A DNA stretch of 64,000 bases from Hymenobacter cellulosilyticus. GTDB taxonomy: Bacteria; Bacteroidota; Bacteroidia; Cytophagales; Hymenobacteraceae. Where the stretch lies: positions 868,001 to 932,000 of the forward strand of contig NZ_CP095046.1 of assembly GCF_022919215.1 (NCBI RefSeq), given 5' to 3'. Position numbers and translations under genes: made by a program. The notes under the pieces are model-generated. The model worked only from the letters and a program-made list of their open reading frames with translations, ran no database searches and was not told where the DNA came from. Of this stretch, positions 1 through 64,000 are shown piece by piece (within the stretch, counting starts at the first letter, position 1; each line of letters opens with the position of its first letter).

Positions 1-184
1 TAGCGAACAGCGTGTGGTCCTTGCCGATACCCACGTTCTGGCCGGGGTGGTGCTTGGTGCCGCGCTGACGCACGATGATGTTACCAGCAATGATATCTTG
101 ACCGCCGAAGATCTTCACGCCCAAGCGCTTAGAATGTGATTCGCGGCCGTTGTTGGAGCTACCTACGCCTTTCTTGTGTGCCAT
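1..184 (-). CDS. rpmA: 50S ribosomal protein L27 (partial, C-terminus outside window)
   Basis: L27 is a large-subunit ribosomal protein whose N-terminus reaches toward the peptidyl transferase centre. The visible 61 residues start [20 protein letters not shown] and continue through LGVKIFGGQ and [13 protein letters not shown], which is the canonical N-terminal half of L27. The gene is cut by the window edge, so roughly the last third is missing. It lies about 100 bases downstream of rplU on the same strand, the usual rplU-rpmA order, and is probably cotranscribed from the promoter in front of rplU. Identification is secure. Confidence 0.97.
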
Positions 185-287
185 TGTATTTAGTACTTAG
201 TGCTTGGTTATCAGTGCTTAGAATGTCGCGTTAGAGCCGAACGACCCGGGCTTTCCCAGGTACCAGGCACTAACAACTAAGCTCTAA

Positions 288-593
288 TTAGCCGATGCTG
301 TTGATCATTACTTTGGTAAACTGCTGACGGTGACCGTTCAGCTTCTTGTAGCCCTTACGGCGCTTCTTCTTGAATACCAGTACTTTGTCACCCTGTACGT
401 GCGACAGGATGGTACCGGTTACGGTTACGTCCAGCGTGGGGGCACCAATGGTGATGGTCCCGTCGCTGTCGGTCAGCAGGGCCTTGCCCAGCTCTACCGT
501 ATCGCCGACGTTGCCAGCCAAACGGTGGGCGTATACAAATTTATTGGCTTCGACCTTGGTCTGCTTCCCGGCTATGTTGACAATTGCGTACAT
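288..593 (-). CDS. rplU: 50S ribosomal protein L21
   Basis: L21 binds 23S rRNA in the large subunit. The 101-residue product has the L21 landmarks: an N-terminal YAIVNIAGKQTKVE strand, a central VLVFKKKRRKGYKKLNGHRQ segment and a basic C-terminus, and the length is normal for the family. The ATG is followed directly by the expected YAIV start. rpmA follows on the same strand, the conserved L21-L27 pair. A promoter of Bacteroidota type lies about 30 bases upstream. Confidence 0.97.
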   Translation of the reverse strand: MYAIVNIAGKQTKVEANKFVYAHRLAGNVGDTVELGKALLTDSDGTITIGAPTLDVTVTGTILSHVQGDKVLVFKKKRRKGYKKLNGHRQQFTKVMINSIG

Positions 594-625
594 CGGCGTC
601 TTCGCGTTTTCTGAAAATTGGAAGG

Positions 626-657
626 CAAAAGTAGAAGTATCATTTCACAAAACCAAA
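626..657 (-). promoter_or_regulatory. Bacteroidota-type promoter for rplU-rpmA
   Basis: On the minus strand a -7 box TACTTTTG (626-633) sits 20 bases downstream of TTTG (654-657). This matches the Bacteroidota consensus TTTG-N19..21-TAnnTTTG recognised by the housekeeping sigma factor of the phylum. The predicted start of transcription gives a short leader of about 25-30 bases before the L21 ATG. The match is exact in both boxes, but no transcript evidence is available. Confidence 0.7.
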
Positions 658-771
658 CCTAACTCGTTAATCATCATTCAGTCGGGTCCCATGTAGGCTC
701 TACTGTGGCATCAGCACCAGTCGGTAATAGTTCCTTAAGGAACGCCTGAGCGGGTGCACGCATAGTAATTT

Positions 772-878
772 TGTGGATAATTCAGATTGTCCACAGGTGA
801 AATGTGGATAACTTTTGTAAAACCGGGGTAAATCCAGGTTTTTCGCCCGATTTTCGTCTATACCGCCAGTGTGGATAT
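772..878. promoter_or_regulatory. DnaA-box cluster upstream of nrdB
   Basis: Four 9-mers fit the DnaA box TTATCCACA within 107 bases. Two are perfect on the minus strand (772-780 and 803-811). One has a single mismatch on the plus strand, TTGTCCACA (787-795), and one has a single mismatch on the minus strand (870-878). They lie in a 480-base gene-free stretch between rplU and nrdB. In Escherichia coli, DnaA binds the nrdAB promoter and ties dNTP synthesis to replication, so an analogous role here is a reasonable inference. A replication origin is the main alternative. Confidence 0.6.
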
Positions 879-937
879 CTGTAGGTCATACAGAAAAATT
901 AGCGTAGAAAAAACGTGAATGAGGTGAAGCATGAGTT

Positions 938-945
938 TATATTTG
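938..945 (+). promoter_or_regulatory. possible -7 box for nrdB
   Basis: TATATTTG matches the Bacteroidota -7 consensus TAnnTTTG exactly. It lies about 130 bases before the nrdB ATG and 60 bases after the last DnaA box. No good TTTG -33 box is seen at the right spacing, so this is only a candidate. Confidence 0.35.
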
Positions 946-1073
946 ATGCTTCGACTCGGCTCAGTCCCCCTAAAAAGCGGCCAAACATTTCACCTTGGCC
1001 CGGGGTTGGCTAGCTGTTCTTCCTGCCCGTTCAGGTTTTGTCAGAAGATCTTTCCACGCCTTACTTCCTTGCT

Positions 1074-2033
1074 ATGGAACCCTTGCTCGTCGAGAATCCC
1101 AACCGCTTCGTGCTCTTCCCCATCCAGAATGATGATGTGTGGCAGATGTACAAGAAGGCCGAGGCCTCCTTTTGGACCGCCGAAGAAATTGACCTCTCCC
1201 AGGATCAGAAAGACTGGGACAACCTCAACGACAACGAGAAGCACTTCATCTCCCACGTGCTGGCGTTCTTTGCTGCCTCCGACGGCATCGTGAACGAGAA
1301 CCTGGCCGTCAACTTCATGCAGGAGGTGCAGATGCCCGAAGCCCGCTGTTTCTACGGCTTCCAGATCATGATGGAAAACATTCACAGCGAAACCTATTCG
1401 CTGCTGATTGACACCTACATCAAGAACCCCCAGGAGAAAGACCGCCTCTTCAACGCGCTGGAAACCGTACCCTGCGTGAAGAAGAAAGGCGAGTGGGCCC
1501 TGAAGTGGATCAACTCCGAGAATTTTGCCGAGCGCATCATTGCCTTTGCCGCCGTGGAAGGCATCTTCTTCTCGGGCTCGTTCTGCTCCATCTTCTGGCT
1601 CAAGAAGCGCGGCCTGATGCCGGGTCTGACCTTCTCCAACGAGCTGATTTCGCGCGATGAGGGTCTGCACTGCGACTTCGCCTGCCTGCTTTACAGCTAC
1701 CTGCAGAACAAGCTCAGCGAGGAGCGCGTGCACAGCATCATCCGCGACGCGGTAAGCATCGAGCAGGAGTTCGTGACTGACGCCCTGCCCGTGAATCTGA
1801 TCGGCATGAATGCCAAGAGCATGGCCCAGTACATCGAGTTTGTGGCTGACCGCCTGCTGCAGAGCCTGGGCTACAGCAAGATCTACAACTCGACCAACCC
1901 CTTCGACTTCATGGAGATGATTTCGCTGCAGGGCAAAACCAACTTCTTCGAAAAGCGCGTGGCTGAGTACCAGAAAGCCGGCGTGATGAGCGAGCGGACC
2001 GAAAACGCCTTCTCCCTCGACGAGGACTTTTAA
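1074..2033 (+). CDS. nrdB: ribonucleoside-diphosphate reductase, small (R2) subunit
   Basis: NrdB houses the di-metal centre and tyrosyl radical that drive reduction of ribonucleotides by NrdA. The 319-residue product carries the R2 metal-ligand pattern: Asp in EEIDLSQD, Glu and His in MENIHSETY (whose Tyr is the likely radical site), Glu in AVEGIFF, and Glu plus His in [10 protein letters not shown]. It ends in an acidic tail, FSLDEDF, typical of the peptide that docks on NrdA. I chose the ATG at 1074 ([12 protein letters not shown]), which matches the usual Bacteroidota R2 start; an upstream in-frame TTG at 1038 would only add 12 unlikely residues. nrdA follows after one unrelated membrane-protein gene. 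DnaA boxes lie upstream and a terminator follows. Confidence 0.96.
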
Positions 2034-2055
2034 GCTAAATCCAGCTTCCTTTTTC

Positions 2056-2090
2056 AGCCCGGCTCCTTCGCAAAAAGGGCCGGGCTTTTT
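2056..2090 (+). terminator. intrinsic terminator of nrdB
   Basis: AGCCCGGC (from 2056) pairs with GCCGGGCT (ending 2086), followed by a T run. It begins 22 bases after the nrdB stop and is a classic Rho-independent terminator. Confidence 0.8.
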
Positions 2091-2133
2091 GCTGCCCGCG
2101 TAAGAAATTCCGGTACCTGCCGTTACTGGCGTT

Positions 2134-2955
2134 ATGGCTCTGCTACCCCGACTAAAGCGTGTGTTCTCCCTGTTCCGGCAGCGGTTGCCGTTTCTCAACA
2201 TCTGGCTGGCCGCCGCCGCCTGGACGGCCAATTACTTTGTGCAGATGTTCTGTCAGCCCGTGGTGTGGGCGGGCCTGGCCTTGGTAGCGGCCGTCGGCGC
2301 TTTTTTAGCTTGGCCCTGGCTGACCCATACTCCTGAGCTCGTTCGGTACGGTGCTGTCTTCCTGCAAGGCCTGGCTTTTACTGTTTGCTGCTACTGCGTA
2401 CTGTTTTTGCAGCCCGCCACCTTGGTCTGGACGCTGCTCATGGGCTTCTTGCTGTTCCCGCTGCTAAGTTGGGTACCGGTGCTGTTTGGGTTGCAGATTC
2501 TCTGGCGTATTGGCCGCAGTCCATTGCGCGGTGCCTGGCTGGTAGGCCTACTGGGCGCCACGGTGCTGCTGCCGGTCCAGTTGTGGTTTTATCGGGAGTA
2601 CCAGGCTATAGAAGGCATAGCCACCAAACTGGCACACCAGCACCAACTCACCACCCACAACCTGGCCCAGGTGCTGCCGCAAACCTACGTGGCGGAGCGC
2701 ATCGTGGGTATGCATTTTCGGTATCACACCCAGGTCGAATTTTACGACGGCTGGCGCCCACCGCTGCACGACCCGTTGCTGGGTTTCAGCTACTTTTTGC
2801 GTAATCATCAGGACCCGCTGGCGGTGGGGCCCGGTGAGGTTAACCGGGTGCAGCTGTATCGGGCCCTCTTTCCCGACCGGCCCATTAAGCCCAACTGCCT
2901 CTGCGCCTACGGCTACGATGGGAAGACCTACCGCAAGTGGGACCCCGCGCTTTAG
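2134..2955 (+). CDS. multi-pass membrane protein of unknown function
   Basis: I do not recognise this 273-residue protein. The first 155 residues contain four or five hydrophobic segments (for example around residues 20-45, 45-65, 75-95, 97-120 and 130-150), so it is an inner-membrane protein. The C-terminal 115 residues are soluble and rich in Tyr, His and Pro, ending PIKPNCLCAYGYDGKTYRKW. It sits between nrdB and nrdA on the same strand but is separated from each by a terminator or a long gap, so it is probably its own transcription unit. Similar small orphan membrane proteins are common in Hymenobacter-like genomes. No catalytic motif is visible. Confidence 0.6.
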   Translation: MALLPRLKRVFSLFRQRLPFLNIWLAAAAWTANYFVQMFCQPVVWAGLALVAAVGAFLAWPWLTHTPELVRYGAVFLQGLAFTVCCYCVLFLQPATLVWTLLMGFLLFPLLSWVPVLFGLQILWRIGRSPLRGAWLVGLLGATVLLPVQLWFYREYQAIEGIATKLAHQHQLTTHNLAQVLPQTYVAERIVGMHFRYHTQVEFYDGWRPPLHDPLLGFSYFLRNHQDPLAVGPGEVNRVQLYRALFPDRPIKPNCLCAYGYDGKTYRKWDPAL

Positions 2956-3047
2956 CCGGTCCGCTGTCCGACGAAGCCCGCAGCCCTTGGCTCAGTATGA
3001 GCTCGAACTCTGCTTACCGCTGGAAAATAGTAGGCCTTGGAATCAGC

Positions 3048-3082
3048 CAAAAAGCCCCCGACCGGCGCCGAGGCCTTTTTGC
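3048..3082 (+). terminator. probable terminator hairpin
   Basis: An imperfect stem flanked by an A run on one side and a T run on the other (AAAAAGCC...GGCCTTTTT) lies about 95 bases after the membrane-protein gene. The flanking runs would let it act on both strands. The rest of 2956-3385 shows no gene. Confidence 0.5.
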
Positions 3083-3239
3083 TTTCCAGGCCGCGGGCCC
3101 CTACCCCGACAATACCGAATCCTGCGCACATTGCCAACCCTATTTCCGGGGTCATTCTGGCCCTATATAGTAGGGTGCGAATGACGAAAAAGGGCCTGAA
3201 CAGCACCGTTTTAGCCTAATGTGGAAAACTTCTAAACTT

Positions 3240-3247
3240 TAGGTTTG
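3240..3247 (+). promoter_or_regulatory. possible -7 box for nrdA
   Basis: TAGGTTTG is an exact TAnnTTTG match, giving a leader of about 130 bases before the nrdA ATG. A short inverted repeat, GGAAG...CTTCC, follows at about 3259. No clear -33 TTTG is present. Confidence 0.4.
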
Positions 3248-3385
3248 TCCTACCCAACGGAAGCGGATAACTTCCGCATCAGGAAGGCCGGAAAAGTTCC
3301 CGGCTGCTCCCGTTTTTGCACGTAGTCCCCGCCCTTTCACGGCGTGGTGTTTTCATACACAAATTCAATACAACCTCGCACGCTT

Positions 3386-5763
3386 ATGCTGGTAATCAAA
3401 CGCGACGGCCGCCGCGAATCCGTGAAATTCGATAAAGTCACGGCACGCATCGAGAAGCTCTGCTATGGGCTCAACCAGAACTTCGTTTCCCCCATTGAGG
3501 TAGCCAAGAAGGTCATCGACGGCATCTATGATGGCGTGACCACCGTGGAGCTCGACAACCTGGCGGCCGAAACCGCTGCTTCGCTCACCACCAAGCACCC
3601 TGACTACGCCATCCTGGCGGCCCGCATTGCGGTAAGCAACCTGCACAAGGTGACCTCGAAGTCGTTTTCGAGCACCATGAAGCGCCTCTACACCTACGAG
3701 GACCCCAAGACCGGCGAGAATGCCTCGCTGATTGCCAAGGACGTGTGGGAAATCATCCACAAGCACGCCGCTACCCTGGACTCGGCCATTATCTATGACC
3801 GCGACTATAGCTACGACTACTTCGGCTTTAAAACCCTCGAACGGAGCTACCTGCTGCGCGTAGACGGCAAAGTAGTGGAGCGCCCCCAGCACATGCTCAT
3901 GCGTGTCGCCATTGGCATCCACAAGGAGGATATCGAGTCGGCCATTGAGACCTACGAGCTGATGTCGGAGCGCTGGTTTACCCACGCCACGCCCACGCTC
4001 TTCAACGCCGGCTCGCCCAAGCCCCAGCTGAGCTCCTGCTTCCTGCTCACGATGAAGGACGACTCCATCACGGGCATCTACGACACGCTGAAGAACTGCG
4101 CCCAGATTTCGCAGTCGGCCGGCGGTATCGGTCTGAGCATTCATAACGTGCGCGCCACTGGCTCCTACATCAAGGGCACCAACGGCACCAGCAACGGCAT
4201 CATCCCGATGCTGAAGGTGTTCAACGACACGGCCCGCTACGTAGACCAGGGCGGCGGCAAGCGCAAAGGCGCCTTCGCCATCTACATCGAGCCCTGGCAC
4301 GCCGATATCTTCGACTTCCTGGACTTGAAGAAAAACCACGGCAAGGAGGAAAACCGCGCCCGCGACCTGTTCTACGCCCTCTGGACTCCCGACCTGTTCA
4401 TGAAGCGCGTGGAAGCCAACGGCGACTGGACGCTGATGTGCCCCAACGAGTGCCCCGGCCTGGGCGACACCTGGGGCCCCGAGTTCGAGAAGCTTTACAT
4501 GAAGTATGAGCGCGAAGGCCGCGGCCGCCGCACCGTGAAGGCGCAGGACCTGTGGTTTGCCATCCTGGAAAGCCAGACCGAGACCGGCACGCCCTACATG
4601 CTGTTCAAGGATGCCGCCAACAGCAAGAGCAACCAGCAGAACCTGGGCACCATCAAGTCGTCGAACCTGTGCACCGAGATTATGGAGTACACCGACGAGA
4701 ACGAAATTGCCGTCTGCAACCTGGCTTCCCTGGCCCTGCCCGCTTCCTGAAAGAGGAAAACGGCCACCTGGTGTTCGACCACCAGAAGCTGTATGACGTG
4801 ACGTACCACGCCACTAAGAACCTGAACAAGGTAATCGACATCAACTACTACCCCGTAGTGGAAGCCGAGAACTCCAACCGCCGCCACCGCCCCATCGGCC
4901 TCGGCGTGCAGGGCCTGGCCGATACCTTCATTGCCCTGCGCATGCCCTTCGAGAGCGACGAAGCTAGCGGCTTGAACAAGGACATCTTCGAAACCATCTA
5001 CTTCGCGGCCATGACGGCCTCCAAGGACCTGGCCAAGAAGGACGGCGCCTACGAGACCTTCAAAGGCTCGCCCCTAAGCCAGGGCAAGTTCCAGTTCGAC
5101 CTCTGGAACGTGCAGCCCGACTCGGGCCGTTGGGACTGGGAAAGCCTGCGCCAGGAAGTGGTAGAGCACGGCGTGCGCAACTCCCTGCTGGTGGCTCCTA
5201 TGCCCACGGCCTCGACGGCGCAGATCCTGGGCAACAACGAGTCGTTTGAGCCTTACACCTCCAACATCTACGTGCGGCGCGTGCTCAGCGGCGAGTTTAT
5301 GGTGGTGAACAAGCACCTGCTCAAGGACCTGGTGAAGCTCGGCATCTGGAACGAGCAGATGAAGAACGACATCATTGCCGCCAACGGCTCGGTGCAGAAC
5401 ATTCCGACCATCCCGCAGCACATCAAGGACCTGTATAAGACGGTGTGGGAGATTTCCCAGCGCCGCATCATTGATATGTCGGCCGACCGGGGTGCCTACA
5501 TCTGCCAGAGCCAGAGCCTGAACCTGCACGTGATGAACGTGAACTTCGGCAAGCTGACCAGCATGCACTTCCACAGCTGGAAGAAGGGCCTGAAAACCGG
5601 CATGTACTACCTGCGCACCAAAGCCGCCGCCGACGCCATCAAGTTCACGGTGCAGAAGCAAGCCGCCGAAACCCTGGAGCCCCTGAACGCCATGGCCCAG
5701 AACGCCTCGGACATGGCCTGCTCCCTGGATAACCCGGACGCCTGCGAGGCCTGCGGGTCGTAA
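3386..5763 (+). CDS. nrdA: ribonucleoside-diphosphate reductase, large (R1) subunit; frame break near 4740
   Basis: NrdA binds substrate and effectors and reduces ribonucleoside diphosphates. The corrected product is 792 residues. It starts with an ATP-cone ([17 protein letters not shown]), contains the active-site cysteine region SSNLCTEI, the C-terminal half motif [15 protein letters not shown], and the CEACGS tail that relays reducing equivalents. The frame closes at 4750 after NLASLALP. Adding one C to the CCC run at about 4738-4740 restores [16 protein letters not shown] and one continuous R1, so I read the break as a missing base in the sequence, not a real mutation in an essential gene. 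The ATG at 3386 is chosen because the ATP-cone begins there. Confidence 0.93.
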
Positions 5764-5764
5764 G

Positions 5765-6052
5765 ATGTTAGACGGCTATAGGGTCGACTTCGGTAAGGTC
5801 AACTGGAACTGGTGTGGCAGTTACAGCATTCTACAGGAGGAAATAGAAGAGCTTCTTCTACTTCCTCCTCGTAGTGGGCTTTACCCGAAAGAAGCTGGGG
5901 CTTACGAAGTTGTCGGATACACGAAACATCGGAAATTTCTTTCGGTTACCTTTACGTTACATGATGACCACGTTGTCATCGAAGACGTAATTTTGCCGAG
6001 CTATGAAACCATCCAAGACGTCATCCTCCGCCAACTCGCAGCCGGCCTCTAA
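5765..6052 (+). CDS. small unrecognised protein, possible BrnT/RelE-like toxin
   Basis: This 95-residue product starts one base after the nrdA stop codon. It is AT-richer than nrdA and unlike a housekeeping gene. The middle reads YEVVGYTKHRKFLSVTFTL, which loosely recalls the small beta-sheet toxins of the BrnT/RelE type (GYT...FLTVIFTL), and the next gene encodes a 43-residue partner-sized protein 7 bases downstream. That layout fits a toxin-antitoxin pair, but no catalytic residues can be assigned, so the function is inference. It may be cotranscribed with nrdA. Confidence 0.5.
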   Translation: MLDGYRVDFGKVNWNWCGSYSILQEEIEELLLLPPRSGLYPKEAGAYEVVGYTKHRKFLSVTFTLHDDHVVIEDVILPSYETIQDVILRQLAAGL

Positions 6053-6059
6053 TCTTTCG

Positions 6060-6191
6060 ATGGCTGGTAAGACAGCTGAAGAGTACGAACGTGCCCGCAC
6101 CGGCGGCATGCTGACTAAGCAACAGTTCTTGACTCATCTGCGCAAAAATGGCCAACTACCGCCTGATACCAATTGGCAGCTGGCATCATAG
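6060..6191 (+). CDS. 43-residue protein, possible antitoxin partner
   Basis: A very short reading frame begins at ATG 6060, 7 bases after the preceding stop; an alternative ATG at 6003 would overlap the upstream gene by 50 bases. The product, MAGKTAEEYERARTGGMLTK and onward, is charged and helical-looking, with a C-terminal LRKNGQLPPDTNW. Size, order and spacing suit an antitoxin of the preceding protein, but there is no recognisable DNA-binding fold. A terminator follows within 25 bases, so the pair ends a transcription unit. Confidence 0.4.
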   Translation: MAGKTAEEYERARTGGMLTKQQFLTHLRKNGQLPPDTNWQLAS

Positions 6192-6212
6192 TTTAGCTAA
6201 ACGTGAATAAGA

Positions 6213-6247
6213 AAAAGCCCTAAGCGTAAACGTTTGGGGCTTTTTTG
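6213..6247 (+). terminator. intrinsic terminator
   Basis: AAGCCC pairs with GGGCTT around an AT-rich loop and is followed by six Ts (6241-6246). It closes the nrdA-distal small genes. Confidence 0.7.
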
Positions 6248-6301
6248 TTTGCTTACGCTACAAAACAGGACTCCTCCTTCCTTTTCACGAATCCGTTTAG
6301 C

Positions 6302-6718
6302 ATGAAATATCTGATACTTGCGCTCCTTCTTGGCCTCGCATTCTTGAGTAGTGCCTATATACCCCACAGCCGGCCTATCAGATCTATTCCAGTGAGCATG
6401 GACTATCTTCAGGCTTGTGAAGAAGGCAACGAGTGCCGCCCGATTATAGTGATCCGGAAAAAAGGTGAGCGAATAGAGCTAGCCTTACCGGGGATGATTA
6501 GAACCTCCGTTACTCTTTGGGACGAAGAGAATTACAACAGGCTGATAAAACGCGCTGGTACTTATCAGCCCATCCAAAGAACAGGAACAGGCAATACTAT
6601 TGAGCCCCAAAAAATGAAATTGGCGTTGAGTAAATTAATAGATGGCACTTACTACATGTGGATAGCAGGAGATTCAGCAGGCGGTATTTTTCGAGTACAG
6701 TTGACAACAGAATCCTAA
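6302..6718 (+). CDS. small secreted protein of unknown function
   Basis: The ATG at 6302 gives a 138-residue product with a clear signal peptide, MKYLILALLLGLAFLSSAYI; the longer frame from 6245 would bury it. The mature part has a Cys pair (ACEEGNECRP) that could form a disulphide, and a beta-rich remainder ending GGIFRVQLTTES. The short Cys-X7-Cys element and the LSKLIDGTYYMWIAGDSAGG ending look like a small exported beta-sandwich. It shows no lipobox. Family unknown. Confidence 0.5.
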   Translation: MKYLILALLLGLAFLSSAYIPHSRPIRSIPVSMDYLQACEEGNECRPIIVIRKKGERIELALPGMIRTSVTLWDEENYNRLIKRAGTYQPIQRTGTGNTIEPQKMKLALSKLIDGTYYMWIAGDSAGGIFRVQLTTES

Positions 6719-6834
6719 GCTAGGCCAACAACACCCCGAAACCGCGCCGCCTGGAGATATAAGGGTGACGTAGTCGTTTTGATGGGGCAGGCACAGCCGG
6801 GAACTGGAGCGACAAACGCTACTTTCGCACCAAC

Positions 6835-7158
6835 ATGGATATACAGTGGCCTACCCAAGACTTTATGGAGGAACTCAAGGCAAAGGCCTATGCAGCTACT
6901 CTAAAACTTATGTCCAACCCCAGCGAAGAGCATGAAATAGACTACCAACGATTGAAGGGATACCGGCTGCAAGACTTAGCAGTTGAATTTAACCAGCTGT
7001 CGATAGTAATGCAGAACGGCCGCCGGTCCCATTTCTTCCGGGTGGGGCATAATATTGGGCTGCCACCAAAAAATGCGCCCATGCTGCCCATGTTCCATTA
7101 TGATGTCGAGTTTTCGCCTACCGGTGAAGTGTGGGACGATTTCTTCAAGCAGTTCTAA
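6835..7158 (+). CDS. hypothetical protein, cytosolic, orphan
   Basis: The 107-residue product has no signal or membrane segment. It contains HFFRVGHNIGLPPKNAP and ends FSPTGEVWDDFFKQF. Small acidic orphan proteins of this size in AT-richer patches are often immunity proteins, but no toxin gene is next to it. The upstream gap holds a block (from about 6747, CGCCGCCTGGAGATA) that is repeated before the gene at 7778, hinting at a shared origin of the two units. Confidence 0.45.
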   Translation: MDIQWPTQDFMEELKAKAYAATLKLMSNPSEEHEIDYQRLKGYRLQDLAVEFNQLSIVMQNGRRSHFFRVGHNIGLPPKNAPMLPMFHYDVEFSPTGEVWDDFFKQF

Positions 7159-7165
7159 TCCTCCC

Positions 7166-7314
7166 GCAGTCGCTCGGCTGGGCCGAGTGACGCTTACGCT
7201 CTGAGCAGCTATGCTGCGAATTAATCTGGGTCGTTGGAACGATACCTACCGGCGCGGGACCCTCGCGGCAAAGCCGCTCCGCGTAGTCGTCACTCGGCAC
7301 AGCCGAGCGACTGC
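7166..7314. repeat. inverted repeat pair with a third copy at 9104-9129
   Basis: The 26-mer at 7166-7191 is the reverse complement of 7289-7314 with one mismatch. The same 26-mer occurs at 9104-9129 with two mismatches, and a 15-base fragment is at 7646-7660. Each copy is itself partly palindromic around CTCGGC..GCCGAG. They lie only between genes of this orphan cluster, like REP-type elements. Confidence 0.65.
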
Positions 7315-7333
7315 CGACATCCTGTAACTGAAT

Positions 7334-7612
7334 ATGTCTGGGCACCGCTTCCTTTTAGTAGTTCTGTATCTAGTAGCTATACTTGCCACGATACCCCTTG
7401 TTGCCTACGCCCTGGGGAATAGCCTTGGCTTTTCTACCAGCTGGGCCTTCATCCTGTTTCGCTTGCTGGGAAGCCCAATTCTGTTGTTCCTGTCCGGCGG
7501 AATATTAGCCACGCAAGGCAGAATGCATAGCGTCTTTGGAGTACTCTTCCTGCTGATAGGAATCAGCTGGTGCGTGACTCTTTATTACGAGTTCCGGGAT
7601 GGGACAGCCTGA
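7334..7612 (+). CDS. small membrane protein
   Basis: The 92-residue product consists of three hydrophobic stretches (about residues 6-28, 38-58 and 65-83) with short polar ends, so it is an integral membrane protein with three likely helices. There are no functional motifs. It starts 20 bases after the right arm of the inverted repeat and belongs to the orphan cluster. Frame, start and hydrophobic pattern support a real gene. Confidence 0.5.
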   Translation: MSGHRFLLVVLYLVAILATIPLVAYALGNSLGFSTSWAFILFRLLGSPILLFLSGGILATQGRMHSVFGVLFLLIGISWCVTLYYEFRDGTA

Positions 7613-7777
7613 GTTAGCTATGTAAGCCAGAGGCACTAGTAGCTTGGCTGTGCCGAGTGAATGAGGAGCAGTTTCTGTCCGTTTCCTTTACCTTCCGCCA
7701 CCTGGAGATACCTGAGCGGAGTTGTCGTTCTGAATGCGCCCGACATAAATGGTGAATTTACAGTCTAACGTCCAACT

Positions 7778-8155
7778 ATGATGGCACACTGTTGCGGAAC
7801 GGTTTACTTCGAGGAACCACTGCCGACTTTAGATGTCATTGTCCAAAAGACAATGGAGAATACCGGCTTAATACTGACGTATGAAAATGAAAGAGAAATA
7901 GTAATAGAATGTAATGATCTGGGGGTATTCACTTTGGTAAACTTCAAGGAGTCGTCTGGCTATTATCGTGTCGACACGTTCCACTACCCTAGCCCTCCTC
8001 ATGCATACCTCTTAATGGCTATTTTAAATACACTTGTGCAGTTAGGTGGTGCATATCGAATAGTAGCTCCCAATAAGACTGTGGAATGTACAGTCCCTGC
8101 GTGGGCTAAACTTCCGTGGGGAGCAGCACAACCCCTAATTCGAAAAAAGACCTAG
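7778..8155 (+). CDS. hypothetical protein
   Basis: The 125-residue soluble product has no recognised domain. Two Cys residues at the start (MMAHCCGTVYF) and a mid-protein YYRVDTFHYPSPPHAY are its most distinctive parts. Codon use is AT-richer than in the flanking housekeeping genes, as for the other members of the 5765-8155 cluster. The upstream block CGCCACCTGGAGATA (about 7697) matches the one before the gene at 6835. Confidence 0.45.
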   Translation: MMAHCCGTVYFEEPLPTLDVIVQKTMENTGLILTYENEREIVIECNDLGVFTLVNFKESSGYYRVDTFHYPSPPHAYLLMAILNTLVQLGGAYRIVAPNKTVECTVPAWAKLPWGAAQPLIRKKT

Positions 8156-8195
8156 ATGCTCGTCGCTTCTGCAGTTGCTAAGCCACTGCCAAGGC

Positions 8196-8513
8196 TCATC
8201 CATGCTCCTGCTTAAACTTCAGGAAGTTTTGGAGCAGGCGTTTGATGTTCTCGGCGCCTACAGGGTTGGCCGAATGAACATTAAAGTTTTCTACCACCAG
8301 ATCATTCTCGACCAGCCACTTGGCGCAATCGTAGCCGCTTTTCACTTCGCAATTGTGCTCGTCGTCCCAGCCCAGGTCGTGGTCGAAAGATATTTCCTGG
8401 GGCAGGCCGAGCTGCTTGATGGTAGCCACAAACTCCTCGTAGCTCCGTACGACTGTCCACCCGTCGCCCTTTGGCGTGCGGATATCATCGAGGTATAGCT
8501 TGTAGCCCGGCAT
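8196..8513 (-). CDS. cyclic-phosphate processing receiver-domain (cREC) protein
   Basis: The 105-residue protein is one compact domain starting YKLYLDDIRTPKGDGWTVVR and containing ISFDHDLG, GYDCAKWLV and FNVHSANPVGAENI. These are the conserved blocks of the stand-alone receiver-like family called cyclic-phosphate processing receiver (cREC), predicted by others to act on cyclic nucleotide or RNA phosphate ends. Asp and His residues of DHD and the HSANP motif are the likely active-site set. There is no fused partner here, and the gene faces the orphan cluster convergently. The family call is fairly firm; the biochemical role is prediction. Confidence 0.75.
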   Translation of the reverse strand: MPGYKLYLDDIRTPKGDGWTVVRSYEEFVATIKQLGLPQEISFDHDLGWDDEHNCEVKSGYDCAKWLVENDLVVENFNVHSANPVGAENIKRLLQNFLKFKQEHG

Positions 8514-8608
8514 AGCGCTGAAATGGAGGGTTAGGGATTGGCAAACATACGTTTATTGGGAGCCTAGTGCGCAGTAGGGTTCTTCACCCCGCTCCCGTAG
8601 CTTGCGGC

Positions 8609-9090
8609 ATGTTGAAGCGGTGGCTCTATGGTATTGGGGTTCTAGTGGCCATTCCGGTACTGCTTGTGGTGGGACTGATGCTGTACGCCGGAGCGGGAGC
8701 AATGGTGGATGGGCTGCAACACCGGTTTCTGCCCCCTACCCGCGTCACCGTCACCTGGCCCAGCGACTGGGGCTGCGACGAGTTTCAGGAGGCCTATACC
8801 GTTGTCAAGGTGGAGTACCCCAACAGCCTGGTGCGGCGGCTCTTCAAGGGCACCACGCTGCTGGTGCCCTACCCCAGCGGCCACTACGGCGACACCACGG
8901 CCTTTTACCGCTACTACAGCCGGCAGCTCCGGCACGGCCGCCGGGATACGGTCGTGGTGCGGGGCCGCTTTGGCTACGACATCGGGGTGGGCGAGCGGGG
9001 GTGCTCTACCAATGCGACGACATTCCCTACTTCGACGTCAACGCCGTGTACTCCCGCAAAGGCAAGCTTCTCAAGCGCTTTGCCCGCTAA
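8609..9090 (+). CDS. membrane-anchored hypothetical protein; frame break near 9000
   Basis: From ATG 8609 the product begins with an N-terminal helix, MLKRWLYGIGVLVAIPVLLV, and continues as a soluble periplasmic-type domain of about 130 residues. Frame one runs into unrelated sequence after GYDIGVGERG. Adding a G to the run 8997-9001 gives GVLYQCDDIPYFDVNAVYSR and a stop at 9090, which looks like genuine coding sequence. Corrected length is about 160 residues. No family recognised. The tandem repeat array follows directly. Confidence 0.5.
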
Positions 9091-9152
9091 ACCAGCTCTA
9101 GTCGTCACTGGGCACAGCCGAGCAACTGCCGGTAGAAAGTCCCCTGACCTCT

Positions 9153-9345
9153 CCAACGAATGTTTCCAAGCCCGGCTGCTACACCGGGGCTTGGAAACAT
9201 TCGTTTTAGGGCTCATCTGCTCCCCGGAGCTTCAAAACAATCGTTGGAAGGCTCCGGGGAGTAGAGGAGCTTGTATTTTTTTGTTTCCGGGCTCAGGGGC
9301 TCCCCCGGGGCTTAGAAATAATTGTTTCCGGGCTCGGCTACTGCT
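9153..9345. repeat. degenerate tandem array, about 40-bp unit
   Basis: Four related 29-mers of the form GGRGCTT...GGGCTC start at 9186, 9226, 9266 and 9307, i.e. every 40-41 bases, with 11-12 base links. A partial unit precedes them at 9153-9185. Arms of neighbouring units can pair: 9155-9205 forms a long stem using CGAATGTTTCCAAGCCC, and 9221-9260 pairs CTCCCCGGAGC with GCTCCGGGGAG. The array fills the gap 9091-9404. Confidence 0.65.
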
Positions 9346-9404
9346 TGACAGTATACAATCAGAACGGTATATTCCTGAAGTTGTATCCTTTAACTCATTT
9401 ATCG

Positions 9405-10100
9405 ATGTCTAGTAATCCTATTGAGTCGGCCGCTACGCCGGCCAAACCCGCTAAGCCCGCCAACCGGGCCGGCCAACTACCCACCTCCGCCATTGCGCTG
9501 GCGGAAGTAGCCACCAACGCCGCCAAAGCCTGGCAAAGCTCGGAGCTGCCGGCGCTGCTCTGGCTCACCAAGGCCGACTTTGCCGCCCAGGCCGCTGCCT
9601 TCGCCAACAGCCGCGACGCGGCCGATGCCGCCGGGGATGCCCGCACCCCGCAGGCCAAGCGCCTGAAGACCCTGGACAAGCTGCTGGATAAGAGCCTGAC
9701 CTACGTGAAAGGCTACCTGGCCGAAGCCAACGATGATAAAACGGCCTATTACGGGGAGTTTGGCATCGAGAAGATGGGCAAAAACTACCGACTCCCCACC
9801 GCCCGCCCCGAGCGGGTAAAGTCCCTGGACAAGCTGCTCAAGGCCCTCAAGGCGCACAAGTTCGACAAGAACAAGTACGGCACCGCCCACTGGGAGCCTT
9901 TGGTGGCGGAGTACAAGGAGCTAGTAAAGGACAGCACCCACGCCAGCGGGCAGCGCAGCGGCAAGGTCAGCAGCAAGGACCAGGGCGAGGAGCAGGTGCG
10001 CAAGGCCCTGCGGGCCCTGATTCACCACATCAAGGCCCAGTTCCCGGATACGTTTGAGGCCAAGCTCCGGGAGTTCGGCTTCCAGAAAGAAAGCTACTAG
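9405..10100 (+). CDS. hypothetical helical protein with repeated 3' end
   Basis: The ATG at 9405 gives a 231-residue protein, rich in Ala and Lys, predicted largely alpha-helical, with no signal or membrane segment. Two similar modules of the type KTLDKLLDKSL and KSLDKLLKALKAHKFDKNKY suggest an internal repeat. The last 45 residues, from KDQGEEQVRKALRALIHH to FGFQKESY, recur almost unchanged at 12412-12546 and in degraded form at 10430-10480, so the 3' end of this gene has been copied twice downstream. Function unknown; I considered a nucleoid or RNA-associated role because of the basic helices, but nothing proves it. Confidence 0.6.
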   Translation: MSSNPIESAATPAKPAKPANRAGQLPTSAIALAEVATNAAKAWQSSELPALLWLTKADFAAQAAAFANSRDAADAAGDARTPQAKRLKTLDKLLDKSLTYVKGYLAEANDDKTAYYGEFGIEKMGKNYRLPTARPERVKSLDKLLKALKAHKFDKNKYGTAHWEPLVAEYKELVKDSTHASGQRSGKVSSKDQGEEQVRKALRALIHHIKAQFPDTFEAKLREFGFQKESY

Positions 10101-10135
10101 CCCGTCCGGCGGACCTTCCTTCGCTTTCTCGCCTC

Positions 10136-10294
10136 TGTCATCCTGAGCTTGCGAAGGACCTTCCTCCATGTTCTGACAAGCGTCGTTCAATGCCTAAAGC
10201 CATTTCCTACGCTGATAGGAAAGGGCTTTAGGCATTGAACGCCTTTTTCGAGGGGTAAGTGAGGGAGGTCCTTCGGCTGCGCCTCAGGATGACA
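10136..10294. repeat. intergenic palindromic element, family copy 1
   Basis: The ends TGTCATCCTGAG and CTCAGGATGACA are inverted, followed inward by GCGAAGGACC on the left and GGTCCTTCG on the right. Inside sits a 24-bp stem hairpin (10185-10240, one mismatch) followed by a T-rich stretch that could terminate transcription of the gene at 9405. Related elements are at 12597, 31303, 33484, 43238 and 48908. Confidence 0.75.
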
Positions 10295-10429
10295 AACGCA
10301 ATAAGGCAAACGAAGCATAGATGGTACTTCGCTTCAGCTGGCCGCTGCGCCTATTGCGGGCGCACTGCCTCGGTAGCGAAGGCGGCATATCCTCTTTCTT
10401 TGCCGGTATGAGCACCGAGTGGCAACCAG

Positions 10430-10480
10430 TTGCCGGATACGCTTGCGGCCTGGCTCCAGGAGTTCAGGTTCCGGAAGCAG
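10430..10480 (+). pseudogene. degenerate copy of the 3' end of the gene at 9405
   Basis: GCCGGATACG..TTG.GGCC..GCTCC..GAGTTC..G.TTCC follows the same order as bases 10045-10085 inside the gene at 9405, with scattered substitutions and no usable frame. It runs straight into the left arm of the 34-bp hairpin. Confidence 0.55.
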
Positions 10481-10543
10481 ATGTAAACACAGAAAAGGCC
10501 TACTAGCAGCTAGTAGGCCTTTTCTGTGTTTACATCTGCTTCC
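10473..10543. repeat. perfect 34-bp inverted repeat with 3-base loop
   Basis: The arm 10473-10506 is exactly complementary to 10510-10543, loop CAG. The stem contains AAAAGGCC/GGCCTTTT, so it could serve as a two-way terminator for the convergent SBBP gene (stop at 10578), but it is far longer than a terminator needs. Confidence 0.8.
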
Positions 10544-10577
10544 CGGACCGCAAACGCTTCCCTATCCTAGTACACAA

Positions 10578-12283
10578 TCAGGGGTGGGCCGCCTGCTGAC
10601 CATCTGCCTCCATAAGCAGGATGTAGTGGCCGGCGGCCAGCCCAGCCAGGTTTAGCTCCGAGCGCAGGCCATTGGTGAGCGTCAGGGTGCGGGTTCTGAC
10701 CACTTGCCCCACGGTATTGAGCAGCTTGAACAGCACCGGCGTAGCCTTGGGTATCAAGGGCAACTGCAAGGTAACGCTGGTGTGGGCGGGGTTCGGGTAC
10801 AGACCTACCTCCGATAGCAGAGCCTTGGTGTTGGTGGCGGGAGCTACATCGGCTAGCAGCGCCAGAAAGCCCCGCCGCGTCCCCCTCCCGTACTTACGGG
10901 CACACTGCCAAAAGTAGTAGACCCCTCTATCTGACCTGCGACGTATACGCTGGCCCCGCTTACGGCCACGGCAAACGCGTAATTGCTGCTGCCTATACCA
11001 TCTGCTTTCCGGGCCCAGGTAAAGTCGCCGGTAGGGCCGGCGTCGGTGAGCCGGGCCACAAACAAATCGGTGCCCATGGACGCATTTGGCCCCGATCTTA
11101 CCAGGCTGGTCGTGCCAAATCTAGCCGTAAGGCTGGCTTGGTACCCGGCTACGTACACGTTGCTCCCACTCACGGCCAGGGCGTAGGCCGATTCGTTACT
11201 GGAGCCCCCGCCCCGGGCAATCCATACCGGGACGCCCGCCGTGGTAAGCTTGGCAACCACAGCATCATAGCCACCGGCCGAATTGGAGTTGCCGGAGCCA
11301 AAGGATAACCCGGGGCTCGATGTGCCGCCCGCCAGGTACAGGTTGTCGCCGCTCAGGGTCAGGGCCCGGGCCTGGTCAGCACCCGTGCCGCCGAGTTGCC
11401 GCGTCCAGGTTATGGTGCTGGTAGCCCAGGCATCAGCCAGCCGGACCACGAAGATGTCGGAGCCGCCGGCGCTGCTGAACACCGTGTTGCCGATGGCAAA
11501 AGCCGGACTGGACGAACTTACCACCAGATACACGCTGTTGCCCTCAGCCACCAACGCATCCGCCTGGTCGAAGTCGGTGCCACCGAGGTACTGCACCCAG
11601 GTAAAGGAAGCCGCGTTGCCCGCGTCGGTGAGCTTGGCCACGAAGGCATCCGTCGTATAGGTGTCGGAGGAAGCGTTCTGGAAGGTGAATGCGCCAAACT
11701 GAGCCGTAGGGCCATCGGTATACCCGGCCACGTATACGCTGGTGCCGGCGCAGGCTACCGCCGTAATATATTGCCCCCGGGTGCCTCCTATGCGCTCCGC
11801 CCAGACAAAGCGGGCCGTACCGCCCTGCTGGGTAAGCTTCGCCACGAATCCGTCGGTCGTATAATCGACGCTGGTACTGCTAAGCATGATGGAGCCAAAG
11901 GTGATGGTGGGGCTGGCAAATTGACCCGCAATGTAAATGTCGTTGCCGCTCACCGTTATGGCCGTAGCCTCGTTGTCGAGGAGGCCCCCGCCTGCTGCGC
12001 CCACAGGAAACGCCCCGAAGCCGGGCTCCATTTGGCCACGAATATGCTGACTCTTTCACTCGTCAGGGTGAGGGAGCCAAAGCCGGCCTTTCCCCAAACG
12101 TGCCGACTATATACACGTTGCCGCTGGCGTCGGTGGTAGTAGCTTTTATCTGTGAGCCATTCCCCACCGGGCCACTAATACCAACTACAGCCTGCCAGTC
12201 GGGGCCTGCGCCCAGGCTTTGGGCCCCGTAAGCAACGCCGTAACAACCGTAAACAAATAGATAAAAAGAGTACCGTATTTCAT
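10578..12283 (-). CDS. secreted SBBP-repeat protein with type IX sorting domain; four frame breaks
   Basis: The corrected product is 569 residues. It starts with a signal peptide (MKYGTLFIYLFTVVTALLTG, then AWAQ), followed by SBBP-type beta-propeller repeats, each with the pattern NVYVAGxxxxxxTxFG and FVAKLTDAG. It ends in a type A C-terminal sorting domain (GLYPNPAHTSVTLQLP, GLAAGHYILLM), which sends proteins through the type IX secretion system to the cell surface. The frame is broken at 12201-12204, 12092-12095, 11985-11989 and 10870-10873. Each break is cured by one extra base in a C/G run, and the corrected length is a whole number of codons. The gene lies between copies of the tail of the gene at 9405. 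Confidence 0.8.
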
Positions 12284-12411
12284 AAGCAGGCAGAAAGTTG
12301 AGCTTTAGGCAAGTACAAAGGTCTGCTTTTATGCGGGCAAGCAAACGGCAAATCAACCTCTGCGCTATATTATTATGCAAGCCGGCGGCCCTTAGCTGTG
12401 CCGTATCAGAA

Positions 12412-12546
12412 GTCAGCCGCAAGGACCAGGGCGAAGAGCAGGTGCGCAAAGCCCTGCGGGCCCTGATTCACCACATCAAGGCCCAGTTCCCGGATACGTT
12501 TGAGGCCAAGCTCCGGGAGTTCGGCTTCCAGAAGGAAAGTTACTAG
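12412..12546 (+). pseudogene. duplicated 3' end of the gene at 9405
   Basis: Bases 12412-12546 repeat 9966-10100 with few changes and keep the frame: RKDQGEEQVRKALRALIHHI through FGFQKESY and stop. There is no start codon of its own with any support. It is followed, as in the parent gene, by a TGTCATCCTGAGC element and a hairpin. Together with the parent it brackets the SBBP gene as a direct repeat. Confidence 0.8.
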
Positions 12547-12596
12547 CGGCTACCTTCCCACGGCGGCCTGTTTATGTAGACTTTTCTCTTCCTTGT

Positions 12597-12700
12597 CTGT
12601 CATCCTGAGCCTTGCGAAGGACCTTCCTCCATGTTCTGACAAGCGTTATTAAGCATGCAAAAGCCCTTTACTACGCGGTAGTAAAGGGCTTTTGTATGCT
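12597..12700. repeat. half of an intergenic palindromic element, family copy 2
   Basis: It carries the left end of the family (CTGTCATCCTGAGC, GCGAAGGACCTTCCTCC, TTCTGACAAGCGT), which matches copy 1 at 10135-10183. Then comes a 22-bp stem hairpin (12652-12700, one mismatch) with AAAAGCCC/GGGCTTTT. The inverted right end is missing. Confidence 0.7.
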
Positions 12701-12723
12701 GGAGGCTGGGTTGGTGCAGGAGC

Positions 12724-13511
12724 TTACTCGTAGCTGCACTCCAAGTCCAGGGAGCTGAACAGCGCCACGTTGTAGATATACTTGCGGCTGGCAAAGTCAT
12801 CGGTCTTAGGCCCGGCACTGCCCCCACTAAACATGTTCGATATCAGACAGTACGTGCCGGCAGCATCGGTTGCCATCAGGCTGACCAAGTAGTAGTCATT
12901 TGAAAAGCTGCGGCCAAACTTGCGCTTGTCGAGCGCCACCTTGCTGGGCACCTCGATGGCCAAGGGCGTGCGGGTGTCCCGAAACACGTTTTTCAGCGCC
13001 TCACTCCGGAATACCACCGGCGCGTTTTCCACGATGCCCCGGGCAAGAATTTGCTGTTCTGGGTTACGTACTGAATCTGGAGGTAAACGTCGGCCTCGTC
13101 GGTTTGGGGCCAGGTAGAGTTGAAGTTCGGAATCGGCGTCAGGGACCAGTAGACCCGGTTAAGCATAATGCGCTTCACCACCAGGTCCCGAACCTGCACG
13201 GTCTTGGAAATCGAGGTTTTCCGGCCTTCCTGGTTGGTAGTGGTCAGCGTCACGATATAGTTGCCGGGCTTGTCGTAGGAAAGCACCGGTTGCTTGGCTT
13301 CCGAGGTGACGCCGTTGCCGAAGTCCCAGAGAAACGACTGGGCGTTCTTCGACTTGTTGAACAAGGAGCAGGTATCGTGCGTGGCAATATCCAGGGCATC
13401 GATGGTGGAACCCCGAAAGGTAAAGCCCGGCTCCGCGGCGGGGGCCTCATCTTCTTTCTGACAAGCGGTAAGCAAGCCCAGCAAGGCTACCCCCATGACT
13501 AACTTCTTCAT
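12724..13511 (-). CDS. PKD-domain lipoprotein; frame break near 13040
   Basis: The N-terminus MKKLVMGVALLGLLTACQKE is a lipoprotein signal with Cys17 in the lipobox LTAC, so the protein is anchored in a membrane, probably the outer one. A PKD-like fold follows (residues about 30-110), with SFLWDFGNGVTSEAKQP and YIVTLTTTNQEG. The C-terminal half is unrecognised. Frame one stops at 12993; adding a C to the run 13037-13040 (G on the coding strand) joins LPGGIVENAPVVFRSEALKN and gives 262 residues. Such PKD lipoproteins are common accessory surface proteins of Bacteroidota. Confidence 0.75.
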
Positions 13512-13802
13512 ATAACTTCTGATAAAAGGTGGTAACCAGGATAGGCACAACCTGCCAGGCTTTTGCCCCGGCAGTCTGATCAGGAGTCAAAATAGGGCAA
13601 ACGGGCGTGCTTTCCAATCCAGGCTTTCGGTTTGGGGCCCCACCGGCAAAGTCCTACCCTGCGGGCAGGCCCAATCCGGCCGCGGACATGGAATACTTCC
13701 TATATTCCAACCGCTAACCGGTGGCAGCGTACACCTTACGGCCGCCTACCCACCGGCCTTATTTATCTCAACGCTCTATTTCTTACGACTCTATCAACGG
13801 TT

Positions 13803-14707
13803 ATGAAACAGCTGACTCCCAGGCCCCAGAGCGACAAGCAGCAGCTGGCGCGCGCCGGGCAGGCGCTTCGCCCCACGCCCCCGCCGGTGCGGCACGATAA
13901 AGCCAGTTTGCTGCCCGCCGGGCGGCGGATGGAGGCGGCCCCGCGGCCCGTCAGAAGCGGCCCGCCACTCCGAACCCGGTTTGTGATAAACCTGGAGAGC
14001 AACGTGCGCTACAACCTCGACGAGCTGGTACTCTACGAGAAGTGCATTCACCAGACCCTGGCCTACCGGGGCCGGGACGGCTACCGCAACTCCCAGGACC
14101 AGGATCTGCACATCCGTACCACCGACGTGACGACCTGGAACCCGGGCGAGGTGCTGGCCCCGATGCTGAAGCCACTGATGCATCATTTCCAGAACCTGTG
14201 GGATGAGTTTGCCGACGGGGAAGGCCCCAAAACAGCGCCTTCCTTAGTGAGCACCCCGTTACTAACGACCTGAAGGTGGCTATGCAGTCGGAAACAGACC
14301 GGCTGATTTACCTGCTCTACGACAAGTACCAGGGCAATCCGGAAGGGGCAGCCCAGTACGTGGACATGGCCCTGTCTTTTGGACCCATTGAGGCCGTTAC
14401 GTCCTTGAGCAACCGCAACAAGACCTTTGCCGGCTCGGCCAATATGAGCGGCTTTGTACACGGTAACCGGGTCATCATCGTGGTGGCTGACACCAAGTCC
14501 CTGTACTCGCTCCTGGGCCACAGCACCCACCGGCTCGACCATTTCCGGTCGCCGCGGTGGTACTCCTATGGGTTCACGTACCAGTTTTACGTGTGGAGCG
14601 TGCGTATGCATACCCATAGCTGGTACATGGCCCGGCGCAAAACCGTGGACCGGCACGGCCGCAAGAAAGACTGGTTCGGCATCAATCCTAGCTTACTTCC
14701 CGGATGA
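13803..14707 (+). CDS. hypothetical protein; frame break near 14226
   Basis: Corrected length is about 301 residues. The first 60 residues are low-complexity and rich in Pro and Arg; the rest is folded, with FVINLESNVRYNLDELVLYE in the middle and YQFYVWSVRMHTHSWYMARR near the end. There is no signal peptide. Frame one ends with DGEGPKTAPS; one extra C in 14225-14228 yields EGPQNSAFLSEHPVTNDLKV and joins smoothly to the frame that ends at 14707. The stop overlaps the ATG of the next gene (ATGA), implying translational coupling. Family unknown. Confidence 0.6.
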
Positions 14708-15111
14708 AAAAAGCACTCGGCCTGCTCCTGGCCGCCGTTGGCCTCAGCGCCTGCGACAACGGCTACTCCACCGAACTGGGCGACAACATGACCTTTGCCT
14801 GGCAAAACAGCCTGGACTACACCAACCTCTACATCGGCAACGGCACCGAGCCGGTGATTCCGGGCGGGTGCGACTCGGCCAAGTGGAACAGCCGCTACGT
14901 GCTCACCAAGGGCCGCTACTGGCGCTACGCCGACAACAACGCCTGGCAGCTTACCTCCGTGCCTCCCGACAGCCTGTTCTACTTCGTGGTGGACAAGAAG
15001 CGCTACCAGGGCCGGCAGGAACGGGACCCGGCCGTGCAGGGCCCCCTGACCCGGGCGCAGCAGCTGGATTGGGAAAAGCGGATTCCGGGTCCTTACCAGG
15101 TTCCGGAATAA
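14704..15111 (+). CDS. small lipoprotein coupled to the gene at 13803
   Basis: The 135-residue product begins MKKALGLLLAAVGLSACDNG, a lipobox of LSAC with Cys17. The mature part is soluble, aromatic-rich (YWRYADNNAWQL, SLFYFVVDKKRYQG) and unrecognised. Its ATG overlaps the upstream stop by 4 bases, so the two genes are made together and may form a functional pair, for example a cytosolic protein with an exported partner. Confidence 0.6.
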   Translation: MKKALGLLLAAVGLSACDNGYSTELGDNMTFAWQNSLDYTNLYIGNGTEPVIPGGCDSAKWNSRYVLTKGRYWRYADNNAWQLTSVPPDSLFYFVVDKKRYQGRQERDPAVQGPLTRAQQLDWEKRIPGPYQVPE

Positions 15112-15186
15112 TCTGGCTGGGCAAGCGCTAGGAAAGCGGTAAACCTGTAAATTACCCACTCCGTCCACCTTAACAGCTGATCTGCT

Positions 15187-15714
15187 ATGTTGCCCCAACT
15201 CGTTCAAAACGCGCTCAACAAGCAAATTTTCATGGAAGCCCAATCGTCGCAGGCCTACCTGGCTATGGCGTCCTGGGCCGAGATTCAGCCGGGCCTGGAT
15301 GGGGTAACCAACTTCTTCTACCAGCAGAGCGACGAGGAGCGGGTGCACATGCTCAAGCTGATTCGCTACGTGAACGAGCGGGGCGGCTTTGCCCTGGTGC
15401 CGGCCCTGCCCCAGCCGGTTATTACGTTTCAGTCCCTGAAGCGCGTGTTCGAAGACTTCCTGCGCCACGAAATAGCCGTGTCGGAGAGCATCAACGAACT
15501 GGTGGGCCTCACGCTGCAGGAGCGCGACTTTGCCACCCACAACTTCCTGCAGTGGTACGTCTCGGAGCAACTGGAAGAGGAAGCCCTGGCCCGCACCCTG
15601 AACGACAAGCTGGAGCTGGTCGGAGACGATAAAAGCGGGATTTACATGTTCGATAAGGACATCCTGCTGTTTCGCGGCAATACGGCCTCGGAAGCTTCCA
15701 ACGGCCGCTCCTAG
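15187..15714 (+). CDS. ftnA: ferritin
   Basis: Ferritin stores iron as a mineral inside a 24-subunit shell after oxidising Fe(II). The 175-residue protein has the four-helix layout and ferroxidase ligands: Glu17, a Glu at 50-51 and His54 in SDEERVHMLK, with further Glu residues in the third and fourth helices (HEIAVSES, QLEEEALARTL). Length and motifs fit non-haem bacterial ferritin, not bacterioferritin. It stands alone between lipoprotein genes. A short C-terminal extension after FDKDILLFRG is typical of Bacteroidota members. Confidence 0.92.
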   Translation: MLPQLVQNALNKQIFMEAQSSQAYLAMASWAEIQPGLDGVTNFFYQQSDEERVHMLKLIRYVNERGGFALVPALPQPVITFQSLKRVFEDFLRHEIAVSESINELVGLTLQERDFATHNFLQWYVSEQLEEEALARTLNDKLELVGDDKSGIYMFDKDILLFRGNTASEASNGRS

Positions 15715-15786
15715 CTTGGCCCCGGTGGGTTTCCGCGTGCTTTAGTATCTTATCTGCCTTAGAACTACTATTCTATTTGCCCTGCT

Positions 15787-16407
15787 ATGAAACACCTTTT
15801 CGCCCTCCTGCTCGCTGCGGGCACCGTTGCTCTACCCGCCTGCTCCGATACGTCGGATGGCGACGACCCGGTACCGGCTGCCGAAACCCGCATGGACCGG
15901 GAGCTGCGTTATCCGCTGACGCCCCCGGCTGCCAATGGCGACACGGTGCTGGTGCTGGCCAATGGCTATCCGGCGGAGGTCATTAAGGCCACGGCCATCG
16001 GGCCTGGGGCCACGTGGTCGTCTTACATGGGTCTGCAGATTGTGCTGGAGGTACCCAGCCAGGCCGAGCAGGTGCGCATTATGATTCCGGACGCGAAGCT
16101 CAGCCCGAGTCTGACCGGACAATACTTCTTCGACCTGTATAAGACGAAGCGGAATAGTGCCGGCGGCTCGTACGTGGTGGGCTCAGCCGCGACTCGCCCC
16201 CTCATTGATACCTACTTCAACGCGCTGAGCAATGGCAGCATCAGCATCGATAAATACGACCCGAAGACTAAGCTGATATCCGGATGGTTCTATCTGCAGC
16301 AAGCCAGCGTATCGGACCCCGGCGCATTGGCCGGCCTGGGCGAGCCGTTGCGCAAGAAATGCACGGTAGTCCTCAAAGGCTCCTTTGCGAACGTACCCGT
16401 GCAGTAG
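15787..16407 (+). CDS. lipoprotein, paralogue of the one at 19411
   Basis: The 206-residue product starts MKHLFALLLAAGTVALPACS, with the lipobox Cys19 in LPAC. The mature protein is beta-rich and ends CTVVLKGSFANVPVQ. The protein at 19411-20019 shares the architecture: a 20-residue lipoprotein signal, a Gly-containing LxSGxx strand (KLISGWF versus QLLSGTY) and the same GSFxNVP ending. This suggests two members of a Hymenobacter-type lipoprotein family with a small beta-sandwich fold. No enzymatic motif is visible. Confidence 0.6.
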   Translation: MKHLFALLLAAGTVALPACSDTSDGDDPVPAAETRMDRELRYPLTPPAANGDTVLVLANGYPAEVIKATAIGPGATWSSYMGLQIVLEVPSQAEQVRIMIPDAKLSPSLTGQYFFDLYKTKRNSAGGSYVVGSAATRPLIDTYFNALSNGSISIDKYDPKTKLISGWFYLQQASVSDPGALAGLGEPLRKKCTVVLKGSFANVPVQ

Positions 16408-16582
16408 CAGGCGCCTGGGTCCGGCGGTAAGGGCCGCAAGCCTCGGGCTTTTAGACAAATAAGGCAGGCAACCCCAGCCGGAATCCGTGCATCTGGGAGC
16501 CAAGGCAGCGCCCGTAGTAGTGGTACCGCACCACTGCTGCCGTGCTGCTGTGTTTAGTGCTTGTATTCCTTTATTTCTCCCT

Positions 16583-17842
16583 ATGCCCCTTTCTACCCGA
16601 CGCCTGCTGCTGGCCGGCACCTTACTACTGCTCACCCTGCCCGTGCTGGCTGCCACCCCTCCCGACTCAGCGGCCTTCAACGTGGAAGCGGCTACCCAGC
16701 ACTACCTCAACACCCTGACCCCGGCCCAGAAAGCCAGTTCCGACGCCTACTTCGAGGGCGGCTACTGGCTGCAGCTGTGGGGCTTGCTCTACGGCCTGGC
16801 AGTGGCGGCCGTGTTTTTGGTGCTGGGCCTCTCGCGCCGCATGAAAGCCTGGGCCCAGCGCCTGCCGGGCAAGGTGCTGCCCACGCTGGCCTACATTGCC
16901 CTGTATATTGTGCTGACTCACGTGCTGAGCTTTCCGCTGAGCGTGTACGACGACTATTTCCGGGAGCACCAGTACGGGCTGTCGAACCAGTCATTTGGGG
17001 AGTGGCTCACCGATGACCTCAAGAGCCTGGCTATATCGGCCGTGGTGGGCAGCGTGGTCGTGCTGATTCTGTACGCGGCCATCCGGCGCACGGGGCGCAG
17101 CTGGTGGGCGTGGGCCACGGGCCTGGTCGGCATTTTCCTGGTGGTGTCGGTGTTTTTGTCGCCCATCTTTATCAGCCCCCTGTTCAATAAATACACCACC
17201 CTGCCCGCCGGCCCGGTGCGCAGCCAGATTCTGAGCATGGCCCGGGCCAATGGCGTGCCGGCCGACAACGTGTACGTGTACGACGCTTCCCGGCAGAGTA
17301 AGCGCATCAGTGCCAACGTGAGCGGGCTGGGCAGCACCATCCGGGTATCGTTGAACGACAACCTGCTGAGCCGCTGCACCCCGGCCGAGGTGCAGGCCGT
17401 CATGGGCCACGAGCTGGGCCACTACGTGCTCAACCACATTCCCAAAATGCTCATCTTCTTCGTGCTCATCATCGGGCTGGGGCTGGGGTTTGTCGACTGG
17501 GCCTTCCACCGCCTGCTGGCCCGCTACGGCAGCCGCTGGGGCATCAGCAGCATCGGCGACGTGGGCGGTTTGCCGCTGGTGGCCGTCTTGTTCAGCGTGT
17601 TCATGCTGCTGGCCCGCCCCGGCTTCAACACCATTATCCGCACCCAGGAGCAGGAAGCCGATATGTTTGGCCTGAATGCCGCCCGCCAGCCCGACGGCTT
17701 TGCCTCCACGGCCATGAAGCTCTCGGAGTACCGCAAGATTGACCCCAGCCCCTGGGAGGAAATCATCTTCTTCGACCATCCCAGCGGCCACACCCGCGTG
17801 CTGACGGCCATGCGCTGGAAAGCCGAGCACCTGCGGGAGTAG
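16583..17842 (+). CDS. M48-family Ste24-like endopeptidase
   Basis: The 419-residue integral membrane protein matches CAAX prenyl protease 1 (Ste24) relatives. After an N-terminal signal-like segment it has several membrane helices, then the zinc motif HELGH at residues 276-280 and the third ligand region EQEADMFGL near residue 355. Bacterial members degrade or process membrane proteins in quality control. The ATG at 16583 is used because it starts the hydrophobic signal; an upstream extension to 16487 is unlikely. Single gene, no operon partner. Confidence 0.88.
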   Translation: MPLSTRRLLLAGTLLLLTLPVLAATPPDSAAFNVEAATQHYLNTLTPAQKASSDAYFEGGYWLQLWGLLYGLAVAAVFLVLGLSRRMKAWAQRLPGKVLPTLAYIALYIVLTHVLSFPLSVYDDYFREHQYGLSNQSFGEWLTDDLKSLAISAVVGSVVVLILYAAIRRTGRSWWAWATGLVGIFLVVSVFLSPIFISPLFNKYTTLPAGPVRSQILSMARANGVPADNVYVYDASRQSKRISANVSGLGSTIRVSLNDNLLSRCTPAEVQAVMGHELGHYVLNHIPKMLIFFVLIIGLGLGFVDWAFHRLLARYGSRWGISSIGDVGGLPLVAVLFSVFMLLARPGFNTIIRTQEQEADMFGLNAARQPDGFASTAMKLSEYRKIDPSPWEEIIFFDHPSGHTRVLTAMRWKAEHLRE

Positions 17843-17905
17843 CAGAGCCAGGGACGCCACTGCGCCTCAGGATTGTATAATCAGGAGCTACTTCACGGGC
17901 TTGCC

Positions 17906-18487
17906 ATGCTTACCGAAAAGAAAGCTTCCGCTCCCTCCGCGGCGTTTCTGACCAGCCTCAACGCAGTGCCGAACGTGCTGTGGTCGGGGCTGAGCCTGGG
18001 GCCGTTGAGCGCCTTTTGCTATCAGCACATGGCCCGGCCCTGGCTGTGGGGGTTGCTGGCCGCAAGCCTGCTGGTGTATGCAGTACCCAAGACCTGGTTT
18101 CGGTACTGGCAGCTTAGCCGCTCCCGAGTTCCTTACCAGCGGCTTGGCGTGCCCGCAGTCAACTACTTCACCCAGCACGGCTACCTCGTTAACTTCCTGA
18201 TTCGGCGCCGGTACCCGCATTACCGCCACGCCGCGGGCCCGGCCGCTTTGCGTAGGCTGGCCAGTGGCAGCTACCACCAGGAGCGTTTTCACGCGAGTAT
18301 GCTGCTCTTCTTTGCCGGAACGAGTGTATATGCAGCTGCGCAAGGGCACCTGGGCTGGGCAGTGGTGCTGCTGCTTAGTAACGTGGGCTATAATCTTTAC
18401 CCCATCTGGCTTCAGCAGTACCTGCGGCTGCGTGTAGCGCAGCATTCCGGAGCTTCCTCTTCGTTCAGATCACAAAAGCCTCGTTAA
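17906..18487 (+). CDS. membrane protein resembling CrtO-type acyltransferases
   Basis: The 193-residue product has four or five hydrophobic segments, and its C-terminal part reads VVLLLSNVGYNLYPIWLQQYLRLR. An Asn-x-YP-x-x-LQ-x-x-x-R motif of this kind occurs in glycosyl-4,4'-diaponeurosporenoate acyltransferase (CrtO) relatives, which acylate carotenoid glycosides. Hymenobacter makes carotenoids, but no carotenoid gene is adjacent, so substrate and role are uncertain. A conserved hypothetical membrane protein is the safe reading. Confidence 0.5.
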   Translation: MLTEKKASAPSAAFLTSLNAVPNVLWSGLSLGPLSAFCYQHMARPWLWGLLAASLLVYAVPKTWFRYWQLSRSRVPYQRLGVPAVNYFTQHGYLVNFLIRRRYPHYRHAAGPAALRRLASGSYHQERFHASMLLFFAGTSVYAAAQGHLGWAVVLLLSNVGYNLYPIWLQQYLRLRVAQHSGASSSFRSQKPR

Positions 18488-18568
18488 AAGATGCGCTGAA
18501 CAGTACTTAATTACAGGTTTTATAGCTTTATTTGTTGTGTAATTAATTCACAATTCAACTCCCACCAC

Positions 18569-19219
18569 ATGCAAAACTTTACCCGCACGCTTACCGTCCT
18601 GCTGGTCCTGCTGTTCAGCGCTACGCTGGCTATGGCCCAGACAACTTACCCCACGATTGGCATCATTGGCTCGGCTACGGCTAAGGGCTGGGATGCTTCC
18701 ACGGCCATGACGGCCGGCACCGGCGCCAACAACCACCAGTGGACCATTACCCTGCCCCTGACCGTGGGTGAGGTGAAGTTCCGTGCCAACGATAACTGGG
18801 ATGTAAACTGGGGTGCTGCTACCTTCCCCAGTGGCGTAGGTGTTGCCAACGGCCCGAACATTCCCGTGGCTACTGCCGGCAACTACTCTGTAACGTTCAA
18901 CGACATCACCGGCGCTTACACGTTCACCCGCAACACGACGGCCAGCACTACCGCCAGCCGGCCCACGCTGAGCCTGGCCCTGGCTCCTAACCCCGCCCGC
19001 GAAACGGTGCGCGTAGCCTACGAGCTGACTTCGGCTTCCTCGGCTACCCTGACCGTGCTGAACATGCTGGGTCAGCCCGTGCAGCAGCTTTCGGCCGTGC
19101 GCCAGGGCGCTGGTCAGCAGGAGCAGCTGGTGTCGCTCCGCAACTTGGCCGCTGGTCTGTACCTGGTACAGGTTCAGGCTGGCAACCAGCTGCAGACGGC
19201 CCGCCTGCTGGTCGACTAA
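18569..19219 (+). CDS. secreted SusE/F-like protein with type IX sorting domain
   Basis: The 216-residue product has a signal peptide ending AMAQ, then a SusE/SusF-type carbohydrate-binding domain (about residues 25-115). Its blocks IGIIGSATAKGWDAST, VGEVKFRANDNWDVNWG and YSVTFNDITGAYTFT are characteristic of outer-membrane starch-binding modules. A Thr/Ser linker leads to a type A C-terminal sorting domain (ALAPNPARETVRVAYEL, LAAGLYLVQVQAG). One starch-binding-like module exported by the type IX system suggests a surface glycan-binding protein. A strong terminator follows. Confidence 0.82.
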   Translation: MQNFTRTLTVLLVLLFSATLAMAQTTYPTIGIIGSATAKGWDASTAMTAGTGANNHQWTITLPLTVGEVKFRANDNWDVNWGAATFPSGVGVANGPNIPVATAGNYSVTFNDITGAYTFTRNTTASTTASRPTLSLALAPNPARETVRVAYELTSASSATLTVLNMLGQPVQQLSAVRQGAGQQEQLVSLRNLAAGLYLVQVQAGNQLQTARLLVD

Positions 19220-19253
19220 GCTTACTGGCCGGGCTTGTTCCTGGCTAGCTTCA

Positions 19254-19292
19254 AACCGAGGCATCCGCAGTGGCGGGTGCCTCGGTTTTTTG
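19254..19292 (+). terminator. intrinsic terminator
   Basis: AACCGAGGCA (19254-19263) pairs perfectly with TGCCTCGGTT (19278-19287), followed by a T run. Confidence 0.85.
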
Positions 19293-19410
19293 TTTTCCGG
19301 CCCTTCGTTTGGTCTCTAGTTTAACTGGCCCGATCGGTATTTTCGGGCCTGAGCTGCCCAGTTGGCACTATTTTTCGTCTGAGCATTCAAACTCACCTTT
19401 ATACTTCATT

Positions 19411-20019
19411 ATGAAATTCACTATTACCCGCTCCTTATTCCTGGGCCTTACGCTGCTACTGACCACGGGCTGCGACAAAGAAGATGACCAGCAAGTCGCG
19501 CCAGAGCCCCTGCCCGAGCCCACCTTTGTGTACAGCCGCTCCATCGTGTACTACGACAACGGCCAGCGCCGGGACACCACTTTTCAGGACAAGAAAGCCT
19601 CAATGGTGTCGGTCCAGAACAGCAAGATTATGCGCGTAGCGGCCGGCCCGCTCACGTCTACGGAGTACGTCGACTTTACCTTCGACCGAACCGCGGTTAA
19701 GTCCGGCATCGTGGGTAGCTATACGCTCAAAACCCAGAAGGAATTTGCCAAAGGCGACGCCGATCTGACCTACGCCTACCGGTTGCCGGAAAATCTGGGC
19801 GGCGGCAGTGTCCTCTTCAACAGCCGCGGGCAGAATATCACCGGTAACTTTATCATCACGGCCTACGATGCCAAGCGGCAGCTGCTGAGCGGTACCTACA
19901 CCGCTACCCTGGCCGGCAACTATGACCCAACGGTAGAGTACAGCAGCTTCCCCAAGCGCCGGTGCGACATTATCATCAACGGCAGCTTCACCAACGTTCC
20001 GCTGAAGACGGAAGAATAA
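19411..20019 (+). CDS. lipoprotein, paralogue of the one at 15787
   Basis: From ATG 19411 the 202-residue product opens MKFTITRSLFLGLTLLLTTG followed by the lipobox Cys, and a charged DKEDDQQ linker that fits export to the outer membrane. The body is beta-rich (VDFTFDRTAVKSGIVGSYTL, FIITAYDAKRQLLSGTYTA) and ends IIINGSFTNVPLKTEE, like the 15787 protein. The earlier in-frame ATG at 19270 would hide the signal peptide and is rejected. Role unknown. Confidence 0.65.
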   Translation: MKFTITRSLFLGLTLLLTTGCDKEDDQQVAPEPLPEPTFVYSRSIVYYDNGQRRDTTFQDKKASMVSVQNSKIMRVAAGPLTSTEYVDFTFDRTAVKSGIVGSYTLKTQKEFAKGDADLTYAYRLPENLGGGSVLFNSRGQNITGNFIITAYDAKRQLLSGTYTATLAGNYDPTVEYSSFPKRRCDIIINGSFTNVPLKTEE

Positions 20020-20250
20020 CCTGGCCGACAAGCTGTTCTTTTAGTTACCGCCGTTCCCGCGGCCCGCGTCTTTCCGGATGCGGGCCGCTGTCGTTTCAGA
20101 ACCCGTAGCTGGCTGGTAGGACTAGTAGCCGTTACCCGATTTTTCGCTTTTACAGGCTAAAAAAGCTGCTTTTCGGGTGAAACCGCACTTTTTTTGCCTG
20201 CGTATTAAGGCCGCTTGTATTCGTTTGTTTCACCTCAAACCTGTACGACC

Positions 20251-20880
20251 ATGGCCATTCAAAAGTATCAGGATTCGTTTTCGGATCTGGCTTCGTCGAG
20301 CTTCAGCACGATGCTCGACCGGTTCTTCAACGATTCACTGGCGGCGCGGGGGCGCGTGAATAGCTTCTCTCCCCACGTAGATGCCTACGAAACTGAGCAG
20401 AGCTACGAAATAGAGGCGGCTCTGCCCGGTCTGAAGCGGGAAGACATTAAGGTGGACTTTCACCAGGGCCGGCTGACCATTGCCGGGGAACGGCACTTCC
20501 GCCAGGAACAGCAGCAGCGCCGCTACCACGTGGTAGAAAGTTCCTTCGGCTCGTTTAACCGTTCCTTCCAGCTCCCCGATACCGTCGACGCCAGCCGGAT
20601 TCAGGCCTCGTTCGAGGACGGCGTGCTGCGCGTCAGCGTGCCCAAGGACGAGCAGAAAACCCGGCGGCACCAGATTGAGGTGCGCGGCAGCCAGTCGGCA
20701 GCAACGATGAGCGGCACTGGCAATGGCAGTAACGGCACCGGCCGTATGTCGGAGCGCGTAGGCCAGCAAGCCACCGACGTGCCCGTGCAAAACGGCTCCG
20801 ACACAAACCAGAACCAGCCCAACAGCCCGGCGGCTATGTCCGAGCTGGCCGGTACCAGCAGTAATGGTACGGGCTCTTGA
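20251..20880 (+). CDS. Hsp20-family small heat-shock protein
   Basis: The 209-residue protein has an alpha-crystallin domain (about residues 45-150): HVDAYETEQSYEIEAALPGL, KREDIKVDFHQGRLTIAGER, then FNRSFQLPDTVDASRIQASF and GVLRVSVPKDE. Small heat-shock proteins hold unfolded proteins in the cytoplasm. The C-terminal 60 residues are an unusual low-complexity tail rich in Ser, Gly, Asn and Thr, longer than in typical members. The ATG at 20251 starts the family-type N-terminus. A terminator lies 25 bases after the stop. Confidence 0.92.
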   Translation: MAIQKYQDSFSDLASSSFSTMLDRFFNDSLAARGRVNSFSPHVDAYETEQSYEIEAALPGLKREDIKVDFHQGRLTIAGERHFRQEQQQRRYHVVESSFGSFNRSFQLPDTVDASRIQASFEDGVLRVSVPKDEQKTRRHQIEVRGSQSAATMSGTGNGSNGTGRMSERVGQQATDVPVQNGSDTNQNQPNSPAAMSELAGTSSNGTGS

Positions 20881-20904
20881 TACTGGCAGCCCGAACTATC
20901 AGGT

Positions 20905-20935
20905 AAAGGCCTTCCCCGTAAGGGAAGGCCTTTTT
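20905..20935 (+). terminator. intrinsic terminator of hsp20 gene
   Basis: AAAGGCCTTCCC pairs with GGGAAGGCCTTT around CGTAA, followed by Ts. Confidence 0.85.
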
Positions 20936-21072
20936 CGTGCCGATTTGCCAATGCTTGCAGAACCCGCTCCCCTCCCACCAGCTTCGGCAGCCAGAAAGCC
21001 GACTGACCAGCACGCTCGGGCTTCTTTGATCAATCAATAGCAGGAATAATACAAATTAGCCTCGTTTACGGC

Positions 21073-21474
21073 TTATAGTACTTCGTAGCACGGATAACGA
21101 CGCTGCCGGAAGATTTTACCGTCCTTGAATTCGAAAATCAGGCACAGCTGGGACGAAATACGCTGACCGCGGGTAAGGCCCATCACGTCGCTTATCACCG
21201 TGGCCTGCCACAGGCCTTCTACTATCACTGTGCCGTCGGGGCAGGCTTGAGTACGCTGCACATCAAACTTGGGAGAATACAGCAGCTCCCGCCCGATGCG
21301 GAGGTTGTCGATAATCTCGCTAAATGAGCGGCGCTGCAGGGTTTTATACACCGCATTGGGGTATTCGGTCTGCTCTACGTCCGGATGCAGGATGTCGGTA
21401 TACGCAGCCGGATCGGTCGTAAACGAGTCGACGAGGTCAAAATAAGCGGTAACAAGAGCAAGGTGTGGATTCAT
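21073..21474 (-). CDS. NTF2/SnoaL-like protein, paralogue of the one at 28715
   Basis: The 133-residue cytosolic protein has the alpha-plus-beta cone pattern of NTF2/SnoaL-like proteins: an N-terminal helix, DPAAYTDILHPDVEQTEYPN, a TLQRRSFSEI segment and a strand-rich C-terminus ending IFEFKDGKIFRQRRYPCYEV. The protein encoded at 28715-29116 shares most of these blocks, so the two are clear paralogues. Such proteins are often steroid-isomerase-like or polyketide-cyclase-like, but no substrate can be named. The ATG at 21474 gives the start equivalent to that of the paralogue. Confidence 0.7.
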   Translation of the reverse strand: MNPHLALVTAYFDLVDSFTTDPAAYTDILHPDVEQTEYPNAVYKTLQRRSFSEIIDNLRIGRELLYSPKFDVQRTQACPDGTVIVEGLWQATVISDVMGLTRGQRISSQLCLIFEFKDGKIFRQRRYPCYEVL

Positions 21475-21755
21475 CGGGCTGGGCGAGTAACAAGTAACCG
21501 CGCAAGATAAAGACTGCCCCCGACAGTAAAGCCACACGGGCACTCCAAACTTGCCAGCGGCGAAGAGTCTGGTAAGCTGGCGCCGCTGGGTTCTGGCCCT
21601 GCGCCGGATTTTCCGGGCTATCTGATTTTGATAAGCCTTTCTTTTCTCCTATTTTGCTCTGAAATACCTCGCCCCTGCGCTCCGCGCATTTTTCACACCT
21701 ATTCTGCAATTAGTTTTCTCAAATCCCATGATTATCTCTACCCACCTACTTACCC

Positions 21756-22747
21756 ATGAAAAAGCTTCTACTCGTTTGGTTGCTCCTCTTTTCCTGCTGC
21801 GTTGCCTTTGCTCAAACTAAACAGATCATAGTTGCCCAGGACGGCAGCGGAACCTACCAAACCGTGCAGGCCGCCCTGGACGCTGTGCCGAAAGGCAACG
21901 ACATTCCGATTACCATCTTTATTAAGAAAGGCACTTACAAGGAAAAGCTCAACCTGGCCAAAAAGCAGAACTTCGTAACGCTGCTGGGGAAGACCTCAAC
22001 GAGACGGTGCTCGTGTACGATGATTATAACGGCCGCGTGGCCGAAAGCGGCGAAAAGCTGGGCACCTCCGAAGCCGCCAGCTTCCGCGTGTTTGGCAACA
22101 ACTTCAGCGCCGAAAACATCACCTTTCAGAACTCGGCCGGGCTGGCGGGTCAGGCCCCGGCCATGTGGGTGTACGGCGACAAGGCCCGCTTCGTGAACTG
22201 CCGCTTCCTGGGCTTCCGCGACACGCTCTATACCTATGGCTACGGCAGCCGTCAATTCTACAAGAACTGCTACATCGAGGGCACTACCGACTTTATCCTG
22301 GGGGCGGCCACGGCGTGGTTTGAGGACTGCACGCTGTACTGCAAGCCCAAAGGCACGTGCATCACGGCCGCTTCCACCCCGGACAGCATCGGCTTCGGCT
22401 ACGTATTTCAGCGCTGCAAAGTGGTGGGCGACGCACCCGAGGACTCGTATTTCCTGGGCCGCCCCTGGAAGCCGGCCGCCAAAACCGTGTTTCTGAACTG
22501 CGAGCTGAGCAGCATTATTAAGGCCAAAGGCTGGGACCACTGGGGCAAAGAAGACAACAAGCAGGAAGCTTTTTTCGCCGAATACAAGTCGAAAGGCCCC
22601 GGCGCCAGCCCCAAAGCCCGCACCACCTGGTCGCGGCAGCTCAACGCCGACCAGGCGGCTTTCTACAACTACGAAACCGCGCTACGCGGCTGGAACCCAT
22701 TGGCAGAAGAAGCCATGGCTCCTTCCCTGAGCACCACCAAGCCCTAA
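21756..22747 (+). CDS. secreted pectinesterase (carbohydrate esterase family 8); frame break near 21988
   Basis: Pectinesterases remove methyl groups from plant pectin. The corrected 330-residue product has a signal peptide (MKKLLLVWLLLFSCCVAFAQ), a VAQDGSGTYQTVQAALDAVP start, the catalytic Asp block GTTDFILGAATAWFEDC, and YFLGRPWKPAAKTVFLNCEL with the conserved Arg-Trp. The frame closes after NFVTLLGK; one extra G in 21986-21989 restores LLGEDLNETVLVYDDYNGRV. The conserved acid-base region QNSAGLAGQAPAMW is present. Export suggests plant-derived substrates. No other pectin genes are near. Confidence 0.88.
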
Positions 22748-22775
22748 CAGCGGGTGTTGGCAGCCGTTGGGCGGC

Positions 22776-23203
22776 TTACCCGGGCTGCCCCTGTTGCTGC
22801 AGCAGCCACGCTTCGGCCTGAGCTGGTTTTTCGAATGAGCGGTATACCAGCGGCAACCCCTGAATATGGGTCGTGATGTAGGCCGTGGCCAGGCGCACCA
22901 TCACATCAGCCGATACAATAATGGCCCGTGCCGGTAGCCGCCCACCACGGCATGGGGCAGCCATTCCTCGGCCACCCAGCGCTGCTCTACTTCGGAAAAA
23001 GGCAGCATTCCTACCTGGTCAATCAAAATCCGGCTCCAGCCCCGGCGCTTTAAAGCCGAGGCCATGTGCGTGAACAAAGCCTTGGTGTCCTGAAGCTGCC
23101 GGGGTCCCGAAGACCAGTTGACTCGCAGAAAACCCGCCGGATCTTCCAGCAGCTGGCCGGCGGCATTTTGAAAATAAATAGCGGAGGCAAGCTTTGCACT
23201 CAT
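22776..23203 (-). CDS. hypothetical SpoIIAA/STAS-like protein; frame break near 22926
   Basis: From ATG 23203 the corrected product is 142 residues. A small beta-alpha domain with SSGPRQLQDTKALFTHMASAL and WSRILIDQVGMLPFSEVEQR, then ATAYITTHIQGLPLVYRSFE, resembles the SpoIIAA-like/STAS proteins found as orphans in this phylum. Frame one stops at 22901; adding one C to the run 22925-22927 (G on the coding strand) gives GYRHGAIIVSADVMVRLATA and the stop at 22776. Function unknown. Confidence 0.55.
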
Positions 23204-23428
23204 AAACGACGGCGCCGGATTACTGAGCCGGCGGCCCAATTCTTCTGCTCAACCTGCAACGGGGCTAGTTGTTCAACCTTTTGCTGCTGCCAAGCGGCCG
23301 GATTAAGCGCGTGACTAAAAATCTTTTTGGCGCTTTTGCTGGTTTCGTCCGGGAGGCAGACCGCTAAGCCAAAGGTGGCGGCCCTGCCTATATTTGCTTT
23401 CCTACCCCGGGAAATCGTATAGCCTGTT

Positions 23429-23998
23429 ATGATTCCGCTCATCACCCACACGCCCCGCCTCACGCTTATTGCCGCCAGCCGGGCCCTGCTCACCGCCGAG
23501 CTGCACAAACCCCAATACTTTCCGGTTCTGCTCGGGGCAGCTCTGCCCTCTGATTGGCCCCCGGGTGAGTACGACCTGGACGCTATGCGCTACTTTTTGG
23601 AGCAGCTCACGGCTGGTGGCCGCACGGCAGCGGGCTGGTACGGCTGGTATGCCCTGCGCAAAGCCACCGACGCCCACCCCACCACCCTTATTGGCGCGGG
23701 CGGCTTTCTGGGCCCTCCCGACGCGGCGGGCACTGCCGAAATTGGCTACTCCGTAGCGGCCGACTGGCGCGGACAGGGCCTGGCAACCGAGTTGGTAGCC
23801 GGCCTGGTGCAGCAGGCCAGTCACACGGGCATGGTCCGGCAGCTTCTGGCTCACACCCAGCCCGACAACCTGGCTTCGCAGCTTGTGCTGCAGCGCAATG
23901 GATTTGAAGCGGCCAGCATGGGTCCCGACGGCCGCCTACGCTTTGTCCGGTCCGTAGAGCCGAGTGAGCCGCCGGCGTCCCGGTCGGTGATGCGGTAA
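23429..23998 (+). CDS. GNAT-family acetyltransferase (RimJ/RimL type)
   Basis: The 189-residue protein has the GNAT fold: an N-terminal TPRLTLIAASRALL strand-helix, the central EIGYSVAADWRGQGLATELV that holds the acetyl-CoA pyrophosphate loop (RGQGLA), and LLAHTQPDNLASQLVLQRNG for the last helix. Its layout is that of RimJ/RimL-like N-acetyltransferases. A TATATTTG -7 box lies at 23389-23396. Substrate unknown. A second GNAT gene lies at 24411, separated by one small gene. Confidence 0.83.
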   Translation: MIPLITHTPRLTLIAASRALLTAELHKPQYFPVLLGAALPSDWPPGEYDLDAMRYFLEQLTAGGRTAAGWYGWYALRKATDAHPTTLIGAGGFLGPPDAAGTAEIGYSVAADWRGQGLATELVAGLVQQASHTGMVRQLLAHTQPDNLASQLVLQRNGFEAASMGPDGRLRFVRSVEPSEPPASRSVMR

Positions 23999-24115
23999 CT
24001 GAGCCGGGTGCCGGCTTTATGGCTTCTCCGCCTGGGGCTGCTCAGGTTGCCCGGCCTGCTTATGTTGGTGTTCCGCCCCGGCCGGGGCTTTCTTCCTTTC
24101 GATTCAGCAACGAAC

Positions 24116-24406
24116 ATGCACGAGCAAATTCTTCAGTTGGTAAGTCAGGCGCACGCCCTGACCGAACAAGGCGCCGTGGCCGAGCCCGACCACTGGCAGC
24201 GCAAGCGGCTGGTACTAGCCGATTTGTCGCTGCATCTGGTCCAAACGGCCCTACGTAGCGGTCCGCTGAACGTGCAGGACTTGCAGCGGCAGCTGTTTTC
24301 GGTCCTGACGCTGGCCGATGGATTCCTGGATGAGGTAGACCTCAAGCCCACGGCCGAAGCCCTGTTCACCGCCAGCCAGTCGGCCCACCCGGCTGCTCAA
24401 AAGTAG
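24116..24406 (+). CDS. small helical hypothetical protein
   Basis: ATG 24116 gives a 96-residue protein with heptad-like Leu spacing (QILQLVSQAHALTEQGAV, LADLSLHLVQTAL, LQRQLFSVLTLADGFLDEVD) and no signal. It ends 4 bases before the GTG of the next acetyltransferase, so the pair is likely cotranscribed. Function unknown. The longer frame from 24008 is not supported. Confidence 0.55.
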   Translation: MHEQILQLVSQAHALTEQGAVAEPDHWQRKRLVLADLSLHLVQTALRSGPLNVQDLQRQLFSVLTLADGFLDEVDLKPTAEALFTASQSAHPAAQK

Positions 24407-24410
24407 CGCC

Positions 24411-24968
24411 GTGCTGCAGTTTCAGTTTACGCCTTTTCCCGAGCTGCGCACTCCCCGGCTACTGTTGCGGCAGCTGACGGCTGACGATGCCGAAGCCATG
24501 CGGTTTTTCCGCTCCGACGAGGAGTTTCTGCGTTACGTTCCCCGCGAAAAAGAGCCGACCCTGTTTCAGGCTCAGCAACATCTGCGGCTGCTGGCCGATT
24601 TGGAAGCCGCCAACCAAGGCATTACCTGGGCCCTGAGCCCGCCCGAGCAGCCGCAAGTCTTGATGGGCACCATCTGCCTCTGGCACTTGCAGGCCGACCA
24701 TCACCGGGCAGAGGTTGGCTACGGACTGCATCCCGACTTTGCCCGGCAGGGCCTGATGGCTAAGGCATTGCAGGCCGTAATCGACTACGGCTTCGACCAC
24801 CTGCGGCTCCATAGCCTGGAAGCTCAGGTGGACCCCGATAATGTGGCCTCCATCCGGCTGCTGCGCAAGCACGGCTTCGTGCAGGAAGCTCACTATCGGG
24901 AAAACTACTACTTCCAGGGTCGCTACCTGGACACGGTCGTTTACTCCCTGCTGACAACCCACCGGTAG
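24411..24968 (+). CDS. GNAT-family acetyltransferase (RimJ/RimL type)
   Basis: Starts at GTG 24411. The 185-residue protein opens FPELRTPRLLLRQLTADDAE, has the acetyl-CoA loop in HPDFARQGLMAKALQAVIDY and ends with LRKHGFVQEAHYRENYYFQG. This is the layout of ribosomal-protein-alanine acetyltransferase relatives. It is close to the upstream small gene and probably in the same transcript. Target unknown. Confidence 0.83.
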   Translation: MLQFQFTPFPELRTPRLLLRQLTADDAEAMRFFRSDEEFLRYVPREKEPTLFQAQQHLRLLADLEAANQGITWALSPPEQPQVLMGTICLWHLQADHHRAEVGYGLHPDFARQGLMAKALQAVIDYGFDHLRLHSLEAQVDPDNVASIRLLRKHGFVQEAHYRENYYFQGRYLDTVVYSLLTTHR

Positions 24969-25100
24969 CACGCCCCGCAGGAGTCGTTTCAGCTTTAAAT
25001 GACCCCGACGAACCGAAGGGAAAATACCGTAGCCACTTGGCTAATCAGTGCGTAAAAGTGAGGCAAACCAGATCTAACTGCTAACCTTACTGCCTGCGCC

Positions 25101-26361
25101 ATGTACCGATTTCTCTTTCTATTCTGGGCCCTGGTGGTCGTGGCTGGGAGTCAGCCGGCCTGGGCGGCGGCCCCCGCTGATGATATACCGGCCCGCCCCA
25201 CCCCTTTCCGCTTCGTAACAGATCAGGCGCAGCTGCTGAGCCCGGCCGATGCCAAAACGCTGGAAGGCGGCCTGCGCCGCTACGCCGATAAAACCGGTAC
25301 TCAGATAGTTGTCGTCACGGTACCTTCGCTCGGGGGCCGCAGCGTTGCCGACTACGGTCGGGCGCTGGGGCAGGCCTGGGGCATCGGCCAGCGCGACAAA
25401 GACAACGGCCTCGTTATCCTGCTTGGCGCCCAGGAGCATCAGGTAACCATTCAGGCCGGCTCCGGACTGCGCACGGCCATTACGCCCGAGGTTACTGCCC
25501 GGGTAATCAGCCAGGATATGACGCCCCGCTTTAAGCAAGGCAACTATTTCGCCGGACTGCGCGCGGGCCTAAACACGCTGATGCTAGCGGCTAACCCGGA
25601 ATCCAACCCCAGAAAAACCAGCCGGCTGCTTCTGCTGCCACGGCCACCACTCCCGGCGGCACCGGCTTAGCCAGTCCCGACGTAGCTACTTCCCCACCGG
25701 CTACGGCCGCAGAGCCCATCAGTTCGGTTCCGGTGTCGGCGCCAGAGCCCGAGTCTTCTGAATTTGGACTAGGTACGCTGCTGCTCGGAGCCTTGGTGCT
25801 GGGCGGCGGTATCTGGCTGGTAACCCGGCTGTTTCGACGGTCTTCAACTCCCGCGGCGCCAGCTACCGGCAGCGCAGCTCCCGATTTTCTGCCCAACCGT
25901 CCTAATTCCGGTGGCTACAACCAGCCGGGCCCCGGCTACAACCAAGGCTATAACCGACAGCCAGCCCCGGATTTTCTTCCTAACCGGGGCGGTGGCTCCG
26001 GCAGTGCCGTGGGAGGCATGCTAATGACCGGGGCAGCGGCAGCGGCCGGCGCTTATCTGGGCAACCGTATGGCCTCCGCCCACGACACACCCCACCCCGA
26101 TCAGCTCAATCCGGATGCGCCGGCACCGCACCTGGGCTACGGCGCGGCCGGCCCGGCTACCAGCGGCGGCTTCCCGGCCCTCGACGGCACTGGCGGCACC
26201 ACTGACAATCCAGCTCCAGACTACTTCTCCGAGAATACCTCCGCCGATTCCGGCCCCGATTATTTCTCCTCCGACGAAAGCTCGTCGTATGATGACCCCT
26301 CCTCCGGGGATTCGGGCGGGGCGGCTTCGATGACACCAACGATAATAGCGGTTCCTGGTAA
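25101..26361 (+). CDS. TPM-domain (YgcG-like) exported protein with low-complexity tail; two frame breaks
   Basis: The corrected product is 420 residues. A signal peptide (ends AWAAAP) precedes a TPM domain (about residues 35-150) with FVTDQAQLLSPADAKTLEGG, GTQIVVVTVPSL and DKDNGLVILLGAQEHQVTIQ. Then come a Pro/Ala/Thr linker, one membrane helix (FGLGTLLLGALVLGGGIWLV), and a Gly/Asn/Tyr/Pro-rich tail with repeated PAPDFLPNR. Frame breaks occur at 25607-25610 (cured by a C, giving NPQKNQPAASAATA) and at 26318-26321 (cured by a G, giving GGGGFDDTNDNSGSW and the stop at 26361). TPM proteins are membrane-linked and of uncertain role. Confidence 0.75.
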
Positions 26362-26379
26362 TTCAGCCCGTCGGGTATA

Positions 26380-26421
26380 AAACAACGTGGCCGCTCCATT
26401 ACAGGGCGGCCACGTTGTTTT
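26380..26421. terminator. bidirectional terminator
   Basis: AAACAACGTGGCCG pairs with CGGCCACGTTGTTT around a 13-base loop; A and T runs flank it. It lies between the convergent TPM and MFS genes. Confidence 0.8.
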
Positions 26422-26434
26422 GCTACGTTACGGA

Positions 26435-28162
26435 CTACTGCGGCCCTTCCATCGTTTCGAAAGGCGTGGCCACTTCCACATTAGGGGTTTTAGGGAAAGC
26501 CAGAAAGTGCGTCACCCGGGGCGGCTCCGGGCCCGTATGCAGCTGCCGCACCTGGGCTTCCAGGGCCTGATCTTCCCGGGTAAAGCGGTGGTGTTGCCGC
26601 TGGTGCTCACCCCAGGTAGCTACGTGAAAAAATTCCGTAATGCGCGTCGGGTCGGCGATATCCGAAAACACCCCGGCCCGCAACGAACCATCCCGCAGCC
26701 GCAGGCGGGTAAGACGAGCCACTGCTTGCCGGAAAGCGGGCTGGTCCGCAGCAGCTACGTGGTACTCAATCATGACTACCACCGGTCCGTCATCGGGGTC
26801 GATGGTGCCCTGCACCGCCGGATCGGGCCAGTGCTCAGCGGGCGCCAGGTCCAGCCCTTCGGCCGAGCGCATGGGAAAGGGAATAGCCAGCAGCATGCTT
26901 ACCAGCATCCAGACTGCAGTAGCCAGCAAGGCCGTTTCCAATGAGGCCCGGTCAGCCAGCTCGCCCCACACAATACTGCCCAGCGAAAGTCCCGCCTGAA
27001 AGACCAGCATATAGATGCTTACCACCCGGGCCTGCACCCACTTGGGCACGTGCAGCTGGACCGTCGTACTAAAGCTGGTCATGACCATAAGCCAGGCAAT
27101 TCCCGACAGAAACATAACCGGATACAGCCAATACACTACCGTTACCAGGGCCAAGCACACATTGGTACCAACAAATACCAGGGTCCCGAGCAGCACCCGC
27201 TGGTTAAAGTTGAGCTTATTTCCGGCTCGGCCCATCAGCAAGGCGCCCGTAATAGCGCCGGCTCCCAGCCAAGACAGCATCACCCCGTAAGCACCTGAGC
27301 TCAGGCCCAGCTTGCGGGCTATAACCACCGAGAGCAGCCCCCACATGGCGCTGGCGCCAAATGAAAAGGCAAACGTGCGAAACAGCACAGCATAGATGGC
27401 CGGCGAATACTGCACGTAGCGCAGGCCGGCCCGCAGCGCGCCGGTAAAATTTTCGGCGGGGCCGCTGCTGGCCTCCTCCGTGCGCTGCCACGAAAAAATG
27501 ACGGCGTACGTGCCTAAGAACGACAGCCCATTCACCAAAAACACCCAGCCCGGCGAGTAATAGGCAATGATGAGTCCGCCGATGGCCGGGCCGATGGCGC
27601 GGGCAATGTTATTACTGACGCCATTCAGGGTAATAGCAAACGGCAGTACCGGGCGGGGTACGAGCTCCGTCGTCACGGTTTGCCACACCGGCGCGTTCAA
27701 CGCCGCCCCGATTCCCAGTAAAAAAGTAAACGCCAGGACACCCAGAGCCGAAACTTCGCCCAGGAGCGTAAGAGCCCCTAGCGCGAAGGCGACAATGGCC
27801 ATAAATCCCTGCGTGAGCAGCAAGAGCCTGCGCCGGTCAATTAAGTCGCCCAGGGCCCCGGCGGGCATGCTCAGCAAAAAGGCAGGCAGGCTGTTGGCGG
27901 TTTGCATCAGGGCTACTACCAAAGCCGAGGTAGTCAGCGTCGTGACTAGCCACACCCCGGCCACGTTTTGCATCCAGGTGCCAATGTTCGACACGACTGA
28001 TGCAATCCAGATGGCCCGGAACAGCGCGTATTGAAACGGCGTCCCGAGCGTAGCCTTGCCGTTGGCGGGGAAGGAGAACTCATAGAAGGCAAAACTAAAA
28101 ACTACCACAGCACTACGCCGCAACCGCATCTGGCACTTGCGCCTCCCGGTCCGGTAAAACAA
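26435..28162 (-). CDS. MFS transporter (EntS-like) with C-terminal ABM-like domain
   Basis: The product is up to 575 residues. Residues about 50-430 form twelve membrane helices of the MFS_3/EntS-like exporter type, with VSNIGTWMQNVAGVWLVTTL at the first helix, GDLIDRRRLLLL between helices 2 and 3, and a mid-loop before the second half. The last 110 residues are soluble and look like an antibiotic-biosynthesis-monooxygenase-type dimeric alpha-beta barrel (VVMIEYHVAAADQPAF, ITEFFHVATWGEHQRQHHRF). The combination occurs in some bacterial exporters. The true start may be at an inner Met (28129), because the first 40 residues are atypical. Substrate unknown. Confidence 0.82.
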   Translation of the reverse strand: MFYRTGRRKCQMRLRRSAVVVFSFAFYEFSFPANGKATLGTPFQYALFRAIWIASVVSNIGTWMQNVAGVWLVTTLTTSALVVALMQTANSLPAFLLSMPAGALGDLIDRRRLLLLTQGFMAIVAFALGALTLLGEVSALGVLAFTFLLGIGAALNAPVWQTVTTELVPRPVLPFAITLNGVSNNIARAIGPAIGGLIIAYYSPGWVFLVNGLSFLGTYAVIFSWQRTEEASSGPAENFTGALRAGLRYVQYSPAIYAVLFRTFAFSFGASAMWGLLSVVIARKLGLSSGAYGVMLSWLGAGAITGALLMGRAGNKLNFNQRVLLGTLVFVGTNVCLALVTVVYWLYPVMFLSGIAWLMVMTSFSTTVQLHVPKWVQARVVSIYMLVFQAGLSLGSIVWGELADRASLETALLATAVWMLVSMLLAIPFPMRSAEGLDLAPAEHWPDPAVQGTIDPDDGPVVVMIEYHVAAADQPAFRQAVARLTRLRLRDGSLRAGVFSDIADPTRITEFFHVATWGEHQRQHHRFTREDQALEAQVRQLHTGPEPPRVTHFLAFPKTPNVEVATPFETMEGPQ

Positions 28163-28198
28163 TCAGCCGCACCTCCCTCACGAGAGAAGTGCGGCTGA
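28163..28198. terminator. hairpin between MFS and small basic protein genes
   Basis: TCAGCCGCAC (28163-28172) pairs with GTGCGGCTGA (28189-28198). It sits just after the stop at 28219 of the minus-strand gene at 28219-28500 and may end it. There is no long T run. Confidence 0.5.
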
Positions 28199-28218
28199 AT
28201 ACCGGGAAGCGGATCCGG

Positions 28219-28500
28219 TTACTGGTTCCGCGTTGGAGGATCTACAGTAATAACGCCTTTGCGCACTGGGGCAGCCTGCTGCTTCCGTTTTGCTTTGCGC
28301 CGAGCGGCCCACCGTCTGAAGAAGCCGGGCTTGCGGTGCTTTTTGCGGCCTTTATACCGTTTGTAGTTCGGACGCGGAATCGGGCGGCCATCCACGGTTA
28401 GCTCCGTAGCGGCAGCACTGGTTTCCGATTCGGCCATGGCTGATCCTGGTTCCCCCAGGCATAGCACCGCGCAAAGCAGTAAGAGCAGTAGTTTGTACAT
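28219..28500 (-). CDS. small secreted basic protein, paralogue of the one at 29454
   Basis: The 93-residue product has a signal peptide (MYKLLLLLLCAVLCLGEPGS, AMAE) and a strongly basic mature part with RPNYKRYKGRKKHRKPGFFR and WAARRKAKRKQQ. The 29454 gene encodes a similar protein: same signal, a PRPNYKxYxG block and FRRWAxRRKAxRK. The pattern suggests a family of short exported proteins that bind acidic polymers such as LPS, DNA or polysaccharide. That function is only a guess. Confidence 0.6.
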   Translation of the reverse strand: MYKLLLLLLCAVLCLGEPGSAMAESETSAAATELTVDGRPIPRPNYKRYKGRKKHRKPGFFRRWAARRKAKRKQQAAPVRKGVITVDPPTRNQ

Positions 28501-28714
28501 AACGCTGAAGAAAAGGTGGACTTTACGCTTCGCACAAACAACCTGAACAGCAGAGGTTTACCGTTCACTAACTTTGCCGGGCGAATTTTCCATTTTCTCC
28601 TAGCTAATACTATACCAGGATGAAAATGGTGTTTTATCAAACGCAAAAAAGTTCACCTTGGATTCAGCTTCCTGCAATCTTCCTGCTGGGCCTACCTACA
28701 ATTCCCCACTTTTT

Positions 28715-29116
28715 CTAGAAAGGGTCGAAACAGCTATAGTTGCGCTGCTTGATGATAAGGCCATCCTTCAGTTCGAAGACTACGCAGAACTGGGCAGCCA
28801 GCTGCTGGCCCCGGACTAGCGGCCCAATATCATTGGCCAGCGTGGCTTGCCAGTGAGCCTCAATCACCACACTTCCATCCGGGCACTGCTGCATCTGCTG
28901 TAATTCGAAAAGGGGATTTACCAGTAGCTCACGCCCGGCCCGAATATTTTCCAGAATCTCGGCAAAGGAACGGCGCTGCAGGGTCCGGTTCAGCATATTC
29001 GGAAACTCTACCTGCTCCACATCCGGATGCAATACTGTCGCATAAGCTGCCGGGTCTATCTCCAGAGATTCACTTAGTTTCAAAAATTTGGTAATGGTTT
29101 GCAATTGTTCAGCCAT
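28715..29116 (-). CDS. NTF2/SnoaL-like protein, paralogue of the one at 21073
   Basis: The 133-residue product carries DPAAYATVLHPDVEQVEFPN, TLQRRSFAEILENIRAGREL and QFCVVFELKDGLIIKQRNYS, matching the 21073 protein block for block. It lies between the two small basic secreted-protein genes. The N-terminal helix differs (MAEQLQTITKFLKLSESLEI), so the copies diverged mainly there. Likely a small cone-shaped binding or isomerase-type protein; ligand unknown. Confidence 0.7.
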   Translation of the reverse strand: MAEQLQTITKFLKLSESLEIDPAAYATVLHPDVEQVEFPNMLNRTLQRRSFAEILENIRAGRELLVNPLFELQQMQQCPDGSVVIEAHWQATLANDIGPLVRGQQLAAQFCVVFELKDGLIIKQRNYSCFDPF

Positions 29117-29453
29117 AGGAGTGGGAAGACAGAGGTAGTATGGAGCCTCAAGATAGAGGATGATGAACGTTCAAGGCTACTACAGCTACAACAGGCTCAG
29201 TGTTACAGCTAGTATATAATTTTAAAAATATAATCCTATGTTTCTCCTCTTGCCACTCGGCGTTGGGCACTCTCTAACGGGCTTGTTGTCCTCAACTATG
29301 TATAACCCAAAGGCATATCTGTTTTAGAAGACGTGAGCCGTTATTCCTGGGGTTGGCTACGGCCATGACCCCGTTATAAAGTCAGAGCAGTTTACCCGGC
29401 CCTTTTCGGACTCGGATAAACTGCTCCGTATGCTGTGCTTAAGTAGACTGGAC
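29117..29453. other. gene-free gap with one hairpin
   Basis: 337 bases between the minus-strand genes at 28715 and 29454. It has an AT-rich core around 29205-29245 and an inverted repeat GAGCAGTTTA (29385-29394) with TAAACTGCTC (29417-29426) that could end transcription of the gene at 29454. No open frame of interest. Confidence 0.6.
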
Positions 29454-29738
29454 CTATTTGTTGCGCATGGGCTTATCGACTTTCACCGATGGTATTGCCT
29501 TGCGCTTACGCTTACGCATTGCCTTGCGGCGCAAGGCCCACCGCCGGAATACGCCAAGCTTTTTAGCCCGGTGGCGGCTATTGCCCCGGTAAGGCTTGTA
29601 GTTTGGGCGGGGAGTGTTGGTTTCTGCTATTTCGGTTTTTTCAACCGAATAGTCAGCGGTGGTTGCCTGTACCGCCTGGGGCTCCAGAAGCGTAAACAAG
29701 GCACACAGGAGAATGAGTATTGTTTTGTACATAGCCAA
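29454..29738 (-). CDS. small secreted basic protein, paralogue of the one at 28219
   Basis: The 94-residue product has a signal peptide (MYKTILILLCALFTLLEPQA, with an alternative start two residues upstream), then NTPRPNYKPYRGNSRHRAKK and FRRWALRRKAMRKRKRK. The parallel to the protein at 28219 is clear in both signal and basic block, while the linker differs. The upstream region (29745-29900) is very AT-rich for this genome and probably holds its promoter. Function unknown; the high Arg/Lys content suggests binding to acidic polymers. Confidence 0.6.
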   Translation of the reverse strand: MAMYKTILILLCALFTLLEPQAVQATTADYSVEKTEIAETNTPRPNYKPYRGNSRHRAKKLGVFRRWALRRKAMRKRKRKAIPSVKVDKPMRNK

Positions 29739-30177
29739 GATTTAAATGTTGTTAGATCAGTTCCACCATCCCAATACATTACCTTAATCCTAAACTTCAG
29801 GTGTAAGGCGCTTCTAAATTAAGAACACTACGACAAAATATCCTAATTCATTTTAGCAAATATTTGTAATCCAGCTTAAACACAAATTGTTCTTTTCCAA
29901 GTCTACAAACCTCTCTATCGGCAAACTTTGCGTGGTCGGCACCCTGCTCTCCTACCGGCACTCTGTCGTTGCCGGGTCTGGCTGCGGCGCTGATGAAACC
30001 TTAGGGAATTAGACAAGAACTTCACGGGCATTTCGGGTATTCTTAAATACTTATCGGACCGAGCTGATTTCGACTTGCCAGGACGCACAACGGCCCGTTG
30101 CTGGCGAGCAGCAACGGGCCGTTAGACGGGGCTCTGGGTGAGGTGGCGGGACTCGACCGGACCGCTCGGGCTAGAAG
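29739..30177. other. AT-rich gene-free gap ending in a strong hairpin
   Basis: 439 bases without a credible gene. The first 160 bases are AT-rich. At 30089-30123 AACGGCCCGTTGCTG pairs perfectly with CAGCAACGGGCCGTT around GCGAG, 55 bases past the stop of the DAHP synthase gene. It probably marks the 3' end of the aromatic operon, although no T run follows. Confidence 0.6.
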
Positions 30178-31247
30178 TTAGCCTTCCATCACCTTGTTCT
30201 GGTGGTTGATGGACTCCAGGTGAACGGCGGCGAAGTACTGCTCGATAAACTCCGGGGTAAGGCCCACGGATGAACCCTGGCGCTGGGCCCGCTCCAGTAC
30301 CTCGTTCCAGCGGCTGGTTTGCAGAATGGTGATGTCGTTTTCCTTTTTGTAGACCCCGATTTTCTCGGCCACAGCCATGCGGCGACCTAGGAGCTGGATG
30401 ATTTCGGCGTCGAGCTGGTTGATTTGCTCGCGCAGGCTGGACAAGGCCGTCAGAAACTCGCGCTGGTTGGTGGTTTCGTGGCGCCACACCAGGTCCGTGA
30501 TGAGGTCCTTGAGCACCTCGGGGTAATCTGCTGCTTGGCGTCGCTCCAGGCGTGGTCGGGGTCGATGTGGCTTTCAATCATGTTGCCGTCGAAGCCCAGG
30601 TTCAGGGCCTGCTGGGCCACGGCCGATAAGGTGTCGCGGCGGCCGCAGATGTGGCTGGGGTCGCAGAGCAAGGGCATTTCGGGGTGGCGGCGCTTCATCT
30701 CGATGGGCAGGTGCCACATCGGGGCGTTGCGGAAGTCGGTGTTGCCGTAAGAGCTGAAGCCCCGGTGAATCAGCCCCACTTGGCTTAGGCCGGCCTTCTG
30801 CAGGCGTTCCACGGCGCCTACCCACAGCTCCAGCTCGGGGTGAATCGGGTTCTTGACCAGCACCGGCACCTGCACCCCGCGCAGCACGTTGGCAATTTCC
30901 TGCACCGAGAAGGGGTTGCCGGTGGTGCGGGCGCCCACCCACAGAATATCGACGCCGAAAGCCAGGCAGTCTTCCACGTGCTTAGCGGTGGCCACTTCCA
31001 CGGCAATGGGCAGGCCGGTCAGCTCACTGGCTTTCTTGAGCCAGGGCAAACCCTTGGTGCCCACGCCTTCGAAGCCGCCGGGCTTGGTGCGGGGTTTCCA
31101 GATGCCGGCGCGCAGGGCCTGCACCTTGCCGGTAGCGGCCAGGCGCTGGCAGGTTTCTAGAACTTGCTCCTCGGTTTCGGCTGAGCAAGGCCCGGAAATC
31201 AGGTAAGGCTTATCGTCGGGCTGGCGGTTGAAAAGTGCGGATTGCAT
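30178..31247 (-). CDS. bifunctional DAHP synthase / chorismate mutase; frame break near 30522
   Basis: The enzyme makes 3-deoxy-D-arabino-heptulosonate 7-phosphate, the first step of the shikimate pathway, and its chorismate mutase domain makes prephenate. The corrected 356-residue product starts MQSALFNRQPDDKPYLISGP and holds the DAHP synthase blocks AGIWKPRTKPGGFEGVG, LWVGARTTGNPFSVQ and CDPSHICGRRDTL. It ends in a chorismate mutase domain (last about 90 residues, SLREQINQLDAEIIQLLGRR). The frame breaks at the junction; one extra base in the GGGG run 30520-30523 gives QITPEVLKDLITDLVWRHET. Last gene of the operon pheA, aminotransferase, tyrA, this gene. ATG 31247 chosen by family start. Confidence 0.92.
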
Positions 31248-31302
31248 GATATGTTGGGTTTGAGTTTTGCGGGGAGTTGAGAAATGGTAGAAGAAGTCGT
31301 CT

Positions 31303-31398
31303 GTCATGTCGAGCCTTCGCGAGGCATTTCGCGTGCTGAGGTTGCAATGGCATTGATTAGCACTGCACGCGAGATGTCTCGCCAAGGCTCGACATGAC
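31303..31398. repeat. intergenic palindromic element, family copy 3
   Basis: GTCATGTCGAGCC at the left pairs with GGCTCGACATGAC at the right. Inside, GCATTTCGCGTGC and GCACGCGAGATGTC are also inverted. It lies between tyrA and the DAHP synthase gene, so it is inside the operon transcript. A close relative is at 33484-33579. Confidence 0.75.
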
Positions 31399-31416
31399 GT
31401 TCTATCCAGGTTGTTC

Positions 31417-32262
31417 TTACTTCAGAATCTTCTTGATCAGATTGGCTTGCTCGATTTGCTGGTAGACGGCGGGGTAGTCTTCCTGGGAAATGAGGTGGCG
31501 CAGGTGCTGCAACTGTTTGATATGCTCGTCGAGCACGTCGAGGACGTTGACGCGGTTTTGGCGGAAGATGGGCACCCACATATCCGGTGAGCTTTTAGCC
31601 AGGCGCACCGTGGAAGCAAAACCGCCGCTGGCCAAGGCAAAAATCTGCTGCTCCTCTTTTTCCTTTTCCAGCACCGTGAGGGCCAGGGCAAAGGAGGTAA
31701 TGTGCGAAATGTGCGACACGTAGGCCGTGTGCAGGTCGTGGGCAGCGGCGTCGAGGTATTCGATGCGCATCCGGAGCTGCTCGAAGAGGTGCTGCACCTG
31801 GTTCACCGCGTCGGCGTCGCTCTGTTCGGCGTCGCAGATAACCAGGGTTTTGTCGGTAAACAGCTCGGGCACGGCGGCTTCGGGGCCCGAGTACTCGGTG
31901 CCGGCCATGGGATGCACGGCCACGAAGCGGCCCCGACGCGGGTGCCCGGCTACGGCCGCCAGCAGCATCGATTTGGTAGAGCCCACGTCGATGACCACCT
32001 GCTGGTCGACTTCGTCCAGCACCTGGGGCAGCACGGTGAGCATGGCGTCCATGGGCACGGCCACCACCACCAGGTCGGAGCGGCGCACGGCGGCGGGCAG
32101 GTCGGTGGTGCCTTCGTCGATGAGGCTTAGCTCCTGGGCTTTGCCAAGGTTTTCCGGGCTGTGGTCTACTCCTATAATATGCTCAGCCAGTCCGTGGGCT
32201 TTCAGGCTGATAGCCAGCGAGCCGCCAATAAGCCCCAGGCCGATTACAGTGACAGTTTTCAT
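31417..32262 (-). CDS. tyrA: prephenate dehydrogenase
   Basis: TyrA oxidises prephenate to 4-hydroxyphenylpyruvate for tyrosine. The 281-residue protein has an N-terminal nucleotide-binding motif, VTVIGLGLIGGSLAISLK, then VAVPMDAMLTVLPQVLDEVD, the VHPMAGTEYSGPEAA block with the catalytic His, and HTAYVSHISHITSFALAL in the helical dimerisation domain. It overlaps the aminotransferase gene by 4 bases (ATGA), so the two are translationally coupled. No ACT domain is present. Confidence 0.93.
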   Translation of the reverse strand: MKTVTVIGLGLIGGSLAISLKAHGLAEHIIGVDHSPENLGKAQELSLIDEGTTDLPAAVRRSDLVVVAVPMDAMLTVLPQVLDEVDQQVVIDVGSTKSMLLAAVAGHPRRGRFVAVHPMAGTEYSGPEAAVPELFTDKTLVICDAEQSDADAVNQVQHLFEQLRMRIEYLDAAAHDLHTAYVSHISHITSFALALTVLEKEKEEQQIFALASGGFASTVRLAKSSPDMWVPIFRQNRVNVLDVLDEHIKQLQHLRHLISQEDYPAVYQQIEQANLIKKILK

Positions 32263-33452
32263 ACGGTCGGGGTGGTAAAAGAAGGTTGTTGCCGGGCCGC
32301 CCGGATTCGGCCTAAAGCGGATTCCAGCACGGCCGTCGTCTGGCAGAGGCTCACCCGAATAAAGTTGTTGCCGTTGGAGCCGAAGATGCCGCCGGGCGTG
32401 ATAAACACCTTGGCCGCCTGCAGCAGCTCATCACTCAGCGCGTAGCCATCGGCATGACCGGCCGGAATGGCAGCCCACACGAACAAGCCCACCTGATTCC
32501 GTTCGTAGCGGCAGCCGATGGTGTCGAGCAGTTCAAAGACCAGCTCCCGGCGGGCGGCGTAGTGGGCGTTGAGCTCCTCGTACCAGCTTGCGTCCAGTTG
32601 CAGGGCTTCTACGGCGGCCAGCTGCACCGGTAGGAACATCCCCGAGTCGAGGTTGCTCTTGAAGCGCAGCACTTCTTGGAGCAAATCACCGCGGCCCAGC
32701 AGCATGCCCACGCGCCAGCCCGCCATGTTGTGCGACTTGCTCAGAGAGTTCAGCTCCAATACTACTTGCCGGGCTCCCGGCACAGCTAATAGACTTTGAG
32801 CCGGCTCCTGGTTCAGGATGAAGCTGTAGGGGTTGTCGTGCACCAGTAGGATGTTGTGCTCGGTAGCAAAGGCCACCAGCCGGGCGAAGAACGCCGCGTT
32901 GGGCGGGGTACCGGTTGGCATGTGCGGGTAGTTAACCCACATGAGCTTTACCCGGCTTAGGTCGCGTTGAGCCAGGGCAGCCAGGTCGGGCAGCCAGCTG
33001 TTTTCGGCCTGCAGGTCGTAGTCCACGGGCGTGGCGCCGGCCAAGTGAGCGGCGGCGCGGTAGGCCGGGTAGCCGGGATTGGGAATCAGCACTTCGTCGC
33101 CGGCTTCGAGAAAGGTCATGCTCACGTGGATGATGCCTTCCTTGGAGCCCAGCAGCGGCAATACTTCCGTTTCGGGGTCCAGGGTCACGCTGTAGCTCTG
33201 CTTGTACCACCTGGCCATGGCCTGGCGCAGGGCCGGCACGCCTTTGTAGTTCTGGTAGGCATGGGTAGTGGGCTGCTCGGCGGCCTGGGTCAGGGCGGCA
33301 ATTACGCGCGGATGGGGCGGCATGTCGGGGCTACCAATACCGAGGTTTATAACCTGGGCACCGGCCTTGTTCATGGCGTCGATTTCGCGCAGCTTCCGGG
33401 AGAAGTAGTACTCCTGGGTGTGCTGAAGGCGGCTGGCTACGGAGACTTGCAT
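32259..33452 (-). CDS. class I/II aminotransferase of the aromatic operon
   Basis: The 397-residue PLP enzyme of fold type I contains NLGIGSPDMPPHPRV at the start, YPAYRAAAHLAGATPVDYDL, the Asn and Tyr residues of DNPYSFI, and the Schiff-base Lys in LNSLSKSHNMAGWRVGM. It probably transaminates phenylpyruvate and hydroxyphenylpyruvate, as expected from its place between pheA and tyrA. Relatives include aspartate and LL-diaminopimelate aminotransferases, so specificity is an inference from context. The stop overlaps the tyrA start. Confidence 0.88.
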   Translation of the reverse strand: MQVSVASRLQHTQEYYFSRKLREIDAMNKAGAQVINLGIGSPDMPPHPRVIAALTQAAEQPTTHAYQNYKGVPALRQAMARWYKQSYSVTLDPETEVLPLLGSKEGIIHVSMTFLEAGDEVLIPNPGYPAYRAAAHLAGATPVDYDLQAENSWLPDLAALAQRDLSRVKLMWVNYPHMPTGTPPNAAFFARLVAFATEHNILLVHDNPYSFILNQEPAQSLLAVPGARQVVLELNSLSKSHNMAGWRVGMLLGRGDLLQEVLRFKSNLDSGMFLPVQLAAVEALQLDASWYEELNAHYAARRELVFELLDTIGCRYERNQVGLFVWAAIPAGHADGYALSDELLQAAKVFITPGGIFGSNGNNFIRVSLCQTTAVLESALGRIRAARQQPSFTTPTV

Positions 33453-33483
33453 GGGTTATGATCTAGAATATTCGTTTCGGGCT

Positions 33484-33579
33484 GTCATTCCGAGCCCCGC
33501 GAGGAATCTCGCGTGCTGATGTTAGGTCGGTAATTTGAATACTGTGGCACGCGAGATGTCTCGCGGGGCTCGACATGAC
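33484..33579. repeat. intergenic palindromic element, family copy 4
   Basis: GTCATTCCGAGCCCCGCGAG at the left matches CTCGCGGGGCTCGACATGAC at the right with few mismatches. Same subfamily as 31303-31398. It lies between pheA and the aminotransferase gene. Confidence 0.75.
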
Positions 33580-33594
33580 GTTCTGAAGTATGAA

Positions 33595-34428
33595 CTACTT
33601 ATGCGTGGTGCCTTTGTGGTACACGCCCAGCACTTCGAGGCCTTCCGTTACTGGCTTCATGCTGTGCAGGGCGGCGTCCAGTTGGGCCGAGTCATCAAAT
33701 TCGAGGTCGGCGTGGAAGTAGTAGTGCCAGGTTTTGGCCGGAATCGGGAAGGACTGCAGCTTGGAGAGGTTGATGCCCTGGTCGGCAATGCGGATGAGCA
33801 CCTGGGCCAGGCTGCCCTGGGCGTGGGTGGTGTGGAAGTAGAGCGAAGCCTTATTGGGCGCCTCCACGGCGGCGGCATTTTCGGGCCGGTCCACTACCAG
33901 AAAGCGGGTGTAGTTCTTCTTTTCGGAGTGAATGTCCTTGGCCAGAATTTCCAGGTCGAACAGCTCGGCGGCTAACTTGCCAGCTACGGCGGCGGTACCG
34001 GTGCGCAGGCCTTCCCGGATGCGCTGGGCGCTCAGGGCCGTATCCTCGGTTTCGACCAGCCGCCAGGGGCCGTGCTGATTGAGAAAGTCGGCGCACTGCA
34101 GCAAAGCCATGGGGTGGGAGTGCACCTCCCGGATATCATCGAGCTGCTGTCCGGGCAGGGCCATCAGATGCTGTCGGATCTGCAGGTACACTTCCCCCGT
34201 GACGCGCAGACCGGCCTGGCGGAGCAGGTTGTAGTTGGGCAAGATGCTGCCGGCAATGGAGTTTTCAATAGCCATCAGGCCGTGCCCGGCCGTGCCGCTG
34301 CTCACCTGCCGCACCACCTCCCCAAACGTGGCGCAGGGCGTAGTCAAGGCAGCGGGACCGAAGTAGTGGCGGGCGGCAATCTGGTGAAAACTACCTTCAA
34401 AGCCCTGGATGGCGACGGTTGGGAGCAT
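33595..34428 (-). CDS. pheA: prephenate dehydratase
   Basis: PheA converts prephenate to phenylpyruvate for phenylalanine. The 277-residue monofunctional enzyme opens VAIQGFEGSFHQIAARHYFG, includes LMAIENSIAGSILPNYNLLR and the catalytic Thr-Arg-Phe in NYTRFLVVDR, and ends with an ACT-type regulatory domain (SLAQVLIRIADQGINLSKLQ). In this domain the usual ESRP Phe-binding motif reads LQSFPI. The first gene of the operon, preceded by the two predicted attenuators at 34455-34745. The ATG at 34428 is near the end of the second terminator. Confidence 0.93.
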   Translation of the reverse strand: MLPTVAIQGFEGSFHQIAARHYFGPAALTTPCATFGEVVRQVSSGTAGHGLMAIENSIAGSILPNYNLLRQAGLRVTGEVYLQIRQHLMALPGQQLDDIREVHSHPMALLQCADFLNQHGPWRLVETEDTALSAQRIREGLRTGTAAVAGKLAAELFDLEILAKDIHSEKKNYTRFLVVDRPENAAAVEAPNKASLYFHTTHAQGSLAQVLIRIADQGINLSKLQSFPIPAKTWHYYFHADLEFDDSAQLDAALHSMKPVTEGLEVLGVYHKGTTHK

Positions 34429-34454
34429 GATGCGAGGTACTTGGGAAAAGACAT

Positions 34455-34483
34455 AAAAAAAAGGCCTCCGGAGTGCGGGGCCT
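34455..34483 (-). terminator. attenuator terminator 2 in the pheA leader
   Basis: On the minus strand AGGCC (34479-34483) pairs with GGCCT (34462-34466), followed by eight Us (34455-34462), just before pheA. The 5' arm, GGCCCCGC (34475-34482), is also complementary to GCGGGGCC (34528-34535) inside leader 2, which would form a competing antiterminator. The terminator stem itself is short. Confidence 0.65.
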
Positions 34484-34510
34484 GGGTTTTGCTTTGGTGC
34501 TGCGCTTCGG

Positions 34511-34591
34511 TCAGCTTCGGCAAACGGGGCCCCGCTTCTTCGTAAAGAAGAAGTAGGTATAGCCGTAATAAAAGAAGACTGAAGCAGGCAT
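34511..34591 (-). CDS. Phe/Tyr-rich leader peptide 2 (attenuator)
   Basis: A 26-codon open frame reads MPASVFFYYGYTYFFFTKKR then GPVCRS and stop. Nine of 26 residues are Phe or Tyr, seven of them within ten codons. It lies between terminator 1 and terminator 2, 83 bases before pheA. Its AAG-CGG-GGC-CCC codons carry the sequence able to pair with terminator 2, the classic layout in which a ribosome stalled at Phe/Tyr codons decides the RNA fold. Translation is not proven. Confidence 0.7.
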   Translation of the reverse strand: MPASVFFYYGYTYFFFTKKRGPVCRS

Positions 34592-34610
34592 GTGAGGCAA
34601 AAAGTAAGCG

Positions 34611-34646
34611 TAAAAAAAGCGCCTCCCGAGGTTGTCGAGAGGCGCT
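34611..34646 (-). terminator. attenuator terminator 1 in the pheA leader
   Basis: On the minus strand AGCGCCTCTCGA pairs with TCGGGAGGCGCT (12 pairs, one G-U) around CAACC, then seven Us (34612-34618). Strong intrinsic terminator 165 bases before pheA. Its 5' arm includes CTCGAC, complementary to GTCGAG overlapping the stop codon of leader 1. Confidence 0.85.
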
Positions 34647-34685
34647 GAGAGTTTCGGTTAGAAAAGCTACAGGAGGGCCGCTCGA

Positions 34686-34745
34686 CTACGCGTGGGCGTA
34701 GTAGAAGTAATAGCTAAAAAAGAAACGGCCGGTGTGCTGAGACAT
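34686..34745 (-). CDS. Phe/Tyr-rich leader peptide 1 (attenuator)
   Basis: A 19-codon frame reads MSQHTGRFFFSYYFYYAHA and stop. Eight residues are Phe or Tyr, packed in a ten-codon block. It begins 50 bases after a promoter-like -7 box and is followed by intrinsic terminator 1. Such a run of codons for the end products of the operon is the mark of ribosome-mediated attenuation, as in the Escherichia coli pheA leader. The sequence just after the block (GTCGAG, 34681-34686) can pair with the terminator arm. Confidence 0.8.
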   Translation of the reverse strand: MSQHTGRFFFSYYFYYAHA

Positions 34746-34794
34746 GAGAATCAGGTGCTTTGCGAGGGCAAGGTGGGACCAGGTTCTGGCAATT

Positions 34795-34827
34795 CCAAAT
34801 TAAATTTTGCGGCTTATTACGAACAAA
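34795..34827 (-). promoter_or_regulatory. promoter of the aromatic operon
   Basis: Minus-strand TAATTTGG (34795-34802) resembles the -7 box TAnnTTTG and lies 21 bases downstream of TTTG (34824-34827). Transcription would start about 40 bases before leader 1. The -7 match is one base short of perfect. Confidence 0.5.
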
Positions 34828-34906
34828 CGTTCGGTAGCCCTTCAGGAAACAGGCGCCTGGACTAGTAATTCCTCAGCGCTTCAACTACCAGATTATCCGC
34901 GCATTA

Positions 34907-36525
34907 CTAGCGGCGCCACTCCTCGTTGGGCAGTGCTTGGGCGGCTTCACTGCTAAGCTCAGCGGCCCGCTGTACTAGCTCCACAAATTCGCGGCGGGAG
35001 CCGTCGGCATCCCGGCCACGCACCGACTGCGCCCGGCCCAGCGCCGCTCTGTAGCTGGCCTGGCCCCGGTGCTCCGACTGCCGCAGCAGCAACCCAAACT
35101 CAGCCACGGCTACGGCCAACCGGAAGTTGTCAGAGGCTTGCTCGATGGCGGTGCTACTGTTGCGCACGGGCAGCGTGAGCAGGTGGCTGGCGCTGCCCTG
35201 GGGCTCCTGGTAGCGCAGCTTCACGGTCAGCAACTCGGCGCTGGCAGGAGAGACAATGCCGTAGTCCGCCGGGCCCGCTTGGTACTTCAGCGGGTCGACG
35301 CGGGGTCGGACGTTGGCGGGCACGATTTCGTAGAGGGCCGTCACCTGCTGACCCGCGCCCAGCTCCCCGGCGTCCTTGGTGTCGTCGTTGAAGTCCTCGG
35401 CGGCCAGTAGCCGGTTTTCGTAGCCGAGTAGGCGGTATTGCTGCACCTCGGCGGGGTTAAACTCCACCTGCACCTTTACATCCTTAGCCAGGGTAAACAG
35501 GGTGCCGCCAAACTGCTGCACAAGCACCCGCCGGGCCTCGTTGAGGTTGTCGATGTAGGCGTAATTGCCGTTGCCCTTGTCGGCCAGCAACTCCATCTTG
35601 CTGTCCTGCAGGTTGCCTTCCCCGAAACCCAGCACCGACAAAAACACACCCGACTGCCGCTCTTCGGTAATGAGCTCCTCCATGGCGGCATCCGAGCTTT
35701 CCCCCACGTTGAAGTCACCGTCGGTAGCCAGGATGATGCGGGTGTTGTAGCCGGGCCGGGCTTGCTGCCGGGCCACCTGATAGGCCAGGCGCAGGCCCTC
35801 CCCGCCCGCCGTAGAGCCACCAGCCTCCAGGTTCTCCAGAGCCGCCATAATCTCCCGGGGCCGGCTGCCCGGCGTGGGCGGCAGCACCAAGCCCGCCGCA
35901 CCGGCATACACCACAATAGAAACGTAGTCCTGGGGTCGGAGCCGGGGCAGCAGCTCGCGCAGGCTGGCCTTGAGCAACGGCAGCTTGTCAGCGTCACTCA
36001 TCGAGCCCGACACGTCGAGCAGGAATACTAGGTTGGCCGGCGGCAGCTCGGTGTGGGCTACCTCCCGCCCCTGCACACCCACCAGCACCAATTGGTGCGC
36101 GGGGTTCCAGGGGCAGCGGGCCACTTCTGCTTGCAGCGCGGCCGGCTCATCGGGGCGCAGGGGCTGGGGATAGTCGTAGTGGAAGTAGTTGACGAGTTCC
36201 TCCAGGCGCACCGCTTCGGGCGGGGGCAGCTGACGGTTTTGGGTCAGGAAGCGGCGCACATTGCTATACGAGGCCGGGTCCACGTCGATGGCAAAGGTGC
36301 TTAGCGGAGCCTGCCGCACGGTTTCGAATGGGTTTTCCGGGAGCCGGGCGTAGGATTCGGTATTCGGGGCCGGGGCGGCGGAGCGGCTTCAGCGTAGTCG
36401 GCCGCCGGGGGCATTTCGTAGGTGGAAGCTGCCTCCAGGGGCTCAGAGTAGCGTTGTTGTTGGCAGGCGGGCAGCAGCAAGCCGCTCGCCAGCAGCCACA
36501 GGGGCCGCAAGCGGGATATAGGCAT
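34907..36525 (-). CDS. von Willebrand factor A lipoprotein (YfbK-like); frame break near 36370
   Basis: The corrected 539-residue protein has a lipoprotein signal (LLASGLLLPAC), a short linker, an N-terminal domain with STFAIDVDPASYSNVRRFLT, a VWA domain with the metal-binding DVSGSMSDADKLPLLK, and a C-terminal helical domain (the DUF3520 part of YfbK-like proteins). Frame one ends after RPRIPNPTPG; one extra base in 36366-36369 or 36372-36375 gives APNTESYARLPENPFETVRQ and joins the long frame. VWA proteins bind partners via a Mg site. The leader region of pheA lies just downstream, so the two genes share a strand but not an operon. Confidence 0.85.
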
Positions 36526-37108
36526 TGAAGTAAGGGCTAGTGGAAAGAAAAGACTACCGAAAAAGCCATGCTTCCACCGCTGAACTCACGAAACTGAATT
36601 CAGAACTTTTCCAGGAAAAGAAGCGCGTGACCAGAAACATCCGTCGCGAGCGGAAGGTCCTGAAGACGGGGCGAAGAGGCTCTGTACGCAGAGCTGCGTA
36701 TTCGGAAAATGCTGCGAAAGCGGCGCCGCTTAGTGATTCTTTATACCGACAGGTCTGCATACGTAACCCAGCGGCCCGTGACTTTTTTCCAACATAATTC
36801 GGGCATCCCTGTAGACTGATAATTGTATAATAAAAAGCACGACTGCGTCGTTTGGGCCGGCTCAAACGAAAAACTCCTGACCAGTCGCCCACCGGTCAGG
36901 AGTTTCTTCGAGTTGGTTTGTGAGCGGGAAAGCGGTGACCCGCCAAACCAGTCCGCGCAAGGTGGCGCCCTGCAGGCCGGGGCCCGGCCGCGGCTGTGCC
37001 CGGGCCACTTGCTTCCATTCGGCAGCAGGCGCGCGGCCCAGACGGTGATTCTATCGGCGGCCAGTGTCCGCCGCCGATGGGAAATGAGAAGAGTAGCGCT
37101 TCTCATGG
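36526..37108. other. gene-free gap with a terminator-like hairpin
   Basis: 583 bases with no frame I trust. AAACTCCTGACC (36871-36882) pairs with GGTCAGGAGTTT (36894-36905), a good terminator for minus- or plus-strand traffic. A second small repeat, GAGAAG...CTTCTC, is near 37084-37104. The short frame at 36540-36797 has poor codon use and no homology that I recognise. Confidence 0.55.
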
Positions 37109-37899
37109 CTAATAGTCGCGCCGAACGGCATACAGAATTCGCCTCGGAATGCTGCTCACCCGCTGCCACACGCCTTGTGGGGTGTAAATCGGCGCATACC
37201 AAACCAGCCCGCCCTTGACATCCACGTCCAACGCTACGAGTAGGCCTTGGGCCTTAACCTTGGTGGGCTGCGGAAGCTCCTGGCTGACGTAGCCAATGGT
37301 CTGAAAAAGCAGGGGCAGCTTCCGCTCCTCTTGGCTCACGCGCAGAGAGAAATACCCATCAGGATCAGTAGCGGTGCCGCGGATTGTGCCTTTCAAGACG
37401 ACCCCGATTCCAGGCAGCCCTTCGTTGGTTGACTTGTCTATTACCCGCCCGGTAACAACCGTTGAATCAGCGGAAGTAGGGACTGTTACCGCTACTCCTT
37501 CAAAGTTTCCCTTCACCTGCCCCGCTGGCTCAGAAGCAAGGCGGCTGGCCCGGGCAGATGCTGCTCTACTTGCTGGGCCCACCCGGCAGCCGGGGCTAGA
37601 GTCCGTAGCCCCAGCAGGGCCACCGTGGCCGCTACGGCCGTTTGCCACCACGCGGCCCGGGGTGGGGCTGGTAGTTGCAGCGGCCGGTTCAGTTGGCTGG
37701 CGCCAAACCGTCCACAGGTTTGCTTGCCGCCCACCGCCGCCCGGAGCACAGCCAGAATTTCGGCGTCGGTTTTCTGAGTGAAGTCAATAACTACTTTCTC
37801 GCAGGCGGCGCAGCGGCGGCCGGGGCCCTGGGGCGTCATAGCGGCCCACGACTGGGAGCAGGGCTCAGCAATACGACGGGAAACAGCAGAGGTGTGCAT
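37109..37899 (-). CDS. carboxypeptidase-like regulatory domain protein; frame break near 37550
   Basis: The corrected 263-residue protein begins MHTSAVSRRIAEPCSQSWAA with a Cys-containing block, CAACEKVVIDFTQKTDAEIL, of a type common in Hymenobacter. After a membrane helix (WWQTAVAATVALLGLRTL) comes a carboxypeptidase-regulatory-like/DUF4480-type fold, VTGRVIDKSTNEGLPGIGVV. Frame one stops with LPGPAALLLS; adding a C to the run 37549-37551 (G on the coding strand) gives HLPGASRLASEPAGQVKG. Beta-sandwich surface or periplasmic protein of unknown role. Confidence 0.65.
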
Positions 37900-38645
37900 A
37901 CTGGCGGCAGTAGTAGGAGCAGAAACTTGGGATGGAAGTAGCGGAGAGGCTATCAGGCTTAGGCACCAGGGCCCAGCGAAGTGCTCATCGGGGCCGGTGG
38001 GCTGGAGCAGTCGTAGGGCGAAGTAGTCGGGCAGAACGGGCCGGTAAGGGGCTGGCTCAGGGCGGGAAGGTGCCGAAACGTTGAATACAGCTGCTGCAAC
38101 AGGTGTACTCCGTTGGTCTTTACGTTTCCGCATCCTCCCCGCCGAAGCCTTGTGCCGACTGGCTGAGCCGGCTCTTTACCGCTTGGCCCCCGAAGGGCAA
38201 TGCCGGACGCTGCCCTAACGACAACTCTACCCAATTGCGTGTTGCCCGGAGCTTGACGACCAGTGCCTGGGCCCGGTACCCACCTCCGCCGGACCGCCTG
38301 GCTCCGCGAAAGTGCCGCCGGCGTGGCCTGTCCCGCTAGGCTAAGGAGACTATAATCGTCCGAAGAGTTGCTTGCCTCCCCTTTATTTGGGCCTTTCAGC
38401 CGAAAGTCAGGGCTCGGCGGGAAGGTCTGCCGGAGGAGGGCTGGCCGGCGGCTTGGCTCCGGGAGGACGGGCTTGCGCATACAATCAGACGAAGGTGAGA
38501 AGATCAGTTTCACCTATTCTGATGCGGCCCGACACCGGATTCCACACCGGGCGCAGAAAAATTCTGGAGCCGTTTGGATTCCTTTATCTTGCTGACTACT
38601 ATAGCTGAGCGCCGAATCGTGGCGGCTCGGTCTTATTCGTTAGCT
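37900..38645. other. gene-free gap
   Basis: 746 bases between the carboxypeptidase-like gene (transcribed leftward) and the lipoprotein at 38646. The open frames here (for example 37959-38513 minus) have Arg/Pro/Ser-rich products, no signal and no known domain, so I see nothing I can support except promoters for the two divergent genes. Confidence 0.5.
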
Positions 38646-39191
38646 ATGCCTTTTCGCCGAGTCTTTTCCGCGCCCCTGCTCCTAGCCATCCTACCGCTGC
38701 TGCAATGCAAGTCGGACGTGACCGGCCCCGAAAGCCAGCTGCCGCCTGCCACCCAGAACGGGGCCAATACCTTTGGCTGTCTGGTCAATGGCCGGCCTTG
38801 GACGCCGCGAGGCAATACCGGTACCAGCAACTATGCCGTGCTCTATTAACCTGGGCCAAATGGAGCCACGTTAAACATTCGAACCTACCAGGTGCATGGT
38901 AACGACCGTCAGTATATAAATCTTAGTTGTGGCCCAATAACGCAAGCACGTGAATTCGCCCTGACTATTCCCGTGACAGAAGGGGCCGGCTCCTATGTAA
39001 ATACTTCAATTCCTTTTCCTTGTAATAGTTATGACGGAAATCAACTCCCGGATTACCGCCGCGGCAGCTTAACTATTACCCGCCTGGACCTTACCGCCGG
39101 CATTATTTCCGGCACCTTTTCCTTTACCCTCTACAAACCCGGCTGCGACACTATTCGCGTCACCAACGGCCGCTTCGACAAGCAGCTCTAG
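38646..39191 (+). pseudogene. DUF6252-like lipoprotein with in-frame stop
   Basis: The frame 38646-39191 (182 codons) starts MPFRRVFSAPLLLAILPLLQ with a lipobox Cys and runs SQLPPATQNGANTFGCLVNG and NYAVLY. It then meets TAA at 38847-38849 and continues in the same frame PGPNGATLNIRTYQVHGNDR to GCDTIRVTNGRFDKQL. The tandem paralogue at 39202 has GAA (Glu) at this point (VIYEPDF), so one G-to-T change is enough. Unlike the other broken genes this is a substitution, not a homopolymer loss, and may be a true null allele. Confidence 0.75.
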
Positions 39192-39201
39192 TTCTATAGC
39201 T

Positions 39202-39737
39202 ATGAGAAATTCACTTCTACTCGTAGCACTGTTGGGCCTAATCCAGTGCAAGAAGAAAGACCCCTCCCCGAAAGCCAGCTGCCACCCGCGACTCAAACCG
39301 GGGCCAATACCTTCGGGTGTCTGGTAAACGGACAGGTCTATTTACCCAGTGGCAATGCCGGTATCAGCAACTATACCGTAATCTACGAACCGGATTTTCT
39401 GGGAGGCAGCCTCCAAATTGTGACCTACCGGTATCCTGAGCCCAAAGGTGGGAAAACGCAAGAAGTGTCATTGGGCGGGATAAATATCGACCACGTTGGT
39501 ACCTACAAGGTAGGTTTGAATAGTGAAGTGGGCGTTTCTTTCATTGATGACTACAAGATGCGCCCTTGTAATGAATATAGAAACGACCAAGCAGCCGTCT
39601 ACTCCCGCGGTACTGTATTTATAAGCCGCCTGGACCTGAGCGCTGGTATTATCTCTGGCACATTTGAATTCACCTTGGCCCAGCCCGGCTGCGACACGAT
39701 TAGAGTGACCAAGGGCCGCTTCGATAAGAAACCCTGA
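39202..39737 (+). CDS. DUF6252-like lipoprotein, paralogue of 38646; frame break near 39263
   Basis: The corrected 178-residue product starts MRNSLLLVALLGLIQCKKKD, with a lipobox Cys. The body has GANTFGCLVNGQVYLPSGN, the IVTYRYPEPKGG strand and the ending ISGTFEFTLAQPGCDTIRVT. The frame is restored by one C in 39261-39264, giving KKKDPLPESQLPPAT. It lies 10 bases after the upstream paralogue, so the two form a tandem duplication. Likely an outer-membrane-anchored beta-sandwich of unknown role. Confidence 0.75.
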
Positions 39738-39873
39738 CCCTGTTGGGCTTTATTCGCCAATCCGGAAGCCAGCGCCGCCCCGGAAGCCAGGAGCCACTCA
39801 AACCTGCACCAAGCGCCCAACAACGAGCCCGATGCCGTATCTTGGGCCCAGGTCCGTGGGGCCGCGCTGTCCT

Positions 39874-40491
39874 ATGTTTTTCAAACGTCGCCCGAAGTCG
39901 CCCACCGAGCTGTCCGATGAGGAGCTGCTCACGCGCTACCGCCTCGAAGGCGCCGTGGCCGACCTGGGCGTGCTCTACGAGCGACACATGCCCCTGGTGT
40001 TTGCCGTGTGCCGCAAGTACCTGCGGCCCGACGAAGACGCCCAGGACGCGGTGATGCAGCTCTTCGAGAAGCTGCTCGACACGCTGCGGCGGCACGAAGT
40101 GAGCAACTTCCCGGCCTGGCTCCAGACGACGGCCCGCAACCACTGCCTGATGATCCTCCGGGCCCGGCAGCGGGCCGGCCCCGACGGTGCCCTGGTCCTG
40201 CATTTTCCCGACGCGGCCGATATGGAATCCTCCGGAGTTCTGCATCAGGCAGGTGATGCAACTGAAGATCAAGAACTCACCGAGGCCCGCCTGCAGGCTC
40301 TGGAGCACGCCCTGGCCGATTTGCCGGAGGCACAGCGCCGCTGTCTGGAGCTGTTTTACCTCGAAAAGAAATGCTACCGCGACATTGCCGACCTCACCGG
40401 CTTTGACCTCGGCCTGGTGAAAAGCCACCTCCAAAACGGCAAGCGCAACCTCAAACGTTACCTCGACTCAGCTCCCAATGCGGCCCGCTAA
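39874..40491 (+). CDS. ECF-type RNA polymerase sigma factor
   Basis: The 205-residue protein has sigma region 2 (LGVLYERHMPLVFAVCRKYL, DAQDAVMQLFEKLL) and region 4 (LPEAQRRCLELFYLEKKCYR, DIADLTGFDLGLVKSHLQNG). It is an extracytoplasmic-function sigma-70 relative. It overlaps the next gene by 14 bases, which encodes its probable anti-sigma partner, so the pair is coupled and likely autoregulated. ATG 39874 is chosen because an upstream extension adds only junk. Confidence 0.9.
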   Translation: MFFKRRPKSPTELSDEELLTRYRLEGAVADLGVLYERHMPLVFAVCRKYLRPDEDAQDAVMQLFEKLLDTLRRHEVSNFPAWLQTTARNHCLMILRARQRAGPDGALVLHFPDAADMESSGVLHQAGDATEDQELTEARLQALEHALADLPEAQRRCLELFYLEKKCYRDIADLTGFDLGLVKSHLQNGKRNLKRYLDSAPNAAR

Positions 40492-41616
40492 TCAGCCTCC
40501 TGTTCCACCCCAGCCCCCGGCCCCCGATGCGGCCGGGCACCTGCCGCTGCCCCTGCTGCGGCAGTACGTGGCCGGAGCGCTGCCACCCGCCGAACAGCAC
40601 CGCGTGGAGGCGCACTCCCTGAGCTGCAGCCGTTGCGCCGAAGTGCTGGAAGGCCTGGACCTGTCCAGCCCCGCCGTCACCGATCAGGCCCTGAGCGAGT
40701 TGCGGCACCGGCTGCACCAGCGCGTGGCCCGGGAAGCCGCGCCCCGCTACGCGGCCCGCACTTGGCAAGCCGTGGCCGCCGTGCTGGCCTTGCTGCTGGT
40801 AAGCACGGCCGTGTGGTGGGGAGTACGCCGTCCGCAGGCCCCGGCGGCCGGGTCGCCGCCCGTAGCGGTGCAAGTGCCCGCCCCGCCGCCCGCCGCAGTA
40901 GAAACTGCTCCGTCACAAGTCGAGCCTGCTTCGGCAGAGGTGGCTGCGGCAACAGGACCTGTAGCGACGCCAGTTGCCCCCGCTACGGCTCCCCTACCTG
41001 CTCCGGCCGCCCGGCACCCGGTGGCTCCGGCCCGGCGCAGTCGGCGGCCGGCAGTAGCGGCGGCTCCCGCCCGTCAGTCTGCCCCTGCCGCAGCCAGTGT
41101 GCTGAGCGACCAGGCAGTTTCGGGCTCTGTGGCCATGCAGGCCCCGGCTCCGGTGGTAGCTGCTCCCAATCAGCCGGAGCCTACGGAAACCAAGGCCGAG
41201 CAAAGCCGGGTGATGCTGGCTCAAAAAGTCGGAGCAGACTCAGTCAGTGCGCCCCGGCGGTGGCCAAGCCCCAGGCAGCAACTACGGAGGAAGTTATCAA
41301 GCGCAAACCTGCTTTGCCCCCGGCTCCGGCTATCAGTCCCCAGCCCGTGGGCGGCTACATCGTGCTACGGGAGTACCTGCGGCGCGAGGCCATGTTTGTA
41401 CCCGACCCACCAGCCACGCAGCTTTCGGGCAGTGTGCGGGTGCGCTTCACAGTGAAGGCCGACGGCTCGCTCGACAACTTCAAGGTGATGCGTGGTCTGC
41501 GCCGCGACTACGACCAGGAAGCCATCCGCCTGCTCTGCGAGGGTCCGGCCTGGAAGCCCGGCGCCGCCAACGGCCGCCGTGCCGACCAGGTTGTCGACGT
41601 CAACGTGACGTTCTAA
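40478..41616 (+). CDS. zinc-finger anti-sigma factor fused to a TonB C-terminal domain; frame break near 41254
   Basis: The corrected 379-residue protein begins with a Cys/His motif of anti-sigma type (QHRVEAHSLSCSRCAEVLEG, about residues 38-60). One membrane helix follows (TWQAVAAVLALLLVSTAVWW), then a long Pro/Ala-rich periplasmic linker, and a TonB-type C-terminal domain (SGSVRVRFTVKADGSLDNFK, GPAWKPGAANGRRA). One extra C in 41252-41255 joins SAPPAVAKPQAATTEEV to the TonB part. It could sense envelope state through TonB-like contacts and release the sigma factor encoded just upstream (overlap 14 bases). Confidence 0.8.
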
Positions 41617-41661
41617 AGCCTCATAGTCAACACGTGGGGAAAACTACCCTTAAGGCAACAA

Positions 41662-41694
41662 AAAAGCCGCCCCTGAGTTGGGGCGGCTTTTTTG
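41662..41694. terminator. bidirectional terminator
   Basis: AAAAGCCGCCCC pairs with GGGGCGGCTTTT around TGAGTT; A and T runs on both sides. It separates the anti-sigma and dodecin genes, which converge. Confidence 0.9.
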
Positions 41695-41721
41695 TTGGTC
41701 AGACGTGGTGCTTGCTTTCGC

Positions 41722-42105
41722 TTAGTTGCTGTAGCCGCCGCCACTCTCGGGTGCGGTGGCGCTGCCGCCGGGCTCCACGTCGCGGGGCAGGTCGGGCTGG
41801 GTTTTGATCTGCACCTGGCTGTAGTCGGGGCTGCCGTCGCCGGCGGGAGTGGGCGTGTCCGAAGCCGCGTCGCCGGTATGCAGGGCATTGGGGTCCCACT
41901 TGTGCATTACCTCAAAGGTGATTTTAGCCGTGATGCGGTACTCGACAATCTTGTTGTCGCGCACCCGGCAGCTCTGGTCTTTGATATAGATAGACTTAAT
42001 GCCTTTCACGGTAGTGCTGGCTTCGGTTAGGGCGCGTTGCAGGGCATCTTCGAAGCTCTTTTCGGAGGAAGCCAGGACCTCAATTACTTTCTTAATCGTG
42101 CTCAT
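41722..42105 (-). CDS. dodecin-like protein with extra C-terminal tail
   Basis: Dodecins are small flavin-binding dodecamers. The first 70 of 127 residues fit: MSTIKKVIEVLASSEKSFED, ALTEASTTVKGIKSIYIKDQ and IVEYRITAKITFEVMH. A dodecin is normally about 70 residues, so the remaining 55, with DGSPDYSQVQIKTQPDLPRD and PGGSATAPESGGGYSN, are an added tail. The same tail occurs on the small protein at 43406. Start ATG 42105 is typical. Riboflavin buffering or stress protection is the known role. Confidence 0.85.
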   Translation of the reverse strand: MSTIKKVIEVLASSEKSFEDALQRALTEASTTVKGIKSIYIKDQSCRVRDNKIVEYRITAKITFEVMHKWDPNALHTGDAASDTPTPAGDGSPDYSQVQIKTQPDLPRDVEPGGSATAPESGGGYSN

Positions 42106-42454
42106 AGCGCGGGGTGTTTGGCGTGAATGGTTGGGAAAGGGTGTACGTAGCCAGCCGCCAAACAGCTGCCGAGCCTGCCCGATTCGTGAAGCGCCGCCAC
42201 AGTTCAGCCCACTCTTCAGCTGAATACCCCGCCGCCCGCCAGTCGATAGTTTAGCCGATTTGGTCGATGCGGCCAAAACACAAGGTTCTGACTTTCAAAA
42301 GGGAAGCTCACGACTTCCCCGAGCCAGGCGGGCTGGGCTTCTCAACTGGCACGGTTTTGTAATGTATGGTCCTCAGAATGCCCGCTGCAGCAATGCGCGC
42401 CCCGCTGCGGCCAGCTTTTTCTCTGACATCTCCCTCCTGATTTTCCTTTCTGCC

Positions 42455-43219
42455 ATGAACTCCAAAAGCCTTTTCGGGCGCTTGGCTGTAGCCGCGCTTT
42501 TGCTTTCTTCGTTGTTTTCCGCGGCCCAGGCCCAGGTTCGCCGCCCCGTATATTCCAATTCCCCGGCCCGGCCGGTGTACTCGGCTCCCGTCCGGACCAC
42601 GCCCACCACGCCCGGCGTTCAATTCGGCCTCCGGGCCGGAGTCAACGTCTCCGACTGGTCGGGTGATGCCGTGCAGAGCGTGATGGACCTGGCCGGCTAC
42701 ACCGACGGGGCCGTGACCAAAGAAATGAAGCCCGGTTTGCACGCCGGCGTGTATGCTACCATTCCGCTCGGCCCTGGCTTTGCTGTGGAGCCCGGCGTCT
42801 CCTACTCCGAGAAGGGCGCCAAGCTGGTGGGCACCCTGCCCTGGGAGCAGTTCGACTTCCTCAATGCCCGCGTAACGGCCACCTCGCGCATGTCTTATAT
42901 CGACGTGCCGGTGCTGTTCAAAGGCTACCTCACGCCTGGCTTCTATCTGTTTGCTGGTCCGCAGGCTTCGTTTTTGGTTAGCAATAAAGTGCGGGTGCAG
43001 GCCGGGGCCCTGGGCTTCAATGCCTTCTCCACCGACTTCGACGTGAAAGACCAGTTCCGCTCCGTTGATTTTGGCGTGGTGGGCGGCCTGGGCTACCAGT
43101 TCGACAGCGGCTTTGGCCTAAGCGCCGGCTACGACTTCGGCCTCTCGTCTCTAGATAAGAACAACAACTTCGACGCCCAGAACCGGGTGATTAAGGCCTC
43201 AGTGAACTACTCGTTCTAA
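42455..43219 (+). CDS. outer-membrane beta-barrel protein
   Basis: The 254-residue product has a signal peptide ending AQAQ, an extended Pro/Ser/Tyr linker, then an eight-stranded-barrel pattern: FGLRAGVNVSDWSGDAVQSV, GLHAGVYATIPLGPGFAVEP, MSYIDVPVLFKGYL and FYLFAGPQASFLVSNKVRV, ending NRVIKASVNYSF. This is the porin-family/OMP_b-brl_2 layout common in Bacteroidota. The ATG at 42455 is the first before the signal peptide. It is divergent from dodecin; a palindrome element follows. Confidence 0.82.
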   Translation: MNSKSLFGRLAVAALLLSSLFSAAQAQVRRPVYSNSPARPVYSAPVRTTPTTPGVQFGLRAGVNVSDWSGDAVQSVMDLAGYTDGAVTKEMKPGLHAGVYATIPLGPGFAVEPGVSYSEKGAKLVGTLPWEQFDFLNARVTATSRMSYIDVPVLFKGYLTPGFYLFAGPQASFLVSNKVRVQAGALGFNAFSTDFDVKDQFRSVDFGVVGGLGYQFDSGFGLSAGYDFGLSSLDKNNNFDAQNRVIKASVNYSF

Positions 43220-43237
43220 GCAGCCCGACGTTGTTTC

Positions 43238-43397
43238 TGTCATCCTCAGTGAGGCGAAGCACTTTCCTAGCCCGAGTGATAAGAATAATTAAACGTGAAA
43301 AGCCCCTTACCGCTGCGGTGGTAAGGGGCTTTTTCACGTTGGCAAGAATTTTCGTGGGGTAGGTGAGGAAGGTGCTTCGCCTCACTTAGGATGACAG
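43238..43397. repeat. intergenic palindromic element, family copy 5
   Basis: The left end CTGTCATCCTCAGTGAGGCG and the right end CGCCTCACTTAGGATGACAG are inverted with few mismatches. Inside, AACGTGAAAAGCCCCTTACC pairs with GGTAAGGGGCTTTTTCACGTT (43292-43340), a terminator-like hairpin for both flanking genes. Confidence 0.75.
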
Positions 43398-43405
43398 CTC
43401 GTAGC

Positions 43406-43648
43406 CTAGCCGCTGTAGCCGCCGCCGCTTTCTGCTTCGGTAGCGCTGCCGCCGGGCTCTACCTCGCGGGGCAGGTCGGGCTGGGTTTTCACCTGCACCT
43501 GGCTGTAGTCGGGGCTGCCGTTGCCGGCCACGGGCACCGGTGTTTCTTCGGTAGCAGCTGGGGCAGTAGCGGCGGTGGGCTGGGCAGTGGTGGGCGTGCT
43601 TGCGGGAGTGGCCAGGGCGTCGGACTCAGATTCGAAGGTCGTTTTCAT
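43406..43648 (-). CDS. short protein bearing the dodecin-type C-terminal tail
   Basis: The 80-residue product (start ATG 43648) has an acidic Ala/Thr/Pro-rich N-terminal half and then NGSPDYSQVQVKTQPDLPRE followed by VEPGGSAT and ESGGGYS. This is nearly the same 40-residue tail as on the dodecin at 41722. There is no domain besides the tail. The tail may be a mobile sequence module or a docking tag; the role is unknown. The gene lies on the same strand as dodecin, 1.3 kb away. Confidence 0.6.
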   Translation of the reverse strand: MKTTFESESDALATPASTPTTAQPTAATAPAATEETPVPVAGNGSPDYSQVQVKTQPDLPREVEPGGSATEAESGGGYSG

Positions 43649-43871
43649 ACGGGTGGAGTTAGGCTTTTGAGTTTCCGTGTACGGAATCAGACCGCGCAAA
43701 GTCATGCCGGCTGCGCGCAGAATTATGGGGCTATAGCTACAACGAGGCAGGCCTAGGAGGTAAGCCTGCTTTCTTCGCTAAAAAGCCGGCTAATTACTAA
43801 CAGGTGCGCTGCTGATTTAGGTAGTTTTACAATTCGTTTGCTCTTACTCTATTCTCTTTTTTTAATTTTTT

Positions 43872-46800
43872 ATGCCCTTTTCTACCCGATGGCTACGGCC
43901 GGTACTGGCCTTGCTATGTGCAATTGGCACCACCGGAGCACAGGCAGCTTCCAACCCCCGATTTGTTGAAAACAAAAAACAATGGGATACGCCGGTCCGT
44001 TTCCGGGCTGAAGTGCCGGGCGGCAGTGTGTTTCTGACTGCTACCGGCCTCGTATACGATTGGCGCAGTACCGCCGACCTGCTACGCGCCCACGATGCTG
44101 CCGAAGCTACCACTCGCACCCACCAGCCCGCCGCCGATGTGGCGGTACGCGGCCACGCGGTATTCGTTGACTTTGTGGGGGCATCGGCGGCGGCGAAGTC
44201 GGTGGGACAGCAGCAGCTGCCGGCGTACCACAACTACTTTATCGGCAACGACCCCAGCCGCTGGGCCAGCCACGTGTCGCTCTTCGAGGAGGTGCGCTAC
44301 GCCGGCCTGTATCCCGGCACCGATCTGCGGGTGTACGGGACCGAAAATGGCAGCCTAAAATACGACTTCATTGTGCAGCCCGGGGGGCAGCCCGCCGCCA
44401 TTGCGCTCCGCTACCGTGGCACCGATGGGCTACAGCTGCAGCCCGACGGCACTCTGCTGGTGCATACCTCCGTAACCGACGTGGTAGAGCAGCGCCCGTA
44501 TGCGTATCAGCTCGTGCACGGCCAGCGCCGGGCGGTACCTTGCCAGTACCGCCTCACCGACAACACCTTGCGCTATGATTTCCCGCAGGGTTACGACCAT
44601 CAGCAGCCCCTGATAATTGACCCAGTCGTGGTGGCCTGTACCTTCTCGGGCAGCACCGGTGAGGTGTGGGGGGCAGCCACGGGCTATGACAATGCCGGCA
44701 ATATTTATACCGCCGGTTTTGGCCAAAGCAGCGGGTATCCGGTTACGCCGGGGGCCTATCAGGTTTCATCCCGGGGCAGCACCGAAGTGGCGATCAGCAA
44801 GCTGAATCCGACTGGTTCTCAGTTGATGTACGCCACCTATCTGGGGGGTAGTAGCTCGGACGAGGTACGGGCGTTGCGCACCAACAGCGCGGGGGAACTG
44901 TACGTGCTGACCAGCACCAACTCTACCAACTTTCCCTCCACGGCGGGTTGCTACGATGCTTCGGCCAATGGCTCGGTTGATCTGGCCCTAACGCACTTCA
45001 ATGCCACCGGCACGGCTCTGGTAGGGTCAACCTATCTGGGAGGCAGCAGCCAGGATGCGCCGGTTGAGCTGGCTGTAACCAATGCCGGAGCGGTAGTGGT
45101 TGGCACTACGTCTTCGACTAACTTCCCTACCACCGCCGGGGCGTACGACCGGACCTTAGGAGGTACCGACCTGTTTGTGGCCCGCCTGAATGCCTCCATG
45201 ACCACGCTACAATGGAGCACTTTCCTGGGCGGCGCGCAGGGAATTGAAACCAGCACGGCCGTGCAGCTGGAGCCTACCGGCAACGTGCTGGTTACGGGCA
45301 CCACCAATGCTTCCGACTTTCCGGTAACGTCCGGCGCATTGCGCACCACATATGCCACTCCCGGCGACGCGTTCGTGGCTCGTTTGCAGGCTGATGGCGG
45401 GGCCCTGCTCGCTTCCACCTTTTTCGGTTCGTTGAACGCGACCGATGTCATAACGCACGTCGACACCGATGCGGCCGGCAACATAATAGTATGCGGCAAC
45501 ACGTCGGGCACGCTTGCCACCACGCCCGGCGCCCTGACCACGCCGAGTGGGCGGATTTTTATAGCGGGCCTGAACAGTACGCTTACCAAGCAGCAGTTTC
45601 TGGCCAGACCCCTGAACACCTCCTTTCTGACGGTTCAATCGTTTAGGGTAGATGGCTGCGGCAATATTCACCTGGCGGGCCTCGATTCCAATTCGGCCTT
45701 GCCAATCGTGAATCCATTGCCTAATAGCGGTTTGAGTGGGTTTTATACGACGACCCTGAACGCTACTTGCAGCACCCGCTTATTCGGTTCTTACTTTGGC
45801 TTTTCACCCCAACACGTGCACTCCAACTCGCACCGGATTGACGAGCAAGGCCGGCTGTACCAGAGCTTCTGCACGAATAGCCCCTCCCCCACCACGGCCA
45901 CAGCGTATTCTCGCGTTTCGCGTACCGGCGGCGGGCTAGATGTACTAGCACTTAAAATCGACCAGAACACTGGCGCGGGTACTTCGGTGCAGGCTGCCGT
46001 GGCGGCTGTCGATTCGGCGTGCGCACCTGTACAGGTGGCCTTCGTCAACCAGACCGCAGGCAGCACCCGTTTCCGCTGGAATTTTGCCGATGGCTCCGCC
46101 CAGGATACTTCCGCAGCCCCGGTGCACCTGTTTCAGACTCCCGGGACGTACCGGGTGCGGATGGTGGCACTGGGCACCGGCCTGGCATGTTCCCGCAACG
46201 ATACGACCTACGTGACCGTGCGCGTGAAAGCCAAACCAACGGTGACCCTGCCCCGCGACCTGACCCTCTGCCCCGGGAGCTCCCTCACGCTGAATGCCAG
46301 CACTCCCGGCACCACCTACCGCTGGAACACCGGCGCCACTACGGCCAGCATTGTGGTGCGGCAGCCCGGCAAGTACTCGGTAGTGGTCGATAACGGCCGC
46401 TGCTCAGCCCGCGACAGTACCACCATCCGTCTGGGCAATTTGGTGCAGGCGGCCGTGGCGGCTGTCGATTCGGCGTGCGCACCTGTACAGGTGGCCTTCG
46501 TCAACAGGACCGCGGGCAGCACCCGTTTCCGCTGGAATTTTGCCGATGGTTCCGCCCAGGATACCTCCGCAGCCCCGGTGCACCTGTTTCAGACTCCCGG
46601 GACGTACCGGGTGCGGATGGTGGCACTGGGCACCGGCCTGGCGTGTTCCCGCAACGATACGACCTACGTGACCGTGCGCGTGAAAGCCAAACCAACGGTG
46701 ACCCTGCCCCGCGACCTGACCCTTTGCCCCGGAAGTTCCCTCACGCTCAACGCCAGCACCCCCGGCACCACCTACCGCTGGAACACCGGCGCCACCACGG

Positions 46801-47354
46801 CCAGCATTGTGGTGCGGCAGCCCGGCAAGTACTCGGTAGTGGTCGATAACGGCCGCTGCTCAGCCCGCGACAGTACTACCATCCGCCTGGTAGCTTCGCC
46901 TACCATCACCCCCGATACCATCGGCTGCATAGCGGGAAGCGTGGTGCTGACTACCAAAGCTGAGCCGGGCAGCACATACCTGTGGTCGACGCAGGCGACT
47001 ACGCCCAGCATTGTAGCTACCACTTCGGGGCGCTACACGGTACGCATCACGCAGGGCACCTGCGTAGAAGAAAAGGCCGTAACCGTGACGCTGCTGCGAC
47101 CGGTGTTGCCGCCCAACATCATCACCCCCAACGGCGACGGCCTAAATGATGTCTTCAAGCCCTCCAACGCTGCCTTGATAGAGCCTGGTACCCGCCTGCG
47201 CATCTTCAACCGCTGGGGCCGGCAGGTGTATACCACCGACGACTACCGCAACGACTGGGGCCCCGGCCAGCCCGATGGGACGTATTATTATACGCTGGAA
47301 AATCAGCGCTTTTGTACGCCCTACGTCAAAGGCTGGCTGGAAGTAGTGAAGTAA
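43872..47354 (+). CDS. large SBBP/PKD surface protein with gliding-motility C-terminal (CHU_C) domain
   Basis: The 1160-residue exported protein has a signal peptide (ends AQA), an N-terminal domain (RFVENKKQWDTPVRFRAEV, IDPVVVACTFSGSTGE), SBBP repeats (about residues 250-620), and two near-identical tandem modules (about 706-857 and 858-1007). Each module combines a PKD fold (FRWNFADGSAQDT) and an Ig-like fold (LCPGSSLTLNAS). The protein ends in a type B C-terminal domain, LPPNIITPNGDGLNDVFKPS, that directs proteins through the type IX system. No frame break is found in this gene. Likely a surface adhesin-like protein. Confidence 0.85.
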   Translation: MPFSTRWLRPVLALLCAIGTTGAQAASNPRFVENKKQWDTPVRFRAEVPGGSVFLTATGLVYDWRSTADLLRAHDAAEATTRTHQPAADVAVRGHAVFVDFVGASAAAKSVGQQQLPAYHNYFIGNDPSRWASHVSLFEEVRYAGLYPGTDLRVYGTENGSLKYDFIVQPGGQPAAIALRYRGTDGLQLQPDGTLLVHTSVTDVVEQRPYAYQLVHGQRRAVPCQYRLTDNTLRYDFPQGYDHQQPLIIDPVVVACTFSGSTGEVWGAATGYDNAGNIYTAGFGQSSGYPVTPGAYQVSSRGSTEVAISKLNPTGSQLMYATYLGGSSSDEVRALRTNSAGELYVLTSTNSTNFPSTAGCYDASANGSVDLALTHFNATGTALVGSTYLGGSSQDAPVELAVTNAGAVVVGTTSSTNFPTTAGAYDRTLGGTDLFVARLNASMTTLQWSTFLGGAQGIETSTAVQLEPTGNVLVTGTTNASDFPVTSGALRTTYATPGDAFVARLQADGGALLASTFFGSLNATDVITHVDTDAAGNIIVCGNTSGTLATTPGALTTPSGRIFIAGLNSTLTKQQFLARPLNTSFLTVQSFRVDGCGNIHLAGLDSNSALPIVNPLPNSGLSGFYTTTLNATCSTRLFGSYFGFSPQHVHSNSHRIDEQGRLYQSFCTNSPSPTTATAYSRVSRTGGGLDVLALKIDQNTGAGTSVQAAVAAVDSACAPVQVAFVNQTAGSTRFRWNFADGSAQDTSAAPVHLFQTPGTYRVRMVALGTGLACSRNDTTYVTVRVKAKPTVTLPRDLTLCPGSSLTLNASTPGTTYRWNTGATTASIVVRQPGKYSVVVDNGRCSARDSTTIRLGNLVQAAVAAVDSACAPVQVAFVNRTAGSTRFRWNFADGSAQDTSAAPVHLFQTPGTYRVRMVALGTGLACSRNDTTYVTVRVKAKPTVTLPRDLTLCPGSSLTLNASTPGTTYRWNTGATTASIVVRQPGKYSVVVDNGRCSARDSTTIRLVASPTITPDTIGCIAGSVVLTTKAEPGSTYLWSTQATTPSIVATTSGRYTVRITQGTCVEEKAVTVTLLRPVLPPNIITPNGDGLNDVFKPSNAALIEPGTRLRIFNRWGRQVYTTDDYRNDWGPGQPDGTYYYTLENQRFCTPYVKGWLEVVK
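45987..46896 (+). repeat. 456-bp tandem duplication inside the surface-protein gene
   Basis: Bases 45987-46442 repeat at 46443 onward with a period of exactly 456 (152 codons). The two protein copies differ at a single residue (Gln versus Arg in FVNxTAGS) as far as I can read. This indicates a recent in-frame duplication of a PKD plus Ig-like unit. Confidence 0.85.
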
Positions 47355-47478
47355 GCGGAAGGCGTGGCGTCTTCCGCCGGCCTTCCGTACTTTCGCAACA
47401 GCTAAGGCCTGCCATTCGGTGGACGAGCTGCTTCCAACCAGGCTTTAATAACCAGCAACCAACAACTTTCCTTCCCAC

Positions 47479-48880
47479 ATGCAATTCCGCACCGAGAAAG
47501 ACACCATGGGCACCGTGCAGGTGCCGGCCGACGCCTACTGGGGCGCCCAGACTCAGCGCTCTATCGAGAACTTCCAGATTGCGCAGGATATCAACCGCAT
47601 GCCCAAGGAAATCATCCGGGCGTTTGCCATTCTGAAGAAGGCTGCGGCCCTCACCAACCGCGACGCGGGCGTGTTGACCGCCGAAAAAGCGGAGCTGATT
47701 GGGAAAGTGTGCGACGAAATTCTGGCTGGCGAGCTGGCCGACGCCTTCCCGCTGGTGGTGTGGCAAACCGGCTCGGGCACGCAGTCGAACATGAACATGA
47801 ACGAGGTCATTGCCTACCGTGGCCACGTGCTGCAGGGCGGCAGCCTCGCCGACGAGAAGAAGGTGCTGGCCCGAACGACGACGTGAATAAGTCGCAGTCG
47901 TCGAACGACACCTTCCCGACGGCCATGCACATTGCCGCCTACCAGACGCTGGTGGAGGTAACCATCCCGGGCATTACCAAGCTGCGCGACACGCTGAAGC
48001 GCAAGTCGGAGGAGTTTATGCACATCGTCAAGATTGGCCGGACTCACCTCATGGACGCCACCCCGCTGACCGTAGGCCAGGAGTTTTCGGGCTATGCTTC
48101 CCAGCTCGACCACGGCCTGCGCGCTATCAACAACACCCTGGCTCACCTTTCGGAGCTGGCCCTGGGCGGCACCGCCGTGGGTACGGGCATCAACACGCCT
48201 CCTGGCTATTCCGAGGCCGTGGCCAAGCACATTGCCGACCTGACCGGCCTGCCCTTCATCACGGCCGAAAACAAGTTTGAGGCTCTGGCCGCCCACGACG
48301 CCATTGTGGAAGCCCACGGCGCTTTGAAAACCGTGGCTGCTTCGCTGATGAAGATTGCCAATGACATCCGCCTGCTGGCTTCGGGCCCCGCGCCGGCATC
48401 GGTGAGCTGTTCATTCCCGACAACGAGCCCGGCTCCAGCATCATGCCCGGCAAGGTAAACCCTACCCAGAGCGAGGCCATGACCATGGTAGCGGCGCAGG
48501 TAATGGGCAACGACGTAGCCATCAACATCGGCGGCATGAACGGCCACTTCGAGCTGAACGTCTTCAAGCCGGTTATGATTTACAACTTCCTGCACTCGGC
48601 CCGCCTCATCGGCGACGTGTGCGTGTCGTTCAATGACCGGTGCGCCGAGGGTATTCGCCCGCTGGAAGAAAACATCAAGAAGCACGTCGATTCGTCCTTG
48701 ATGCTGGTCACGGCCCTGAACCCCCACATCGGCTATTACAAAGCCGCCGAAATTGCCCAGACGGCCCACAAAAACGGCTCGACGCTGAAGGAAACGGCTT
48801 TGCAGCTCGGCTACCTCACCGAGGAGCAATTCAACGAGTGGCTGAAGCCCGAGGACATGGTTGGCGAGATTAAGAAGTAG
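47479..48880 (+). CDS. fumC: class II fumarate hydratase; two frame breaks
   Basis: FumC hydrates fumarate to malate in the TCA cycle. The corrected 467-residue protein opens [20 protein letters not shown], contains [60 protein letters not shown] and the signature [13 protein letters not shown]. The frame fails at 47870-47872 and at 48386-48389. One C at each gives [12 protein letters not shown] and [18 protein letters not shown], and the corrected length is a whole number of codons. A TACTTTCG promoter-like box is at 47388-47395. Class II, tetrameric, iron-free. Confidence 0.95.
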
Positions 48881-48907
48881 TTTTCTTAATCTGACAATCT
48901 ATCAATC

Positions 48908-49015
48908 GTCTGTCATCCTGAGCAAAGCGAAGGACCTTCTAGGATAAGAACGATACTCGTAACAACGATTCGTTCTAACGTAATAAGGTCCTTCGCAAGC
49001 TCAGGATGACAGACG
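48908..49015. repeat. intergenic palindromic element, family copy 6
   Basis: CGTCTGTCATCCTGAGC (48908-48924) and GCTCAGGATGACAGACG (48999-49015) are inverted, with GCGAAGGACCTT and AAGGTCCTTCGC next to them. The loop is AT-rich with AGAACG/CGTTCT pairing. It lies between fumC and the GNAT gene. Confidence 0.8.
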
Positions 49016-49041
49016 ATTTTGGTTCTGCTTATTCCCACCTC

Positions 49042-49638
49042 ATGGACTGTTCCCGCTGCATCACGCTCGAAAACTCCCGCGTCCGGCTGCGGCCGTTGGA
49101 GTGTTCCGACTTTGAAGACCTGAAAGCCGTCATCTTCGACGACGAAATCTGGCGCTTTACCACCATACCCAACCCTAGCGACGCCGTGGGCCTGGCGGCT
49201 TACCTTACCCAGGCCGTGCAGGACCGGGAAAACCACCGCCGCTACCCCTTCGCCATCATCGATCGGCAGACGGGGCGGGTGGTGGGCAGCACCAGCTACG
49301 GCAGCTTTGCCTTGCCCGAAAAGCGGCTGGAAATCGGCTGGACGTGGATTGGTCGGGATTATCAGCGTACGGGCCTCAACCGCGCCGCCAAACACCTCTT
49401 GCTCAAATACGCCTTTGGGGAACTGGGCTGCGAGCGGGTGGAGCTGAAAACCGATGCCCGCAACTGGAAGTCGCGGGAGGCTATGCGCCGCATGGGTGCC
49501 ACCGAGGAAGGCGTGTTGCGCAGCCACATGTTTACCCAGGGCGGGCAGCGCCGCGACTCGGTCTATTTTAGTATCCTGAAACCGGAATGGGACCAGCTAC
49601 GGCTCACCGTGTTCCGTGAATTCGACGCCCGTGGCTGA
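49042..49638 (+). CDS. GNAT-family acetyltransferase (RimJ/RimL type)
   Basis: From ATG 49042 the 198-residue protein opens CSRCITLENSRVRLRPLECS, has EIGWTWIGRDYQRTGLNRAA as the acetyl-CoA loop region and ends KTDARNWKSREAMRRMGATE with an HMFTQGGQRRDSVYFSIL tail. This is the RimJ/RimL-type layout. An upstream in-frame start at 49006 lies inside the palindrome and is rejected. The stop overlaps the next gene. Confidence 0.85.
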   Translation: MDCSRCITLENSRVRLRPLECSDFEDLKAVIFDDEIWRFTTIPNPSDAVGLAAYLTQAVQDRENHRRYPFAIIDRQTGRVVGSTSYGSFALPEKRLEIGWTWIGRDYQRTGLNRAAKHLLLKYAFGELGCERVELKTDARNWKSREAMRRMGATEEGVLRSHMFTQGGQRRDSVYFSILKPEWDQLRLTVFREFDARG

Positions 49639-50013
49639 GCCCCAGGACAGCCTGCTACGCCGCCGCATAGCCAGCTTCGGGCACGCCTTTCGGGGGTGGC
49701 TTCGGCCTTGCGCTCAGAAGTACACCTGCGCTTTCACGCTCTGGCTACGGTCATTGTTATTGGTTTGGGCTTCTACTTCCGAATTTCCGGCCTAGAATGG
49801 GCCCTAGTGGCGTTAGCCGTGGGCTCGGTCTGGTCGGCGGAGCTGGTCAATACCGCCATCGAGGCCGTTGTCGACCTCGTGTCGCCGGAGTACCACCTGC
49901 TGGCGGGCAAGGCCAAGGATGTAGCCGCCGGGGCGGTACTCGTGACGGCTGGTGCCGCGCTCGTAGTGGGGCTGCTCGTGTTTGGCCCCCGGGTATGGGC
50001 CTTGCTGGGCTAA
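49631..50013 (+). CDS. dgkA: diacylglycerol kinase (DgkA family); frame break near 49694
   Basis: DgkA-type kinases phosphorylate diacylglycerol or undecaprenol at the inner membrane. The corrected 127-residue protein starts at GTG 49631 (overlapping the preceding stop), then FGHAFRGVASALRSEVHLRF and three membrane helices. It contains the signature AELVNTAIEAVVDLVSPEYH and AKDVAAGAVLVTAG. Frame one fails after AFRG; one G in 49692-49696 restores it. In gram-positive-like relatives the enzyme acts on undecaprenol. Confidence 0.88.
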
Positions 50014-50073
50014 GGCGGCAACCTCCCGGTTTAGTGTGCGTTCATTACATTCGCGCCCTCTAATCCTGTTGTC

Positions 50074-50541
50074 ATGCGTTTATTCCTGTCCCTTGCCGTT
50101 TCTTCTCTGGCTATCTGGCTGAGTACAGCCTGTGGCCGCGGCGTAGCCGTGAACACGCCTACCGACCCGCCCGTGAGCGGCAATGTAAACGGAAACGATA
50201 CGCCAAACCCGACCAGCACCAACACCACCGACCTGCGGGCCTCTGCCACGGCGGCCTTCGACACTACCGCCCGTCCCAAGTGGCTGGCCGACCGGATTCA
50301 GGCGCACCTGGCCGAGCCCAAAGCCAACCCAGGCGTCCAGATTTCGCGCTACACCTATAAAGGCCAAGTAGTGTACTATGAAACCCTGGGCTGCTGCGAC
50401 CAGTTCTCTAATGTGTACAACGCTAAGGGTAAGCTTATTTGCCACCCCGACGGGGGCCTGACCGGCAAAGGAGACGGACAGTGCCCTGACTTTGATAAAA
50501 ACAAAACCGGTGAAAGCCTGGTTTGGCGAGACCCGCGCTAA
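50074..50541 (+). CDS. DUF6970-like lipoprotein
   Basis: The 155-residue protein has a lipobox (IWLSTACGRG), a Thr/Asn/Pro-rich linker and a folded C-terminus: WLADRIQAHLAEPKANPGVQ, SRYTYKGQVVYYETLGCCDQ and ICHPDGGLTGKGDGQCPDF. The last blocks match the small Cys-rich domain known as DUF6970, with several Cys that may form disulphides. Function unknown. It is next to dgkA on the same strand with a 60-base gap. Confidence 0.65.
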   Translation: MRLFLSLAVSSLAIWLSTACGRGVAVNTPTDPPVSGNVNGNDTPNPTSTNTTDLRASATAAFDTTARPKWLADRIQAHLAEPKANPGVQISRYTYKGQVVYYETLGCCDQFSNVYNAKGKLICHPDGGLTGKGDGQCPDFDKNKTGESLVWRDPR

Positions 50542-50600
50542 GGGCCAAACGGACCGGCGTAGCCGCCTTTTTCCGCCATTGCATTCAATTCTTTACCATC

Positions 50601-51097
50601 ATGATTAACACCAACGAAAAGCTGGGGCCTACAACGTGTGGGCTAACGAAACCCTGCTGCGCCACCTCGACGGATTAGTAGCCGCGGGTCAGGAAATTCC
50701 GGCCGTTTGCCTGCGCCTGTTTAGCCACGTGCTCAATGCTCAGGCCATCTGGATTGCCCGCCTCTCGGACACGAAAAGCCCGGTGAAAGTATGGCAGGAG
50801 CATGATCTGGCCGGCTTGCACCAGCTGCACGCCCAAACCTCGGAGCATTTGCACCAGCTCATCAGCAGCGCCGACGAGGCCGAGCTGAGCCGCCTGATTT
50901 CGTACACCAACTCGGTGGGCGACGCCTACACCAGCCAAGTGTCGGACATCTTTACCCACGTGCCGGTGCACGCCAACTACCACCGGGCTCAGGTAGCCAC
51001 CCGCCTGCGCGAAAACGGCCTGGAACCCATCAACACCGACTTCATTACCTACTGCCGGGAGCTGTCGGCGGCCGGCAAGGAGCAGGTAAGCCTGTAG
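50601..51097 (+). CDS. DinB-family protein; frame break near 50625
   Basis: DinB-like proteins are four-helix bundles that often bind a divalent metal and may act as thiol-dependent transferases. The corrected 165-residue protein starts MINTNEKLGAYNVWANETLL and includes LFSHVLNAQAIWIARL, EHLHQLISSADEAELSRLIS and FTHVPVHANYHRAQVATRLR. The three His residues of the SHV, THV and YHR parts can form the metal site. One G in 50624-50627 repairs the frame near the start. A terminator follows at 51123. Confidence 0.85.
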
Positions 51098-51122
51098 ATT
51101 ACCTGACCCACACCGGATACAT

Positions 51123-51154
51123 AGCCCTTTGGTCGTCAAACCGAAGGGCTTTTT
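51123..51154 (+). terminator. intrinsic terminator of the DinB gene
   Basis: AGCCCTTTGGT pairs with ACCGAAGGGCT (11 pairs, one G-U) followed by Ts, between the DinB and thioredoxin genes. Confidence 0.75.
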
Positions 51155-51191
51155 GTTGGTTATACGCCATTCCCTTCTCCCTCTTTTTGAT

Positions 51192-51800
51192 ATGGCAACT
51201 CCCGTCTTAACGCCTGAGCGCCTGGCCGCCAGCTACTCCTACACCGCCTACCGCCACCTGATTGACGAGCTGCAGGCCGAGGGCAAAACCACTGGTCCGC
51301 AGCAGAGCGAGTTGCTGACCAACTACACCCGGCTGAACGTGCAGCGCATGAGCCGCATCGACAAAACCATTCAGCTGCTGCCCGAGCTGCGGGCGGCCGT
51401 AGCGGCCCTACCCCGGCGCTATGCCTGGCTGATTATCACCGAAGGCTGGTGCGGCGACGCGGCCCAGATTGTGCCCACGCTGGAAGCCGTGGCCCAGGCC
51501 TCGGGCGGCCACATCACGACCCACTACGTACTGCGCGACGAAAACCTGGACCTGATAGACCAGTACCTAACCAACGGGGGCCGCTCTATCCCGAAGCTCG
51601 TGGTGCTCGACGCCGAGACGCTGACGGAAGCAGCCAGTTGGGGACCTCGCCCGGAGCCAGCTCAGCACATGTTTCTGGAGCTAAAAAGTCAGAATCTGCC
51701 CTTTGAGGAGTTCAGCACCCAGCTCCATGCCTGGTACGCCAAAGACAAGACCCAAAGCACCCAGCAGGAGATTCTGCAGTTGGTGCAAGGATTGGCCTAA
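51192..51800 (+). CDS. thioredoxin-fold protein
   Basis: The 202-residue cytosolic protein has a thioredoxin-type core (about residues 70-180): WLIITEGWCGDAAQIVPTLE and GRSIPKLVVLDAETLTEAAS. The active-site segment is WCGDAAQ instead of WCxxC, so it keeps only one Cys and may not be a classical redox enzyme. Related conserved hypotheticals in Bacteroidota carry the same GWCGDAAQ motif. ATG 51192 gives the expected start. A terminator follows. Confidence 0.8.
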   Translation: MATPVLTPERLAASYSYTAYRHLIDELQAEGKTTGPQQSELLTNYTRLNVQRMSRIDKTIQLLPELRAAVAALPRRYAWLIITEGWCGDAAQIVPTLEAVAQASGGHITTHYVLRDENLDLIDQYLTNGGRSIPKLVVLDAETLTEAASWGPRPEPAQHMFLELKSQNLPFEEFSTQLHAWYAKDKTQSTQQEILQLVQGLA

Positions 51801-51819
51801 GCTTGGCCGACGCCAATAA

Positions 51820-51854
51820 AAAATCCCCTCAGTGACTGACTGAGGGGCTTTTTT
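51820..51854. terminator. bidirectional terminator
   Basis: CCCCTCAGT pairs with ACTGAGGGG, flanked by A and T runs. It sits between the convergent thioredoxin-like and DUF4382 genes. Confidence 0.85.
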
Positions 51855-51900
51855 GTTTAACAACAAGCACAGAAAACTCCGCGCTAGGCTGAAACCAGAC

Positions 51901-52743
51901 TTAGTTAACCAGGCTTACGCTCGGCACGTTGGTTTGCTGATTGTTGACCACCACAATGCCGGTACGGGTGGCTGGGCGGTAAGCGGGCTGATTGGCCGGG
52001 GCCGTGGTGGAGGGGAAATACTCCAGGCGGTACGTACCCGAGGGCAGGCTCTGCAGGCGGTAGGCGCCGGTAGCATCGGCGGAGGTGCTGAACGTGTCGG
52101 CGGGCGTGAGCGACGAGCGGATGGCCAGGACCTGGGGCAGGGCCGCGGCGGGCGTAACCTGCCCGTAGATGCCACCGGCAATTTCCTGGGCTACCAGGCG
52201 CACTACGGGCTTGAGCAGGTAACGCTCCTTCTTGTCGTTGCCGGGCTTCCAGTTGCCACGCTCCACAATGGACTTAGCCACGTCGAAGTCGAGCAGGAGT
52301 TGGTAGGTTTCACTTGCCCGGAGCGTTACTTTGTCCAGCTTCAGCTTCACGCCCGAAGTCTGGCCGCTGGGAGTTTTGAGCGTGTAGGTTTCTCCGTCGC
52401 GGGTAGTTACGGTGTTGTTGGGGCCCAGAATCAGGCGAATTTCCTTCAGGTCGCCGGGAGCAAAGTCGGTGCTGACCAGCAGGGCCGAGCGGCCGTTGAC
52501 GTAATCCAGGATATTGAGGGCCTGGGGCGTGAAAGCCAGCCGTTCCCAGCCGGTGGGGTCAGCTTCGTCCTTGAGGTGAACCTCAATCTGCTGCACATCC
52601 AGGTTCACGCGGCTGAAGTCGCCGGGAGCATCGGTGAGGCGCACCTCGAGCTTGGCCTGATTTTGCGCGTCGTTGTCTTTAGAACAGCCCGCAAAAGCCA
52701 GGCTGGCCAGGGCGGCTACGGAGAGGAGTTGGGGAAACTTCAT
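51901..52743 (-). CDS. DUF4382-domain lipoprotein
   Basis: The 280-residue product starts MKFPQLLSVAALASLAFAGC (lipobox Cys20). The DUF4382 domain (residues about 30-180) shows LEVRLTDAPGDFSRVNLDVQ and NILDYVNGRSALLVSTDFAP. A carboxypeptidase-regulatory-like beta-sandwich follows, with TGAYRLQSLPSGTYRLEYFP. It is a surface or periplasmic lipoprotein. The start is the ATG at 52743; longer frames in front lack support. Confidence 0.85.
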   Translation of the reverse strand: MKFPQLLSVAALASLAFAGCSKDNDAQNQAKLEVRLTDAPGDFSRVNLDVQQIEVHLKDEADPTGWERLAFTPQALNILDYVNGRSALLVSTDFAPGDLKEIRLILGPNNTVTTRDGETYTLKTPSGQTSGVKLKLDKVTLRASETYQLLLDFDVAKSIVERGNWKPGNDKKERYLLKPVVRLVAQEIAGGIYGQVTPAAALPQVLAIRSSLTPADTFSTSADATGAYRLQSLPSGTYRLEYFPSTTAPANQPAYRPATRTGIVVVNNQQTNVPSVSLVN

Positions 52744-52951
52744 AACGGAGGTAGGTAAGAGTGGGAAGAGCAAAGTGGTGGGCTTGCAGGCAAACTCAAC
52801 AACTTCGTTTCTGACAAGAACCGGTCCGTTTTTATGCAAAACGCCTTGCTAATCTTCTATATTCATTAAAAAAGTTCTATAAAATTCCAGATATCAAGCT
52901 CTTCTGCTCAGTAGCGGTACTCACCATGAGCTTCTCCCAATTGGGTCAAGC

Positions 52952-52986
52952 AAAAGCCCCGGCCTTGAGCAAGACCGGGGCTTTTG
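52952..52986. terminator. bidirectional terminator
   Basis: AAAAGCCCCGG pairs with CCGGGGCTTTT. It lies just before the stop of the AsmA-like gene (minus strand) and can end it. Confidence 0.85.
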
Positions 52987-53011
52987 TAAGGATGATAAAG
53001 GAACAAGCTGC

Positions 53012-56000
53012 TTACTGGCCGCCTTTCGCAGTATCGGCCGGAGCCGGGTCGGGAGTTTTGGCAGCCGGCTTTTTAGGCTTGCCAAAGAGGTTGCCCAGCG
53101 TTTGGGTAGCCTGCGACTTCAGCTTAGCCTGGGCCTCCAGGCGCTTCTTCTCGATTTCCTGGCGGGCCTTTTCCTCCAGCTCCAGGCGCTTCCGGTCCAG
53201 CTCCTTGCGGGCACTGTCCTGGGCCACCTGGCTGCGGGCGGCCAGCTTGAGCTTGGCGTCGTCTACCTTGCTTTGCACCACACTCTGCACTAAGCCTTTG
53301 GCTACATCCTTGGCCTGGGTTTTCACGCTGCCCGTGGTCAGGGCTACCTGGGGCGAAGTCATCGTCCCCCGATTTTGAGGCCCAGCGTGACGCGCTCCGT
53401 GCCTTTGATATCCTGCACGCCCGTGAGCTGGGTGAGCTTGGCATTCAGGGCGTTGCCTACTTTACCGGTCGGCACGTCGAGGGCCATGACGTACTCCAGG
53501 GCCCCACCGATGTTGGAAGAGCCGCCGAGCGTACTTTTCACCTGCCCCACGGTAAAGTCGAAGGGCTTCACGATGAAGTTGCCGTTGATGAGCTCCGCAG
53601 CCACGTCCTTGTTGTTCACGGCAAAGCTCTTGAGTTCCTGCAACTGGGTCAGGGAGCTAATCTTGCTCAGTACCGGCGAGGCGCCCACCGCGGCCCGGAT
53701 TACCTCAAACAAGCCCTTGCCGGTTAGGGTGCTGTACACCGGCATCATGTCCTGGCCCATTTCCCCGCTCACGTTGAAGTTGGTGGAGAAGATGCCTTCC
53801 ACCTGCGAGGCCAGCGGCACGAGCTTCTTCACCGAGTTGAAGGCGTTGAAGGCGTTCTGGAAGTTAAGGTTCTTGATGTTAAGGCCCAGGTTGAACTTGG
53901 GGTGAGCCAAGTCCTTGCTGGTGTAGCCGCCGGTAGTAGCAAAGCTGGCACCCAGCGTGTTAAATGTCAGCCCGTTGAGGTTCACGCCCTGGTCTCGCAC
54001 GGCCAGGGTGCCCTTCATGTTGTCGAGCTTGAGGTTGTCGTATACCACCTGGCCCACGTTGGCGTTCAGGGTCAGGTCGAAGAACTTGGGAATTTCGAGC
54101 ACCCCATCGGCCTGGGTGGGCGTGGCGGGAGCTTTGGCAACCGTAGCAGCGCCGGCGCTGGGCTTGCCGCTCACATTGTCCACCATCCACTCGTTCACGT
54201 TGAAGCGGCGCGAATTCACGTTCAGGTTGCCGCGCAGGCTCTGGCCGGGCGTAAACATATAGCCCATGTAGTTGGAAATCGTGCCCGAGGCCGCAATGTC
54301 CGACGAACCCACGAAACCGGTCATGTCGCGCAATACAATCTGGTCGTTGTTGAACGTGGCCGTGGCTTTGGTCACTTTCACCCCCTGGGGCAAGTCGGGG
54401 CTTTTGTAAGTCACGTTTTGGGCGTTCACCGTGCCCGAGGCCACCACGCTCTGGTAGCGGCCGGCTTCGATGTCGGCCATCTTGCCCTTGGCGGCCACGT
54501 TGCCGTTCAGACGGCCCGTCACAGTCATGCCTTCCAGCGGGAAAATCTTGGTCAGCTTGGTCAAATCCACAATACCCCGGATGTCGGCGTCGAAGATGGG
54601 CTTGTCGATATTCTGAGCGGCCACGCGGCCTTCGAGCGGCTCACCATCGAGCAGCATCCGAAACTGCGGGATGTCGATGCGGGTGTCATTGACCTGCCCA
54701 GTAGCATTTACTACCGTGCCGTTCAGCGTCAGGTTCTCAATCGGGGCCGGAAACTGCTTGCTCTTTACGTAGCCGTTGGTCAGGTTCATCTTGGCATTTA
54801 CCACCGGCATCTGGGTTTTAGAATACGTGCCTTTGCCGGTAGCGTCCACGAATAGCTTGCCGCGCAGGGTCAAGTCCTGCACCGGGTACACCTTCATCAT
54901 TTCGGCCAGGTCTACGTTGGCTTTCACTCGGCCGTCAATCTTCATCGGCTCCAGCCCGTCCACGATGACGTTGCCATCCACCGGGTTTTTGCCCAGGTCC
55001 AGGTGAAACTGTTTCACGTTGACTTTCACGTTGTTGGTAAAGCCCGAGGGGTTGTCCACGTTCATGTCCACGTTGATGTTGCGGGCCGCCTGCGGCAGTT
55101 GCGGGTAGTGAAACATGCCGTTCTTGATCTGCAGATTCACTCCGTAGCCCGGCATCTTCAGCTCGTTCTGCACGCCCTTGAAGTAGCCGTCGAAGGCTAC
55201 TTTGCCCTCGGCTTCCACGTCCTTAAACTGCTCGGTATACACGCCCGGCACCAAACTCAGAATGTTCTTGAAGTCGGTTTCCAGGGCCTTGAAGGTCAGG
55301 TCGTAGGTAATGTCGGTGGCGTTGGGCAAGCCGATGCTACCCTGGAACGAGGCCGGGAAATCGTTGAGCTGCACCTTGTTGTCTTTGAAGGTAAACAGCA
55401 TCTTACCCAGGTCCATGGCCAGGGTCACGTCGGCCGTCAGCTTCTTCTTCGAAACGTATTCGGTGCCGGCGTAAGTCATGGAAAGCTGCTCGGCCGTCGT
55501 TTGGCTTACCATGTCGAAGATGTTGCTGGCAAAGTCGCCCGAGCCCGAGTGGTTCAGCCCCCGCATCTCCATGCTGAAGGGAATGGTGCGGTCCTCGTAG
55601 CGTAGGTGCCCGTCGTTTACTTTCCATCCTTTAATAGCCAGGCTCACCTGGGAAGTATCCTGGCCCTGGGCCGCCGCGGCCGAATCCGAAATCATAATGT
55701 CCCAGTTGGCCCGGCCGCTTTTCAGTACTTTGGCGCTGATGTCGGGCTGGTCGAGCTCAATCGACCTAATCTTAATCTGCTCCCCACGCACCACGCTCAT
55801 CAAATCCATACCCACCCGGAAAGCGGGCAAGTAGGCCAGCGTATCGCGGGCAAACGAGTCCTTGCCAATCACGCGAAGCTGGTCGATGCTCAAAGCCAGG
55901 TCCGGAAACGTGCGGAACAAGCTCAGGCTGACATTGCCCGGGTCGTATTCCACTTTGGCATTCACGCGCTGGGCCAGTTGCTTGTCCAGGGCCTGCTTGA

Positions 56001-56088
56001 TTTTATCTTTAAATAAGATGGGCGTCAGGGCTACGGCTGCCACCAGCACGACCAGGAAGATCAGTAAGCCTAAAAAAAACTTGCGCAT
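53012..56088 (-). CDS. AsmA-like outer-membrane assembly protein with coiled-coil tail; frame break near 53368
   Basis: AsmA-family proteins are large, mostly beta-helical envelope proteins that bridge inner and outer membranes and move phospholipids. The corrected 1025-residue product begins with a membrane helix (MRKFFLGLLIFLVVLVAAVA), then VNAKVEYDPGNVSLSLFRTF, and ends in a DUF/AsmA2-type part. One extra base in the C run 53366-53370 (G on the coding strand) joins LGLKIGGTMTSPQVALTTGS. The tail has a Lys/Glu-rich coiled coil (ELDRKRLELEEKARQEIEKK). That tail is unusual for AsmA and might link the protein to a partner. A terminator lies downstream. Confidence 0.85.
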
Positions 56089-56341
56089 ATGAGTAAGGAA
56101 AAAACGAAGAAGGAGTCGGAGCGAAGCCGCAGTATACTCAGCTATTGACAAAAGTAGTGCAGAACTTACCGCCGGTTGGGCCCTGGGTCCGTAGTTTTCA
56201 GTAAATAGAGGGTAGCGCCACCGTCCCGACCACTACCATAAGCAACCTGCGTAGAAGATGGATAATTTTAACTGTTTAGTTCCAGCGCCCGGCAGCGGGC
56301 ATGTACGAAAACAGATGCGTAACGCGTTAAGGAAGTTGCTT

Positions 56342-57414
56342 ATGCGGACGTATCGTGTTTCTTCGGCGCGGGTTATAGGGTACCACCAGGGGCGGTGGCA
56401 GCCGCTGGCGGCTATAATGCTGGTGGCAGGCTGCGCTATGGCTGGCTCCGGGGCAGCCCAGGCCCAGGACTTGTACTTTGCCCAGCCCTACGCTACGCGC
56501 CTGCATACCAATCCGGCTTTTACCGGCCTGCTCGACGACTACAGCCTCACGCTCAGCTACCGCAACCAGTTCCCGACCCTGGCCGGCACGTTCCAAACCA
56601 GCCAGCTCGCCGCCGACTACCGTTTCCAGGACCAGACCAGTGCTGTGGGTGTGCTCCTGAACGTGGACCGCACTGGCAGTATTGGGTATACCCGTATTGA
56701 AGCGGGGAGCACCTACGCCTACCACGCCCGCCTCACGCCCCAGCTTAGCGTCAGCGCTGGTGCCCAGGCCAGCTACGGTAACCAGCGCATCAGCTACAAC
56801 AACCTCGTCTTCGGCGACCAAATCGACAACAACGGCACCGTGCAGGGTGGTACTCGCGAAGCTCTGGACTATGCTCCGGTCAGTTACCTTACGCTGGGTA
56901 CCGGCCTGCTAGTATATGGGGAGCGGTTCTGGTTCGGTCTGGCCGGGCATCACCTCAACCAGCCCGACCTGGGTTTCCGGACCCAAACCAAACTCCCCCT
57001 CCGATTGAACTTAAACGGGGGCTACAAGCATTACTTCGTGCGCAGTACCGTGAAGCAACAATACCGCGAAATCAGCCTTTCTCCTACCTTAAGCTACACC
57101 CGGCAGGGTGGCAGCCAGCGGGCCGAAGCCGGCCTCTACGCCGTGCTGACGCCCATCACGCTGGGCCTCCTCTACCGGGGGTGCCGCTGCCGGGTTCGCA
57201 GCAGCCCCAACAGATCCTGACGGCCCTCGCCGGGCTCAGTGTGGGGGCATTTCGGCTCGGTTATAGCTACGATGCAAGTCTGAGCGCGCTAAGTGCGGAT
57301 TTGGGTGGGGCGCACGAGGTATCGTTGAGCCTGCGACAGTTCGATTCGCTGGAAGCGGCCTGGCGCCGGTTGAAACGGCGTAATTACCCGTCAATTCCTT
57401 GCCCAGCGTTCTAA
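56342..57414 (+). CDS. PorP/SprF-family outer-membrane protein; frame break near 57179
   Basis: PorP/SprF proteins are type IX secretion outer-membrane barrels that help carry surface adhesins such as SprB. The corrected 357-residue product has a signal peptide (AMAGSGAAQAQ) and starts with DLYFAQPYATRLHTNPAFTG, the hallmark of the family, followed by DYSLTLSYRNQFPTLAGTFQ and LVFGDQIDNNG. One extra G in 57177-57181 restores LLYRGVPLPGSQQPQQIL and a C-terminus at 57414. ATG 56342 is chosen as the closest to the signal; upstream ATGs at 56258 and 56315 are possible. gldJ lies 68 bases downstream. Confidence 0.85.
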
Positions 57415-57482
57415 ATTTTCGTATTATTGCATCCAAATTGCCTTGCCTAAATCATTTTCTCTCAGGTAGTTTCAACTTGATC

Positions 57483-58736
57483 ATGAATTTTTCCAAGTAC
57501 CTGCGTTTTGCGGTCGTAGGAGCCTGCGCGCTGGCTTCCTGTAAGGGTGGCCCTCCCACAGCTACCAAGCCCGGTAAGTACAGCTCGACTACGGGCATTG
57601 AGTACAACACTGAAGAGGGCATGAAAGTGGCCGATTATCAGGGCATCCCTGAGGGTCCGGGCCTGGTGTTTATCGAAGGTGGCCGCACTGTCCTGGGTAC
57701 CCAGGAAGAGGACGTAACCATGTCGCACGACAACATCGAGCGGACCGTTACTATTGCTTCTTTCTACATGGATGAGGCCGAAGTGGCTAACATTCACTGG
57801 TTGGAGTATCTGCACTTTGTGCGCAAAGACTCGTCGGAGGAAATTTACCAGCGCGCCCTGCCCGACACAACCGTGTGGGCCCGGGAGCTGTCTTTCAACG
57901 ACCCTTACGTTGACTATTACCTGCGTTACCCCGGCTTCCGCTACTTCCCCGTAGTGGGCGTAAGCTGGCTGCAGGCCAACGATTACTGCACCTGGCGGAC
58001 CTCGAAAGTAAACGAGCGTCTGGCTATGGACTCTGATGATGGCGGAGGAAGCTCTAAAGGCGGTGGCTTGTTCGGCAAGAAGAAGAACAAAGACGGTGAT
58101 GCTGCGGAAGGTACTGATGCTGCTGGAGGCGTAAAAATCTCCATCGAGAACGGTAACACGCTGCCTAACTACCGTCTGCCTACTGAGGCCGAATGGGAAT
58201 ATGCTGCTCAGGCTCTGATTGGTACCCAGGAAGTTGGTAACGAAAACCAGGAAAATAAGCGGATTTATCCTTGGGATGGTCGTCAGGTGCGGAACCCCTA
58301 CGGCAAGAACATGGGTACCTTCCTGGCTAACTTCAAGCGCGGCCGCGGTGACTATGCCGGTATTGCTGGTAGCCTGAATGACGGCGCCATGATTACGGAG
58401 TACGTATACGCCTACCCACCAAACGACTATGGCCTGTACAACATGTCGGGTAACGTAAACGAATGGGTACAGGACATCTACCGTCCGCTGTCGTTCGAAG
58501 ACGTGGAAGACCTGAACCCCTTCCGTCGTAACGGCTTCTTGGACCCCTCCGAGAAATACGACAAGAAGAACTACCAGTCGCTGATCGACGACCACGTGCG
58601 GGTGTACAAAGGCGGCTCGTGGAAAGACGTAGCTTACTGGCTGTCGCCCGGTACGCGTCGTTTCATGGCTGAAGATTCGGCCACGGCAGCTATCGGCTTC
58701 CGTTGCGCTATGATCAACGCCGGCTCGAACAAGTAA
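57483..58736 (+). CDS. gldJ: gliding-motility lipoprotein GldJ (SUMF1-like)
   Basis: GldJ is an outer-membrane lipoprotein needed for type IX secretion and gliding. The 417-residue protein has a lipobox (LASC, Cys20), then a formylglycine-generating-enzyme-type fold: GPGLVFIEGGRTVLGTQEED, IASFYMDEAEVANIHWLEYL, DTTVWARELSFNDPYVDYYL, YFPVVGVSWLQANDYCTWRT, and GLYNMSGNVNEWVQDIYRPL. These are more like GldJ than GldK. A Ser/Gly/Lys insertion, GGGSSKGGGLFGKKKNKDGD, interrupts the domain (about residues 183-210). Codon use differs slightly from neighbours (more T-ending codons), as in highly expressed genes. Terminator at 58787. Confidence 0.88.
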   Translation: MNFSKYLRFAVVGACALASCKGGPPTATKPGKYSSTTGIEYNTEEGMKVADYQGIPEGPGLVFIEGGRTVLGTQEEDVTMSHDNIERTVTIASFYMDEAEVANIHWLEYLHFVRKDSSEEIYQRALPDTTVWARELSFNDPYVDYYLRYPGFRYFPVVGVSWLQANDYCTWRTSKVNERLAMDSDDGGGSSKGGGLFGKKKNKDGDAAEGTDAAGGVKISIENGNTLPNYRLPTEAEWEYAAQALIGTQEVGNENQENKRIYPWDGRQVRNPYGKNMGTFLANFKRGRGDYAGIAGSLNDGAMITEYVYAYPPNDYGLYNMSGNVNEWVQDIYRPLSFEDVEDLNPFRRNGFLDPSEKYDKKNYQSLIDDHVRVYKGGSWKDVAYWLSPGTRRFMAEDSATAAIGFRCAMINAGSNK

Positions 58737-58786
58737 TCTGAGCTTCGGCTTCGACCGGGTATTTCAGACGATTACCTCAAATGCAG

Positions 58787-58812
58787 AAAGGCTACCCAAA
58801 CGGGTGGCCTTT
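58787..58812 (+). terminator. intrinsic terminator of gldJ
   Basis: AAAGGC.ACCC pairs with GGGT.GCCTTT, followed by T-rich sequence. Confidence 0.7.
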
Positions 58813-58887
58813 CTTGTTTATGCCTTGCTCGGAATGTGCACGATACTAAGCGGGCAACACCGGGCCCTCCCAATAAAAAAACCTGAG

Positions 58888-59588
58888 TCAGTGCTCAGCG
58901 CAGGCAATAGTGGCAATGCTGACGGCCCGGCACCCAGCCGCAAGTAATGCCGCGGCGCAGGCTTCGAGCGTGGCCCCGTGGTCAGCACATCATCAACTAC
59001 CAGCACATGCTTGCCTGTGACGGTGTGGGGCTCGGCTACTTCAAAGACTGTGGCTACGTTTTGCCAGCGCTGGGTGCGGTTCTTACGGGTTTGGGAATCG
59101 GTGTACTCGGTGCGCCGCAGGGTGGTAGCATGCCACGGCACGGCGAGGCCAGCCGCCAGCCCCTCGGCAAAACTGTCGGACTGGTTGAAGCCGCGCTGCG
59201 CCAGCTTGCGCTGGTGCAACGGGACGGGCACGATAAGATCGAACTCGGTGTGCAGGTCCTGGCTGGCAAGCTCTGCCCCGTACCAACGGCCCAGGGTTTG
59301 TCCAACTTCGCGCTGTCCTTGGTACTTGAGTTGATGCAACAAGTGCTGAACCCGGCCCCGGCGCAAAAAACGCAGGTAGCTCAGGGCGTGCGTCAACGGG
59401 ACTTTGCCCCAGAAGCGGCGGGCAAGAGGATTTTGACTGGCGGGCAGCTTATGATAGTCAGTGTAGGGGAGCTGCGCCCGACACTGCGTGCAGATATCGT
59501 CTTCACCCCGCATCAGGGACTGGGAACAGGCCAAGCAGGTCTGGGGAAAAACCAAAGCCGTCAAATCGACCAGGAAAGCAGGTAGCAT
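58888..59588 (-). CDS. comF: ComF-family phosphoribosyltransferase; frame break near 58975
   Basis: ComF proteins have a Cys-rich N-terminus and a phosphoribosyltransferase fold and aid DNA uptake in some bacteria. The corrected 233-residue product starts MLPAFLVDLTALVFPQTCLA and has zinc-type cysteines (CLACSQ, CTQC), DLIVPVPLHQRKLAQRGFNQ and the PRPP loop HVLVVDDVLTTGATLEACAA. Frame one goes astray at TTGPRSK; adding one base to the CCCC run 58974-58977 gives LTTGATLEACAAALL and a stop at 58888. ATG 59588 chosen; an upstream start at 59660 has no support. Confidence 0.88.
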
Positions 59589-59771
59589 AATAGAAGAAAT
59601 AAGGCAGGTAACAATAAAAGATAAGCCGGCAAAAGGTACGGATTTATCCGGCACCGCCACCGTAAAAAACGGTAGATGAGCCTACTAGCTAGGCAGCGCT
59701 GAAGAAGCAGCGGCAGCAGGCGACTTTTGTAGCTACTTTCGTGTTTATAGCCCAGATCTTACCCCTTTACC

Positions 59772-60149
59772 ATGAGCCAAGTCACGGAGTTTAATGAGTA
59801 CCGCCAGCGCATGAATGAGAAAATCATGGCGGCTGACAACAAGGTCATCAAGCGGTTTTTCAACCTCGATACCAACACCTACCAGGCCGGCGCCCTGGAC
59901 GTGAAAACCAAGGAAATGCTGGGCCTGGCCTGTTCCATGGTGCTGCGCTGCGACGACTGCATCAAGTACCACTTGGGCAAGTGCCACGAGGAAGGCCTCA
60001 ACGACGAGGAAATCTACGAGGTGTTTGCCATTGCCAACCTGATTGGGGGCAGCATCGTAATTCCGCACTTCCGCCGGGCCGTGGAGTACTGGGAAATACT
60101 CAAGGAGGAGGCTGGCCCGTTGGCGCCCCCACACCACCACGACGCGTAA
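59772..60149 (+). CDS. carboxymuconolactone decarboxylase (AhpD-like) family protein
   Basis: The 125-residue protein has the alpha-helical AhpD/CMD fold with the redox motif CDDC in MVLRCDDCIKYHLGKC, and DVKTKEMLGLACSM before it. Members reduce peroxide-linked partners or act in aromatic degradation. There is no partner peroxiredoxin here. The stop is 2 bases before the next ATG, so the two genes are probably cotranscribed and coupled. Confidence 0.88.
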   Translation: MSQVTEFNEYRQRMNEKIMAADNKVIKRFFNLDTNTYQAGALDVKTKEMLGLACSMVLRCDDCIKYHLGKCHEEGLNDEEIYEVFAIANLIGGSIVIPHFRRAVEYWEILKEEAGPLAPPHHHDA

Positions 60150-60151
60150 CC

Positions 60152-60520
60152 ATGCCCCTGCACACGGACGAAACCGAAGCGCAGTTTGAGGCCCGCTGGT
60201 GGCAGCTCATGAATGAGATGCGCGCCCGGTTCGGTAAAAAGCCTGATTTGAATGCGCTGCTGCTGTTAATTGGTGTGCAGGAGCTGGGCCAGGGAGCCGG
60301 GCCTTTCACGAAAGAGCAGAAGCAGGACCTGATGCACATTGCCACCTGCCGGCTGTTCAGCCTGTCGGGGCACTACGAGCTCGACCATGTGGACGAGGAG
60401 GGCTGGCCGCACTACCGGCTGGTGCGGCCCGTGCCGTTTGCCAACCTGAAAGAGCAGGAGCGGATGCTCAAGTGGCACATGCTGGAGTATTTTGACGCTT
60501 TCATGAAGGAAGACGAGTAA
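60152..60520 (+). CDS. conserved hypothetical protein
   Basis: The 122-residue acidic soluble protein opens MPLHTDETEAQFEARWWQLM and contains KKPDLNALLLLIGVQELGQG and YELDHVDEEGWPHYRLVRPV. No domain name comes to mind, but the sequence reads like a conserved Bacteroidota protein. It is tightly linked to the CMD gene (2-base gap), so the functions may be connected. ATG 60152 chosen because the longer upstream frame overlaps the CMD gene. Confidence 0.7.
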   Translation: MPLHTDETEAQFEARWWQLMNEMRARFGKKPDLNALLLLIGVQELGQGAGPFTKEQKQDLMHIATCRLFSLSGHYELDHVDEEGWPHYRLVRPVPFANLKEQERMLKWHMLEYFDAFMKEDE

Positions 60521-60601
60521 CCAGGCTCCGCTTGCCAAACAGGGCGTAACGCGTTGTTTGTAAACCGGACACGTACTCGCCTACCAACCTTATTTTTGTC
60601 T

Positions 60602-61366
60602 GTGAAAATCATCACCTACAACGTCAATGGTTACCGCTCAGCTCTTAGCAAAGGCTTGCTGGACTGGGTAAAGGAAGCCAATCCGGACGTGCTGTGCCTG
60701 CAGGAAATCAAGGCGGGCACTGCGCCGCTGGACGTGGCCGGCTTCGAAGCGCTGGGCTATCAGGCTTATCTGTATCCGGCCCAGAAACCAGGCTATAGTG
60801 GCGTGGCTACGTTTACCAAAATAGCGCCGCTGCACGTGGCCTACGGCTGTGGCACGGAGTGCTACGACCTGGAAGGAAGGGTGCTGCGCCTGGATTTTGC
60901 CGATTGCTCGGTGCTGAACGTGTACATGCCTTCGGGCACGAGCAGTGAGGAGCGGCAGGCGTTTAAGGTGGAGTGGCTGCACTTTTTCCGCCGCTATATC
61001 GACCAAATAAAAGGAAGCGTACCGCCGCTGATTATTGGGGGCGACTACAACTGCTGCCAGACCGATATTGACCTGCACAATCCTAAAGCCAATCAGAAAA
61101 GCCCGGGCTTCACGCCGGAAGAGCGGGCTTGGTTTGCCGACTTTCTGGCCGACGGCTTCGTGGACTCCTTCCGCCATCACCACGGCGACGCCCCGGGGCA
61201 CTACTCGTGGTGGACGTTTCGAGCCGGAGCCCGGGCCCGTAACGTGGGCTGGCGTCTCGACCACCTCCTGGCAGACCAGACCCTGCAGCCACGCATTGCC
61301 GATGCCGGCCTGCTACCCGATGTAGTACACTCCGACCACTGCCCGGCTTTCGTGAAACTCAGTTAG
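60602..61366 (+). CDS. xth: exodeoxyribonuclease III / AP endonuclease
   Basis: Exonuclease III cleaves at abasic sites and degrades 3' DNA ends in base excision repair. From GTG 60602 the 254-residue protein opens VKIITYNVNGYRSALSKGLL and has the metal-binding Glu of VLCLQEIKAG, VYMPSGTSSEERQ, IIGGDYNCCQTDIDLHNPKA, then RLDHLLA and HSDHCPAFVKL. A TATTTTTG box (60591-60598) lies only 3 bases upstream of the GTG, so the mRNA may be leaderless or initiate elsewhere. The frame has an earlier in-frame TTG (60554), which I reject. Confidence 0.93.
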   Translation: MKIITYNVNGYRSALSKGLLDWVKEANPDVLCLQEIKAGTAPLDVAGFEALGYQAYLYPAQKPGYSGVATFTKIAPLHVAYGCGTECYDLEGRVLRLDFADCSVLNVYMPSGTSSEERQAFKVEWLHFFRRYIDQIKGSVPPLIIGGDYNCCQTDIDLHNPKANQKSPGFTPEERAWFADFLADGFVDSFRHHHGDAPGHYSWWTFRAGARARNVGWRLDHLLADQTLQPRIADAGLLPDVVHSDHCPAFVKLS

Positions 61367-61388
61367 CCAGCCTTTTTACATGCCAACC

Positions 61389-61425
61389 GGCCCCGGCTTT
61401 GCTCAACAGGAGCAGCGCCGGGGCC
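61389..61425. terminator. hairpin between xth and the oxidoreductase gene
   Basis: GGCCCCGGC (61389-61397) pairs with GCCGGGGCC (61417-61425) and is followed by an AT-rich stretch. It may serve both convergent genes. Confidence 0.65.
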
Positions 61426-61446
61426 AGTTATTTTAGTTGGCCACAG

Positions 61447-62709
61447 TTAAGAGGCCAGTAGGGCTTCCGCTACTTCCCGGCCCGTAGCCATAGCCGCGTT
61501 CAGGGACGGATAGGCGGTGTAGTCGCCGCAGCGGTACAGGTTTTGGGCCAGCTGCAAGGGCTGGTGCGGAGGCTGCCCGCCGGGGTACACAGGCAGGGCC
61601 TGGGGAATATGGTAGGTGCGCAGGTGCTGCCAGCGCCGGGCTTCAGGGCCAAACCAAATAGCCAGATCCTCGCGCAGATACGTCGTAAGCTCAGCCTCGT
61701 CCAGTCCCTGGCTGCCGTGGGTGCTGACGGAAATCAGTGTGCGGCCCGCCGGGGCATAGTCCGGCGCGACGTGGCTGGTAAAGGCCACATTGTGGGCCAG
61801 AGTGTTGGGCGCGGCGTTTATGCGCAGCAGCTTATCGGCCTTCACCGGCGACTGGTCGGCGGCAAAGTAGGTGCAGGTCGTGCGGCGCCAGGCGGTGGGA
61901 AAGCTGAGCCGGGACGTGGGCAACAGTCGGGCTGCTGCTTCGCCATCGGTGGCTACTACCACGGCCGCGGCTTGCAGGGTTTCGCCCGAGGCCAGCTGCA
62001 CGGTGTTGCCTTGAATGCTGGCAACGGGCGTTTGGAGCCGGATGCTGCCAACGGGCAGGCGGGCGGCCAGTTGTTCGGGAATCTGCTGTATGCCCAGGGC
62101 CGGAATGGCCGCGTCGCCTTCCACGAACTGCTTGAACACGAACTCGAAAAAGTTGCTGGCTGTGCTCAGGCCGCGGTCTAGGTACACCCCGCCGAAAAAG
62201 GGGCGGAAAAATGAGTCGATGATCTGCTCACTCCAGCCGTTTTGACGCAGATAGGTCAGCGTATCGGTCGAGGGAAAGTTGAGCAGTTCCTGGTTGGTGC
62301 TGGTCTTTACCCGCTTGGCCAGGGCCAGGATGCGCAGCTTATCGGCCAGGGTGCCAATGGGCGAAGTCAGGGCCGAAAAAGCGGCCAGGGGCTGATCCAG
62401 CGGATTCACCAGGGTCGTCTGCCGGCCGTCGGCCAGCCGGATGGCAGCTCCCGAGCGGAAGGCTTTCAGCTGCAAGACTCCATAATCCAGCAGGCGCTGC
62501 ACCTCGGGGTAGCGGGTCTGGAGCACCTGAAAGCCCCGATCAAGGCGGAAGCCTTCGGGCGTAACGTCGGTGCGCACCCGGCCGCCCACGGCATCGGCCG
62601 CCTCGAGGACCAGCACCGGCCGGCCCGCGCGGTGCAGATAGTTGGCGCAGGTGAGGCCGGCCATTCCGGCCCCGATAATGATGATAGGAGTAGCTGAAGT
62701 CTGGCTCAT
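61447..62709 (-). CDS. FAD-dependent amine oxidase family oxidoreductase
   Basis: The 420-residue flavoprotein starts with the dinucleotide-binding motif PIIIIGAGMAGLTCANYLHR and EAADAVGGRVRTD, and ends with YRCGDYTAYPSLNAAMATGR, the second FAD block. The central substrate region is like protoporphyrinogen oxidase or carotenoid-desaturase relatives. Carotenoid or amine substrates are possible, but no partner gene is adjacent. Well-formed and intact frame. Confidence 0.85.
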   Translation of the reverse strand: MSQTSATPIIIIGAGMAGLTCANYLHRAGRPVLVLEAADAVGGRVRTDVTPEGFRLDRGFQVLQTRYPEVQRLLDYGVLQLKAFRSGAAIRLADGRQTTLVNPLDQPLAAFSALTSPIGTLADKLRILALAKRVKTSTNQELLNFPSTDTLTYLRQNGWSEQIIDSFFRPFFGGVYLDRGLSTASNFFEFVFKQFVEGDAAIPALGIQQIPEQLAARLPVGSIRLQTPVASIQGNTVQLASGETLQAAAVVVATDGEAAARLLPTSRLSFPTAWRRTTCTYFAADQSPVKADKLLRINAAPNTLAHNVAFTSHVAPDYAPAGRTLISVSTHGSQGLDEAELTTYLREDLAIWFGPEARRWQHLRTYHIPQALPVYPGGQPPHQPLQLAQNLYRCGDYTAYPSLNAAMATGREVAEALLAS

Positions 62710-62818
62710 AGCTCCCTCAACTGCCAGAGCCGGGGTAAGGTTGAGGTCAAAATCAGGCGGGCACTGCAGAACTGGCTTCCTTAGCCAACTAACACAAAGA
62801 TGATGAACGTTTTACAGG

Positions 62819-63505
62819 CTAAAATAGCGGCTTGCGGGGCTTCATCACCTTGCGGGTTTTCATGGTATAAAACTCCGCAATGCCGTTGCGGGCAAAGCTT
62901 ACGCGCCACACGCCCATGGCGTCGCCGAGCTTATAGCCCACGGCCTGATCCTGCGGGTACTGCTTTTTGATCAGGACATAGTCGGCAGCCGCAATGTCTT
63001 TCCCAACTTCCCCGTGGCAGCGCAGGCACTGGGCGTCGCTGAGCAGAATGGGCCGCTGATACTCAAACACATCTGCTGTGAGCCGTTTGATAAGCCGGGT
63101 CGTATCGGGGCGCAGCTCGGTAGCAGATAACGGGGCCTGATTCTGCGGGTTGCGGGGGCGAGACGAAAGCCGGCCCGGCGTAGCCAGTAGCACCAGGGCC
63201 AGCGAATCGGTGGAGGCGTAGGATTCGGGGCGGCAGTAAGGCAGGGCCGCTGCTACGCCGCCGGCCTGCAGTTGCTCAGCCAGCAGGCGGCGCAGTTCCC
63301 GGTCGGCCTGGCCGGTGAGCGAGTCGCCGGCCCAGCGGGTAGCCCGCAGAAAGTCGGCCGGCAGAATGCGCTTTACGGCCATATTTTCTAGGGTCGTGGC
63401 AATCTGCTTTCCGTTTTCGATGTGCTCAATCTGGTCGGGCCGGCAGCCGGCCAATAGGCTCAACGCCAGTACAGCGGAGAATAACGCGGGAAAAGCAGGA
63501 CGCAT
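62819..63505 (-). CDS. DUF3365 haem-binding lipoprotein
   Basis: The 228-residue product has a lipobox (LSLLAGC, Cys21), then a DUF3365-type (Tll0287-like) domain of mainly helices, including ATTLENMAVKRILPADFLRA, and a c-type haem motif Cys-x-x-Cys-His (CLRCHG, about residue 165). Covalent haem on an exported lipoprotein suggests a redox or signalling sensor in the periplasm. The last residues (FARNGIAEFYTMKTRKVMKP) close the domain. It is not linked to obvious electron-transport genes. Confidence 0.82.
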   Translation of the reverse strand: MRPAFPALFSAVLALSLLAGCRPDQIEHIENGKQIATTLENMAVKRILPADFLRATRWAGDSLTGQADRELRRLLAEQLQAGGVAAALPYCRPESYASTDSLALVLLATPGRLSSRPRNPQNQAPLSATELRPDTTRLIKRLTADVFEYQRPILLSDAQCLRCHGEVGKDIAAADYVLIKKQYPQDQAVGYKLGDAMGVWRVSFARNGIAEFYTMKTRKVMKPRKPLF

Positions 63506-63590
63506 AACGGCAGGAAAACAAGGAAAACAGCCTAGCCGGCATCTACCGGCTTTGGTAGTGCAAACAACGCAAAGAATCGGAAGTTGCCGG

Positions 63591-64000
63591 TTAGCGCGCC
63601 AGCAAATACTCCCGCAACGCCTCGTAGCGCGGCTCCAGCATAGTGCTTTGCTTGGGCTGCCGCATCAGCTCGTGCAACGAGTCGGGCAGGGCAATGGCTT
63701 GCCCGATTAGCGGCTCGACCACCTCCGGAAACTTCACCGGGTGGGCTGTTTCCAAAAACAAGCCGTGCTGCCCGGGCCGGGTGTGCAGGTAGTCATTCAG
63801 GGCGTGAAAGGCCACCGCGCCGTGCGGGTCGAGCATGTAGCCGGTTTGCTGGTACACCTGCTCGATGGTGGCACTAGTCGTTTCGTCGCTCACGGTGCAG
63901 CCGTGGATCAGGCCGCTGATGGTAGCGTGGCTTTGGGCAAACAGCTCCAGAATGCGGGTAAAGTTGCTAGGATTGCCCACGTCCATGGCGTTGGATAGGG
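63591..64000 (-). CDS. thrC: threonine synthase (partial, N-terminus outside window)
   Basis: ThrC makes threonine from O-phosphohomoserine using PLP. The visible 136 residues (frame open to the window edge) are the C-terminal part: LSNAMDVGNPSNFTRILELF, then HGCTVSDETTSATIEQVYQQ, TGYMLDPHGAVAFHALNDYL, ETAHPVKFPEVVEPLIGQAI and a stop at 63591. These are the family's C-terminal blocks, near-identical in order to other Bacteroidota ThrC. The rest, including the PLP lysine, lies beyond 64000. Confidence 0.93.
   Translation of the reverse strand, partial: LSNAMDVGNPSNFTRILELFAQSHATISGLIHGCTVSDETTSATIEQVYQQTGYMLDPHGAVAFHALNDYLHTRPGQHGLFLETAHPVKFPEVVEPLIGQAIALPDSLHELMRQPKQSTMLEPRYEALREYLLAR

Follow-up and report, generated by a model that had tools for sequence, protein, structure and literature searches.

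Two Phe/Tyr-rich leader peptides, each followed by an intrinsic terminator, suggest serial attenuation upstream of pheA

Leader-peptide attenuation is a textbook mechanism, and single amino-acid attenuators are its standard examples. In E. coli pheL and in attenuators of the trp and his type, a short ORF rich in codons for the product of the operon, an antiterminator and an intrinsic terminator precede the first gene, and the locus described here is built from the same parts. It differs from pheL, which has one gate, in having two, each with a leader that mixes Phe and Tyr codons upstream of an operon making both amino acids. Serial sensors before biosynthetic genes are familiar from tandem T-boxes and tandem riboswitches, but these sense their signal directly through the RNA, whereas here the sensor would be a translating ribosome. 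One tandem example, metE of B. clausii, is mentioned in a study of the Salmonella mgtCBR leader (PMC3641672), which itself carries two leader ORFs, described as “tandem attenuators”, that respond to ATP and to proline (PMC3641672). The mgtCBR signals are different and, as the comparison with metE in that source presents it, the leader is without two intrinsic terminators (PMC3641672). Here, in contrast, both gates appear to answer to the same signal and each has a terminator of its own.

Other described systems share one half of the arrangement. In the rimP leader two terminators stand in tandem, and a potential antiterminator accompanies the first of them (PMC2965389); it resembles this locus in its two serial terminators, although the passage on rimP mentions no leader peptide (PMC2965389). 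Two leader peptides precede a single gene in ermB, as here, but they are reported to act in erythromycin-induced translational attenuation (PMC8274638). Within the Bacteroidota, the transcriptome of Flavobacterium psychrophilum revealed a structured element ahead of pheA, and flavobacterial amino-acid operons were reported to show strong clues for leader-peptide attenuation (PMC9723704). That element belongs to the same phylum and the same gene, and the passages on it describe no tandem (PMC9723704). Leader-peptide-like small ORFs have also been reported in Bacteroides (PMC7366714). Among the matches listed by a search of open-access full text, judged by title and start of abstract and with subscription papers mostly outside its reach, none was a tandem same-signal amino-acid leader-peptide pair. 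Leader-peptide attenuation itself being known, what appears to be new here is the doubling of a same-signal attenuator.

The window (the whole 64-kb stretch of DNA that was analysed) carries the locus on its minus strand, along which a promoter-like signature, leader 1, terminator 1, leader 2, terminator 2 and pheA, which begins at 34428, follow in that order:

34768..34799, minus strand: promoter-like signature, with a −33 element TTTG (34799-34796), a 20-base spacer and a −7 element CACCTTGC (34775-34768)
34745-34686, minus strand: leader peptide 1, MSQHTGRFFFSYYFYYAHA, 19 aa from the ATG at 34745 to a TAG stop, with eight Phe/Tyr
34677..34686, minus strand: antiterminator strand 1, GTCGAGCGGC, whose first base is the last base of the leader 1 stop codon
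34612..34646, minus strand: intrinsic terminator 1, a 12-pair stem-loop (34646-34618, −21.5 kcal/mol) followed by T6
34634..34643, minus strand: partner of antiterminator strand 1, GCCTCTCGAC, within the 5′ arm of terminator 1
34591-34511, minus strand: leader peptide 2, MPASVFFYYGYTYFFFTKKRGPVCRS, 26 aa from the ATG at 34591 to a TGA stop, with nine Phe/Tyr
34528..34535, minus strand: antiterminator strand 2, GCGGGGCC, within the leader 2 reading frame
34455..34483, minus strand: intrinsic terminator 2, a stem-loop (34483-34462, −11.8 kcal/mol) followed by T7
34475..34482, minus strand: GGCCCCGC, the segment of the terminator 2 5′ arm that can pair with antiterminator strand 2
33595..34428, minus strand: pheA, prephenate dehydratase (NCBIfam PRK11899, 2.8e-60, 204 bits, below the curated cut-off of 359)
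32259..33452, minus strand: PLP-dependent aminotransferase resembling LL-DAP aminotransferases (its best families score under their curated cut-offs)
31417..32262, minus strand: tyrA, prephenate dehydrogenase (NCBIfam PRK08507, 354.5 bits, exceeding the cut-off of 295)
30178..31247, minus strand: DAHP synthase with chorismate mutase after it, the two lying in separate frames in the assembly

Both leaders are short ORFs with many Phe and Tyr codons, ahead of an operon that makes these two amino acids, and two intrinsic terminators lie between leader and first gene. The original prediction had placed the two leaders at these coordinates, with their eight and nine Phe/Tyr, and a terminator after each, which the stems at 34646-34618 (T6) and 34483-34462 (T7) confirm; terminator 2 was absent from the output of a simple terminator scanner. 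The pairings that it proposed are likewise in place, both that of GCGGGGCC (34535-34528) with GGCCCCGC (34482-34475) and that of GTCGAG (34686-34681) with CTCGAC (34639-34634), the latter having been understated, since 9 of the 10 positions of GTCGAGCGGC (34686-34677) and GCCTCTCGAC (34643-34634) can pair. On both strands of the 64-kb window, leaders 1 and 2 are the only ATG-initiated ORFs of at most 40 aa with at least seven Phe/Tyr in 10 residues; among 5000 dinucleotide shuffles of the 372-base region, one contained a single ORF of this kind and none contained two. Three more TWY-rich sites in the genome were rejected as background, the pattern giving four matches, leader 1 included, versus five for a reversed-pattern control.

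The reading that we favour, with a probability of roughly 0.83 on sequence comparison and folding models, is that the aromatic operon is governed by two serial transcription attenuators, both complete and ribosome-mediated, each sensing both Phe and Tyr. Serial attenuation had been proposed in the original prediction and is supported by leader conservation, codon constraint, co-changing strands and predicted switching in many relatives. By usual ribosome footprint figures, strand 1 would be covered when a ribosome sits at the stop codon and would stay free when it stalls on the aromatic codons. Start site, translation, ribosome stalling, kinetics and the product rule are all inferred in the scheme that follows. 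RNA polymerase would start near 34761 and transcribe leader 1, on whose TWY codons the ribosome would stall when Phe-tRNA or Tyr-tRNA is scarce; terminator 1 would then lose its 5′ arm to strand 1, letting transcription go on. With both tRNAs plentiful, a ribosome at the stop codon would cover strand 1 and terminator 1 would end the transcript. A polymerase that passed the first gate would meet a second of like design, where a ribosome that had newly initiated on leader 2 would do the reading. With independent gates, the two pass probabilities would multiply to give the output, so that leak would fall and logarithmic sensitivities would add.

The leaders are constrained at the codons that would do the sensing. 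All eight aromatic columns of leader 1 keep T at codon position 1 (heterozygosity 0.00-0.18 among 74 distinct rows), and the codons stay TWY, with mostly T or A at position 2, which exchanges Phe and Tyr, and T or C at position 3; the flanking codons are more variable. Leader 2 shows the same TWY pattern in its final three aromatic columns (position 1 heterozygosity 0.00-0.05 among 77 distinct rows), and the constraint is weaker at the earlier columns (mostly 0.24-0.56 at position 1), where some of the variation comes from rows of unequal length having been anchored at their ends. Selection for a pyrimidine tract would not be expected to favour A at codon position 2. The aromatic codons, whose conservation in relatives the original prediction had named as a point on which it could fall, are thus conserved. 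The last aromatic codon of leader 1 lies three (62/80 loci) or four (18/80) codons from the end, and in leader 2 ten codons separate it from the stop in 64 of 80 loci.

Over 80 loci (L104 left out), Phe and Tyr codons stand at 295:305 in leader 1 and 370:321 in leader 2, and such balance means that each gate probably senses both amino acids; it also argues against a pair with different signals as in mgtCBR. A specialisation of the gates, one mainly for Tyr and the other mainly for Phe, in a combined two-input logic, is suggested by the final aromatic codons in the window (Tyr-Tyr for leader 1, Phe-Phe-Phe for leader 2) and by the last aromatic residue of leader 1, which is Tyr in 64 of 80 loci. 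We nevertheless consider it unlikely, because the last aromatic residue varies in leader 2 (42 Tyr, 35 Phe and 3 Trp among 80 loci), Phe and Tyr interchange at many columns, codon use is balanced overall, and the folding models predict opening at both Phe and Tyr in 31/80 loci for module 1 and 45/80 for module 2. Two gates, according to the original prediction, might sharpen or combine the response; by codon use they do not appear to divide Phe and Tyr between them.

Comparison of relatives supports both antiterminators. For module 1, an uninterrupted helix of at least six pairs forms between a locus's own strand and arm in 83 of 107 loci, versus 18% of 2140 shuffled strands, when the 13 bases from the stop codon are set against the 5′ half of the terminator and pairing is scored free of any pattern. 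The two strand types change together with the arm: loci with TCGAG/TCGGG have C[C/T]CGA in the arm of terminator 1 in 42/42 cases and CTCGT in 0, and loci with AACGAG have CTCGT in 46/46 and C[C/T]CGA in 0, so that strand type and arm type agree in all 88 loci of the two main types among the 107, a covariation that supports an antiterminator exclusive with terminator 1. The longest own helix averages 6.50, which 0/5000 permutations reach, versus 5.54 with the arms of other loci; even so, 50% of the cross pairs also attain a helix of six because relatives share both sides.

Individual pairs of module 1 were counted in a hand-set register for 84 loci (23 of the 107 rows were left out), the MAFFT alignment A1 having been rejected for this purpose since, from one main type to the other, it put the antiterminator strand two columns out of place. 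Of the 84 loci, 82-84 have positions 0 and 2-6 paired, partly by construction, as the patterns that set the register fix several core letters; it was on account of this partial circularity that the pattern-free helix count was added. Both partners change together at three positions: position 2 is T-A in 37 loci and A-T in 45, position 5 is A-T in 78 and G-C in 4, and position 7 is C-G in 29, T-A in 17 and unpaired in 38, while position 8 is paired in only 29/84. One A-T pair is co-inserted: of the 46 rows having the position, 45 carry it in strand and arm alike. On the tree, pair states at positions 1, 2, 5 and 7 require at least 3, 4, 3 and 10 changes, respectively, and the number of independent double changes is therefore small. 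Duplex energies point the same way in both modules (own −16.7 versus cross-species −12.6 over 75 distinct rows for module 1; −16.1 versus −14.7 over 80 rows for module 2), and own pairing exceeded cross-species pairing in both modules and in the single loci, with 0/5000 permutations each, kinship being ignored in this comparison. Against the terminator of the other module the strands fit less well on average (−10.8 and −11.0). Against shuffled strands, z fell below −2 in 58/81 loci for module 1 and in 25/81 for module 2, where the evidence is weaker.

RNA folding with the ribosome placed along the leader (RNA freed 12 bases past the start of the A-site codon in the window folds and 13 bases in the genus-wide folds) predicts a switch for module 2 of the window, in which Pterm is 0.00-0.27 at all nine aromatic stalls and 0.97 at the stop codon. 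This on/off pattern resembles that of E. coli pheL, which as a control gave 0.00-0.14 at the first five Phe stalls, failed at the last two, and gave 0.96 at the stop. Module 1 of the window folds as a terminator at equilibrium (0.97-0.98 at all eight stalls, 0.95 at the stop), so antitermination there would have to be kinetic, as it would in E. coli trp. E. coli trpL is a proven attenuator, and yet in these folds its Pterm is 0.92-0.94 and it fails the equilibrium test; failure to switch is thus no disproof, and equilibrium folding was rejected as a decisive test of switching. With the antiterminator of module 1 held before the 3′ arm emerges, the window sequence folds at −19 to −24 kcal/mol. 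This measure of co-transcriptional capture, however, did not discriminate (module 1, 81/81 versus 75/81 for shuffles; module 2, 80/80 versus 76) and was dropped.

Across the host genus, stalled Pterm is below 0.5 at the best codon in 47/81 loci for module 1 and 52/80 for module 2 (the module 2 folding counts leave out L104), versus 21/240 and 27/240 single shuffles, respectively, which leaves switching unpredicted in 34/81 and 28/80. At the stop codon Pterm exceeds 0.8 in 78/81 and 79/80 loci, and the ribosome-free medians are 0.96 and 0.91 for modules 1 and 2. Loci with a single module fall below 0.5 when stalled in 19/23 cases in the host genus and 23/33 in other genera. The tandem loci of genus g3 gave 0/9 switching at equilibrium in either module, and in a wider survey of other families 13 of 35 modules fell below 0.5 and 22 did not, L190 switching in both of its modules and L207 in neither.

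The doubled arrangement is widespread among close relatives. pheA was found in 107 of 120 host-genus genomes; the 13 others, 11 of them reported as 99-100% complete, gave no pheA match at E <= 0.001, perhaps through loss of the pathway or divergence of the enzyme. Both modules occur in 81 of 104 host-genus pheA loci and one module in the other 23, the count omitting three of the 107 genomes (G099 and G107, broken at contig ends, and G114, a fragment, L150). An automatic module finder had returned 77 tandem and 27 single loci; hand corrections added terminator 1 of L054, L055 and L060, which have an interrupted U tract, and leader 2 of L104, set the leader of L111, removed an extra ORF in L006 and L030, and reduced L146 to one module. 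That most of the genus relatives examined keep the pair suggests that a doubled switch is useful. In the neighbouring genus g5 all 3 of the analysed loci are tandem (a fourth genome, G136, has a partial match only and is outside this count). Another 42 loci, from genera elsewhere in the family, divide into 33 single and 9 tandem, the latter forming one long-branch clade of g3; outside the host genus, 45 of at least 61 matching genomes of the family were analysed. In other families, 60 loci, hand-picked and mostly best-scoring from 111 and 57 genomes with matches, comprised 30 single, 2 tandem and 28 without a recognised module. The two tandems, L190 and L207, come from two other families of the class and have Phe/Tyr leader–terminator pairs in series before pheA; these may perhaps have arisen independently. 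The finder's call of L204 as a third tandem in the survey was rejected, its first “module” being judged spurious.

On a quick LG+G4 tree of pheA proteins (149 rows; low support on 48 of 145 inner branches), no fewer than seven changes are required to explain the tandem/single state. Tandem looks ancestral in the clade formed by the host genus (g1) and g5, whose deepest branches are tandem. The single loci of this clade fall in two places, six within an 11-row clade and 17 within a 23-row clade, and five tandem loci (L052, L053, L059, L066 and L067) nest among the 17, a pattern that repeated loss, regain or a misplaced branch would all fit; the number of tandem origins is uncertain. Six single loci (L036, L038, L042, L044, L045 and L048) have a leader 1 shifted after its aromatic run and ending in ...GSRAAVL or SSRAAVL, so that the ribosome would read through the antiterminator strand to a later stop. 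In L104 the leader 2 stop codon is lost and the frame runs through terminator 2, on which the ribosome would then sit.

The same comparisons bear on whether only one module regulates, the other being a relic or a constitutive partial terminator. The absence of an equilibrium switch in module 1 of the window and the occurrence of a single module in 23/104 genus loci and 33/42 loci of other genera fit such an account. Each of the 23 single genus loci, however, has one leader with its terminator, and by inspection of both the retained module resembles module 1 in both clades; the module in doubt is therefore the one kept, and it also has the stronger co-change. Leader 2, for its part, keeps a frame ending before its terminator in every tandem locus but L104 (80 of 81). 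Regulation by one module alone is accordingly improbable, somewhat more so than specialised gates, and two working attenuators remain the preferred reading.

Terminated leader RNAs or peptides might instead act in trans, with attenuation secondary, and a trans-acting trp leader peptide has been reported in Sinorhizobium (PMC7298713). Two short RNAs would arise from this locus, and an Rfam model of the suhB/mmgR sRNA matches over terminator 1 (34604-34685, minus strand), but with 30.4 bits against a cut-off of 41 this match may reflect a GC-rich terminator only, and probably does no more than record terminator shape. Rfam gave no match at gathering in window positions 28000-40000, and four sub-threshold matches within 34400-34900. 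Moreover, peptide ends vary across relatives, whereas the aromatic codons and the RNA pairs are what is conserved, and a primary role in trans is very unlikely.

Above leader 1, an alignment of 107 upstream sequences from the host genus and g5 shows a conserved promoter-like signature, TTG-N20-YANNTTKS, from which transcription would be expected to start near 34761. A promoter had been predicted at 34795-34827; going by the signature it should be placed instead at 34799-34768, some 27 bases downstream, and the predicted interval overlaps the −33 element by its downstream end. Conservation drops above the signature in the 75 bases examined. A sigma-70 scan found 0 sites, and a strict TAnnTTTG scan of 84 loci found a site above leader 1 in 25 and missed it there in 59; neither the stretch between the modules nor that following leader 2 gave any. 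A second promoter has little room, since only 26 bases separate the terminator 1 stem from leader 2. A same-strand VWA-domain gene ends upstream of the leader region, at 34907, and the idea that terminator 1 belongs to this gene, leaving module 2 as the only leader, can be set aside as highly improbable given the genus-conserved signature in between, the loss of conservation above it, and the position of leader 1 between promoter and terminator 1.

Attenuator theory derives sensitivity from the number and fraction of regulatory codons and from timing within one gate, and defines logarithmic sensitivities (PMC1183508). Two naturally paired gates that share their input would offer a direct test of whether pass probabilities multiply and sensitivities add, and relatives with one gate or two before the same gene provide ready-made comparisons. 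The locus also adds comparative evidence for ribosome-mediated attenuation in the Bacteroidota, for which few reports were found. We lean slightly towards a broader proposition, that doubling of the same attenuator is a recurrent design in this phylum, a multiplying double lock with lower leak and a steeper response that would have originated several times and been reduced to a single gate on more than one occasion.

The PLP-dependent aminotransferase (32259..33452) probably supplies the aromatic aminotransferase step, a role suggested by its place in the operon. In the DAHP synthase/chorismate mutase gene the frame changes near 30540-30560 (minus strand), by a run of C, and the best match in 6/6 close relatives lies in an open frame of 371-392 aa; the change may be an error of sequencing or a frameshift that is genuine. 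In the same genome, two chorismate-binding genes (G000:C1:3319197-3319951 and 5048767-5049532) match in overlapping pieces, with two and three match rows, as though frameshifts had broken them; together with a completeness of 95.5% this hints at assembly indel errors. No leucine-type leader scored over threshold at three HMGL-like genes of this genome. Its hisG (L213) is preceded by a candidate His-rich leader ORF and then a candidate terminator, and a chorismate-binding gene (L215) by a candidate Trp-rich (WWW) leader ORF and then a candidate terminator, both of these arrangements being single.
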